From the NCBI GenBank assembly GCA_017556805.1, contig JAFYMC010000011.1, positions 1 through 38,134 of the forward strand: a stretch of 38,134 nucleotides of DNA, read 5' to 3'. Origin of the DNA: Lachnospiraceae bacterium. Lineage in GTDB: Bacteria; Bacillota; Clostridia; Lachnospirales; Lachnospiraceae. Each line of letters starts with the position of its first letter. The stretch's first letter is position 1. The notes below the pieces were generated by a model. It made no database searches, was not told where the DNA came from, and worked only from the letters and a program-made list of their open reading frames with translations. Position numbers and translations under genes: made by a program. Shown in pieces: positions 1-38,134 of the stretch.

Positions 1-38
1 CTTAGGGATTCATCAAGTACTTACATTAGTAAGACTGT

Positions 39-124
39 GCCGCAGTGGCGGAACTGGCAGACGCACAGGACTTAAAATCCTGCGGGACTAATCTCCCGTA
101 CCGGTTCGATTCCGGTCTGCGGCA
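39..124 (+). tRNA. tRNA-Leu (anticodon UAA)
   Basis: An 86-nt class II tRNA with a long variable arm. The acceptor stem GCCGCAG pairs with CTGCGGC, followed by discriminator A; no CCA is encoded. The anticodon arm is CAGGA-CTTAAAA-TCCTG, giving anticodon TAA. The T-arm GGTTCGATTCC is canonical. It sits 35 nt upstream of tRNA-Arg and both are probably on one transcript ending at the terminator at 241-278. Confidence 0.97.
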
Positions 125-159
125 TTTGCAGTTTTACTGCAAACAACTTCATGTTGTGT

Positions 160-233
160 GTACGTGTAGCTCAGCTGGATAGAGCACTTGGCTACGGACC
201 AAGGTGTCGGGAGTTCGAATCTTCTCACGTACA
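160..233 (+). tRNA. tRNA-Arg (anticodon ACG)
   Basis: A 74-nt tRNA. The acceptor stem GTACGTG pairs with CACGTAC, followed by discriminator A and no encoded CCA. The anticodon arm is CTTGG-CTACGGA-CCAAG, so the anticodon is ACG (read as ICG, decoding CGU/CGC/CGA). The T-stem GGGAG/CTTCT holds two G-U pairs. The last 14 nt of the gene and flank are repeated at 398-411. Confidence 0.97.
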
Positions 234-240
234 TTGAACG

Positions 241-278
241 AAAAAAGAGAAGTAGGATTAATCCTACTTCTCTTTTTT
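241..278 (+). terminator. Rho-independent terminator of the tRNA pair
   Basis: A perfect inverted repeat of two 18-nt arms around TA, A-rich on the left and ending in six T on the right. It starts 7 nt after tRNA-Arg and can work in both directions. Confidence 0.92.
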
Positions 279-411
279 GTATTCGAATTCGTCTTCACTT
301 CGTTACGGTCCGCCCAGAACCGAGGGTCTACGTTTCACTTCGGTCCATGCAGAGCTAAGGTCCCCTGGACCTTGTGCACCCACCGGACCTCGTGCGCCTT
401 CTCACGTACAT
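279..411 (+). repeat. Tract with small direct repeats and a copy of the tRNA-Arg 3' end
   Basis: This non-coding tract is more GC-rich than its flanks. The 14-mer CTTCTCACGTACAT at 221-234 (tRNA-Arg 3' end) recurs exactly at 398-411. Just before the second copy there are two imperfect copies of GGACCTYGTGCRCC (367-380 and 385-398). A duplicated tRNA 3' end is the usual footprint of an integrative element, but only about 160 bp separate the copies and no integrase gene is present. It may be a remnant or a local duplication. No gene is supported here. Confidence 0.5.
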
Positions 412-449
412 AGCAAGCTAGGTTCGTAAATGCATAATTAGTAAATCGA

Positions 450-491
450 TGCAACTATGAGTTGCATATAAATAAGTCGTTGTGTTATAAT
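450..491 (+). promoter_or_regulatory. Promoter and operator of the XRE gene
   Basis: A -35 TTGCAT (462-467) and -10 TATAAT (486-491) are separated by 18 bp. The inverted repeat TGCAACTATGAGTTGCA (450-466) covers the -35 box. The same TGCAA-N7-TTGCA arrangement recurs at 932-948, so this is probably the operator bound by the XRE protein encoded just downstream. Confidence 0.7.
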
Positions 492-522
492 TACAGGGAT
501 AAAACGAAAGAGGGGAAAGCAT

Positions 523-930
523 ATGAATTTTGCTGAAAAATTATATACCTTACGTACCCAAGGCGGATATTCCCAGGAGGTACTGGCGGAGAAGTTAAAT
601 GTAAGTCGTCAGGCTGTCTCTAAGTGGGAAACCGGTCCGACCTTGCCGGAAACGGATAAGTTGATTGCAATCAGTGAGCTTTTTAATGTGTCAATTGATT
701 CTTTGTTGATTGATTCCATCAATTTAAATACCTTTGAGAGTATGGATCGTATTCTTGTGAAGTTTTTAAGCTCTGCCAGAGATATGGACGATATTTCGGA
801 AGAACTTTTGGATATCATGCGGGACGGTGTGATTGATGGTACGGAGCGCTTAAAAGTAGATGAAATTATTAAGACATTGGATTCGGTAGCACGTATCATT
901 GATGAGATTAAACGTAAGATGAATTTATAG
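523..930 (+). CDS. XRE-family transcriptional regulator
   Basis: A 135-residue DNA-binding protein. An N-terminal Cro/CI-type helix-turn-helix spans about residues 5-60, with the characteristic stretch SRQAVSKWETG followed by LPETDKLIAISELFNVSID. The remaining 70 residues are predicted helical and acidic-rich, with no domain I recognise. The ATG at 523 follows AGAGGGGAAAGC, a good ribosome binding site. The promoter carries a dyad over its -35 box, and the same dyad lies directly after this gene, ahead of the membrane-protein gene at 1042. The likely role, by inference, is an autoregulated repressor that also controls that neighbour. The effector is unknown. Confidence 0.9.
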   Translation: MNFAEKLYTLRTQGGYSQEVLAEKLNVSRQAVSKWETGPTLPETDKLIAISELFNVSIDSLLIDSINLNTFESMDRILVKFLSSARDMDDISEELLDIMRDGVIDGTERLKVDEIIKTLDSVARIIDEIKRKMNL

Positions 931-931
931 G

Positions 932-948
932 TGCAAATGTAAGTTGCA
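932..948 (+). promoter_or_regulatory. Second XRE operator copy upstream of the membrane-protein gene
   Basis: The 17-mer TGCAAATGTAAGTTGCA keeps the outer TGCAA and TTGCA half-sites and spacing of the operator at 450-466. It lies 94 bp before the start at 1042. TATGAT at 993-998 could be a -10 box, but I see no convincing -35 at the right distance. Confidence 0.6.
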
Positions 949-1041
949 TAAATTGCATAATGTACTTGGTAGAAGAAACGGTATCCTTATGATATGATAG
1001 GTTCATCAACACAGAAGTGTTGAATCAAAAGGAGGACGAAA

Positions 1042-1962
1042 ATGAACGTAGGACAGATTTATGGTAAGACGCTGAAGTTTGTATGGTTGAAGTTGGCATT
1101 GGGAGCGGTAATTACGGTAGCATCCGTATTGTTACTGGCTCTGTTTTGGGGAATCAGCTCCTTAATGGATAACCCGGCAGTATTTGCAATTTTGCTCTTT
1201 GTATGGGCAGGACTTACAGCCGTGCTTTATAAAGTAGCAATGTATTACGGCGGTTATATGATTAAGGCAGCTCATGTTGCGGTGATTTCTCAGGCGGTAA
1301 CGACCGGAACCATTCCGGAGAATATGTTTGAGACCGGTAAGAATATGGTAAAAGAGCGTTTCGGTGCTACCAATGTTTACTTTGTAGTAGACGGTTTGGT
1401 AAGCGGTGCGGTAAAGCAGCTACAGAATGTGGTAGGAAAAATTGATAACATCTTCGGAAACATTCCGGGTGTCAGTGCAATTGTAAGCTTTGTACAGATG
1501 TTTATCGGAATCGCGTTAGGTTATATTGACGAATGTTGTCTCGGCTACACGTTCTATAAGAAAGAGGATGGTGCGTTTAAGGCAAGCTGCGACGGCGTAG
1601 CAATTTATTTCCAGAATGCAAAGCATTTATTAAAGAGCGCACTTGTGACGACTTTGATTGTTATGGGCGCAACCCTTCTGGCATGGCTTGTACCGTTCCT
1701 TTTAATCGGTGCGATTTGCAGCCTGCTTGATGTGACCTGGTGGATTTCCGCATTGATTTCCGTATTGATTGCGGCAATGTTAAAGGCTGCGTTTGTGGAT
1801 AGTTTTATGATGGTAAAGACCATGGTATCTTACATGGAAGTGGCTCCGTCTACCGAGATTACCTTCGATATTTACGGTAAGCTTTGTAAGATTTCCAGTA
1901 AGTTTAAGAGCTTGTTCAATAAGGCAAAGGAAGAAACTCCGACCATGGAGATTGCGGAATAA
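1042..1962 (+). CDS. Multi-pass membrane protein of unknown function
   Basis: A 306-residue protein with no domain I recognise. Hydrophobic segments lie at about residues 15-38, 46-66, 145-165, 199-228 and 231-253. Between the second and third there is a roughly 75-residue hydrophilic to amphipathic section, and the C-terminal 50 residues are soluble and Lys/Glu-rich. Tandem Gly/Val/Ile helices and a YIDECCLGYTFYKKED stretch are notable but not diagnostic. AGGAGG lies 9 nt before ATG 1042. It has its own terminator and a copy of the XRE operator upstream, so it is probably the regulated target of the XRE protein at 523. Confidence 0.85.
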   Translation: MNVGQIYGKTLKFVWLKLALGAVITVASVLLLALFWGISSLMDNPAVFAILLFVWAGLTAVLYKVAMYYGGYMIKAAHVAVISQAVTTGTIPENMFETGKNMVKERFGATNVYFVVDGLVSGAVKQLQNVVGKIDNIFGNIPGVSAIVSFVQMFIGIALGYIDECCLGYTFYKKEDGAFKASCDGVAIYFQNAKHLLKSALVTTLIVMGATLLAWLVPFLLIGAICSLLDVTWWISALISVLIAAMLKAAFVDSFMMVKTMVSYMEVAPSTEITFDIYGKLCKISSKFKSLFNKAKEETPTMEIAE

Positions 1963-2003
1963 AGACAAACAGGGGAGTTTATTCTATAATTACATAATAC
2001 AAA

Positions 2004-2046
2004 AGCAGCGGTCAAGGAACGATTCCTTGGCCGCTGTGTTTTGCTT
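2004..2046 (+). terminator. Terminator after the membrane-protein gene
   Basis: A 14-bp stem (2006-2019 with 2023-2036, one G-U pair) with loop CGA, followed by a T-rich tract. It lies between convergent genes and may also serve the ABC-F gene on the minus strand. Confidence 0.85.
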
Positions 2047-2069
2047 TAAAAAATCGATTGGACTTGAAA

Positions 2070-3623
2070 TTACATTTTTGTGGACCACATGCTACAATCC
2101 AGTACTCTGGTAGCAAAGTCCTCGTAGAAGTCCGGCTCGTGACAAATAAGAAGAATACTTCCCTTATAAGCGGTGAGAGCACGTTTTAATTCATCCTTTG
2201 CGTCTACGTCCAAGTGATTGGTCGGCTCGTCCAAAAGGAGAACATTGGTCTCTTTGTTGATGAGCTTACAAAGACGTACCTTTGCCTGCTCACCACCGGA
2301 GAGAACACGTACCTGGCTCTCAATATGCTTGGTAGTCAGACCACACTTGGCAAGAGCGGAACGAACTTCATACTGGGTAAAGGACGGGAAACTCTGCCAG
2401 AGCTCCTCAATACAAGTGTTATTCTTTGCTCCGGTCATTTCCTGTTCAAAGTAGCCCGGGAATAAATAGTCTCCCAAGGTTACTTTTCCGGAAATCGGAG
2501 GGATAATACCGAGAATACTCTTTAATAAGGTAGTTTTACCGATACCGTTGGCACCCTTTAATACCAGCTTTTCGCCTCGTTCCATGGCAATGGTAATGGA
2601 ACGGGACAGCGGTTCGTCATAGCCGATGACCAGACCTTCTGTCTGGAAAATGTAACGGCTGGCAGCCCGGGCTTCCTTAAAGTGAAACTCCGGTTTCGGA
2701 CGCTCGGCGGCAAGCTCGATTACTTCCATCTTATCTAACTTCTTCTGACGGGACATGGCCATGTTACGAGTAGCAACTCTTGCCTTGTTTCTGGCAACGA
2801 AGTCCTTTAATTCGCTGATTTCCTGCTGCTGACGCTTATAAGCAGCCTCCAGCTGTGCCTTTTTTACGGCATAAACTTCTTCGAACTTGTTGTAGTCGCC
2901 GACATAACGGGTCAGTTCGCCGTTTTCCATATGATAAACCAAGTTGATAACGCTGTTTAAGAACGGAATATCATGAGAAATCAAAATAAACGCATTCTCA
3001 TAATCAATCAGGTAGCGCTTTAGCCATTCGATGTGTTCTACATCCAGGTAGTTGGTCGGCTCGTCCAAAAGCAGGATGTCCGGCTTCTCAAGTAAAAGTT
3101 TTCCAAGTAATACCTTGGTACGCTGACCGCCGGAAAGAGCGGTAACGTCCGTATCCAACCCCATGGCATCCAGCCCGAAGGCGTGGGCAATTTCATCAAT
3201 TTTGGTATCAATGATATAGAAATCGTGTACGTCCAGTAAATCCTGAATGTTACCGAATTCTTCCATCATGCCCGGAAGTTCTTCGTCGGAGGCTTCTCCC
3301 ATGGCGGCACAAAGCTCGGTCATGCGGGCTTCTACATCGTAGAGAAATTCAAATGCGGATTTAAGCACATCACGGATGGTCATACCCGGCTGTAATACCG
3401 AGTGCTGGTCCAGATATCCCACACGGACATCCTTTGCCCATTCGACCTTTCCTTCATCCGGCATCATTTTTCCGGTAATAATGTTTAAAAAGGTGGACTT
3501 TCCTTCTCCGTTGGCACCGATGAGTCCTACATGTTCGCCCTTTAAGAGGCGGAAGGATACATCTTTTAACAGGGTACGGTCACCAAAGCCGTGATTCAAA
3601 TCCGAAACACATAAAATGCTCAT
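2070..3623 (-). CDS. ABC-F family ATPase (YkpA/YbiT-like)
   Basis: A 517-residue soluble protein with two fused ABC ATPase domains and no membrane segments. Domain 1 has Walker A GANGEGKS (about residues 36-43), signature LSGGQ and Walker B LLLDEPTNYLD. Domain 2 has GANGIGKT, LSGGEQ and LLLDEPTNHLD. Between them lies the charged helical ABC-F linker with ARNKARVATRNMAMSRQKK. ABC-F proteins act on ribosomes as translation factors or antibiotic-target protectors; the length and linker fit the YkpA/YbiT group rather than a proven resistance subtype. The frame is open to 3845, but ATG 3623 follows AAAGGAATG-type Shine-Dalgarno sequence and starts the conserved domain. A leader of about 245 nt contains an intrinsic terminator. 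Confidence 0.93.
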   Translation of the reverse strand: MSILCVSDLNHGFGDRTLLKDVSFRLLKGEHVGLIGANGEGKSTFLNIITGKMMPDEGKVEWAKDVRVGYLDQHSVLQPGMTIRDVLKSAFEFLYDVEARMTELCAAMGEASDEELPGMMEEFGNIQDLLDVHDFYIIDTKIDEIAHAFGLDAMGLDTDVTALSGGQRTKVLLGKLLLEKPDILLLDEPTNYLDVEHIEWLKRYLIDYENAFILISHDIPFLNSVINLVYHMENGELTRYVGDYNKFEEVYAVKKAQLEAAYKRQQQEISELKDFVARNKARVATRNMAMSRQKKLDKMEVIELAAERPKPEFHFKEARAASRYIFQTEGLVIGYDEPLSRSITIAMERGEKLVLKGANGIGKTTLLKSILGIIPPISGKVTLGDYLFPGYFEQEMTGAKNNTCIEELWQSFPSFTQYEVRSALAKCGLTTKHIESQVRVLSGGEQAKVRLCKLINKETNVLLLDEPTNHLDVDAKDELKRALTAYKGSILLICHEPDFYEDFATRVLDCSMWSTKM

Positions 3624-3772
3624 AAATACATTCCTTTCCGAGGCCGCGAAAGCGGCACAATAGCGGTAGTGCATAAGCACTAAAACAGTCCCATTATACC
3701 CGATATATCCAAAATATGCAAGTAGAATAAATAAGAAGCACTGTTTTTGAGGAAAGAAACCGGGGAAAAGAG

Positions 3773-3800
3773 AAAAGGCTGCCGATAATGGCAGCCTTTT
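3773..3800 (-). terminator. Intrinsic terminator in the ABC-F leader (candidate attenuator)
   Basis: A perfect 11-bp stem AAAAGGCTGCC / GGCAGCCTTTT with a 6-nt loop, followed on the minus strand by TTTTCTCTTTT. No plus-strand gene ends here, so it lies inside the 5' leader of the minus-strand ABC-F transcript, 150 nt before its start codon. This suggests conditional termination. A short frame starts at the ATG at the hairpin edge (3803), but it has no ribosome binding site. Confidence 0.6.
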
Positions 3801-3838
3801 CCATGAGGGGAGTATAAATATTAATAAGGGGTTATATA

Positions 3839-3903
3839 GTGTCAAAGACTTAGGGGAATCTTTAACACACCCTTATCATATCGCATGGGTCGACAAAAAG
3901 CAA
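3839..3903 (-). promoter_or_regulatory. Promoter of the ABC-F gene and first leader hairpin
   Basis: On the minus strand, -35 TTGCTT (3903-3898) and -10 TATGAT (3880-3875) are 17 bp apart, which places the RNA start near 3868. The first RNA bases would form a 10-bp hairpin (3859-3868 with 3839-3848, one mismatch) before the terminator at 3773-3800. From 3904 to 4022, ahead of the terC-like gene, I see no convincing element; a yybP-ykoY riboswitch was looked for and not found. Confidence 0.6.
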
Positions 3904-4022
3904 TTAAAAAAGTATAAAGAAATCGTAAAACAAAATAAAGAAGAAGTGAGAGGAAGATTTTTTTGTCTGAACGGCATATAGTAGAATGAGAAGCGGTAAA
4001 AGAAACGAAGTGAAGAGGCAGT

Positions 4023-4835
4023 ATGTGGATTATTGCAGCGTTAGTGGCGGATTTGTGTTTGTACCTATTTGCCGGACAGGAGATTGCATTGGACTTTCTG
4101 GGAGGTTATTTAATCGAACTGAGTCTAAGCGTAGATAATTTGTTTGTATTCTTGTCAATTTTTACATCGTGCGGGGTGCCGGAACCGTATCGGCACAGAG
4201 TGTTGCATTACGGAATCATCGGAGCGGCGGTGTTGCGTCTGGTGTTCATTTTGTTTGGAGTCGCAATTGTGTCCAGATTTGAATGGATTTTATATCTTTT
4301 TGGACTTGTGTTAGTATTTAACGGAGTCAAGATGTTGTGCACAAGGGAAAACCAGGAGAAGAGTATTGAGAACTCCTTCGGAATGAAGTTGGTGCGTCGT
4401 TTTATTCCGGTAACGGAAACCTTTCGCGGAAATTGCTTTTTTGTTCTAAAGGAAGGAAAAAAGGGGAAAATGCGTCGTTATGCGACTCCTCTGTTTGCGG
4501 TTTTGGTGGTGGTGGAGTTGTCGGATATTCTCTTTGCTATTGATTCTGTACCGGCAGTGTTTTCCGTAACAACAAATCCGGTTATTGTATATACATCTAA
4601 TCTATTGGCAATTCTTGGTCTCCGACAAATGTATTTCGGATTGGAGAAGCTGGCCAATCGTTTTGTTTACGTAAAATACGGAATTGCTACTGTATTGATT
4701 TTTACCGGAGCAAAGCTGGTGGCAGCCATGTTCGGCCGGACGATTTCTACCGCATGGTCCATTTGTTTTATTATTGTTGCGTTGTCAGCCAGCATGGGTG
4801 CATCGCTGTTTGCGACAAAAAAAGGAAGTGTATAA
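4023..4835 (+). CDS. TerC-family integral membrane protein
   Basis: A 270-residue membrane protein with about eight hydrophobic helices. The family hallmarks are LIELSLSVDNLFVFLSIF near the N-terminus and VVVELSDILFAIDSVPAVFS in the second half, each carrying acidic residues in a helix. TerC/Alx proteins are linked to tellurite tolerance and to manganese export or metallation of secreted proteins. The protein begins at about the second helix of longer homologues, so it is some 40 residues short at the N-terminus; I see no upstream in-frame extension. The ATG follows GAAGAGGCAGT, a modest ribosome binding site. It may be co-transcribed with the small Asn-rich gene 66 bp downstream. The substrate is unknown. 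Confidence 0.9.
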   Translation: MWIIAALVADLCLYLFAGQEIALDFLGGYLIELSLSVDNLFVFLSIFTSCGVPEPYRHRVLHYGIIGAAVLRLVFILFGVAIVSRFEWILYLFGLVLVFNGVKMLCTRENQEKSIENSFGMKLVRRFIPVTETFRGNCFFVLKEGKKGKMRRYATPLFAVLVVVELSDILFAIDSVPAVFSVTTNPVIVYTSNLLAILGLRQMYFGLEKLANRFVYVKYGIATVLIFTGAKLVAAMFGRTISTAWSICFIIVALSASMGASLFATKKGSV

Positions 4836-4901
4836 ATCAAGTGCATCTGCAAATAATAAGTCCTGTAACCGAAAACCAAGTGTCTATCAGGAGGTAGCAG
4901 T

Positions 4902-5105
4902 ATGTCTTATAATAATGAGAATACCCAGAACAACACCAAGAATAACACCCAGAACAACGCTCAGAACGGTGGTATGAAGAACAATACTCAGAATAACACC
5001 CAGAACGGTTCTATGAACAACAACACTAAGAATAACACTCAGAACAATGCACAGAACTGCCGTAACTGTGCTCGTAACGCAAGCAAGAACGAAAGCAATC
5101 GTTAG
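4902..5105 (+). CDS. Small Asn/Gln-rich repeat protein
   Basis: A 67-residue hydrophilic protein made almost entirely of variants of NNTQ, NNTK and NNAQ. It ends in NCRNCARNASKNESNR, which holds its only two cysteines (CxxC). Asparagine makes up well over a third of the residues. AGGAGG lies 7 nt before ATG 4902, so it is very likely translated despite the low complexity. It has no signal peptide or membrane segment. The DNA shows the same tandem pattern (AAYAACACYCAGAAC-type units). I do not recognise the family. It follows the terC-like gene and precedes a large structured element. Confidence 0.75.
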   Translation: MSYNNENTQNNTKNNTQNNAQNGGMKNNTQNNTQNGSMNNNTKNNTQNNAQNCRNCARNASKNESNR

Positions 5106-5114
5106 TTTTTAAAC

Positions 5115-5440
5115 GGAGCGGGGCTGTCACAAGGAGACAAGTGGCGGCTCCCTCTTGCTTTTAGGGCTCTATTCAAAAGTCGTCGCATTCTTTCATTGGA
5201 TGTTTGCAAGTCGCAACGCTCCGTCAATCTTCCTCTAACCGTTTCTAAACGTCTCTTCGGGGACGGCCTCGAGACTTAGAAACGGTAAGAGGTGATATCG
5301 ACTGCGCTAAGAACGCGACCCTTTGGGAAAAGCAAACACTCACTGGAGTTCCCCGGCGACTTTTGTAGTTATTGGATATATCAGAAAGCAAGAGGGAGCT
5401 GCGACCGAGTCTGCTTACTTTTCTGTTGTGACAGCTATGT
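5115..5440 (+). other. Long nested inverted-repeat element (candidate structured RNA or MITE-like element)
   Basis: This fills most of the 531-bp gap between 5105 and 5637. Nested helices in order are 5123-5132/5426-5435, 5146-5161/5385-5400, 5175-5185/5354-5364, 5201-5207/5332-5338, 5210-5214/5315-5319 and 5232-5255/5271-5292. Several contain G-U pairs. The whole folds as one rod with internal loops, closed by a 15-nt apical loop. No open frame or T-run follows, and the RNA strand is undetermined. The end GCTGTCACAA resembles some IS1182-type inverted repeats, so a non-autonomous element is the main alternative. It matches no riboswitch or ncRNA that I can name. Confidence 0.6.
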
Positions 5441-5583
5441 CTAAGAGAGGAGAATATCGGAAGGACGAATACCGAAAAGAAGGGCAGTAGGAAGTATATA
5501 TGAGTTTCGTTTCTTATGGATAGACATTTGATGACATGTCGGGTAAAATGGTAAAGAAAAATAATGTAAAAAATTTTTTGATT

Positions 5584-5612
5584 TGAAAATAAATATCCCC
5601 TCTTGCTACGTC
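5584..5612 (+). promoter_or_regulatory. ECF-type autoregulatory promoter
   Basis: TGAAAA (5584-5589) and CGTC (5609-5612, in CTACGTCTAATAG) resemble the -35 TGAAAC and -10 CGTC boxes of ECF sigma promoters. It ends about 25 bp before the sigma gene start. The 19-bp gap is longer than the usual 16-17, so the -35 assignment is less sure than the -10. Confidence 0.6.
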
Positions 5613-5636
5613 TAATAGGTGAAAGGAGGTAAGGGA

Positions 5637-6116
5637 GTGAAAAAAGAAGAGTTTACATATCGTGTGGAAGCCATACGGGGACAGTTGTATAAAACCGCGA
5701 TGTTGTATCTGGGAAGTCATGCCCAGGCAGTGGATGCATTGGATGAAGCAATTTATAAGGGGCTTTGCGGATATAAGAAGCTCCGGAAGCCGGAGTTTTT
5801 CACGACTTGGATGACGCGTATTTTAATTAATGAATGCAACAACGAGTTGCGGAGAAGAAAGCGTACCTGTCCTTTGGAGGAACTCCCGGAAACGGCGGTG
5901 GAGGAGTTTGATTCCCTACCGTTAAAGGAGGCACTACAGAAGCTTCCGAAGGAGTTAAAGGATGTGATTGTACTGCGGTATTTTTCGGGCTTTACTTTGG
6001 CAGAGACGGCGGAACTGCTTAACATCCCGCAGGGAACCGCAGCGACCAGACAACGGAAGGCGTTACAGGTGTTACGCCTGGAATTAGGTGAGGAGGAATC
6101 GTATGAACAGAAATGA
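5637..6116 (+). CDS. ECF-type RNA polymerase sigma factor
   Basis: A 159-residue sigma-70 family protein. Region 2 covers about residues 5-75 (a divergent form with FFTTWMTRILINECNNELRRRKR). Region 4 covers about 95-150 (LQKLPKELKDVIVLRYFSGF, then TLAETAELLNIPQGTAATRQ), a helix-turn-helix for the -35 box. The GTG at 5637 is preferred to the upstream in-frame GTG at 5619 because AAGGAGGT precedes it at the right distance. The gene overlaps the next by 14 bp, the usual arrangement for a sigma factor and its anti-sigma factor. A CGTC-type promoter upstream suggests positive autoregulation. Confidence 0.92.
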   Translation: MKKEEFTYRVEAIRGQLYKTAMLYLGSHAQAVDALDEAIYKGLCGYKKLRKPEFFTTWMTRILINECNNELRRRKRTCPLEELPETAVEEFDSLPLKEALQKLPKELKDVIVLRYFSGFTLAETAELLNIPQGTAATRQRKALQVLRLELGEEESYEQK

Positions 6117-7563
6117 TGAGTTTACGGAATTTATGAAGGAACTGGACGGGGGAGTACCGGAAATCGGCGAATCCATTAAAAGGGGCAGTCGCAGAAAGGC
6201 GCGGAAGAAGTTTTTGTATCAGCCGCTTATGAGCTTGGCGGCGGTGTTTATGCTGTTTGTATTGTCGGTGAATATCAGTGCACCGGTGGCAAAGGCATTT
6301 TCCAATGTGCCGTTTTTAAAGGATTTAACGAATTCGGTTATTTTTTCGAAGTCTTTACGGGATGCCATTGAGAATGACTATGTACAGGGAGTGGAGCTGA
6401 AACAGACGAAGAACGGAGTAACGGCAGAAATCATATCCATGGTAGTAGATCAGGAAAAGCTGACGGTATTTTACCGGTTTGAATCCGACAAATACACGAA
6501 TTTGATTGCAAGTAGTAAGGTGTATGACGAGAGAGGGGAGGATGAGCTCGGATTTACTGAAAATGAGATGAGTAGTTTCGGTTGTCAGAATGAACAAATC
6601 CGTAGTGTATCCACCGATTATCTTATGTTAAATAGGGCAGACAACATCTGGATGGAGTCTATGCCGGAAAAGGTGACGTTCCGAATGACAGTGTGGGACA
6701 GACAAATTTTCGGTGATAAAAATTATCTTTCTGATGAGCTTATTCAGAAAGATAGTGAACACATTTTGACATTCGATTTCCTGTTAGACCTTTCTCCTGA
6801 GAATATGGCTCAACCGATGGTTTATGAGGTAAATCAGACAATAGAGATTGAAGAACATAAGTTGACGGTGAAAGATGTACAGGTGTATCCGACGTATATG
6901 CAGGTACATGTGGAAGATGCGGCAGAAAATGAGTCGCCGCTACAGTTTTTGCACTACTATGTGGAAAATGAGGACGGAGAGCGTTTTTATAACTTCGGCA
7001 ACATGGTCAAAACGAATTCCATGGATTCGAATGCCTCTATGTTTTTTCGATTTGAAGGAGAGAGTCCGTATTTTACTGATTCAGAGAGCTTAAAGCTGGT
7101 AGTGACCGGCGCGGAATGGTTAGAACCGGAAAAAGAATGTACCTTTGTAAATTTGGTGACGGGAGAAGTAAAGAATCTTCCGGAGTATGTGACGCTAAAG
7201 GAGATTAAGGAGTTAAACGGAATGACATATTTAACGTTCTCTCAGGAGTGCGTGGCTATGGCGGATGAACGGACGGGAGAGCGTATTGACAGAAGACGAA
7301 GCGGTGATCCGTTTGTCGGATGGTACTATGATGGGGAAGAAAAAAAGCATGAGACAACATATGAGGGATTGGATCCGAAAGAAGCGCTTGAGTGGGATCT
7401 CATCCAGTATGGAAGAATGGAACGCGACGAAAGTGATAACCTTACCGGAATCTACAACTGCACGTTTGAACTAAAGGATTATCCGTACGAGGAGATTCGT
7501 TTGGTAAATTTCTACTCGGATGCATGGCGTGCAGAAGAGGAAGTATCGATTGTGATTAAGTAA
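6103..7563 (+). CDS. DUF4179-type transmembrane anti-sigma factor
   Basis: A 486-residue single-pass protein. Residues 1-38 are cytoplasmic and basic at the end (KRGSRRKARKK). A helix at about 40-58 crosses the membrane, followed by APVAKAFSNVPFLKDL and a roughly 420-residue extracytoplasmic part rich in beta-type sequence. This architecture beside an ECF gene is that of DUF4179 proteins, which hold the sigma factor at the membrane until an envelope signal arrives. The family call rests on architecture and the N-terminal region. ATG 6103 follows GGAGGAATCGT inside the end of the sigma gene, implying translational coupling. The inducing signal is unknown. Confidence 0.85.
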   Translation: MNRNDEFTEFMKELDGGVPEIGESIKRGSRRKARKKFLYQPLMSLAAVFMLFVLSVNISAPVAKAFSNVPFLKDLTNSVIFSKSLRDAIENDYVQGVELKQTKNGVTAEIISMVVDQEKLTVFYRFESDKYTNLIASSKVYDERGEDELGFTENEMSSFGCQNEQIRSVSTDYLMLNRADNIWMESMPEKVTFRMTVWDRQIFGDKNYLSDELIQKDSEHILTFDFLLDLSPENMAQPMVYEVNQTIEIEEHKLTVKDVQVYPTYMQVHVEDAAENESPLQFLHYYVENEDGERFYNFGNMVKTNSMDSNASMFFRFEGESPYFTDSESLKLVVTGAEWLEPEKECTFVNLVTGEVKNLPEYVTLKEIKELNGMTYLTFSQECVAMADERTGERIDRRRSGDPFVGWYYDGEEKKHETTYEGLDPKEALEWDLIQYGRMERDESDNLTGIYNCTFELKDYPYEEIRLVNFYSDAWRAEEEVSIVIK

Positions 7564-7600
7564 GAATCTAAATGGGGAAGGGTAGAAAGGAATTATAGGA

Positions 7601-7640
7601 GAAAACGGTGTATCTTGGTGGGAGGTACACCGTTTTCTTG
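7601..7640 (+). terminator. Terminator of the sigma/anti-sigma operon
   Basis: GAAAACGGTGTA (7601-7612) pairs perfectly with TACACCGTTTTC (7626-7637); the loop is 13 nt and the stem ends in a T-rich side. Confidence 0.85.
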
Positions 7641-7700
7641 TGCTTTCATATACTATAGCAGGGATTTGTTTCCCTAAATACCCGAAAGGAGGCGCATGGA

Positions 7701-8000
7701 ATGTACCGATATGTGATAACCTTAGGAGAGCTAAAGAAACTACAGAAGCAGGGAACTGTACGGCTTGTGGATGTACGGGAGGAGGAAAGTTATAAAAAGG
7801 GGCATATTCCGGAGGCTGTGTCGATTCCGTATTCGGAAGATCAGGACTTTTTGGAGAAGTTTGAAAAGGCGGGGACAATTGTAATATGCTGTGACCGTGG
7901 GAATTTAAGCGCAAAGGTCACCCTGCGGATGCGAAAGGCGGGGTATCCGGCCTATAGTCTGGCGGGAGGCTATGAAGGATATCGGCGATTTCAAAAATAG
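7701..8000 (+). CDS. Rhodanese-like domain protein
   Basis: A 99-residue single rhodanese domain. VRLVDVREEESYKKGHIPEA (about residues 20-39) and the loop CCDRGNLS (63-70) are the two landmarks. C64 is the likely persulfide-carrying cysteine in a CxxGxxS loop, and LAGGYEGY near the end is typical. Such single-domain proteins carry sulfane sulfur or act as sulfurtransferases in the cytoplasm; the partner cannot be told from sequence. AAAGGAGG lies 9 nt before ATG 7701. It follows a terminator and precedes the rRNA methyltransferase gene by 74 bp. Confidence 0.9.
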   Translation: MYRYVITLGELKKLQKQGTVRLVDVREEESYKKGHIPEAVSIPYSEDQDFLEKFEKAGTIVICCDRGNLSAKVTLRMRKAGYPAYSLAGGYEGYRRFQK

Positions 8001-8074
8001 AGTTTCTTTTTTGGGCCGAGTATGATAAGATGATACAAAAGCATCATGTTGATAAGGTCAGAAAGGACAAAGGA

Positions 8075-9232
8075 ATGGCAGATTTGTTTGAGTTTCTGAC
8101 TCCGTGTCACTTTGGCACGGAGTCTGTTTTGAAAAAGGAGATTACGGACTTAGGATATGAGATAAAGGCGGTAGAGGATGGTAAGGTCAGCTTTATGGGA
8201 GATGTTACCGCAATTCCTCGCGCAAATATTTTCCTGCGTACCACGGAGCGTGTGCTTCTTGTGGTAGGTCGTTTTAAGGCAACCAGCTTTGAGGAATTGT
8301 TTGAAAAGACGAAGGCTTTGCCGTGGGAGAGGTATATTCCGGAGAACGGGAAATTCTGGGTGACAAAGGCAAACTCCGTAAAGAGTAAGTTGTTCAGCCC
8401 GTCGGATATTCAGCGTATTATGAAAAAGGCTATGGTAGAGCGCATGAAGCAGAGCTACAAGAAGGAATGGTTCCCGGAGGATGGGGCACCGTTCCCGATT
8501 CGCGTGTCTATTATGAAGGATGAAGTGACGGTGGGATTAGATACCTCCGGGGAGTCTTTGCATAAGAGAGGCTATCGTAAGCTCAGCTCCAAGGCCCCGA
8601 TTACGGAGACTTTGGCAGCGGCACTCATTTTACTGACACCGTGGAGAGAAGACCGTATTTTAGTGGACCCGTTCTGCGGCAGCGGTACAATCCCGATTGA
8701 GGCGGCGATGATTGGGGCAAATATTGCGCCGGGTATGAATCGTGAGTTCCTTTCCGAGGAGTGGACCCATTTGGTGCCGAAGAAGCTTTGGTATGATGCC
8801 ATTAACGAAGCAGAGGATTTGATTAAGCGGGATGTGTCCATGCAGATTCAGGGCTACGACATTGACGGCGATATGATAAAGGCGGCCAGACAAAACGCAG
8901 AGGATGCGGGAGTACTTGACTACATCCATTTCCAGCAGCGTCCGGTCAGTCAATTAAGCCATGCGAAAAAGTACGGTTTTGTCATTACGAACCCGCCGTA
9001 CGGTGAGCGTCTGGAGGAGAAGAAGGCACTGCCGGGACTGTATCAGGAGTTCGGAAAAGCCTTTGCGGGGCTGGATAGCTGGTCCTGTTACATGATTACC
9101 TCTTACGAGGAGGCACAGAAGTATTTCGGTCGTCAGGCGGACAAGAACCGCAAGATTTATAACGGTATGTTAAAGACCTATTTCTATCAGTTTATGGGCC
9201 CGCGCCCGCCGAAGAAAAAGCCGGAGCAGTAG
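8075..9232 (+). CDS. THUMP-domain class I SAM-dependent RNA methyltransferase (YpsC/RlmL-like)
   Basis: A 385-residue cytoplasmic protein. The N-terminal section (about 1-60) is ferredoxin-like, a THUMP domain follows to about 155, and a Rossmann methyltransferase covers 165-380. The SAM motif is DPFCGSGTIPIEAAMIG, and the catalytic NPPY motif lies in VITNPPYGERL. Such enzymes methylate N2 of guanine in 23S rRNA. The frame is open from 8030, but ATG 8075 starts the conserved MADLFEFLTPCHFGTE and has AGAAAGGAC upstream. The length equals that of Bacillus YpsC as I recall it. The exact target base is not determined by sequence. Confidence 0.92.
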   Translation: MADLFEFLTPCHFGTESVLKKEITDLGYEIKAVEDGKVSFMGDVTAIPRANIFLRTTERVLLVVGRFKATSFEELFEKTKALPWERYIPENGKFWVTKANSVKSKLFSPSDIQRIMKKAMVERMKQSYKKEWFPEDGAPFPIRVSIMKDEVTVGLDTSGESLHKRGYRKLSSKAPITETLAAALILLTPWREDRILVDPFCGSGTIPIEAAMIGANIAPGMNREFLSEEWTHLVPKKLWYDAINEAEDLIKRDVSMQIQGYDIDGDMIKAARQNAEDAGVLDYIHFQQRPVSQLSHAKKYGFVITNPPYGERLEEKKALPGLYQEFGKAFAGLDSWSCYMITSYEEAQKYFGRQADKNRKIYNGMLKTYFYQFMGPRPPKKKPEQ

Positions 9233-9275
9233 GGCGTAATAAAAGAAAAAGATGGGATTTTAAAGAGAAGATAAC

Positions 9276-9322
9276 AAGCGTCTGTACTTGGCGAAGACAG
9301 CCAAGAGAGGGCGCTTTGTTTC
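9276..9322 (+). terminator. Terminator or attenuator between the methyltransferase and MATE genes
   Basis: CTTGGC (9287-9292) pairs with GCCAAG (9300-9305), and AAGCG (9276-9280) with CGCTT (9312-9316), followed by TTGTTT. It ends 30 nt before the MATE start codon. Confidence 0.6.
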
Positions 9323-9351
9323 GGCAAAGGAATAGTACGAGGTCAGAATAT

Positions 9352-10746
9352 ATGAAAGAAAAAAGAAAGCGTCGGCTGAATTTCGGCATGGCAGGAGTCA
9401 TCCTGGCATTGGCATGGCCGACCATGTTGGAGCAGTTGATGCAGACTGCCGTGCAATATATCGACACTGCCATGGTAGGCAGTCTGGGAACCCAGGCGAC
9501 CGCAGCGGTGGGTGCTACCACCACGGTCAACTGGCTGGTGGGCAGTACCATTTCCGCGGTTGGTGTGGGCTTTCTGGCATTCATTGCAAAGGCGTTGGGA
9601 GCCGGTGATAAAGAGGCAGCAAAGAAGGCTGCGTCTCAGGCTTTGCTTGCGGTACTTGTGGTTGGTGTTGCGGTTACATTGATTACCGTAGGGCTGTCCG
9701 GACAGATTCCGAAATGGATGCAGGTGGATGAAAGTATCCGGGATTTGGCGGGGCAGTATTTCCTGATTTTATATTTACCGATGCTGTTCCGTACCGCCAG
9801 TGTGATTTTCGGTACGGTGCTCCGGGCGGCAGGAGATACCAAGTCTCCCATGAAAATCGGTGTGGTGGTGAATCTGGTCAATGTGATTTTAAACTTCTTG
9901 TTTATTTATCCTACCAGAGAGTTTACGGTGTTTTCCTTTACGTTTACTATGTGGGGTGCGGATATGGGTGTCATCGGTGCGGCGGTAGCCAGTGCCATTG
10001 CGTTTACGGTAGGCGGTGTTTTGATAACGATTGTGTTTTGGCGACATCCGCAGGTTTCTCCGAAGGGAGAGTCCCTGCGACCGGATATGAGAATTATCAA
10101 GCCGTGTCTTCGTGTGGCCATGCCGAATCTGTTTCAGCGGTTCGGTACATCGTTAGGCTATGTGGCTTTTGCGTCTATGATAAATGCTTTGGGCGATGTG
10201 TCTACAGCGGCCCATACCATTGCCAATACGGTGGAGTCCGCCTTTTACATTCCGGGCTATGGCATGCAGACGGCGGCGGCTACGTTAGCCGGAAATGCTT
10301 ACGGTGCGGGCGACGAAAAGCGCCTGAAAGAGCTGGCTCGGATGTTCTTTCCGATTGAAATTGCATTAATGATATTCTCCGGGGCGGCACTGTTTTTCTC
10401 GGCACCGGCACTGGTGGGGATATTCTCCGACTCGGAGGAGGTTATTACCCTTGGAACCGCGGTGCTTCGTATGGTGGCGGTATCGGAGCCGTTCTACGGG
10501 TTCTCCATTATTATGGAGGGTATGATGCAGGGCGTAGGCGAGACGAAGCGGCCGTTCGTGTACAATATCGTGGGTATGTGGCTGGTGCGCATTGTAGGTA
10601 CCTTTATTTGTACCAGTTTCTTTGATTTGGGACTGGTGGCAGCCTGGGCGTGCATGATTTCCCACAATCTGTTCCTGTTTGTGCTGTTTTTGATTTGTTA
10701 TAAAAAGGGACGGTGGAATCCGTTCCGGAAGGTACGGGAGGCGTAA
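9352..10746 (+). CDS. MATE-family multidrug/cation efflux transporter
   Basis: A 464-residue membrane protein with about 12 helices in two homologous halves. MatE hallmarks include LALAWPTMLEQLMQTAVQYIDTAMVGSLG in helix 1, TAAVGATTTVNW, an AAGDTKSPM loop in the first half and GVGETKRPF in the second. MATE proteins export drugs, dyes or metabolites using sodium or proton gradients. ATG 9352 with ACGAGGT upstream is preferred; a TTG 36 nt earlier lies in the 3' arm of a terminator-like hairpin. The nucleotidyltransferase gene follows after 4 bp, so the two are translationally close. The substrate cannot be inferred. Confidence 0.93.
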   Translation: MKEKRKRRLNFGMAGVILALAWPTMLEQLMQTAVQYIDTAMVGSLGTQATAAVGATTTVNWLVGSTISAVGVGFLAFIAKALGAGDKEAAKKAASQALLAVLVVGVAVTLITVGLSGQIPKWMQVDESIRDLAGQYFLILYLPMLFRTASVIFGTVLRAAGDTKSPMKIGVVVNLVNVILNFLFIYPTREFTVFSFTFTMWGADMGVIGAAVASAIAFTVGGVLITIVFWRHPQVSPKGESLRPDMRIIKPCLRVAMPNLFQRFGTSLGYVAFASMINALGDVSTAAHTIANTVESAFYIPGYGMQTAAATLAGNAYGAGDEKRLKELARMFFPIEIALMIFSGAALFFSAPALVGIFSDSEEVITLGTAVLRMVAVSEPFYGFSIIMEGMMQGVGETKRPFVYNIVGMWLVRIVGTFICTSFFDLGLVAAWACMISHNLFLFVLFLICYKKGRWNPFRKVREA

Positions 10747-10750
10747 GGCT

Positions 10751-11515
10751 GTGCAACTCTCTATTAACAACATGGTTCGGGAAATCAGCCGGATTCTTGC
10801 GGATTGTGATCCTACGATTTATATGTACGGCTCCGCTGCGCTGGATGATTTTCGGTTGGGATGGAGCGATATTGATATTTTGGTTCTGACGGAGAAGCAA
10901 ATATCGGAATCCCAAGCAAAGTTGCTTGTACATCTCCGCCAAGCCATGCTCGCGAAGGAACCTGATAATCCTTATTATCGTTCTTTTGAAGGTGGGATGC
11001 TTACCCGGAGTGCTTTTCTTACAAACGCCACCGACCGGGTGGTTTATTGGGGGACAAGCGGAGAACGAATTACCGACAGCTATTTGTTTGATAGCTTTGG
11101 TATGGCAGAACTGGTTGAAAACAGCGTTCTTTTGCATGGAAAAGATATACGAAAAGAACTGAAATATCCCGACTTTCGCGAACTGTATGCCGATGTGAAG
11201 CACCATTGTGAGACAATCCGGAAATACGCACAAAGCACCGGACGAAGTTATTATTCTTTCGGTTGGTTGTTGGATATCGCCCGGTGCATCTATACGCTTC
11301 GCACCGGCAAGATTATTGCAAAGACAAAAGCTGCAGAATGGGCGTTGGAAAACAATCTCTGCCCCGATTGGGAGGCACTTACAACCGCACTGAAGGTCCG
11401 CAGAAGTCCGCTTAATTATCGGGACGATAAAGAGATATTCGACTATGCGGAAATTCTTGGTGAGCCTGTGCAGCGTTTCGCGGATGTGCTGGAAAAGGAA
11501 TTAAGAAGAAAATAA
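10751..11515 (+). CDS. AadA-like nucleotidyltransferase
   Basis: A 254-residue protein. Near residue 25 it has the polymerase-beta-type nucleotidyltransferase signature GSAALDDFRLGWSDIDILV, that is GS followed by a DxD metal site. The C-terminal half has LLDIARCIYTLRTGKIIAKT and AAEWAL, matching the helical domain of aminoglycoside adenylyltransferases of the AadA/ANT(9) type. Those enzymes adenylate streptomycin or spectinomycin, but many genomic relatives have no proven substrate, so resistance is not claimed. The start is GTG 10751, 4 bp after the MATE stop, with GGGAGG 9 nt upstream. Residue-level identity to known enzymes would need a search. Confidence 0.82.
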   Translation: MQLSINNMVREISRILADCDPTIYMYGSAALDDFRLGWSDIDILVLTEKQISESQAKLLVHLRQAMLAKEPDNPYYRSFEGGMLTRSAFLTNATDRVVYWGTSGERITDSYLFDSFGMAELVENSVLLHGKDIRKELKYPDFRELYADVKHHCETIRKYAQSTGRSYYSFGWLLDIARCIYTLRTGKIIAKTKAAEWALENNLCPDWEALTTALKVRRSPLNYRDDKEIFDYAEILGEPVQRFADVLEKELRRK

Positions 11516-11530
11516 GGAGAATGGATTAGA

Positions 11531-11553
11531 GGACTCTCAGTTTTTGAGAGTCC
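11531..11553. terminator. Hairpin with GGACTCTC arms
   Basis: A perfect 9-bp stem GGACTCTCA / TGAGAGTCC with loop GTTTT. It lacks a good T-run, so termination is uncertain. Related GAGGACTC hairpins lie after the XRE-TPR genes at 12634-12660 and 14604-14634. Confidence 0.5.
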
Positions 11554-11571
11554 TTCAATTAAAATGAGACA

Positions 11572-11661
11572 TTGTTTTTCGGAATATTTTCTTGTATGCT
11601 TAAGTCAAGAAGTCTTCTTAAGGAAGTGAAAATGCAAATTCGATGGCGCGCGTTGAATTAG
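11572..11661 (+). promoter_or_regulatory. Promoter, palindrome and leader hairpin of XRE-TPR copy 1
   Basis: -35 TTGTTT (11572-11577) and -10 TATGCT (11595-11600), 17-bp spacer. At the start of the transcript AGTCAAGAAGTCTTCTT contains the perfect palindrome AAGAAG-T-CTTCTT (11607-11619). Then AATTC (11637-11641) pairs with GAATT (11655-11659). All three elements recur upstream of copies 2 and 3. Confidence 0.7.
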
Positions 11662-11687
11662 CGGAGGAATGAAGAGGAGAATAGAGC

Positions 11688-12614
11688 ATGAATAAAATAT
11701 TATCAAAAAATCTCAGAAAGCTGAGACAGGGAAAACGATTGACCCAGGAGTATGTAGCGGAGCGATTGGGAGTAAGTGCTCAGGCAGTGTCCCGTTGGGA
11801 AACAGGAGCTACCTTACCGGACGTTTTGCTGCTGCCGGAAATTGCAAGATTGTACGAGGTACTGGTGGATGATTTGTTTAAGGCGGATTTGCAGGAATAC
11901 GGGAAATTGTCCGACCGACTGGTGGCAGTGTATATTGATACCCTTAAAAATGATGATTTTATGGCAGGCATGAAAGAGTACGAACGAATGGAACGGGAAG
12001 GTAGCATGGAGGCAAAAGATTATTACGGACGTACATGGTTATACGGTAGAATGATAGGTGCTTGTCAGCGAGAAATAATGAAAGATTATGATAAGACGAT
12101 GGAGTTAAGTAAGGAGAATGATCCGGAGCTTTATAATCAGGCGAAGTACGGTAAGGTGGTTTATCGAGTTGATTGTTCCGGGGAGGGTCAGCAGTGTATT
12201 GATGAGCTGTTGCAAGCAGTAAAGGACAATCCGGAGGATGTAACAGAATGGGTTTGCCTGGAAACTGCGTATTACTGGGCGAAGCGATATGAAGAGTGCT
12301 ATCAGGTAGCAAAGGAGGCCATTGCGAAATTTCCGGAGGAATCGGATCTTTATTGTCTCGCCGGTGATGCGTGCAAGGAACTTGAAAAGTACGAGGAAGC
12401 ATACCCATACTGGGAAAAGCGATATGAATTGGACCCACAGATGTTAGATTCTTTATTCTCAATCGCGTTTTGTCGTGAGGAGCTTAAAGAGTATGATAAG
12501 GCTTATGAGGCTTGGATGCGGATTGTCAATATATTTAATGAGTGGGATGATGAAATCGCGGTGAAGTTCCCAATGAGAAAGGCGGAAGAATGTAAGGCGA
12601 AGATGGGGAAGTAA
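11688..12614 (+). CDS. XRE regulator with TPR-like C-terminal domain (tandem copy 1)
   Basis: A 308-residue protein. A Cro/CI-type helix-turn-helix covers residues 6-65 (VSAQAVSRWETGATLPD), followed by VDDLFKADLQEY. The rest is helical, with TPR-like pairs such as YEECYQVAKEAIAKFPE, YEEAYPYWEKRYELDP and YDKAYEAWMRI. HTH plus TPR at about 300 residues is the layout of RRNPP-type peptide-responsive regulators, but no peptide gene is identified, so that is only an architectural parallel. It is the first of three tandem paralogues (13620 and 14766) sharing promoter, palindrome and leader. ATG 11688 follows AGAGGAGAATAGAGC. Confidence 0.9.
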   Translation: MNKILSKNLRKLRQGKRLTQEYVAERLGVSAQAVSRWETGATLPDVLLLPEIARLYEVLVDDLFKADLQEYGKLSDRLVAVYIDTLKNDDFMAGMKEYERMEREGSMEAKDYYGRTWLYGRMIGACQREIMKDYDKTMELSKENDPELYNQAKYGKVVYRVDCSGEGQQCIDELLQAVKDNPEDVTEWVCLETAYYWAKRYEECYQVAKEAIAKFPEESDLYCLAGDACKELEKYEEAYPYWEKRYELDPQMLDSLFSIAFCREELKEYDKAYEAWMRIVNIFNEWDDEIAVKFPMRKAEECKAKMGK

Positions 12615-12633
12615 AAAGAGTAATGTAACAGAT

Positions 12634-12660
12634 GAGGACTCTTGCAAAGCGAGAGTCCTC
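12634..12660. terminator. Hairpin after XRE-TPR copy 1
   Basis: GAGGACTCTTGC pairs with GCGAGAGTCCTC (12634-12645/12649-12660) around AAA, followed by an AT-rich but not T-run flank. It lies between convergent genes. Confidence 0.65.
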
Positions 12661-12686
12661 GTAATTATATTATATTTATTTTGTGA

Positions 12687-12986
12687 TTATCGAGTCGGCA
12701 TTCCTTTCTTTACAATACGCAACTCATAGCCCAAAACATCTAAAATATGCGCAAACATCTTTAGTGACGGATTGGTTTCTTTACGTTCAATCCGAGAAAT
12801 CACCTGCTGTCTGTTTCCTGTAAGTGCGGCCAATTCACTCTGGGTTATTTTTTTCTGCTTCCGCAACGAAATCATTTCTCCTATCAACTCATATTCTGCG
12901 TGGTTCTCATTCCAAGCTTTTTTAAATTCCGGATTTTGCTTTCTCTTTTCTATCTCTTTACTTACATCAATCTGTACGAATGGCAT
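12687..12986 (-). CDS. HigA-like XRE antitoxin
   Basis: A 99-residue protein. The N-terminal 40 residues are charged and helical. The Cro/CI HTH covers about 42-95 (KKITQSELAALTGNRQQVIS, then RIERKETNPSLKMFAHILDV). It lies 15 bp after the RelE/HigB-like gene on the same strand, giving the toxin-first order typical of higBA modules. In such pairs the antitoxin neutralises the ribosome-dependent mRNase and represses the operon. The palindrome in the shared promoter (13379-13398) is the probable operator. The ATG at 12986 is preceded by AAAGGAGGCTGATTCAT, a strong ribosome binding site. Confidence 0.87.
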   Translation of the reverse strand: MPFVQIDVSKEIEKRKQNPEFKKAWNENHAEYELIGEMISLRKQKKITQSELAALTGNRQQVISRIERKETNPSLKMFAHILDVLGYELRIVKKGMPTR

Positions 12987-13001
12987 ATGAATCAGCCTCC
13001 T

Positions 13002-13358
13002 TTATATGAATGTTCTGTTAAGCAGTGAACCGAGTTCTTTAGCTCGTTTTCTTACTATATTACTATCATTTTTCTCTGTCTTATTCTTTTGTTTTCTACA
13101 GGCATGGAGAAGATAAATGTTGTTTGAATCTATTGCTATATAGAATATACGGTTATGCTTTTTGAAATACACCTCATACACCTTTTTCTCCCAGCGTTTA
13201 AATAGGATTTTATCAAACTCATTCTTTTCCATGTGCTCCATAACCATCAATCCATCCAGACGTTCTTCGGCTGTCAATGAATCCAAGTATTCCATTATCA
13301 AATCCTTTCCGGTATTTGACTCGTAATTATGCAATATCATCTGTAATACCCATCCCAC
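13002..13358 (-). CDS. HigB/RelE-like toxin (phage Gp49-like)
   Basis: A 118-residue basic protein of the RelE/Gp49 type. ESNTGKDLIMEYLDSLTAEE at the N-terminus, KRWEKKVYEVYFKKHNRIFY in the middle and YLLHACRKQKNKTEKNDSNI toward the end are the familiar landmarks. These toxins cut mRNA in the ribosome A site. It is the first gene of the pair with the HigA-like antitoxin. The GTG at 13358 is taken as start; ATG 13340, six codons inside, is an alternative. The pair is inserted in the opposite orientation between two tandem XRE-TPR paralogues, suggesting it arrived after their duplication. Confidence 0.85.
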   Translation of the reverse strand: MGWVLQMILHNYESNTGKDLIMEYLDSLTAEERLDGLMVMEHMEKNEFDKILFKRWEKKVYEVYFKKHNRIFYIAIDSNNIYLLHACRKQKNKTEKNDSNIVRKRAKELGSLLNRTFI

Positions 13359-13375
13359 CTTTCTTTCCTATATAT

Positions 13376-13405
13376 ATCATACAACTTATTAGTTGTATTT
13401 GTCAA
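13376..13405 (-). promoter_or_regulatory. higBA promoter with operator in the spacer
   Basis: On the minus strand, -35 TTGACA (13405-13400) and -10 TATGAT (13381-13376) are 18 bp apart. The spacer is almost filled by the perfect inverted repeat ATACAACT-N4-AGTTGTAT (13379-13398), well placed for repression by the antitoxin. Confidence 0.8.
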
Positions 13406-13503
13406 GGAAAAGATAAATAACTTCTGTTACAGATACGAGATAAAAGATGTAATGTGATGAAGACAACTCTTAGAAACTGAGAAAATTCACTTAAATCGTG
13501 ATA

Positions 13504-13592
13504 TGGATTTTTTGTATACTTTCCTGTATCATAAAGTCAAGAAGTCTTCTTGAAGTTGTGATGATAGGCAATCCGGTAACGCGTGCCGGATT
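13504..13592 (+). promoter_or_regulatory. Promoter, palindrome and leader hairpin of XRE-TPR copy 2
   Basis: TGGATT (13504-13509) and TATCAT (13527-13532) with a 17-bp spacer. The perfect palindrome AAGAAGTCTTCTT lies at 13539-13551. Leader hairpin: AATCCGG (13570-13576) with CCGGATT (13586-13592). A degenerate copy of the GAGGACTC hairpin lies just upstream (about 13460-13490). Confidence 0.7.
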
Positions 13593-13619
13593 TTCGGATG
13601 GATAAAAGGAGAGTATAGA

Positions 13620-14552
13620 ATGAACGAGAATTTTTCAAAGAATCTCAGAAAACTGAGACAGGAAAAGAAGCTGACCCAGGAGCAGGTAGCGGAAAAGCTT
13701 GGTGTAAGTGCCCAGTCGGTGTCCCGTTGGGAAACCGGTGCCACCTTTCCGGATGTGATGATGTTACCGGAAATATCCAGATTGTACGGTGTGCTGGTGG
13801 ATGATTTGTTTAAGGATGATTTGCAGGGATATGACCAGCTGTCCGACCGGTTGGTGGCGGTGTATTATGACACCATGAGGTTCGAGGACTTTACGGCGGC
13901 TGTACAAGAGTACGAACGAATGGAAAAGGAAGGAACTATGGAAGCTTGGGACTATAGCAAACGCACTTGGCTTTACGGAAGAATGATTTATGTTTCTACC
14001 AGAAAGATACTGGAAGATTATGATAAAACCATGGAGCTGAGCAAGGAAACTGACCCGGAACTGTATTTCCAGGCGAAAGATGGGAAGTTAATGTTCCGAT
14101 GCAGCTCTACAGCGGACGGTCCGCAGTGTGTGGAAGAACAGCTACAGGCGGTAAAGGAGCATCCGGAGGATTCCAGAGAATGGGCTTGGCTGGAGGGCGC
14201 CTATTATATGACAAAACAGTACGAGGAGTGCTATCGGGTAGCAAAGGAGGCCATTGCGAAATTCCCGGAGGATTCGGATCATTATGGTAGTGCCGGTGAT
14301 GCATGCAAGGAATTGGGAAAGTATGAGGAGGCATATTGGTACTGGGAAAAGCGTCATGAATTAGACCCGGAGAAGTTGGATTGCTTATACGCAATTGCGT
14401 TTTGCCATGAAGGATTGGGAGAATATGATAAGGCCTATGAAGCATGGATGCGGATTGTCGGGTTATTGAACAGACCGTGCGATGAAATTGCTGTGAAGTT
14501 CCCAATGAGAAAAGCTGAGGAATGTAAGGCGAAGCTGGGGAAGAAGGAGTAA
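13620..14552 (+). CDS. XRE regulator with TPR-like C-terminal domain (tandem copy 2)
   Basis: A 310-residue paralogue of the protein at 11688, with the same HTH (VSAQSVSRWETGATFPD at about residues 29-45) and the same helical repeat pattern (YEECYRVAKEAIAKFPE, YEEAYWYWEKRHELDP, YDKAYEAWMRI). It ends in the shared motif KFPMRKAEECKAKLGKK. ATG 13620 follows AAAAGGAGAGTATAGA. The three copies are close enough to reflect recent local duplication, yet the middle of the C-terminal domain differs, which would fit divergence of ligand or partner recognition. It is monocistronic, with its own promoter and terminator hairpin. Confidence 0.9.
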   Translation: MNENFSKNLRKLRQEKKLTQEQVAEKLGVSAQSVSRWETGATFPDVMMLPEISRLYGVLVDDLFKDDLQGYDQLSDRLVAVYYDTMRFEDFTAAVQEYERMEKEGTMEAWDYSKRTWLYGRMIYVSTRKILEDYDKTMELSKETDPELYFQAKDGKLMFRCSSTADGPQCVEEQLQAVKEHPEDSREWAWLEGAYYMTKQYEECYRVAKEAIAKFPEDSDHYGSAGDACKELGKYEEAYWYWEKRHELDPEKLDCLYAIAFCHEGLGEYDKAYEAWMRIVGLLNRPCDEIAVKFPMRKAEECKAKLGKKE

Positions 14553-14603
14553 GAGAAACTAAAAGAGTGTTGAGGCACACGGTGGTTTGAATAAGTTTGT
14601 TAG

Positions 14604-14634
14604 GTGAGGACTCATGGAAACTGTGAGTCCTCAC
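14604..14634 (+). terminator. Hairpin after XRE-TPR copy 2
   Basis: A perfect 11-bp stem GTGAGGACTCA / TGAGTCCTCAC with a 9-nt loop. It is followed by TTAAATT, without a strong T-run. It belongs to the repeated hairpin-promoter unit of this locus. Confidence 0.65.
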
Positions 14635-14647
14635 TTAAATTGCGATA

Positions 14648-14740
14648 TGGATTTTTTTTCGGATTTCCTGTATGCTAGAGTCAAGAAGTCTTCTTATGGT
14701 TGTAAAGGAAAGCAAATTTAAGGGTGCACGCTGAATTTGC
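14648..14740 (+). promoter_or_regulatory. Promoter, palindrome and leader hairpin of XRE-TPR copy 3
   Basis: TGGATT (14648-14653) and TATGCT (14671-14676), 17-bp spacer. The palindrome AAGAAGTCTTCTT is at 14683-14695. Leader hairpin: GCAAATT (14712-14718) with AATTTGC (14734-14740). Confidence 0.7.
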
Positions 14741-14765
14741 GGATGGAGGAAAAGGAGAGTACAGG

Positions 14766-15698
14766 ATGAACGAGAATTTTTCAAAGAATCTCAGAAAGCT
14801 GAGATTGGAAAAGAAGTTAACCCAGGAGCAGGTGGCGGAAAAGCTGGGGGTAAGTGCCCAGGCGGTGTCCCGTTGGGAAACAAGTGTGACCTTCCCGGAT
14901 ATTATGTTGTTGCCGGAGATTGCAAGAATATATGGTGTACTGGTGGATGATCTGTTTAAGGAAAGTCCGCAAGGATATGCCAATTTGGCGGAACGGTTGG
15001 GAACGGTGTATGATGATTCTCAGCGAAACGAGGATTTCATGGCAGCTGTCACGGAGTACGAACGCATGGAGAAGGAAGGTAGCATGAATGCGTGGGATTA
15101 TCGTGGATATGGCTGGGTATACAGCACAATGTTAGAGGTTTGTAAAAGAAAAATAATGGAATACTTTAGTAAGTCTTTGGAACTGAGTAAGGACACGGAT
15201 ACGGAATGCTATTATCGTATGAAAATCGGAATGCTGTCTTATCGATGTTTTGAATTAGGAGAGGGACAGAAGTGTATTGAGGAGCAGTTACAGATAGTAA
15301 AGGATGAGCCGGAAAATTCGGATGAAATGTCTTGTCTGGTAGCAGCGTATTATTATGCACGGCAGTATGAGGAATGTTATCGTGTAGCAAAGGAGGCTAT
15401 TGCAAAATTTTCGGAGGAACCGCGACTATACAGAATCGCCGGTCATGTATGCAGGGATTTGAAAAAGTACGATGAAGCCTTTGTGTACTGGGAAAAGGAT
15501 TTGGAATTCCAGACAACGATTCTGGAATCCCTGTACACCAGTGCGTTCTGTCGTGAGGAATTGGGAGAGTATGACAAGGCTTATGAGGATTGGATGAAAC
15601 TTGTAAAAATTTTGAACGAACAAGGTGCTGAGGTAGAAGTGAAGCTTCCAATGAGAAAGGCCGAGGAATGTAAGGAAAAGATGGGGAAGCGAGAATAA
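14766..15698 (+). CDS. XRE regulator with TPR-like C-terminal domain (tandem copy 3)
   Basis: A 310-residue paralogue of the genes at 11688 and 13620. The HTH is nearly identical to copy 2 (VSAQAVSRWETSVTFPD), while the TPR-like part is the most diverged of the three (YEECYRVAKEAIAKFSE, YDEAFVYWEKDLEFQT). The frame is open from 14724, but ATG 14766 aligns with the other copies and has AAAAGGAGAGTACAGG upstream. A strong terminator follows at 15718. The recognition helices are so alike that all three proteins could bind the same palindrome, giving cross-regulation; that is inference. Confidence 0.9.
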   Translation: MNENFSKNLRKLRLEKKLTQEQVAEKLGVSAQAVSRWETSVTFPDIMLLPEIARIYGVLVDDLFKESPQGYANLAERLGTVYDDSQRNEDFMAAVTEYERMEKEGSMNAWDYRGYGWVYSTMLEVCKRKIMEYFSKSLELSKDTDTECYYRMKIGMLSYRCFELGEGQKCIEEQLQIVKDEPENSDEMSCLVAAYYYARQYEECYRVAKEAIAKFSEEPRLYRIAGHVCRDLKKYDEAFVYWEKDLEFQTTILESLYTSAFCREELGEYDKAYEDWMKLVKILNEQGAEVEVKLPMRKAEECKEKMGKRE

Positions 15699-15717
15699 AA
15701 GTGTAGGGAAGTAAAGG

Positions 15718-15760
15718 AAAAGGTCGTATCTGTGGCGTGGGCTACGGATACGACCTTTTT
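15718..15760. terminator. Bidirectional terminator between XRE-TPR copy 3 and argS
   Basis: A 13-bp stem (AAAAGGTCGTATC at 15718-15730 with GATACGACCTTTT at 15747-15759) and an inner GTGGC/GCTAC stem. A runs on one side and T runs on the other serve both convergent genes. Confidence 0.9.
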
Positions 15761-15765
15761 ATGTT

Positions 15766-17508
15766 TTACATTTCCTCCGGACACTCCATTCCCAAGAGTC
15801 CGCACCCATCTGTCAATACCTTTTGTACCAGGTCTGTCAGAACCAGACGGGCTTTTTTCTCATGCTCCTCGGCATGAAGAATGGAGCACTCATGGTAGAA
15901 TTTATTAAAAGCGGCGGCAACGGAAATCAGATACCGTGCGATAACGGACGGTTCGTAGCGATCGGCAGCAGCATTTACCGCATCGTTGTAACCGGAAAGT
16001 GTTTTGATTAAAGCATAACTGATGTCGTCGGTGAAAACGGAACAATCAATATCCGCAAGCGTGTCTTTTACTGTGGCAACGACGGTATCGGCAATATCGG
16101 CGGTATCGGAGAAGAAATTGCCTTTCCGTAACACGCTTTTTGCCCGGGCGCAGGTGTACTGGACATACGGGCCGGTAGTGCCGTCAAAGCTCAAAACTTC
16201 GTCCCAGGAAAACTCCACATTTTTGATACGCTGGTTGAACAGGTCGTGGAAAATGACTGCTCCCACGCCCACTATCCGTGCTACAGATTCTTTGTCGGTC
16301 AGGTTCGGATTCTTCTCTTCGATGGCGGCGAGGGCACGGGAAATGGCTTCCTTTAAGATATCCTCGGCGTAGATGATATGGCCGCCACGGGTGGAAAGCT
16401 TCAAGCCGCCGAGGCTTACCAGACCGTACGGGATGTGTACTAAGGAGTCTGTCCAGTCATAGCCCATGAGCTTCACTGCTTGAAAGACCTGCTTAAAATG
16501 CAGACTTTGTTCCAAACCGGTAACATAGAGACATTTGTCAAAGTCATAGGTCTCTTTCCGGTACAGGACCGCCGCAATGTCACGGGAGTGATAGATAGAA
16601 CCGCCGTCGTTTTTCAGGATAAGACACGGCGGCATATCGTAAGTGGACAGGTCAATGATTTTTGCTCCCTGGCTTTCCGTAAGCAGATTCTTTTCCGTGA
16701 GTTCTTTCACCAGTGCTGGGACTTTCTCACGGAAGATGCTTTCGCCGGTATAGGAGTCAAAGGACATGTGAAGCAGGTCGTAGACACGCTCAAATTCAAT
16801 CATACTGATGTCCTTGAACCAATTCCAGAAAGAAAGTGCCTCCGGGTCATTTTGTTCCATTTTTACAAACCAGGCCCGGGCATCTTCTGTAAGCTCCGGA
16901 TGCAGTCTTTCTTCGGCATTAAACTTTATATAAACCCGAAGCAGTTCTTCGATTCCCTTTTCTTCTACCTGTTCTTTGCTGCTCCAAAGCTTATAAGCAA
17001 CGATGAGCTTTCCGAACTGGGTGCCCCAGTCACCCAAGTGATTAATACGAACCACATGCCAGCCCAGTTTGTCGAAAATCTTATACAGAGAATTGCCGAT
17101 GACGGTGGTACGCAAATGGCCTACATGAAAGTTTTTGGCAATGTTGGGAGAAGAGTAGTCCATGCATACGGTTTTGCCGGCGCCCGGTTGGTCCACGCCC
17201 AGAGTCTCGGTTTGTAGTTTGAGAAGACAGTCCTTGGCGTAAGCGGAACGGTCAAAAAAGAAATTGCAGTATCCGCCAACGGTTTCGATACGGGCAATGC
17301 CCAGCAGGGGCAAATCCGGCAAAAGAGCGGATTTGATATCTTCTGCAATCAGTGCAGGGCTTTTCCGTAAAGCCTTCGCAAAGGAAAAGCAAGGCAGGGC
17401 AAAGTCACCCATGGTTGACTCCGGCGGGACAGCCAGAAGTTCGGCAATGGTGTCCGGAGAAATGTCCGGAAGTGCAGTCGCGATGTGGTTACAAAGTGTT
17501 GTTTTCAT
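15766..17508 (-). CDS. argS: Arginyl-tRNA synthetase
   Basis: A 580-residue class I aminoacyl-tRNA synthetase that charges tRNA-Arg. The N-terminal Add-1 domain covers about residues 1-95. The HIGH motif is HVGH at 128-131, after SSPNIAKNF. The KMSK-loop counterpart is KLSTRGG, and the C-terminal anticodon-binding DALR domain holds YTCARAKSVLRK. The frame is open to 17640, but ATG 17508 follows AGGAGGTTTCTC and begins the family's N-terminus. The upstream open part is the leader transcript. That leader carries a peptide with five Arg codons and a terminator, so expression is probably controlled by arginine or charged tRNA-Arg supply. Confidence 0.96.
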   Translation of the reverse strand: MKTTLCNHIATALPDISPDTIAELLAVPPESTMGDFALPCFSFAKALRKSPALIAEDIKSALLPDLPLLGIARIETVGGYCNFFFDRSAYAKDCLLKLQTETLGVDQPGAGKTVCMDYSSPNIAKNFHVGHLRTTVIGNSLYKIFDKLGWHVVRINHLGDWGTQFGKLIVAYKLWSSKEQVEEKGIEELLRVYIKFNAEERLHPELTEDARAWFVKMEQNDPEALSFWNWFKDISMIEFERVYDLLHMSFDSYTGESIFREKVPALVKELTEKNLLTESQGAKIIDLSTYDMPPCLILKNDGGSIYHSRDIAAVLYRKETYDFDKCLYVTGLEQSLHFKQVFQAVKLMGYDWTDSLVHIPYGLVSLGGLKLSTRGGHIIYAEDILKEAISRALAAIEEKNPNLTDKESVARIVGVGAVIFHDLFNQRIKNVEFSWDEVLSFDGTTGPYVQYTCARAKSVLRKGNFFSDTADIADTVVATVKDTLADIDCSVFTDDISYALIKTLSGYNDAVNAAADRYEPSVIARYLISVAAAFNKFYHECSILHAEEHEKKARLVLTDLVQKVLTDGCGLLGMECPEEM

Positions 17509-17584
17509 GAGAAACCTCCTAAGTGTTGATGTTTTGAAAGGTCGCAAAAGTGACATGGAATCGCAGATAAGGAACCGGACTTCG

Positions 17585-17634
17585 GAAACAAAAAGAACCG
17601 CAAGGATCGTGTTCACGAAATCCGTTGCGGTTCT
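17585..17634 (-). terminator. argS leader terminator (attenuator)
   Basis: On the minus strand AGAACCGCAA (17634-17625) pairs perfectly with TTGCGGTTCT (17603-17594). An inner ATCC/GGAT and CGTG/CACG helix extends the stem, and TTTTTGTTT follows. It lies about 80 nt before the argS start codon and downstream of the leader peptide. Nothing upstream on this strand needs it except the leader RNA. Confidence 0.85.
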
Positions 17635-17729
17635 ATGCATCTATGAATGTTATCACAGCACCGCACGGCAACAAGACGTACTCTCTTGCAACCGTGCGAT
17701 AATCAGCATGGTTACAAGAGCATACGTCT
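17622..17729 (-). promoter_or_regulatory. argS alternative leader helices (antiterminator and competitors)
   Basis: Four competing pairings are visible on the minus strand. Helix A: 17729-17710 (last leader-peptide codons, from the fourth Arg codon through the stop) with 17693-17674, 17 bp with two small interruptions. Helix B: 17698-17692 with 17668-17662, 7 bp, using bases of the 3' arm of A. Antiterminator C: 17668-17654 with 17637-17622, 14 bp with one mismatch and one bulge. Terminator D: 17634-17625 with 17603-17594. A excludes B, B excludes C, and C excludes D. Confidence 0.75.
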
Positions 17730-17768
17730 CTGTCTGCGTCTTAAGCTGTTCTGTAAGAAAATATTCAT
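17712..17768 (-). CDS. argS leader peptide, arginine-rich
   Basis: An 18-codon frame, MNIFLQNSLRRRQRRMLL. Five of the six codons 10-15 encode arginine (AGA, CGC, AGA, CAG, AGA, CGT; the CAG is Gln). AAAGGAC lies 7 nt before the ATG, and a promoter lies about 30 nt upstream. The last codons form the 5' arm of leader helix A. By analogy with amino-acid operon leaders such as trp and his, ribosome stalling at uncharged Arg codons would select the antiterminated fold. It is probably not a functional peptide in itself. It is the only such frame in this leader with a ribosome binding site. Confidence 0.82.
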   Translation of the reverse strand: MNIFLQNSLRRRQRRMLL

Positions 17769-17798
17769 AGCAGTTGTCCTTTCGGAAATTTTAGGTGT

Positions 17799-17827
17799 AT
17801 CATAACACGGAATGAAAAAGAATGCAA
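17799..17827 (-). promoter_or_regulatory. Promoter of the argS leader transcript
   Basis: On the minus strand, -35 TTGCAT (17827-17822) and -10 TATGAT (17804-17799) are 17 bp apart. The transcript would start near 17792, about 24 nt ahead of the leader peptide. Confidence 0.78.
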
Positions 17828-17864
17828 GCTTTTTTTAAAATTCGAGAACCGGAAAAGGAAAGCG

Positions 17865-18647
17865 CTAATCTTCCTTTGTTACACTCCTCCGATACTCCGT
17901 CGGCGTCTTTCCTGTCTGCTCCTTAAACTGTCGCATAAAGTGAATCTCGCTGTGATACCCGCAAGTGTCCGCAATTTGGTACACCGGAAGAGTGGTGGAG
18001 GACAGCAGATAACAGGCGTATTCCGTCCGGGCGCGAATGAGGTCCGCGATGACGCCGGTGCCATAGAGCTTCCGGTAGATATGTTGGAAGGAAGAGCGGC
18101 TAAGGCCTGCTTCTTTTGCCAGTTCATCCGGGGAGTGGTACAGGTACGGCTCGTTATACATTTGGCTGCGGATGCGGTTAAACAGAAGAAAGTGCGGGTC
18201 ACGATGCCGGATGGACTCAAATTCTTCGCTCAGGTAGTTAAAAAACAGGCGCAGATACAAGGTTAAATTCTCCTGCTTTAGCGGGTTTGGCGAGTGGAAT
18301 TCGTAGGTGATGGATTCCAGCAGTTTGGAAAGCCGCTCCATGTTTTTGAGAAACACCGGTGTATCGAAGGGAATTCCCAGTTCCTTTAAATGAGCCAGAT
18401 CCCGCTCGTTTAAGGCAAGGTGTACCCAGTCGTCGGTATAGTCGGTATCCGTGGCTCCGTAATGCTGGGGTGTGCCGTTGTTGTACAGAATAAAATAAGG
18501 AACGGTGGTGGTTTGCTCCGCTCCGTCAAGGACAAGCCGGGACGGTGAAAACACAAGAAGCAAAAGCCAGTCTCCGGAGCCTAAGGGACGGTCAATATGG
18601 AAAGAAGTGTCGTGAGTATGGTGGTAGCCTATTTTTTTGATATTCAT
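17865..18647 (-). CDS. AraC-family transcriptional regulator
   Basis: A 260-residue regulator. An N-terminal cupin-like sensing part covers about residues 1-150, with DTSFHIDRPLGSGDWLLLLV and a PHxY-like turn. The C-terminal AraC/XylS domain has two HTH motifs, LAKEAGLSRSSFQHIYRKLY and PVYQIADTCGYHSEIHFMRQ, closing with FKEQTGKTPTEYRR. ATG 18647 follows AGAAAGGATTTCT. It is divergent from the GH51 arabinofuranosidase gene 275 bp away and is the likely activator of that gene in response to a pentose or oligosaccharide. The ligand is inferred only from context. Confidence 0.9.
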   Translation of the reverse strand: MNIKKIGYHHTHDTSFHIDRPLGSGDWLLLLVFSPSRLVLDGAEQTTTVPYFILYNNGTPQHYGATDTDYTDDWVHLALNERDLAHLKELGIPFDTPVFLKNMERLSKLLESITYEFHSPNPLKQENLTLYLRLFFNYLSEEFESIRHRDPHFLLFNRIRSQMYNEPYLYHSPDELAKEAGLSRSSFQHIYRKLYGTGVIADLIRARTEYACYLLSSTTLPVYQIADTCGYHSEIHFMRQFKEQTGKTPTEYRRSVTKED

Positions 18648-18801
18648 AGAAATCCTTTCTGCAATATAGGAATGCTACGTGTGCATTTTGTTAATTTAAA
18701 TCCGAAAATGCTTTGGAATGGTAATGGAGCATATCTATCGGGAAGTATTGTATTTACACGGAAGCTGCGCTATTTATCTTTAGAATAGCATAAAATAGAG
18801 G

Positions 18802-18866
18802 TTTGCACAATATGTTAGTTTTTTTGCAACATCGGGTATGTACAATAAGAAAAAGAATGATACAAT
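18802..18866 (+). promoter_or_regulatory. Promoter region of abfA with paired TTTGCA sites
   Basis: TTTGCA at 18802-18807 and again at 18823-18828 are 21 bp apart, two helical turns, as expected for an AraC-type direct repeat. TGTACA (18839-18844) and TACAAT (18861-18866) with a 16-bp spacer form a weak promoter just downstream. Of the rest of the 275-bp intergenic region I can say only that it is AT-rich. Confidence 0.5.
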
Positions 18867-18922
18867 AAAATTATGAGAATACGCCAAAAAACGGCGGAAT
18901 TTACAGAAGGAAGGAGTTTCTT

Positions 18923-20407
18923 ATGAAGGCAAAACTTAATTTGAACAAGGACAACATCGTAAGTAAAATCGATGACAGACTGTACGGTTCCTTTATCGAG
19001 CATCTGGGACGTGCGGTGTACGGCGGTATTTACGAGCCGGGTCATGAGACTGCGGATGACATGGGGTTCCGTGGGGATGTTATGGAAGTAATTAAAGAGA
19101 TGAAGGTTCCGTTGGTACGTTACCCGGGCGGTAATTTCGTTTCCGGTTATCGTTGGGAAGACGGTACCGGTGACCGCGCAAAGCGTCCGCGTCGCTTGGA
19201 ATTGGCTTGGGGTACCATTGAGACCAATGAAGTGGGTATTGATGAGTTCCAGGAGTGGGCAAAGCGTGCCGGCAGTGAAATCATGATGGCGGTGAATCTT
19301 GGTACCAGAGGCGCAGAAGAAGCAGGAAATCTGGTAGAGTACTGTAACGCCGTGACCGATACTTACTATGCGGATATGCGTCGCAAGAACGGTTTTGACG
19401 AGCCGTTCGGCATTCGTACCTGGTGTCTCGGTAACGAGATGGATGGTCCGTGGCAGATTTGTCACTTAGAGGCAAAGGAATATGCAAGAAAGGCTTGTGA
19501 GGCAGCAAAGATTATGAAGTGGACCGACCCGTCCATCGAACTGGTTGCCTGTGGCAGTTCTTCCAGCAGTATGCCGACCTTCGGTGAGTGGGAGGAGACC
19601 GTACTTCGCGAATGTTACGAGCACATTGATTATATTTCTTTACATAGCTACTACGGAAATCGTGACAATAATACGGAAGAGTATCTCGGAAGCTCTCTTG
19701 ATATGGATCACTTTATCGAGACTGTGGCTGCGATTTGCGATAAGGTAAAGGCCGAGAAGAAGAGTGAGAAGGATATTTACCTTTCCTTTGATGAGTGGAA
19801 TGTATGGTTCCATTCCAATGAAGCAGATAAGCAGATTCCGCGCTGGAGCATTGCCCCGCCGCAGTTAGAGGATATTTACAACATGGAGGATGCTCTTGTT
19901 GTAGGTGGTTTGGTGAACTCTTTGATTAATCATTCCGACCGCGTAAAGATCGGTTGTTTGGCACAGCTTGTAAATGTTATCGCTCCGATTATGACGGTTA
20001 CCGGCGGTAAGATGTGGTTACAGACCATTTTCTATCCGTACATGTATGCGGCACGCTACGGTCGCGGTGTTGCACTGAAGGCTTCTTGTGAGTGTGAAAA
20101 GTATGCGGCAGGTAAGTGGGATGCGATTCCGTACGTAGACTGTTCTGCGGTATATAACGAGGAGGCCGGCGAAGTGGCAGTTTTCGTGGTAAACAGAAAT
20201 CTGAAGGAGAGTGTTACCTTAGACCTTTCCCTTGACGGTTTTACCGTAGAGAGCGTTCTGGAGCACAAGATTGTGAATCACGATGACATGAAGGCTTCCA
20301 ATTCCGTAGACAATCAGGCGGTAGTTGCCCGTGACGGTAATGCAAAGGCTGATTCCGTAGAACTGGAGCCGCACTCCTACAACATGATTCGCCTTAAGGT
20401 GAAGTAA
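18923..20407 (+). CDS. abfA: Alpha-L-arabinofuranosidase, GH51
   Basis: A 494-residue cytoplasmic-type glycoside hydrolase without a signal peptide. It releases arabinofuranose from arabino-oligosaccharides taken up by the cell. The (beta/alpha)8 barrel carries the acid/base glutamate in LGNEMDGPW (E172) and the nucleophile in LSFDEWNVW (E291). YGSFIEHLGRAVYGGIYEPG and VRYPGGNFVSGYRWEDG are typical N-terminal GH51 motifs. A C-terminal beta-sandwich ends in SYNMIRLKVK. AGGAAGGAG lies just upstream of the ATG. No transporter gene is adjacent. The divergent AraC gene probably regulates it. Confidence 0.94.
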   Translation: MKAKLNLNKDNIVSKIDDRLYGSFIEHLGRAVYGGIYEPGHETADDMGFRGDVMEVIKEMKVPLVRYPGGNFVSGYRWEDGTGDRAKRPRRLELAWGTIETNEVGIDEFQEWAKRAGSEIMMAVNLGTRGAEEAGNLVEYCNAVTDTYYADMRRKNGFDEPFGIRTWCLGNEMDGPWQICHLEAKEYARKACEAAKIMKWTDPSIELVACGSSSSSMPTFGEWEETVLRECYEHIDYISLHSYYGNRDNNTEEYLGSSLDMDHFIETVAAICDKVKAEKKSEKDIYLSFDEWNVWFHSNEADKQIPRWSIAPPQLEDIYNMEDALVVGGLVNSLINHSDRVKIGCLAQLVNVIAPIMTVTGGKMWLQTIFYPYMYAARYGRGVALKASCECEKYAAGKWDAIPYVDCSAVYNEEAGEVAVFVVNRNLKESVTLDLSLDGFTVESVLEHKIVNHDDMKASNSVDNQAVVARDGNAKADSVELEPHSYNMIRLKVK

Positions 20408-20436
20408 GAGAACGATAAAATTTGATTATGACAGAA

Positions 20437-20474
20437 AAGGCCGGCTATCGCGTATGCGATGGTCGGTCTTTTTG
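20437..20474 (+). terminator. Terminator after abfA
   Basis: A 15-bp stem (20437-20451 with 20456-20470, three G-U pairs), loop GTAT, followed by a T tract. Confidence 0.9.
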
Positions 20475-20547
20475 ACCAATGTTGGAAAAACATAAATATT
20501 CTAACAAGAACAGAAAGAAAATGTAAACATATTTATATAAAAATTAT

Positions 20548-20576
20548 TTGAAAATTTGCAATAATTGTTGTACAAT
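20548..20576 (+). promoter_or_regulatory. Promoter of the chemoreceptor gene
   Basis: TTGAAA (20548-20553) and TACAAT (20571-20576), 17-bp spacer. It overlaps the 5' end of a longer reading frame and so supports the downstream start at 20647. Confidence 0.7.
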
Positions 20577-20646
20577 ATATTGTAATAAAAGTAAAATGAT
20601 TGACAGGTGTGGGCTAAATGTACTAGATGGAAAGCGAGGTATGCCT

Positions 20647-22140
20647 ATGAAGAGAGAAACAGAAGATTTATCCGTAAAGAGCGTTGCGGCAGCCAGTACA
20701 AATAAAACCGCCATCAGCGGTTTGCTTGTAATGAATTTTGTGTTGGCGCTGGCATATGCAGTAGAGGTAATAAAGGATGCCAGAAGTATAGGAAGTTACC
20801 TGATTGTGTTGGCGCTTTGCGTGGTGCCGTCGGCAGTTTCGGTGGTACTGTTTATGCGCAAGAAGGATTCCATGGCTATACGGTATGTATTTGCGGCAGG
20901 TTTTGCGTTGTTGTATGCGTATATTATGTTTACAACGTCCACAACAATGGTATTTTGTTATGTAATCGTAGCGTATGTTATTTTAATGGTGTATACGGAT
21001 ATAAAGCTTTTGCTCGGCTTGGGCGGATGTGCCTTGCTTACCAATATTGTGCTGATTGTATTGCAGGCTGTGAAAGGCGAATTGTCCGGAGGGGAGCTTA
21101 CCCAGGCGGAGATTATGTTGGCGTGTCTTCTGTTGACAGGATTCTTCTCCATACTGGCACTGAATAAAATCAGAGGCATCAATCAGGCGAATATAGATAA
21201 GGCGGAAGAAGAACGGAAGCAGTCGGAGGAGATTTTACACAATACACTGGATGTGGCCTCGACTATGACAGAGAATATCAATGCTTCGGTTACGGAGGCA
21301 GAGCGTCTGAAGGAGGCCATCGGAGAAACGAAGCAGGCCATGGAAGAGTTGGCAGTCGGAGTGAAGGACGGTGTTTCTGCGATTTCGGTACAGAAACAGA
21401 ATACGTTTACCATTAACCAAAATGTAAGCAAGGTAGATGCGGTGGTGGGCTCCATTGTCTCCGAGGTACATAGCGCGGAGGAAAACCTGAATAAAGGCAA
21501 CGATATTATGAGAGAGCTTCTGCATCAGGTAAAGGTGTCCGGAGAGTCCGGTGCACTGGTGGCAGAGAAGATGGACGAGTTAAAAGCCAATGCGGATAAG
21601 ATGCAGACCATTATGGGACTTATCAGTAATGTAGCAGACCAGACCGGGTTGTTGGCGCTTAACGCCAGTATTGAAGCGGCGAGAGCCGGAGAAGCAGGTA
21701 AGGGATTTGCTGTAGTTGCTTCGGAGATTTCCAATCTTTCTGCGCAGACCAATACGGCAACCGGAGAGATTAATTCATTAATTGTCAGTATTGTAAACTC
21801 CATCGGAGCGGTGACGGAATCTATGGAGCGTTTGCTTGAGAGCAGCCGGATGCAGAATCAGTACGTAGACAATACCGCGGATAATTTCGAGCAGATTCAT
21901 AACAGTACACAAAATATTGTGGAACAGGTATCGAAGTTAAAGGAAACGGTGGGCGTAGTGACATCGGCAAATGCCCAAGTATCGGAGGGAATCGTCAATG
22001 TTGAGGCGGTGACGCAGAAGGTAATGGAAGAGGCAAACGATACATTGGAGAGCTGTAACACCAACCTGCAAAGTATTGCAACCGTAACGGAGATTATGGA
22101 CCGGTTGATGCGGAATGCGGAGATGCTACAGACGAAGTAA
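20647..22140 (+). CDS. Methyl-accepting chemotaxis protein with membrane-embedded sensor
   Basis: A 497-residue chemoreceptor. Six hydrophobic helices fill residues 22-173 (about 22-41, 49-69, 79-96, 99-116, 119-141, 153-173), with no large extracellular ligand domain between them. A cytoplasmic coiled coil with heptads follows from about 180 to the end. The conserved signalling tip is [27 protein letters not shown]. Chemoreceptors pass signals to CheA/CheW; without an outer sensor domain it may sense membrane state or a lipophilic ligand. ATG 20647 is chosen over 20641 for spacing from GCGAGG. No chemotaxis genes are adjacent. Confidence 0.92.
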
Positions 22141-22204
22141 GATGCATGATGACGGGTAGGCTGACAGCTTTATCCGGCAATTAAAGGATGTAGAGACAGG
22201 AAAG

Positions 22205-22258
22205 AATCGGCAAAGTGCGTTTCCCCCAAGACAGGGATAGGCATTTTGCCGATTTTGT
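22205..22258 (+). terminator. Terminator after the chemoreceptor gene
   Basis: AATCGGCAAAGTGC (22205-22218) pairs along its full length with GCATTTTGCCGATT (22241-22254); TTTTGTG follows. Confidence 0.85.
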
Positions 22259-22330
22259 GTTATGATAGGAACGGTAACAGGCGAGTTTGCGAAACGGAGA
22301 GGAAACCGTGTTAGCAGGGGAGGTGCATCC

Positions 22331-23266
22331 ATGATTCTGAGTGTCAGCCGTAGGACGGATATTCCGAGCTTTTATTCGGAGTGGTTTTTGGAACGTTTAA
22401 AGGAAGGCTTTGTATATACGAGGAACCCGATGAATCCGAAACAGGTAAGTCGTTTGGAACTGTCTCCTGAGACGGTGGACTGTATCGTATTCTGGACAAA
22501 GAATCCCGGGCCCATGCTTCCGAGACTTTCGGAGCTTACGCCGTATCCTTATTACTTCCAGTTTACGTTGACAAGCTACGGGACGGATATCGAAGCCAAT
22601 GTACCTCATAAACGGGAGGTTATGATACCTGTGTTTCAACAGCTTTCCGAGACAATCGGAAGTAAACGTGTCATATGGCGGTATGATCCCATTTTATTTA
22701 CGAAACGGTATACACCGGAGTATCATGTGAAGGCATTCCGGCAGATGGCGGAGGCGTTGCGGGGCTATACGGAAAAGAGTGTGATCAGCATTGTGGATAC
22801 CTACGCCAAGAATAAAAAGAATATGCAGGCTCTTGGTGTTTATGAGCTTCCAAAGGAGGAGTTGGAAGCCTTTGCAAAGGAGCTGTGCGACATCGCAAAG
22901 GAAAACGGCATGGGGATGGCAAGTTGTGCGGAGCAGATTGATTTGGAGCATTGCGGTATTACACACAATGCCTGTATTGATAAGACGTTGATTGAGGGAA
23001 TCCTCGGTTGTAAGCTAAAGGGAACAAAGGATAAGAACCAACGCAGTGAGTGCGGTTGTATGGAAAGTATCGATATCGGCACTTATCATACCTGCGGAAA
23101 CGGTTGTGTATATTGTTATGCAAACCACAGTGAAGCACAGGTGACGGAAAGCTTAAGAAAGTATGACGTGCATTCTCCGATTTTGTGTGGTAAGATAGGG
23201 GAGGACGATAAGGTGACGGAGCGGAAGGTGGCGTCGCTCCGTGAAGAACAATTCTCGTTGTTTTAA
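22331..23266 (+). CDS. DUF1848 family protein with radical-SAM-like cysteine motif
   Basis: A 311-residue protein. The family start ILSVSRRTDIPSFYSEWFLE and the stretches VFWTKNPGPMLPRL and VIWRYDPILFTKRYTPEYH are those of DUF1848, whose function is unknown to me. The C-terminal third has CGCMESIDIGTYHTCGNGCV, where the CxxxCxxC spacing (CGNGCVYC) looks like a [4Fe-4S] site of radical SAM or photoproduct-lyase type, unusually at the C-terminus. ATG 22331 with GGGGAGGT upstream is preferred to the open frame from 22262. It is probably a cytoplasmic iron-sulfur enzyme; the substrate is unknown. Confidence 0.85.
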   Translation: MILSVSRRTDIPSFYSEWFLERLKEGFVYTRNPMNPKQVSRLELSPETVDCIVFWTKNPGPMLPRLSELTPYPYYFQFTLTSYGTDIEANVPHKREVMIPVFQQLSETIGSKRVIWRYDPILFTKRYTPEYHVKAFRQMAEALRGYTEKSVISIVDTYAKNKKNMQALGVYELPKEELEAFAKELCDIAKENGMGMASCAEQIDLEHCGITHNACIDKTLIEGILGCKLKGTKDKNQRSECGCMESIDIGTYHTCGNGCVYCYANHSEAQVTESLRKYDVHSPILCGKIGEDDKVTERKVASLREEQFSLF

Positions 23267-23320
23267 GCAGTATATTACAGGAGGCTGAAGTGAAAATAGG
23301 AACGAAAGAGGGAGAACCAT

Positions 23321-23599
23321 ATGGAATTATTGCTGGAATTGATCGTTGAGTTTGTGGCAGAAGGCCTGTTCTGGGGAATAGATGAGGGCTTAGAGTCCAA
23401 GAAGGTACCGATGCCATTGCGCATATTGTTGGCATTAATATTGGTTGCTTTTGTGCTTGGAATAGGTGCGTTTATTATTTTTGCGGGGATGTCAACGGAT
23501 AGTGTGGCATTAAGAATATTGTTGGGTGTTGTCTTTGTAGTTTTTTTCGGTGGTTTGACTTGGAAATTATGTAAGGTGTTTAGAAAGAGAAGACAGTAA
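23321..23599 (+). CDS. Small membrane protein, two helices
   Basis: A 92-residue hypothetical protein. An amphipathic N-terminus (MELLLELIVEFVAEGLFWGI) is followed by hydrophobic helices at about 33-55 and 61-82, with a basic tail WKLCKVFRKRRQ. GAGGGAG lies 8 nt before the ATG. It lies 54 bp after the DUF1848 gene and may share its transcript. I do not recognise the family and see no motif that suggests a function. Confidence 0.7.
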   Translation: MELLLELIVEFVAEGLFWGIDEGLESKKVPMPLRILLALILVAFVLGIGAFIIFAGMSTDSVALRILLGVVFVVFFGGLTWKLCKVFRKRRQ

Positions 23600-23607
23600 T
23601 AGGTTCA

Positions 23608-23636
23608 TTGACTTTTTACAGTGAATATGTTATAAC
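23608..23636 (+). promoter_or_regulatory. Promoter of the EamA gene
   Basis: TTGACT (23608-23613) and TATAAC (23631-23636), 17-bp spacer. Confidence 0.7.
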
Positions 23637-23680
23637 ATTCCGAGGGTAAGGAACGGTCTTTATCCCCGGAATTTGTTTTA
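23637..23680 (+). terminator. Hairpin between the small membrane protein and EamA genes
   Basis: ATTCCG (23637-23642) pairs with CGGAAT (23667-23672) and GGGTAA with TTTATCCC inside; TTTGTTTTA follows. It probably terminates the upstream gene. The EamA promoter at 23608-23636 would start inside its 5' arm. Confidence 0.65.
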
Positions 23681-23691
23681 GGAGAGATACT

Positions 23692-24591
23692 ATGCTTTGG
23701 ATTTGGCTGACTCTTTTGTATGGTGTAATTAAAGGAACACGTGAAATCATAAAGAAGAAGTCCATGGAGAAGAATACGATACTGGAGGTATTGTTTGTAT
23801 ACACCCTCCTTTCTTTTCTGATGGTGACACCGGGAGTAACAAAGGCGGGCGGCGTGGATGCACCGACCATGTTTTGGATTGCGGTAAAATCGTTCGTTAT
23901 TTTTGTGGCCTGGATATTCAGCTTTAAGGCCATCAAGAAGATGCCCATCAGCTTGTACGGATTGCTGGATTTGTCCAGAGTCATTTTTTCGACATTAATG
24001 GGAGTGATTTTCCTGCGGGAGGCCATGTCGTTCTGGCAAACAGTGGGATTGGTGTTTGTATGTGCAGGACTTTTACTGTATCGATATCAGACAGGAGGAA
24101 AATGTCTTTTTAGGAAAAAGAACGGATCGGATGAACTGCTAACGAAAGAGCCGGCAGAGAAAGTCGGGTTCAAGATTGTTTGTTTCGCGTTGTTATCCTG
24201 CTTGTTAAACGGGGTATCCGGCACCATGGATAAGGTACTGATGTTAAAGGTCAGCAGTACCCAGCTACAATTTTGGTATATGCTGTTTTTAGTATTGTTC
24301 TATCTGGTGTACATAGTAGTGACGAAGACAAAAATCCGGTTGCGGAGTGCGCTAAAGAACTACTGGATCTGGATTTTGAGTTTGATTTTTGTGATCGGTG
24401 ATAAGGCTCTGTTTATTGCGAACCAGTCTGCGGACAGCAAAGTGACAATTATGACGTTGTTAAAACAGGCCGGATGCATTGTAACGATTTTAGCCGGGAA
24501 GTTTATTTTCAAAGAAAAAAATATTGGTTATAAGCTGTTTTGTGCCGGCGTGATTATCACGGGAATCGTACTGTCGGTGGCGATGAAATAA
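23692..24591 (+). CDS. EamA/DMT-family transporter
   Basis: A 299-residue membrane protein with about ten hydrophobic helices in two EamA repeats. The first repeat ends near residue 130 with LMGVIFLREAMSFWQTVGLV, and the second near 290 with LAGKFIFKEKNIGYKLFCAG. These FLRE/FKEK positions are typical of drug/metabolite transporters, which export or import small metabolites. A charged 25-residue loop (about 140-165) links the halves. AGGAGAGATACT precedes the ATG. The substrate cannot be inferred. A single-repeat EamA gene lies 3 kb downstream at 27666. Confidence 0.88.
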   Translation: MLWIWLTLLYGVIKGTREIIKKKSMEKNTILEVLFVYTLLSFLMVTPGVTKAGGVDAPTMFWIAVKSFVIFVAWIFSFKAIKKMPISLYGLLDLSRVIFSTLMGVIFLREAMSFWQTVGLVFVCAGLLLYRYQTGGKCLFRKKNGSDELLTKEPAEKVGFKIVCFALLSCLLNGVSGTMDKVLMLKVSSTQLQFWYMLFLVLFYLVYIVVTKTKIRLRSALKNYWIWILSLIFVIGDKALFIANQSADSKVTIMTLLKQAGCIVTILAGKFIFKEKNIGYKLFCAGVIITGIVLSVAMK

Positions 24592-24647
24592 GTCATTTAT
24601 GCGAGCGTGCAGTTGTAAAAGAAAATAGAATCATGTGAATAGAAACG

Positions 24648-24697
24648 ACCTTCTTTCCAAATAATAACTACAAATAAAATTGGAAAGAAGGTTTTTT
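24648..24697 (+). promoter_or_regulatory. Terminator-like hairpin containing the ribosome binding site
   Basis: ACCTTCTTTCCAA (24648-24660) pairs perfectly over 13 bp with TTGGAAAGAAGGT (24680-24692), loop 19 nt, followed by five T directly before ATG 24698. The 3' arm contains GAAAGAAGG, the only Shine-Dalgarno-like sequence of the next gene. It can act as terminator, RBS lock or both. Confidence 0.75.
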
Positions 24698-25129
24698 ATG
24701 CAGGAAGATACAAGAAAATTATTACAGGAATGCAACTCCGGTTGTAAGATGGCTATTAACAGCATGAACCAGATTCAGGATTATACGACCTCGGAAGGGC
24801 TGGCTACGTTGATTCGCGAGAGTAAGGAGCGTCACGAAAAGCTGGAGGCGGAAAGCACAAAGCTTTTAGAGGAGAACGGGGAATACGAGAAGGAGCCGGG
24901 AATGATGGCTTCCGCTATGTCCTGGCTGACTACCGAAATGAAGATGCTGGTGAAAAGAAGTGACACCGAAATCGCAAAGATTATGATGGACGGTTGTAAC
25001 ATGGGTATTCAGTCCATTGTGGAGAAATCTCATGAGTATGCGGAGGCTTCCAAAGAGAGTAAGGATTTGGCGGAGCGCCTTGTAAAAGAGGAAGAAGACT
25101 TTATGGAGAAGCTGAAGGAGTATTTATAG
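24698..25129 (+). CDS. Helical-bundle protein (ferritin-like/DUF2383-type)
   Basis: A 143-residue soluble, mostly helical, acidic protein with four predicted helices. QECNSGCKMAINSMNQIQDY opens helix 1, ESKERHEKLEAESTKLLEEN helix 2, MKMLVKRSDTEIAKIMMDGC helix 3 and a Glu/Lys-rich helix 4 ends in EKLKEYL. The pattern recalls small stress-related four-helix bundles, but I see no clear di-iron motif, so the family name is tentative. ATG 24698 is used; an upstream TTG at 24680 lies in the hairpin. The ribosome binding site is buried in that hairpin, suggesting regulated translation. Confidence 0.75.
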   Translation: MQEDTRKLLQECNSGCKMAINSMNQIQDYTTSEGLATLIRESKERHEKLEAESTKLLEENGEYEKEPGMMASAMSWLTTEMKMLVKRSDTEIAKIMMDGCNMGIQSIVEKSHEYAEASKESKDLAERLVKEEEDFMEKLKEYL

Positions 25130-25173
25130 ACACAGACGTTGTTAAAATAAAGTCAATGCTTTGTTAAGAAATC

Positions 25174-25202
25174 TTGACAAATGACCTCCTGTCCGATATT
25201 AT
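25174..25202 (+). promoter_or_regulatory. Promoter of the glycine riboswitch/agcS transcript
   Basis: TTGACA (25174-25179) and TATTAT (25197-25202), 17-bp spacer, giving an RNA start near 25209, at the first base of the leader hairpin. Confidence 0.82.
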
Positions 25203-25208
25203 CAAAGA

Positions 25209-25319
25209 GGGTACGAAGTGTACCCGAAAATCTTGGAGAGATTCATGACAAATGAACGCCGAAGGTGTAAGGTGACAAAGGCGTCACCGATCTCTCAGGC
25301 AAAAGGACAGGAGGATTTT
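25209..25319 (+). ncRNA. Glycine riboswitch (single aptamer with 5' hairpin)
   Basis: The conserved aptamer core runs from GGAGAG (25235-25240) through GAACGCCGAAGG and TGACAAAGGCGTCACC to CTCTCAGGCAAAAGGACAG (ending 25310). A 6-bp hairpin GGGTAC/GTACCC (25209-25225) takes the place of the missing partner aptamer, as in singlet glycine riboswitches. The closing helix AAAATCTT (25227-25234) with AGGATTTT (25312-25319) covers part of the agcS Shine-Dalgarno AGGAGG. Glycine binding would therefore hide the RBS. This off-switch reading is inference. Confidence 0.93.
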
Positions 25320-25321
25320 TT

Positions 25322-26851
25322 ATGAAAGGCTTTATGGAGCTTCTTACCGATATTAACGGTAAGGTCAACGATTTCGTGTGGGTACAGGTAGGACTGATCT
25401 TGTTAATCGGTGCAGGTCTTCTCACAACGATTGTAACTAAGGTGTTCCAAATCAGTCATTTGAAGCACTGGTGGACGAAGACCATTGTGAGCGTATTTAA
25501 GAAGGATGCACAGAAGAAGGAGGCCGGTTCTGTTTCCCAGTTCCAGGCACTTTGTACGGCTTTGGCGGCTACCATCGGTACCGGTAACATCGCCGGTGTG
25601 GCAGCGGCTATCGTCATCGGCGGACCGGGTGCGGTGTTTTGGATGTGGGTCATGGCATTCCTTGGAATGATGACCAACTTCTCTGAAAACGTATTGGGTA
25701 TTTATTACCGCCGCAGAAATAAGCAGGGCGAGTGGTCCGGCGGTCCGATGTACTATCTGCAGGACGGTTTGGGAAGATTAAAGGGATGTAAGGTAATCGG
25801 TAAGATTCTTGCTGTTTTATTTGCAATTTGTGCGATTCTGGCATCCTTCGGTATCGGTAACATGGGCCAGATTAATAAGATTGTAATCAATGTAGAGTCT
25901 GCATTCTTTAAGAATGTAGAGGCTCCGACGGTAGTTGGTGGAGCTTCCCTGATTGCTCTTATTATCGGTCTTGTACTTATGGTAGTGGCAGCGCTGATTA
26001 TTATCGGTGGCTTGCAGCGTATTGCAGCAGTAGCGGAGCGCGTGGTTCCGTTTATGGCAATCGCATATGTGGTAGGCTGTCTCGTAATTCTTTTTGTAAA
26101 TATCGGTGAAATCGGAGCAATTTTTGGTTCTATCTTTAAGTTTGCATTCGGTGTAAAGGCGGTAGGCGGTGCTGCGGCAGGTATTATGATTAAGACTGTA
26201 ATTGTACAGGGTTGTAAGCGCGGTGCATTCTCCAATGAGGCAGGCTTGGGTTCTTCCGTTATGGTACATTCCAACTCCAACGTTAAGGAGCCGGTAAAGC
26301 AGGGTATGTGGGGTATCTTCGAAGTATTTGCAGATACTATGGTAGTATGTACCATGACTGCGGTTGTTGTGCTTTCTTCCGGTGCAATTGACTTAAATAC
26401 CGGTCTTGCGGCAGCAGGTACCAACGATGCAACCTTAGTGGCAACTGCTTTCGGTAAGGTATTCGGTCAGCCGGGTGAATGGTTCATTGCTATCGCAATG
26501 TTATTATTCGCATTTACCACTGTACTGGGCTGGTCTCACTACGGCAGCAAGGCAGTAGAGTACTTATTCGGTCTTAAGGCAGTGAAGGTATATAAGGTGT
26601 TCTTCGTACTTTTGGTTGTCAGCGGAGCGCTGATGAGCTCCTCCATTGCATGGGATATTTCCGATACCTTTAACGGTATGATGATGATTCCGAACTTAAT
26701 CGGTGTTGTAGTGCTTACTCCGGTACTGATTAAGATTGTACGCAACTATGTGGATCGTAAGATTAAGGGCAAGGTGGTAACACCGGTGCTTTCTTATGAC
26801 GCAGATGTTCAGAAGGAAATGGAAGAGGCCGTGAACAACGGAGAAGAGTAA
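25322..26851 (+). CDS. agcS: Alanine/glycine:cation symporter (AgcS)
   Basis: A 509-residue membrane protein of the AGCS family with about eleven helices. It takes up glycine and/or alanine with sodium. Landmarks are LCTALAATIGTGNIAGVAAA, GGPGAVFWMWVMAFLGMMTNF, RGAFSNEAGLGSSVMVHSNS and the C-terminal part with FTTVLGWSHYGSKAVEYLFG. The ATG follows AGGAGGATTTTTT, which is part of the riboswitch closing helix. The glycine riboswitch directly upstream supports glycine as the sensed and probably transported substrate. A strong terminator follows. Confidence 0.96.
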   Translation: MKGFMELLTDINGKVNDFVWVQVGLILLIGAGLLTTIVTKVFQISHLKHWWTKTIVSVFKKDAQKKEAGSVSQFQALCTALAATIGTGNIAGVAAAIVIGGPGAVFWMWVMAFLGMMTNFSENVLGIYYRRRNKQGEWSGGPMYYLQDGLGRLKGCKVIGKILAVLFAICAILASFGIGNMGQINKIVINVESAFFKNVEAPTVVGGASLIALIIGLVLMVVAALIIIGGLQRIAAVAERVVPFMAIAYVVGCLVILFVNIGEIGAIFGSIFKFAFGVKAVGGAAAGIMIKTVIVQGCKRGAFSNEAGLGSSVMVHSNSNVKEPVKQGMWGIFEVFADTMVVCTMTAVVVLSSGAIDLNTGLAAAGTNDATLVATAFGKVFGQPGEWFIAIAMLLFAFTTVLGWSHYGSKAVEYLFGLKAVKVYKVFFVLLVVSGALMSSSIAWDISDTFNGMMMIPNLIGVVVLTPVLIKIVRNYVDRKIKGKVVTPVLSYDADVQKEMEEAVNNGEE

Positions 26852-26864
26852 AAAGTTGAATGTG

Positions 26865-26896
26865 AAAGGCTGTCGCGAAAGCGACGGCCTTTTTTG
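26865..26896 (+). terminator. Terminator of agcS
   Basis: AAAGGCTGTCGC (26865-26876) pairs with GCGACGGCCTTT (26881-26892) around GAAA, followed by T residues. Confidence 0.93.
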
Positions 26897-26897
26897 T

Positions 26898-26926
26898 TTG
26901 ACAAGATAGGCGGGGATTGATAGAAT
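26898..26926 (+). promoter_or_regulatory. Promoter of the HAD phosphatase gene
   Basis: TTGACA (26898-26903) and TAGAAT (26921-26926), 17-bp spacer, immediately after the agcS terminator. Confidence 0.8.
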
Positions 26927-26961
26927 AAAATGGAAAGAGTTTGTTTTTTTAGGAGGCAAAA

Positions 26962-27615
26962 ATGAAAGCGATTATTTTTGACTTTGATTATACCCTTGGA
27001 GATACGACGAACGGTATCGTTCTTAGTGCGCAGTACGCCTTGGAGCAGATGGGAGAGGAAGAACGGACCTATGAGGAGATTAAGAAAACTATCGGATTAT
27101 CTCTTTCGGAAACCTACAAAGCATTGACCGGAAATATGGACGAAGCCAGAGCAGACCGTTTTTTTGACTTATTTAAGGAAAAGGCGGACGAGGTGATGGT
27201 AGACAGTGCCGAACTGTATCCGGGAGTAATGGAAATACTTGTGAGCCTCAGAGGGCAGGGATACCGTATCGGGATAGTAACCACGAAATTCGCATACCGT
27301 GTACGGAATATCATGAAGAAGTTTGATGCAGAGGATTTACTGGATGTGGTGATTGGTGTGGGAGATGTCACGAAGGTAAAACCGGACCCGGAGGGACTGC
27401 TTCTTGCCGTAAAGCAGTTGGGCGTAAAGATAGAAGAGACGCTTTACGTGGGCGACAGTTATGTGGATGCGAAAGCGGCCGAAGCAGCAGGGATGAAGTT
27501 TGCCGGAGTGCTGACGGGAACGACCACGCGGGAGGAGTTTGAAAAGTATCCGCGGGAATGTGTAGAAGATACGGTAACTGCTTTGGCTGAAAAGATTTTA
27601 TGTGAGGTAAAATAA
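26962..27615 (+). CDS. HAD-superfamily phosphatase (phosphoglycolate phosphatase/PpaX-like)
   Basis: A 217-residue cytoplasmic hydrolase. Motif I is FDFDYTLGD, with nucleophile D7 and acid D9. A helical cap (about 15-80) follows, motif II is VTTK, motif III is KVKPDPEG and motif IV YVGDSYVDAKAAEAAG. The layout is that of Gph/PpaX-type enzymes, which remove phosphate from phosphoglycolate, pyrophosphate or sugar phosphates; the exact substrate is open. AGGAGGC lies 6 nt before the ATG. It heads a short cluster with the one-repeat EamA gene and the APH-like kinase, both closely spaced on the same strand. Confidence 0.91.
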   Translation: MKAIIFDFDYTLGDTTNGIVLSAQYALEQMGEEERTYEEIKKTIGLSLSETYKALTGNMDEARADRFFDLFKEKADEVMVDSAELYPGVMEILVSLRGQGYRIGIVTTKFAYRVRNIMKKFDAEDLLDVVIGVGDVTKVKPDPEGLLLAVKQLGVKIEETLYVGDSYVDAKAAEAAGMKFAGVLTGTTTREEFEKYPRECVEDTVTALAEKILCEVK

Positions 27616-27665
27616 AAGAACAAGGAAAAGACTTCTCGGAGCAGGTGTAAAAAGGAGGAAAGGTT

Positions 27666-28079
27666 ATGTGGTTTGTATTTGCATTGTTGTCAGCCATATT
27701 CGCGGCGTTGACATCCATTTTGGCGAAAATCGGAATTGAAAAGGTGAACTCCAATCTGGCCACAGCCATTCGTACGGTTGTGGTGGTTGTGATGGCCTGG
27801 GGGATGGTATTTCTGACCCATGCGCAAAAAGACATTTTTCATATCAGTAAAAAGAGCTGGATATTCTTGATTCTATCCGGCTTGGCTACCGGTGCGTCCT
27901 GGCTTTGTTATTATAAAGCGTTGCAGGTGGGAAAGGCCTCCAAAGTAGTTCCGATTGATAAGTTAAGTGTTGTGTTTACTTTGGTGTTGGCCTTTATCTT
28001 TTTACATGAAGAGTTTACCATAAAATCGATTATCGGATGTTTGTTAATCGGTGCGGGAACGTTGTTGATGGTGTTGTAG
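27666..28079 (+). CDS. Single-repeat EamA-family transporter
   Basis: A 137-residue membrane protein with about five helices, forming one EamA repeat. It starts FALLSAIFAALTSILAKIGI and ends FIFLHEEFTIKSIIGCLLIG followed by AGTLLMVL. One-repeat EamA proteins are thought to work as dimers exporting small metabolites. The length is normal for this class, so it is not a truncated two-repeat gene. AAAGGAGGAAAGGTT precedes the ATG. It lies 50 bp after the HAD gene and 20 bp before the kinase-like gene, so an operon is likely. The substrate is unknown. Confidence 0.87.
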   Translation: MWFVFALLSAIFAALTSILAKIGIEKVNSNLATAIRTVVVVVMAWGMVFLTHAQKDIFHISKKSWIFLILSGLATGASWLCYYKALQVGKASKVVPIDKLSVVFTLVLAFIFLHEEFTIKSIIGCLLIGAGTLLMVL

Positions 28080-28099
28080 ATACGAGGAGACGGGTAGGA

Positions 28100-29023
28100 A
28101 TGAATAAAGAAGAAATTTTATTTTTTTTAGAGGAAAAGTATCCGCTTACTGTCCGGAAAGTTGAATTTCTGCGTGACAGCGGAAGTGTGGCTTATACGGT
28201 ATACGGGGAGGATGAAAAATTTTTTTTACGAATAACCAAACCGACCTATTACGAAACGACAATGAGTTCGCTGGATATTCATCTGTATTTGCAGTCAAGA
28301 GATTGTAATGTGCCGAAAATTATCTTTTCGAAAGACGGAAAGGCATGTGTACCCTTTGGCGCAAAGGAAGAGAAAAGCAATGCGGTTCTTTATGAATTTT
28401 TGGAAGGTGAAGAAGTGAGTCCTGAGCAAGATGCAGAAGAAATTGGTAGGCTGTTAGGAAAATTTCACAATGTAATGGCAGAATATACAGGACAGTTACA
28501 GGAACCGGGAAAAGATTTTTTTGTAGGACGCTATATTGAGATTTTGCGGAAGAAAAACTATAAACGAGTTGGAGAATATGTGTCTTATGGGAATGGATTG
28601 TGGGAAGCTTTAAAAGAATTGCCCAGGGCATATTGCCACGGGGATATGTACAGCGGAAATATCCATAAAACGGCGAATGGGAAACTGTATCTATTGGATT
28701 TTGATACATCCTGCCGGGCCTTTTCCATGTATGATTTAGTGTTAATTGCAAACCGAACGGATTATTTTGAGTACAAAGAAGACGGTTATCGGAAGACGAA
28801 GGAAGTATTCCGGCGGGTGTTGTCGGAGTATCAAAAGGTTCGAAAGGTAACAGAGGAAGAGATAAACGCCTTTTATAAATTGATGGCATTGTATCATTTT
28901 TCCTTGCAGGCAACGATTGTGGAGATTTTCGGTTTGGATTGTATTGATGAGGCTTTTATTGATAAGCAGTTGGACTGGTTGTATTGCTGGAAAGAAGAGT
29001 GTAGGCGGAACGGTACATGGTAG
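28100..29023 (+). CDS. Aminoglycoside phosphotransferase/choline kinase-fold protein
   Basis: A 307-residue kinase-fold protein. The catalytic loop is YCHGDMYSGNIHK (HGDxxxxN) and the metal-binding motif LYLLDFDTSC (DFD). The N-lobe has VAYTVYGEDEKFFLRITK, with the ATP-contacting lysine likely in LRITK, and YEFLEGEE marks the hinge. Relatives phosphorylate aminoglycosides, choline, homoserine or other small alcohols, and CotS-like members are sporulation proteins, so the substrate is unassigned. ATG 28100 is preferred to the frame opening at 28037, which overlaps the EamA gene. It is the last gene of the HAD-EamA-kinase cluster. Confidence 0.88.
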   Translation: MNKEEILFFLEEKYPLTVRKVEFLRDSGSVAYTVYGEDEKFFLRITKPTYYETTMSSLDIHLYLQSRDCNVPKIIFSKDGKACVPFGAKEEKSNAVLYEFLEGEEVSPEQDAEEIGRLLGKFHNVMAEYTGQLQEPGKDFFVGRYIEILRKKNYKRVGEYVSYGNGLWEALKELPRAYCHGDMYSGNIHKTANGKLYLLDFDTSCRAFSMYDLVLIANRTDYFEYKEDGYRKTKEVFRRVLSEYQKVRKVTEEEINAFYKLMALYHFSLQATIVEIFGLDCIDEAFIDKQLDWLYCWKEECRRNGTW

Positions 29024-29052
29024 CGACTTTTCGGGTTATACGGAAGAAAAAT

Positions 29053-29091
29053 AAAAGTCCTTCGAAGTGTTAGGCTTCGAAGGACTTTTTG
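29053..29091. terminator. Bidirectional terminator between the kinase-like and XRE genes
   Basis: A perfect 15-bp stem (29053-29067 with 29075-29089) with a 7-nt loop, A-run on the left and T-run on the right. Confidence 0.93.
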
Positions 29092-29119
29092 TTTATAGGT
29101 AACAGTACAATGCAAGGGA

Positions 29120-30274
29120 CTACTCAAAACACTCCCGAAACTTCTCATTCTTCTTTAACTCTTCTTTAAATTCCTCCGAATACTGCGGCATGGTAAGTCC
29201 CCAGAAATTCTCCGGATTATTCTGAAATTGACCTTTTTGAAGGGAGACCTTAGCTACCAGAGGAGCAGAGTAGTTGTAGGCATCTGTTGAAATACGGCAG
29301 TATTCCTTGTGGTGGTCAAAGCCTATCTCAAAGTAGGTAAGGGCTTTGGAGTAATCGTTTCCGTGGCATGCCTCTAACCTCGCTAAAATCAGATACAGGT
29401 ATCGTAAGTCCCAATGTTCCCGTCCGCATCGGCCGTCTGAAAGTACTGTTTCGTACAGACGAATGACAGCAAGCAGGGCTTCTCTACCGGATTCGGAAGA
29501 GGATAGGTCAGCGTTTGTAAGCACGGAACGGGATACTGCGCCGTAAAGATGTCTGAGAAGAGAAAGGATAAGCTCTCCGTGATACCTCGCTTCTTCTTCC
29601 CCTACCGTGGACAGAGGGAGCAAAACGTCCTTGGAAAGGTTGATGGAAGGCTGTTCGCTTGCCAAAGCCTTTGCTTTGTCGTATTGGCCGGTTAATTTAC
29701 AGACGTGTATCATTGTGACAAGACTGTATTCCCGGTATTTCGGCGATGCATTCAGGCTAAGCAGTTTCTCGTATACCTGTAAGGCTTCCTGCCAGTAAAC
29801 ATTTTGTGCATTTCGTTCGATATCGTCGTATTGATAGGAGTCGTTTTCTTTTGTCTTTGGGTTTACACCGTTTTTCTGCCAGCCGTGATAGAAAAGGCAA
29901 TCCGCATATAGTTGCATAAGATCAGGTTCGTTTGGGAACTCCTCCAGAGCAGTACGAAGCATTTCTACGGTGTCGGTTAAATCACGGTTGTCCTGACTTA
30001 AATATCCGCCCAGTGAGTAAAGCGTGGACTTGGCCTTGTCCACAATGGCCTGAATCTGAGCCTCTCTGTCCCCATGATAGCCGAACAGTTCATCAATGCT
30101 GACATGAAAATAGTTTGCAATAGCCGGTACCAGTTCCATGTCCGGGTAACCTCCTCCTGCTTCCCAACGGGAAATGGCCTGACAGGACACTCCCAGAGCC
30201 TTTGCCAAATCTTCCTGAGTACGGTTGTCTTTCTTTCGTAAGTCTTTGATATTTTTTCCAATGGTTATCTCCAT
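29120..30274 (-). CDS. XRE regulator with long TPR-like C-terminal domain
   Basis: A 384-residue protein. The Cro/CI HTH covers residues 6-62 (TQEDLAKALGVSCQAISRWE, then GGYPDMELVPAIANYFHVSI). About 310 helical residues follow, with TPR-like pairs such as LQVYEKLLSLNASPKYREYS and LTYFEIGFDHHKEYCR. It is related in plan, but not closely in sequence, to the three paralogues at 11688-15698. The ATG at 30274 follows GGAGGACACTTTT. The partner or ligand is unknown. It is divergent from a MerR-controlled lipoprotein gene. Confidence 0.88.
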   Translation of the reverse strand: MEITIGKNIKDLRKKDNRTQEDLAKALGVSCQAISRWEAGGGYPDMELVPAIANYFHVSIDELFGYHGDREAQIQAIVDKAKSTLYSLGGYLSQDNRDLTDTVEMLRTALEEFPNEPDLMQLYADCLFYHGWQKNGVNPKTKENDSYQYDDIERNAQNVYWQEALQVYEKLLSLNASPKYREYSLVTMIHVCKLTGQYDKAKALASEQPSINLSKDVLLPLSTVGEEEARYHGELILSLLRHLYGAVSRSVLTNADLSSSESGREALLAVIRLYETVLSDGRCGREHWDLRYLYLILARLEACHGNDYSKALTYFEIGFDHHKEYCRISTDAYNYSAPLVAKVSLQKGQFQNNPENFWGLTMPQYSEEFKEELKKNEKFRECFE

Positions 30275-30298
30275 AAAAGTGTCCTCCGTTTGTTTTTT

Positions 30299-30343
30299 AT
30301 CACCGGTGTGATTTTAGTATAGCATATATTTTTACGAAAACAA
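30299..30343 (-). promoter_or_regulatory. Promoter of the XRE-TPR gene at 29120 with possible operator
   Basis: On the minus strand, -35 TTGTTT (30343-30338) and -10 TATACT (30321-30316), 16-bp spacer. The inverted repeat ATCAC-CGGT-GTGAT (30299-30312) lies at the transcript start and could be an operator. Confidence 0.55.
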
Positions 30344-30392
30344 TTATCAATTCTTTGTTGAGAAGTAAAGGAATCGTTGATAAAATTTATGC

Positions 30393-30423
30393 TTGACTCT
30401 CCCCTAAGGGGACCCTTTATACT
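30393..30423 (+). promoter_or_regulatory. MerR-type promoter upstream of the lipoprotein gene
   Basis: -35 TTGACT (30393-30398) and -10 TATACT (30418-30423) are separated by 19 bp, the over-long spacing that MerR proteins correct by DNA distortion. The spacer holds the perfect dyad TCCCCT-A-AGGGGA (30400-30412). It differs by a single base, within the dyad, from the promoter of the MerR operon at 31898-31928. Confidence 0.85.
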
Positions 30424-30514
30424 ATATCCATTCATATTGGAGAAATCATTGTTGAATGACTGGCCAAGAATGGTGCATCGATAGCACTTGCCATATGTTG
30501 AAAGGAGTACGAAA

Positions 30515-31789
30515 ATGAAAAAGTATTTTAAACTTGGAATCCTGATTACCGTATTTTGCCTAATTTTTGTAGGCGGGTGTAACTCAGGAGACAAAATGAC
30601 GGAGGATGAATTTTATGAATCTATTTCATCCGCCGAAAACAAAGAGGACTTGAGTGAGTCTACAGAAACTAAGGATGAGACTCACGAGTCTGTCGAATCA
30701 AATGAAAACAGTAATCCGACGCAAACGCCGGAATCGACAAAAGAACCGAATCCAACGCAAACGCCGGAACCGACAAAAGAACCGGATCCGACTTCAGAGC
30801 CTGAGCCTACCAATAAACCGGGCAAAAATACAGGTAATGTTCTTGTGACAATTCATGCTCCTTTAATATTTAAGGATTTTGATGAGATTCAGACAGAAGC
30901 GTTAACTTCCATGCTTGAAAAGATGTCTATTTACGATATGTCAAAGGAAGCAACATGTAAAGTCTTGGTCAGCAGAGATGAGCCGTTTGCAGCAAAATTA
31001 ACAGAAGCAGCAAAGGAATTGATTGAGAAAAATGAGGCGATTCAGACTTCTGCAGACATTGCATTAAGTACCAAAACGGAAATAGCGTTAAATAACTTAA
31101 TTTTCAATGAAACAGGAACGGAATTGGATGCAGAGTGTACAAGCTATATGTATGACACCACTTTTGCTGAAATGAATATTCCGGACGGAGCCGAGTTGCA
31201 CGTAACTGCGCTATACAATGTTACGAAAGTTGCAGAAAATACGGTAGAACGTTATGTTCCATGCAAGATTGAGGCATACATATTAAAGACAGATGTGCCT
31301 GATTCAACAGAGATTGATAGAACAATCTTCTACGTTGGATCTATGAAAGAGGATATTGACATGCGCGCCCCGAAATCAGAAGACTGTAAGATTAAATGGA
31401 AGCAGGCAGTAGGTTCAAAGAAGGTTTATACATATGCCACGGCGAGCGGATATTTGAATGATTTTTATCTTGAAATAAAACCGACTATTTCCCCGGAAAA
31501 TTATTTTACCGGAGAATATAAAGAGAAGGATTTTGAGAATGCACCGGGAGCATTGAGTACTTACACGGTGTTTACCGTAACCTATACAGATGCAAGACCG
31601 GACATAGTCCTCATTTCTCCGGAAGGTGAAGTTTATTCCAGCAGCCATGAAAATGACCTTTATTTCTCCAAGACAGAAGCAGATGGAAAAATTACGATGT
31701 CGATCTATAAAACATATAAAAAGCCATGGACTGTGAGGGTGTATAAGAAAGGAACCGAAACGGTTTATGTGACCATGAGCTATCGTTAA
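30515..31789 (+). CDS. Secreted lipoprotein of unknown function
   Basis: A 424-residue protein. The signal peptide (KKYFKLGILITVFCLIFVGG) ends at a lipobox-like VGGC with Cys22 as the lipid-attachment site. An acidic Ser/Glu region follows, then a Pro/Thr/Glu linker (about 65-105) with two 12-residue repeats NPTQTPExTKEP. The rest, from about 108 onward, is a folded domain I do not recognise, perhaps beta-rich. ATG 30515 with GAAAGGAG upstream is chosen because the signal peptide starts there. Its promoter is MerR-controlled, so the signal sensed by the regulator may act on the cell envelope. Confidence 0.87.
   Translation: MKKYFKLGILITVFCLIFVGGCNSGDKMTEDEFYESISSAENKEDLSESTETKDETHESVESNENSNPTQTPESTKEPNPTQTPEPTKEPDPTSEPEPTNKPGKNTGNVLVTIHAPLIFKDFDEIQTEALTSMLEKMSIYDMSKEATCKVLVSRDEPFAAKLTEAAKELIEKNEAIQTSADIALSTKTEIALNNLIFNETGTELDAECTSYMYDTTFAEMNIPDGAELHVTALYNVTKVAENTVERYVPCKIEAYILKTDVPDSTEIDRTIFYVGSMKEDIDMRAPKSEDCKIKWKQAVGSKKVYTYATASGYLNDFYLEIKPTISPENYFTGEYKEKDFENAPGALSTYTVFTVTYTDARPDIVLISPEGEVYSSSHENDLYFSKTEADGKITMSIYKTYKKPWTVRVYKKGTETVYVTMSYR
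30713..30784 (+). repeat. 36-bp tandem repeat encoding the lipoprotein linker
   Basis: Two 36-bp units (30713-30748, 30749-30784) differing at few bases, each encoding NPTQTPE(S/P)TKEP. A degenerate third unit follows. Copy number probably varies between strains. Confidence 0.8.
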
Positions 31790-31799
31790 TACAAACAGA

Positions 31800-31838
31800 A
31801 CAAGCGCCAATAGGATTTCTATCGGTGCTTGTTTTTTT
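31800..31838 (+). terminator. Terminator of the lipoprotein gene
   Basis: ACAAGCGCC (31800-31808) pairs with GGTGCTTGT (31824-31832), with an inner ATAG/CTAT, followed by a run of seven T. Confidence 0.92.
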
Positions 31839-31897
31839 GTATGAAGTGTGCTACCATGGAAAAAATCACCCAAACTGAGAGAAATGGAATAAATTTC

Positions 31898-31928
31898 TTG
31901 ACTCTCCCCTAGGGGGACCCTTTATACT
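31898..31928 (+). promoter_or_regulatory. MerR-type promoter of the MerR-methyltransferase operon
   Basis: TTGACT (31898-31903) and TATACT (31923-31928), 19-bp spacer with the dyad TCCCCT-A-GGGGGA (31905-31917). It is nearly identical to the site at 30393-30423, implying autoregulation by the encoded MerR protein. Confidence 0.87.
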
Positions 31929-31978
31929 GTAAGAATAATCAGACAGAGACGGATGTTTGTATGCGACGGAGGATGCCT

Positions 31979-33154
31979 ATGGAAAAGAGAATGACATCGG
32001 GGGAAATTGCGAAAAAGACAGGCGTTTCCAAAAAGACGGTTCGTTTATATGATGAAAAAGGATTGTTAAAACCGAGCGGGTATTCCGAAGGAAATTACCG
32101 GCTTTATGATACAGAAGCGTTGGCGGTGTTAGAAAAAATCATTGCATTAAAGCAAATTGGTTTTTCCTTGGAGGAAATTCACGACAATCTGGCAACGGAG
32201 AAGGATGCGGATATTACGGAAGTGCTGACGCGGCAATTAAAGAGTTTGGAGTCCAAGCGGTATGAAATTGAGAAAGCCATTGCCAGTATCAACAGTGTGT
32301 TACTGCGAGAATCCGAGCCGGATTGGGATTCGGTGGCGGAGATTGTGAAGACCATGCAGATAGACCAGAGAGCGGATGTAAGCCATTTTCAGGCAATGTT
32401 ACATAGTGTGGGACAGGATTGGTATGTGACAATCTATAAGTCCTTGGGCTTGAAGGAAAAAACAAAGGTGCTGGACCTTGGTTGCGGTTACGGAAAGCTT
32501 TGGCGTAATAACTGGTCCGAAATCCCGGAGGGTGTGACCGTGGATGGTTTTGATTTGCACGGAAGCTGGTCAGACGATTTTGCAGACTATGTAGAGCAAC
32601 ATAAGGGACCTTTGGCGGATGGTACGGAAGTAAATGTATATTTTGAGGATATTGAAGATGCGGAGACCTGGGTGCAAGTTGGGAAGAAGGGAAGTTATGA
32701 CATTATTATAGCCCATTATCTGATGGATTTTATCAAAGACAGAGAAGCACTTTTGGAACGTATGGCAGATGCTCTGGCACCAGTCGGAATGTGCTCCGTA
32801 AACGGCGCAAGCGTCAGCAGAGAGCATACTTTTTGGAAGGAGATGTTTGGGAAGCTGCAGTTAAAGACCGAATTCTTTGCAGAAAGGGAAGCGGAGGCCA
32901 TCAAGAATCAGCAGGAGTTTACGGAACTCCTTTTGAGCTTTTTCTCTAAAGTGGAGTCGGTGCCGCTCGGAAATGTGATGCGTTATACGGATGCCAATGA
33001 GTTGTTTGCGTATTTGATGGAGCGATATCCGGAAGCAAAGAAGTATTTGACGGAACAGGAAGCTGTGTTAAAGGCATATTTTACTTCGGAGATAAAGGAG
33101 AAGGGAGCTTTTTTGCTGCCGAAGAGTACGGATTTTCAGCATTGTTATAAGTAG
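31979..33154 (+). CDS. MerR-family regulator fused to a SAM-dependent methyltransferase
   Basis: A 391-residue two-domain protein. The MerR winged helix (about 1-72) has TSGEIAKKTGVSKKTVRLYD and LKQIGFSLEEIHDNL. A dimerisation coiled coil follows to about 110, then a class I methyltransferase domain (about 125-300) with motif I VLDLGCGYGKLW. The C-terminal 90 residues are helical. MerR C-terminal parts usually bind the inducer. Here the enzyme domain may sense SAM or a substrate, or really methylate one; this is inference. ATG 31979 with GACGGAGGATGCCT is preferred to the open frame from 31961. It heads a five-gene operon. Confidence 0.9.
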   Translation: MEKRMTSGEIAKKTGVSKKTVRLYDEKGLLKPSGYSEGNYRLYDTEALAVLEKIIALKQIGFSLEEIHDNLATEKDADITEVLTRQLKSLESKRYEIEKAIASINSVLLRESEPDWDSVAEIVKTMQIDQRADVSHFQAMLHSVGQDWYVTIYKSLGLKEKTKVLDLGCGYGKLWRNNWSEIPEGVTVDGFDLHGSWSDDFADYVEQHKGPLADGTEVNVYFEDIEDAETWVQVGKKGSYDIIIAHYLMDFIKDREALLERMADALAPVGMCSVNGASVSREHTFWKEMFGKLQLKTEFFAEREAEAIKNQQEFTELLLSFFSKVESVPLGNVMRYTDANELFAYLMERYPEAKKYLTEQEAVLKAYFTSEIKEKGAFLLPKSTDFQHCYK

Positions 33155-33170
33155 AGGGAGGCTGATAAGG

Positions 33171-33749
33171 ATGAAAAAGATGACAACTGTATATTTTATA
33201 CGTCACGCGGAACCGAACTACGACAACCATGACGATATGACCAGAGAGCTTTCGGAGAAAGGCTTAAAGGATAGGACACTTGTGACGGAGTTTCTGCGGG
33301 ATAAAGAGATTGATGCGGTATTGTCCAGCCCGTTTAAGCGGGCGGTGGATACGGTGGGTGAGTTTGCCAAGCAGCAAGGAATGGAGATTGAAATTGTTGA
33401 CGATTTCAGAGAGCGTCGTATTGACAGCTGTTGGATTGAGGATTTTCAAGGCTTCTGTAAGAAGCAGTGGGAGGATTTTTCTTACAAGCTGTCGGACGGA
33501 GAGAGTCTGCAAGAGGTTCAGGCGAGAAATATTGCGGCACTGAAAGATGTGTTAAATCGGTATGAGGGAAAGAATCTTGTGGTAGGGAGCCATGGAACGG
33601 CCTTGAGTACGATTATCAATTATTATGATAATTCCTTCGGGCATGCACAGTTTGAGGAAATCAGAGGATTGATGCCTTGGGTGGTGCAATTTTGCTTTGA
33701 AGGAGAAAAATGTGTGACGATGCGGAAGTATAATGTATTTGAACGATAG
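33171..33749 (+). CDS. Histidine phosphatase (phosphoglycerate mutase-like)
   Basis: A 192-residue cytoplasmic phosphatase. The catalytic motif is YFIRHAEPN with H12, ELSEKGLKDR follows, and VVGSHGTALSTII carries the second catalytic histidine. LSSPFKRAVDT is the usual substrate-side motif. Members dephosphorylate small phosphates of sugars, nucleotides or cobalamin precursors, so the substrate is not fixed. ATG 33171 with GGGAGG upstream is used; M4 (33180) is an alternative. It sits 16 bp after the MerR-methyltransferase gene and 10 bp before the phosphorylase-like gene, inside the MerR-controlled operon. Confidence 0.9.
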   Translation: MKKMTTVYFIRHAEPNYDNHDDMTRELSEKGLKDRTLVTEFLRDKEIDAVLSSPFKRAVDTVGEFAKQQGMEIEIVDDFRERRIDSCWIEDFQGFCKKQWEDFSYKLSDGESLQEVQARNIAALKDVLNRYEGKNLVVGSHGTALSTIINYYDNSFGHAQFEEIRGLMPWVVQFCFEGEKCVTMRKYNVFER

Positions 33750-33759
33750 AGGTAAGCAT

Positions 33760-34554
33760 GTGAAAGAAAAAATGAAACGAATCATAGACAAGTTCCATCA
33801 ATATAACTCGGAGCATATGGCACTGCAGGCCTTCGGACTGCGGGATGATGTGGAGTATGATGCGCTGGTGGTGGCACCCAGCTTTTCTCCGTACAAGCTG
33901 AAGATGGAACGCTTCTGTAAGGTGACGACCTTGAAGGAAGGTGCCTATATTGCAGGATATTTGGTGGAAAAGGATGATTTAAAGATTGCCTGGGTAAAAA
34001 TCGGTTCTTCTGCGGGAAATCTCATTGACCATGTGGCCATATGCGGGGAGCTGAAGTTTAAAACGATGATATTTATCGGTGCGGTAGGTGCGTTAAAGAA
34101 AGAGTTCGGTTTGGGAGGTATTTGTACGCCGTCCTATTCCATATCCGGCGGTTACACCAATACTTATCTGAAGGAATCCATATGGGATTTTGTGCCATTT
34201 GAAAAGGTGGAGCCGGAGATGTCCTTTATCGATGAAGTGGTTGACATAGGAAAGAAGAAGGGGTATGATATCAAGAAATCTTCCGTGTTCTGTACGGATT
34301 CCATTGCGCTGGAGTATTATCATTTGGACGAGATTCGGGAGTTTGATACGGATTTGATTGAGATGGAAACGGCATCTTTTTACCTGATGGCGGATTTACT
34401 GGAAGTGCCGAGTGTGGCCCTTTTGGTGGTGTCGGACAACTCCGCCACCGGTACGGCTCTGGTGGGACGTACAGAGGAAGAAGAGGAGCGGTACAACAGG
34501 GGGAGATGCGTGGTGTTGCCGGATATGATATTGACGCTGGCAGGGAGGAAGTAG
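33760..34554 (+). CDS. Nucleoside phosphorylase superfamily protein (first copy)
   Basis: A 264-residue member of the PNP/UDP phosphorylase fold. MIFIGAVGALKKEFGLGGIC, the ALEYYHLDEIREFDTDLIEM stretch leading into ETASF, and VVSDNSATGTALVG match the family. The conserved EMETASF places the substrate-binding Met-Glu. Family members cleave nucleosides by phosphorolysis or hydrolysis. The start is GTG 33760 with AGAGG 7 nt upstream; the frame opens earlier at 33733 but overlaps the phosphatase gene. It lies in the MerR operon with another phosphorylase-fold gene at 35192. Confidence 0.87.
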   Translation: MKEKMKRIIDKFHQYNSEHMALQAFGLRDDVEYDALVVAPSFSPYKLKMERFCKVTTLKEGAYIAGYLVEKDDLKIAWVKIGSSAGNLIDHVAICGELKFKTMIFIGAVGALKKEFGLGGICTPSYSISGGYTNTYLKESIWDFVPFEKVEPEMSFIDEVVDIGKKKGYDIKKSSVFCTDSIALEYYHLDEIREFDTDLIEMETASFYLMADLLEVPSVALLVVSDNSATGTALVGRTEEEEERYNRGRCVVLPDMILTLAGRK

Positions 34555-34630
34555 ACAGTGATATGCGGGAGCGGGGAGAAAAAGAGAAGTGTATTTATAG
34601 GTTTGAGTTATAGATTAGGAGGTAGAAAAT

Positions 34631-35182
34631 ATGGAACACAAAGGAACAAAACGACTGGAAACCGACCGTTTGATTTTACGCCGTTACACGGAAGCTGATG
34701 CAGAACCGATGTACATAAACTGGGCCTCGGACCCGGAAGTATCCAAGTATTTGACTTGGCCGACGCATCCCAATGTAGAGTTAACAAAGTCCCTTGTGGC
34801 GGACTGGATTGCGCGTTATGAGAATCCGGACTACTACAACTGGGTCATTGAGTTAAAAGAGACCGGGGAGGTAGTAGGAAATATTTCTGTGGTTGAAATA
34901 AAGGAAAAGGTAGGAGCTGCCATTATCGGATATTGTATGGGGCAGGCTTGGTGGGGCCGTGGAATTATGCCGGAAGCCTTGAAAGAGGTTATGCGGTATT
35001 TGTTTGACGAGGTTGGAATGAACCGCGTGGCAGCCTGCCATGACGTGAATAATCCGAAGTCCGGCAGAGTTATGCAGAAAGCCGGTATGATGTACGAAGG
35101 AACCTTGCGAGGTGCCGGTCGGAATAATCAGGGGATTATAGATGAGGTGTGGTACGGATTGTTGAAGACGGACAGAGAGTAG
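34631..35182 (+). CDS. GNAT-family N-acetyltransferase (RimJ/RimL type)
   Basis: A 183-residue protein of the Acetyltransf_3 group. TDRLILRRYTEADAEPMY is the standard start, GYCMGQAWWGRGIMPEALKE is the acetyl-CoA binding region (Q/RxxGxG/A-like), and NPKSGRVMQKAGMMYEGTLR is typical near the end. Relatives acetylate ribosomal protein N-termini, amino acids or antibiotics, so the substrate is open. AGGAGGTAGAAAAT precedes the ATG. It stands 76 bp after the first phosphorylase-fold gene and 9 bp before the second, in the MerR operon. Confidence 0.92.
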   Translation: MEHKGTKRLETDRLILRRYTEADAEPMYINWASDPEVSKYLTWPTHPNVELTKSLVADWIARYENPDYYNWVIELKETGEVVGNISVVEIKEKVGAAIIGYCMGQAWWGRGIMPEALKEVMRYLFDEVGMNRVAACHDVNNPKSGRVMQKAGMMYEGTLRGAGRNNQGIIDEVWYGLLKTDRE

Positions 35183-35191
35183 GAGGTTGTT

Positions 35192-35959
35192 ATGGCATTA
35201 CATAAACATGAAATACCGATTTTAGAGTATGATGACAGTCAGGAATCAGTGATTATGCCGACGCATCAGGAGCTGGGATTCAAGCTTCCGGAGAAATTGG
35301 TGTATGCGTTTTTGGGAGAGGCCACGGATGAGTATGCCAAAAAGTATAATTTAGTAGAGGTGGCACATTTTGTATCGGAAACGAAGCTTTATCCGGTATA
35401 TGTGACAGAGTATAAGGGAGAGCAAATTGCGATTTGTCAGGCTCCGGTGGGGGCGGCAGCGGCTGCACAAATACTGGACTGGTTAATCGGGTACGGAGCG
35501 AAAAAGGTGTTAGCTACCGGTTGCTGCGGAGCACTGGTGGATTTACCGGAAAATATGTTTCTGGTGCCGACGAAGGCTCTGCGGGATGAAGGTGCGTCTT
35601 ACCACTATTTGCCGCCGTCAAGATACGTGGAAATCAATTCCAAGGTACTGGCAGCAATAGAACGTGGGATGAACAAACTGGAACTTCCGTATACGGAGTG
35701 TATCACTTGGACTACGGATGGTTTTTACAGAGAAACCGCAGCGCTGGTAGAGTATCGAAGAGAAGAAGGCTGTGCCGTCGTTGAAATGGAGTGCTCGGCA
35801 CTGGCGGCATGCGCACAATTTCGTGGTGCGGAATTCGGACAGATTTTATATACAGCAGATACGTTGGTAAATACGGAAGCTTATGATGAAAGAGGTTGGG
35901 GGGAGGAATCCAATGAGAAGGCGTTGTATATTTGTTTGGATGTGATTGGGGAGATGTAG
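35192..35959 (+). CDS. Nucleoside phosphorylase superfamily protein (second copy, uridine phosphorylase-like)
   Basis: A 255-residue PNP_UDP-fold enzyme. Landmarks are CQAPVGAAAAAQILDWLIGY, VLATGCCGAL (phosphate-site loop), WTTDGFYRET and AVVEMECSALAACAQFRGAE with the base-binding Met-Glu. Uridine phosphorylase and its relatives make ribose 1-phosphate and free base. It shares the fold with the gene at 33760 but not its close sequence, so the two probably have different substrates. AGGAGGTTGTT precedes the ATG, 9 bp after the GNAT stop. It is the last gene of the MerR operon. Confidence 0.9.
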   Translation: MALHKHEIPILEYDDSQESVIMPTHQELGFKLPEKLVYAFLGEATDEYAKKYNLVEVAHFVSETKLYPVYVTEYKGEQIAICQAPVGAAAAAQILDWLIGYGAKKVLATGCCGALVDLPENMFLVPTKALRDEGASYHYLPPSRYVEINSKVLAAIERGMNKLELPYTECITWTTDGFYRETAALVEYRREEGCAVVEMECSALAACAQFRGAEFGQILYTADTLVNTEAYDERGWGEESNEKALYICLDVIGEM

Positions 35960-35977
35960 AATAGAGAGCAGAGAAAA

Positions 35978-36013
35978 CAGGCGTTGCCGGTTATGTGGCA
36001 ACGCCTGCTTTTT
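35978..36013 (+). terminator. Terminator of the MerR operon
   Basis: A perfect 11-bp stem (35978-35988 with 35997-36007), loop 8 nt, then CTTTTTC. It also faces the convergent XRE gene. Confidence 0.92.
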
Positions 36014-36052
36014 CGCGATAAGTTATTTTACATTTCAGAGGGCTTTGTTTTG

Positions 36053-36883
36053 CTATTGTGCACTCAGTCTGCGCTTTCTATGTAAGGTGTACGCCATAAC
36101 AACCAGTAATGCGGTCATAATCAAATTTGCTACTAAGCCCAAGGTGGAATCCATCAGGTAATTCCGGTAAGTATCCTGTTGCGGAATGTCTGAGAGAAGC
36201 CCTCGGATAAAGAGGACGATTCCAAAGGTACTGTAGGTTCCACAAGAAATATAAAGCGGTATTGGGCTTGCGATTCGTTTTCCGGTAAAGAAGCAAACCG
36301 TGAAAATCAAGCAGAGTAGATTCAACACCATGTTTCCCCAGAAAAAGAAGGGGATGGCTCCTTCTACCGGGGTAAATAGATGGGTAAGTCCGACGAGCAA
36401 GGATACTCCGAAATAACAACTGTAAATCATCAGGGTTGTTTTTGCATTCAGCCGGTCAAACAGGGTGTTAAACACACTGATACCCAGAAGGACGGTCAGA
36501 AGGAAATATTTCGGTGTTTCGCTGGTATATACCAAAACATTACCGTCTTCAAAAGAAAAATTTGTTAATTGGATGATGCTGAGGAATAACATGCTCATAA
36601 ACGCCAAAGCTAATAGAATCAGTAGTCCTCTTTTTGCGGTAGGATTTTCGATAATTGCATTTTTCTCCGCGTAAAGTTTCATATCATCATCCGTCAATAA
36701 CTCATCCAAAGACACCTCTAAAAACTGTGCCATTTTCTTTGCAGTCATCAGATCAGGGTAGCGGGATCCTCCCTCCCAGCGGGACACCGCCTGTCTGGTT
36801 ACATATAAATGATCCGCTAAGGTTTGTTGTGTATATCCTTTTTGTTCTCTTACATTTTTTAGATTCTCTCCGAATTCTGCCAT
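36053..36883 (-). CDS. XRE regulator with C-terminal membrane domain
   Basis: A 276-residue protein. The Cro/CI HTH covers residues 5-62 (TQQTLADHLYVTRQAVSRWE, then GGSRYPDLMTAKKMAQFLEV). After a charged stretch to about residue 85, six hydrophobic helices follow to the end, starting GLLILLALAFMSMLFLSII. Membrane-tethered HTH proteins of this plan are common in Clostridia and may sense membrane changes, but no ligand is known. ATG 36883 with AAAGGAAG upstream is preferred to the open frame from 37039. A palindromic operator lies beside its -10 box. It is convergent with the MerR operon. Confidence 0.87.
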   Translation of the reverse strand: MAEFGENLKNVREQKGYTQQTLADHLYVTRQAVSRWEGGSRYPDLMTAKKMAQFLEVSLDELLTDDDMKLYAEKNAIIENPTAKRGLLILLALAFMSMLFLSIIQLTNFSFEDGNVLVYTSETPKYFLLTVLLGISVFNTLFDRLNAKTTLMIYSCYFGVSLLVGLTHLFTPVEGAIPFFFWGNMVLNLLCLIFTVCFFTGKRIASPIPLYISCGTYSTFGIVLFIRGLLSDIPQQDTYRNYLMDSTLGLVANLIMTALLVVMAYTLHRKRRLSAQ

Positions 36884-36935
36884 AAAAAACTTCCTTTCCG
36901 TGTTATACTTTTGTGTTGCTTGCTGCAGCATCCTC

Positions 36936-36955
36936 ATTGTACCGCACTTGGTGCG
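36936..36955 (-). promoter_or_regulatory. Operator and -10 box of the XRE-membrane gene
   Basis: On the minus strand -10 TACAAT (36941-36936) is directly preceded by the perfect palindrome CGCAC-CAA-GTGCG (36955-36943). The 12-mer CACTTGGTGCGA recurs at 37037-37048, inside the carB terminator loop. I see no good -35 box, which suits a promoter needing or blocked by the regulator. Confidence 0.55.
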
Positions 36956-37024
36956 AAAAGGAAAGCAACACCTGCGTTTTTTACGTGTTGACACTATGGA
37001 AACATGCGGAAAACCGCAGAAAAC

Positions 37025-37055
37025 AAGGCCATCCCACACTTGGTGCGATGGCCTT
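37025..37055 (-). terminator. Terminator after carB
   Basis: GATGGCCTT/AAGGCCATC (9 bp, 37025-37033 with 37047-37055) followed on the minus strand by TGTTTT. The 13-nt loop contains a second copy of the XRE palindrome half. Confidence 0.75.
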
Positions 37056-37068
37056 TGAAAATCCTATT

Positions 37069-38134
37069 TTACTTATCCTTAATCTCGCTGTGTAACTGCT
37101 GCAAGGACTTAATCTCACGGTTACCGTGCTTTAATACGGACTGGATACCCTTTGCGGTAGCTCTTCCCGCAGCAGCGGTGGTCATGTACGGAATCTTGCC
37201 CTTGATGGCTGCTTTACGCAGGTAACTATCGTCGGTTACGCTATCCTTGCCCGCCGGGGAATTGATAATTAAATCAATGTCACCGTTGGTAATCATGTCA
37301 AGGATGTTCGGACGGCCTTCGGAAAGCTTCTTCACAAGCTCTGCCTCGATTCCTGCCTCGGTAATTACCTTGTGGGTATTGCCGGTAGCAAGAATTTTGA
37401 AACCGCTTGCGGAGAGCATCTGAGCTACTTCCACGATATCTTCCTTATCCTTGCGGTTCACGGAGATGAGTACCGTGCCGCCAAGCGGGAGCTTGGACTG
37501 GGTAGCTTCCTGTGCCTTGTAGAAAGCTTCACCGTAGGAAACCGCAAGTCCTAAAACTTCACCGGTGGAACGCATTTCCGGTCCGAGAATCGGGTCAACC
37601 TCCGGGAACATGTTGAATGGGAAGACTGCTTCCTTTACACCGTAGTACGGGATATCCTGTTCCTTAAGGTCAGCCACCGGAGACGGACGACCGGTCAGCT
37701 CGGAAGTAATAATATCGGTTGCAATCGGTACCATGCGGATGTTACAAACCTTGGAAACAAGCGGAACGGTACGGGATGCGCGCGGATTTGCTTCCAGAAC
37801 GTAAACCTTGCCGTTCTCGATTGCGTACTGCATGTTCATAAGACCCTTAACGTGCATTTCCTCTGCAATCTTCTTGGTATATTCTTTGATGGTCTTTACA
37901 TTCTCTTCGGAAATGTGTACGGAAGGAATGATACAAGCGGAGTCACCGGAGTGAACACCTGCAAGCTCAATATGCTCCATAACTGCCGGAACGAAAGCGT
38001 GGGTACCGTCGCTGATTGCGTCTGCCTCACACTCTAACGCGTGATTTAAGAAACGGTCAATCAAAATCGGACGGTCCGGAGTAACGCCAACAGCAGCGTT
38101 CATGTAGCTTACCATTGCCTCGTCATCGTAAACC
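37069..38134 (-). CDS. carB: Carbamoyl phosphate synthase large subunit, C-terminal part
   Basis: The 3' end of carB; the gene continues beyond the window, which contains about 354 codons. It opens in the middle of the second ATP-grasp domain (VYDDEAMVSYM, then NMQYAIENGKVYVLEANPRA with the Mg-ATP site). The C-terminal MGS-like allosteric domain follows (FKILATGNTHKVITEAGIEA, IDLIINSPAG). CarB makes carbamoyl phosphate from bicarbonate, ATP and ammonia with CarA for arginine and pyrimidine synthesis. It ends in SEIKDK and has its own terminator. No start codon lies in this window. Confidence 0.95.
   Translation of the reverse strand, partial: VYDDEAMVSYMNAAVGVTPDRPILIDRFLNHALECEADAISDGTHAFVPAVMEHIELAGVHSGDSACIIPSVHISEENVKTIKEYTKKIAEEMHVKGLMNMQYAIENGKVYVLEANPRASRTVPLVSKVCNIRMVPIATDIITSELTGRPSPVADLKEQDIPYYGVKEAVFPFNMFPEVDPILGPEMRSTGEVLGLAVSYGEAFYKAQEATQSKLPLGGTVLISVNRKDKEDIVEVAQMLSASGFKILATGNTHKVITEAGIEAELVKKLSEGRPNILDMITNGDIDLIINSPAGKDSVTDDSYLRKAAIKGKIPYMTTAAAGRATAKGIQSVLKHGNREIKSLQQLHSEIKDK

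Follow-up and report, generated by a model that had tools for sequence, protein, structure and literature searches.

The window analysed in this study is a stretch of 38,134 nucleotides from the genome of a Lachnospiraceae bacterium. On its minus strand lies a gene for an arginine--tRNA ligase (15766..17508; 580 aa; TIGR00456, 452 bits) with an AGGAGG sequence at 17520-17515, hereafter argS2. The region upstream of argS2, also read on the minus strand, was found to contain the parts of a leader. A promoter-like element (17799..17827) is composed of TTGCAT at 17827-17822, a spacer of 17 nt and TATGAT at 17804-17799. A plausible ribosome binding site, GAAAGGA (17777..17783), is followed by an open reading frame of 18 codons, MNIFLQNSLRRRQRRMLL, with the stop codon TAA (17712..17768); this frame was read from the sequence, and its relatives were aligned. 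Five Arg residues are found within six codons of the frame (RRRQRR). The codons AGA CGC AGA (Arg-Arg-Arg) at 17733..17741, which are conserved before argS2, are the putative sensor codons, and a second Arg pair, AGA CGT, is located at 17729-17724. The promoter-like element, the ribosome binding site and the Arg-rich frame had all been described in an earlier note on this DNA, and reading of the sequence showed each of them to be present.

The -35 hexamer of the promoter-like element is weak, being identical to TTGACA at three of six positions, and the element was absent from the output of a consensus promoter scan of the window. A loose search (TTGNNN, a spacer of 16-18 nt and a -10 hexamer with at least 4 of 6 matches), carried out without a chance control, showed a promoter-like element upstream of 26 leaders, out of the 30 for which sufficient upstream sequence was available. 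Elsewhere in the window, two adjoining genes on the plus strand (13620-15698) have HTH starts that are weakly RstR-like, below the curated cutoff, and two tRNA genes (39-233, plus strand) are located near the contig edge.

Four helices, A to D, were found where the earlier note had placed them. Helix A (17674..17729) is formed between the last codons of the frame, 17729-17710, and 17693-17674. Helix B (17662..17698) joins 17698-17692 to 17668-17662, with an inner hairpin at 17688-17684/17676-17672. The antiterminator helix C (17622..17668) pairs 17668-17654 with 17637-17622, its core being 17665-17660/17631-17626. The terminator helix D (17590..17634) pairs 17634-17625 with 17603-17594 and has a T-tract at 17594-17590. 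Helix D was obtained by folding; a terminator scanner with a loop limit of 3-8 nt picked up no terminator here. The earlier note overlooked two further stems, which appear in the MFE fold of the untranslated leader and make up a rod. In the start-codon stem (17641..17770), CTATGAAT at 17770-17763 is paired with ATTCATAG at 17648-17641. In the mid-ORF stem (17653..17756), 17756-17751 is paired with 17658-17653, and this stem is extended by the short pieces 17749-17748 with 17661-17660 and 17746-17745 with 17664-17663.

The earlier note had treated this gene as the cell's argS. This view had to be given up, since the genome has a second argS (G000:C26:11816-13585), which is only 27% identical to the window argS. 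In a search of 120 genomes with TIGR00456, two separate argS genes above the cutoff were found in G000 (the genome of the window), G006, G024 and G096 and in no other genome. Two argS genes were also found in G127, G277, G288 and G345. All eight sampled genomes with both the leader and argS2 have two argS genes, that is, a second, separate housekeeping synthetase is present in each. In G007 and G115 the leader is present and argS2 is absent, and each of these genomes has one argS. The identity to the window argS is 55-93% for the leader-linked proteins (over partial lengths in some cases) and 27-34% for the housekeeping-type proteins of the family.

A tree of 67 proteins was constructed from all 42 complete rows of the argS2-like type and 25 of the 82 housekeeping-type rows. 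The 16 leader-linked argS2 proteins in this tree formed one clade (100/100); the leader-linked argS2 genes of L015, L021, L029 and L030, incomplete in the fetched stretches, were left out. The clade sits inside a wider type, which is the sole argS in some members of the family and in other families. HxGH was found in all 16 leader-linked proteins and KLSTR in 14 of them. A KMSK-like string, in the pattern used, was absent from 79 of 85 housekeeping-type argS.

A covariance model built from 26 leaders was applied to 90 argS loci, which are part of the argS places found by TIGR00456. Strong matches were obtained at four of these loci, all of them argS2, and also at 4/4 further argS2 genes. The housekeeping argS was rejected as a target of the leader, as it had no strong model match in the loci searched; weak matches at the housekeeping argS of L102 (E 0.92) and L201 (E 0.33) were attributed to chance. 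The leader was absent from the argS2-like genes outside the clade, both in 19 loci of a phylum sample and at seven single-copy argS2-like genes of the family. Within 450 nt upstream, 13 of the 90 loci have ORFs in which four or more of seven codons are Arg; four of them are the leaders, and the other nine were taken as chance. Since the sampled genomes with leader and argS2 have two argS genes each, and since, among the argS loci searched, the leader stands only at one separate clade, the window argS is, as judged from its sequence, an auxiliary argS2 with a putative switch of its own, which is sometimes lost.

The leader is conserved in 31 aligned copies, nearly all from records labelled Lachnospiraceae. 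A blastn search of 150 genomes of the family found it in seven, including the genome of the window and G012; the match in G012, however, covers 22 bases only, is chance-like and was dropped. A pattern scan of genome contigs located the leader on 24 contigs, 22 of which are labelled as Lachnospiraceae or as genera that we take to be members of this family. The remaining two are labelled 'uncultured Clostridium sp.' (L015) and 'Paenibacillaceae bacterium' (L024), and the argS of the latter groups with Lacrimispora in the tree. The covariance model matched 13 of 397 family genomes, ten of them strongly (E <1e-25). Two weak matches, in G110 (L045) and G230 (L047), were rejected by eye as chance, neither having an Arg-rich frame or a synthetase downstream. 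The plasmid collection gave no match to the leader.

Among the 31 aligned leaders, 20 precede argS2, five precede a methyltransferase gene, and six are orphans or undecided; the leader at L025 runs off the fetched stretch. Arg-Arg-Arg is kept in all of the 20 argS2-linked leaders, with CGC, CGT or CGA as synonymous middle codons. The possibility raised in the earlier note that relatives keep the hairpins and not the Arg frame was therefore not borne out before argS2, and the exceptions are found elsewhere. The five methyltransferase-linked leaders have Glu-Arg-Arg. The orphan L012 has Glu-Arg-Met and lies upstream of genes that seem, by eye, to be related to transposition. In the orphan L026 the leader frame is broken and adjoins an apparent argS remnant. 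Pieces matching argS2, of 28, 67 and 34 residues, are kept at L018 (one locus with L006), L031 and L026, respectively, the last being a weak match (E 6e-4). A second leader copy in G345 (L049:1501-1695), with the peptide LRRRDRRKHL, precedes a BlaI-like gene (by eye) and not argS. The remnants and the orphans, taken together, suggest at the sequence level that loci which retain argS2 also retain the Arg block.

Many of the leader peptides also have Asn-Ser-Leu ahead of the Arg block and end in Leu-Leu. This could be explained if a nascent Arg-rich arrest peptide stalls the ribosome and senses free arginine or another ligand instead of tRNA charging. However, Asn-Ser-Leu is not kept in L016, L023, L030, L043, L044 and L049. 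In addition, the codons of both motifs take part in base pairing, in the rod and within helix A, which could account for their conservation without any function of the peptide. An arrest peptide therefore seems to us highly unlikely.

Covariation of the helices across Lachnospiraceae had been proposed as a check in the earlier note. In the first alignment (A3, 26 leaders), the search pattern fixed many columns of helix A, which made it an unfair test of this helix, and helices A and C were not above shuffles. The claim of covariation accordingly rests on a second alignment (A4), in which five leaders from outside the pattern (L038, L042, L043, L044 and L049) were added to A3. In this alignment 96.4% of the cells of helix A are paired, and four pairs have changes on both sides, although these double changes come from few sequences (4 cells). 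The mean of the shuffled alignments was 0.3 such pairs, none of 500 shuffles reached four, and slid versions of helix A had at most one. In place of the usual CGTA/TACG, ACATA/TATGT together with a further pair is found in L042, TGTA/TACA in L043 and CGCA/TGCG in L049. The last CGT of the ORF has become TGT (Cys) in L043 and CAT (His) in L042, where helix A compensates the base change. Helix C showed no double change in the aligned leaders. For helices B and D, 97.8% of the cells are paired and the covariation score was above all 500 shuffles, whereas the count of double-change pairs was not above shuffles (144/500).

These results bear on the possibility that the structure is a constitutive terminator left from a duplication, with no regulation. 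The orphan leaders that adjoin remnants of argS2 (L006/L018, L026 and L031) would agree with such an origin. The compensatory changes in helix A, the competitor of helix B, and the strict codons in the argS2-linked copies would not be expected of it, and we regard a constitutive terminator as extremely improbable.

The untranslated leader was predicted to fold with -76.2 kcal/mol, compared with -44.6 kcal/mol for shuffled sequences (z -8.57), and none of 200 shuffles was as stable. When the ORF is left out, helices B and D form (z -6.83), again with none of 200 shuffles as stable. In the MFE fold of the untranslated RNA, the ORF pairs with the downstream region. The start codon is paired in 23 of the 31 leaders, and the region of the Asn-Ser-Leu codons and that of the Arg block pair downstream in 22 and in all 31, respectively.

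In the ribosome-mask model, the footprint of the ribosome was blocked and the transcript was folded through the complete 5' arm of D, with the 3' arm still absent. Mask folding of the window leader reproduced the switch between A/C and B that the earlier note had described. As long as the A site lies at one of the first four Arg codons, helices A and C form, and B takes their place once it has reached the fifth; C has values of 0.84-0.90 for each A-site codon through the fourth Arg and drops to 0.00 at the fifth and beyond. With a footprint of +10, 22 of 26 leaders had C values of 0.5 or more when the A site was placed on the opening codon of the block, and all 26 had values below 0.1 when it was at the stop codon. 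The attenuation model of the earlier note is supported by these predictions and, besides the identity of the gene, has to be refined in that the untranslated RNA is also predicted without C (below 0.1, footprint +10) in 23 of 26 leaders. The window leader is one of the three exceptions, with C predicted at 0.83 without a ribosome, and its own untranslated state may, according to the model, not be off.

A strict switch at the second codon of the block was predicted in 18 of 26 leaders with a footprint of +8 nt, in 17 with +10 nt and in 15 with +12 nt. In L011, L013, L023 and L024 the switch fails at both the first and the second codon of the block. When the full-length window leader is taken at equilibrium, D is the favoured helix in all states (D 1.00 throughout), and the switch would therefore need co-transcriptional timing. 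A stall at any codon before the Arg block likewise permits C in the mask model of the window. The mask model thus does not single out the Arg codons. Mask folding is accordingly taken here as a consistency check, not as proof.

On the basis of the sequence and of the modelling, we consider it very probable that the auxiliary argS2 is controlled by ribosome-mediated transcription attenuation, in which uncharged tRNA-Arg is sensed. The ORF, the helices, their conservation, the covariation of helix A and the two argS genes are read directly from the sequences. Transcription by RNA polymerase would be initiated from the promoter near 17799, and translation of the leader ORF by a ribosome would begin. 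When charged tRNA-Arg is ample, the ribosome would read through the Arg codons, reach the stop codon and cover the 5' strand of helix A. With helix A blocked, B would form, C would be prevented, and D would end transcription before argS2. When tRNA-Arg is uncharged, owing to arginine shortage or to a housekeeping ArgRS that is failing or inhibited, the ribosome would wait in the Arg-Arg-Arg block. Helix A would then form beyond the ribosome and exclude B, C would form with the 5' half of D, and argS2 would be transcribed. If the leader is not translated, the whole ORF and the downstream region would, in most relatives, form the rod, which would also hide the C strand. The order of events, the signal and the induction of the spare enzyme are what we infer from these parts.

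Synthetase genes of Bacillota are often under the control of T-boxes. It could therefore be supposed that a T-box, or another RNA that binds tRNA or a metabolite directly, controls argS2 and that the ORF is incidental. Indeed, one of the three argS genes of B. cereus ATCC 10987 has a T-box, as stated in an excerpt of PMC2494555. However, there was no gathering-level Rfam match at the window leader or at the argS of 20 related loci, and the frame of the ORF is conserved. The T-box covariance model had no match in the window leader or the related argS loci; a relaxed threshold for Rfam yielded three weak matches only. The remark in the earlier note that no T-box is visible agrees with these searches, which ruled out a T-box or other known RNA as the regulator in the window and the 20 related loci. 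The leader is almost certainly not an RNA of this kind. As separate observations, the sole gathering-level Rfam match among the 20 related loci is a Clostridiales-1 RNA (L065:3194-3345, plus strand, 109 bits), located downstream of a single-copy argS2-like gene, and the window contains a Glycine riboswitch aptamer (25223-25320, plus strand; Rfam, 55 bits) directly upstream of an ORF at 25322.

Copies of the leader are also found before other genes. The genome of the window has a second copy at G000:C36, which is 72% identical over 168 bases. At this locus (L002:1405-3116) the copy precedes a gene for a class I methyltransferase, which is followed by a GNAT gene. The combination of a Glu-Arg-Arg leader and a methyltransferase was found at five loci (L002, L014, L017, L020 and L027), where the methyltransferases are 84-90% identical to that of L002. 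GNAT-like ORFs were seen by eye after the methyltransferase at L014 and L027. The replacement of the first Arg by Glu in these copies weakens the idea of a pure Arg code.

It is worth considering whether the leader senses slow translation in general. An antibiotic that targets the ribosome would cause a stall anywhere early in the ORF, and argS2, the methyltransferase and GNAT would be induced without specificity for arginine. Any stall through the fourth Arg codon permits C in the mask model of the window, as this reading would require, and the copies before the methyltransferase (five loci), with GNAT in L002, and before the BlaI-like gene (by eye) at L049 would suit it. Such attenuators, HflXr and MsrD, are found in Bacillota according to literature excerpts. 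On the other hand, all 20 argS2-linked leaders have Arg-Arg-Arg and the gene that follows is the cognate synthetase, and a possibly related leader before aspS carries Asp-Asp-Asp. We therefore think a general sensor unlikely.

The aspS leader was found in G349 (L046) as a weak model match (29.6 bits) before an archaeal-type aspS; its peptide is MNQLHFVKLNRDDDR. In G397 (L177), which belongs to the same genus, MTPFNIRLIELNRDDD is found at the matching place (20.1 bits, E 0.0054). Both leaders have an Asp-Asp-Asp ORF, an A-like stem directly after the Asp codons, and a terminator. Bacterial-type aspS genes were also above the cutoff, two in G349 and one in G397. In the mask model, the leader of G397 switches at the third Asp codon. 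The fit is poor for the leader of G349, where the switch comes earlier and is partly reversed at the second Asp codon. The archaeal-type aspS of G397 reads in two frames (252 and 162 residues), indicating that the gene is broken or misassembled. At the 30 of 58 archaeal-type aspS places that were fetched, the model had no match. Clustered Asp/Asn ORFs at eight of these 30 loci looked like chance; seven of the eight upstream stretches contain GGTGGTACCGCGG, which we take to be a T-box hallmark.

The Arg and Asp leaders may share a common ancestor. A wider hypothesis is that one ancestral attenuator has served as a re-codable cassette before several genes, its sensor codons being recoded to Arg-Arg-Arg for a spare ArgRS, to Asp-Asp-Asp for a spare archaeal-type AspRS and to Glu-Arg-Arg for a methyltransferase, with GNAT in some loci. 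Together these might provide an inducible defence against compounds of competitors that block synthetases or deplete charged tRNA. We put this forward as a tentative and rather doubtful hypothesis, which is given lower odds because of the split aspS of G397. How an attenuator changes its sensor codon could be learned from the Asp version and from the copies in front of other genes. As for the attenuation of argS2 by uncharged tRNA-Arg, if true, it would hint that arginylation in Lachnospiraceae may be under some natural threat, and the leader could serve as a reporter of tRNA-Arg charging. The link to synthetase inhibitors is speculation.

The trp, his, thr and pheST leaders of Proteobacteria have a coding leader, alternative hairpins, an antiterminator and a terminator, and this order is shared with the argS2 leader. 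They differ in that the argS2 leader serves a spare synthetase rather than biosynthesis. The Rfam model Thr_leader (RF00506) gave 16.3 bits for the argS2 leader (E 1.4), below the gathering cutoff of 55. As in the trp/his class, a short ORF predicted to be translated carries repeated cognate codons (Arg-Arg-Arg in 20/20 argS2-linked leaders), and the antiterminator and the terminator are mutually exclusive, with a choice of hairpins that, to judge from the covariation of helix A and the mask folding, would be set by the ribosome. The proposed mechanism belongs to an already known class.

According to excerpts of PMC2965389, leader-peptide attenuation is little described in Bacillota, and Naville and Gautheret (2010) predicted His leader peptides on the hisS paralogs hisS* and hisZ in bacilli. 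Those predictions resemble the present one in that they were made from sequence, in Bacillota, for a synthetase paralog whose leader peptide carries the cognate codons; they differ in having His codons and another paralog. The terms argS, arginine and arginyl are absent from the main text of PMC2965389. The ilv-leu operon of S. aureus has a Leu-rich attenuator peptide, and its expression is raised on mupirocin, which binds IleRS, as described in an excerpt of PMC5794164. This is also leader-peptide attenuation in Bacillota, but of a biosynthetic operon and with Leu and Ile codons. Duplicated synthetases, including antibiotic-resistant ones, are reviewed in PMC9437257, as its excerpt indicates. 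No paper on an argS leader peptide was among the matches listed in the open-licence literature. Within the literature searched, there is no precedent for an auxiliary argS with an Arg leader, for the conservation and covariation of this leader, for its re-use upstream of other genes or for the possible Asp version.

The trpRS1 gene of Streptomyces coelicolor reportedly encodes an auxiliary, antibiotic-resistant TrpRS that is under ribosome-mediated transcriptional attenuation. Its leader is said to contain cognate codons, like the Arg codons before argS2. The two systems are alike in that an auxiliary synthetase beside a housekeeping copy is subject, or in the case of argS2 is predicted to be subject, to ribosome-mediated attenuation, and a separate housekeeping synthetase was found in all eight genomes with the leader and argS2. 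They differ in that one involves Trp and TrpRS and the other Arg and the ArgRS of Lachnospiraceae. An excerpt of PMC4787780 cites Vecchione and Sello (2010) for an auxiliary TrpRS under ribosome-mediated attenuation. A cognate-codon switch tied to a spare synthetase, as proposed here for argS2, would therefore repeat a pairing that is known from an antibiotic-resistant TrpRS.
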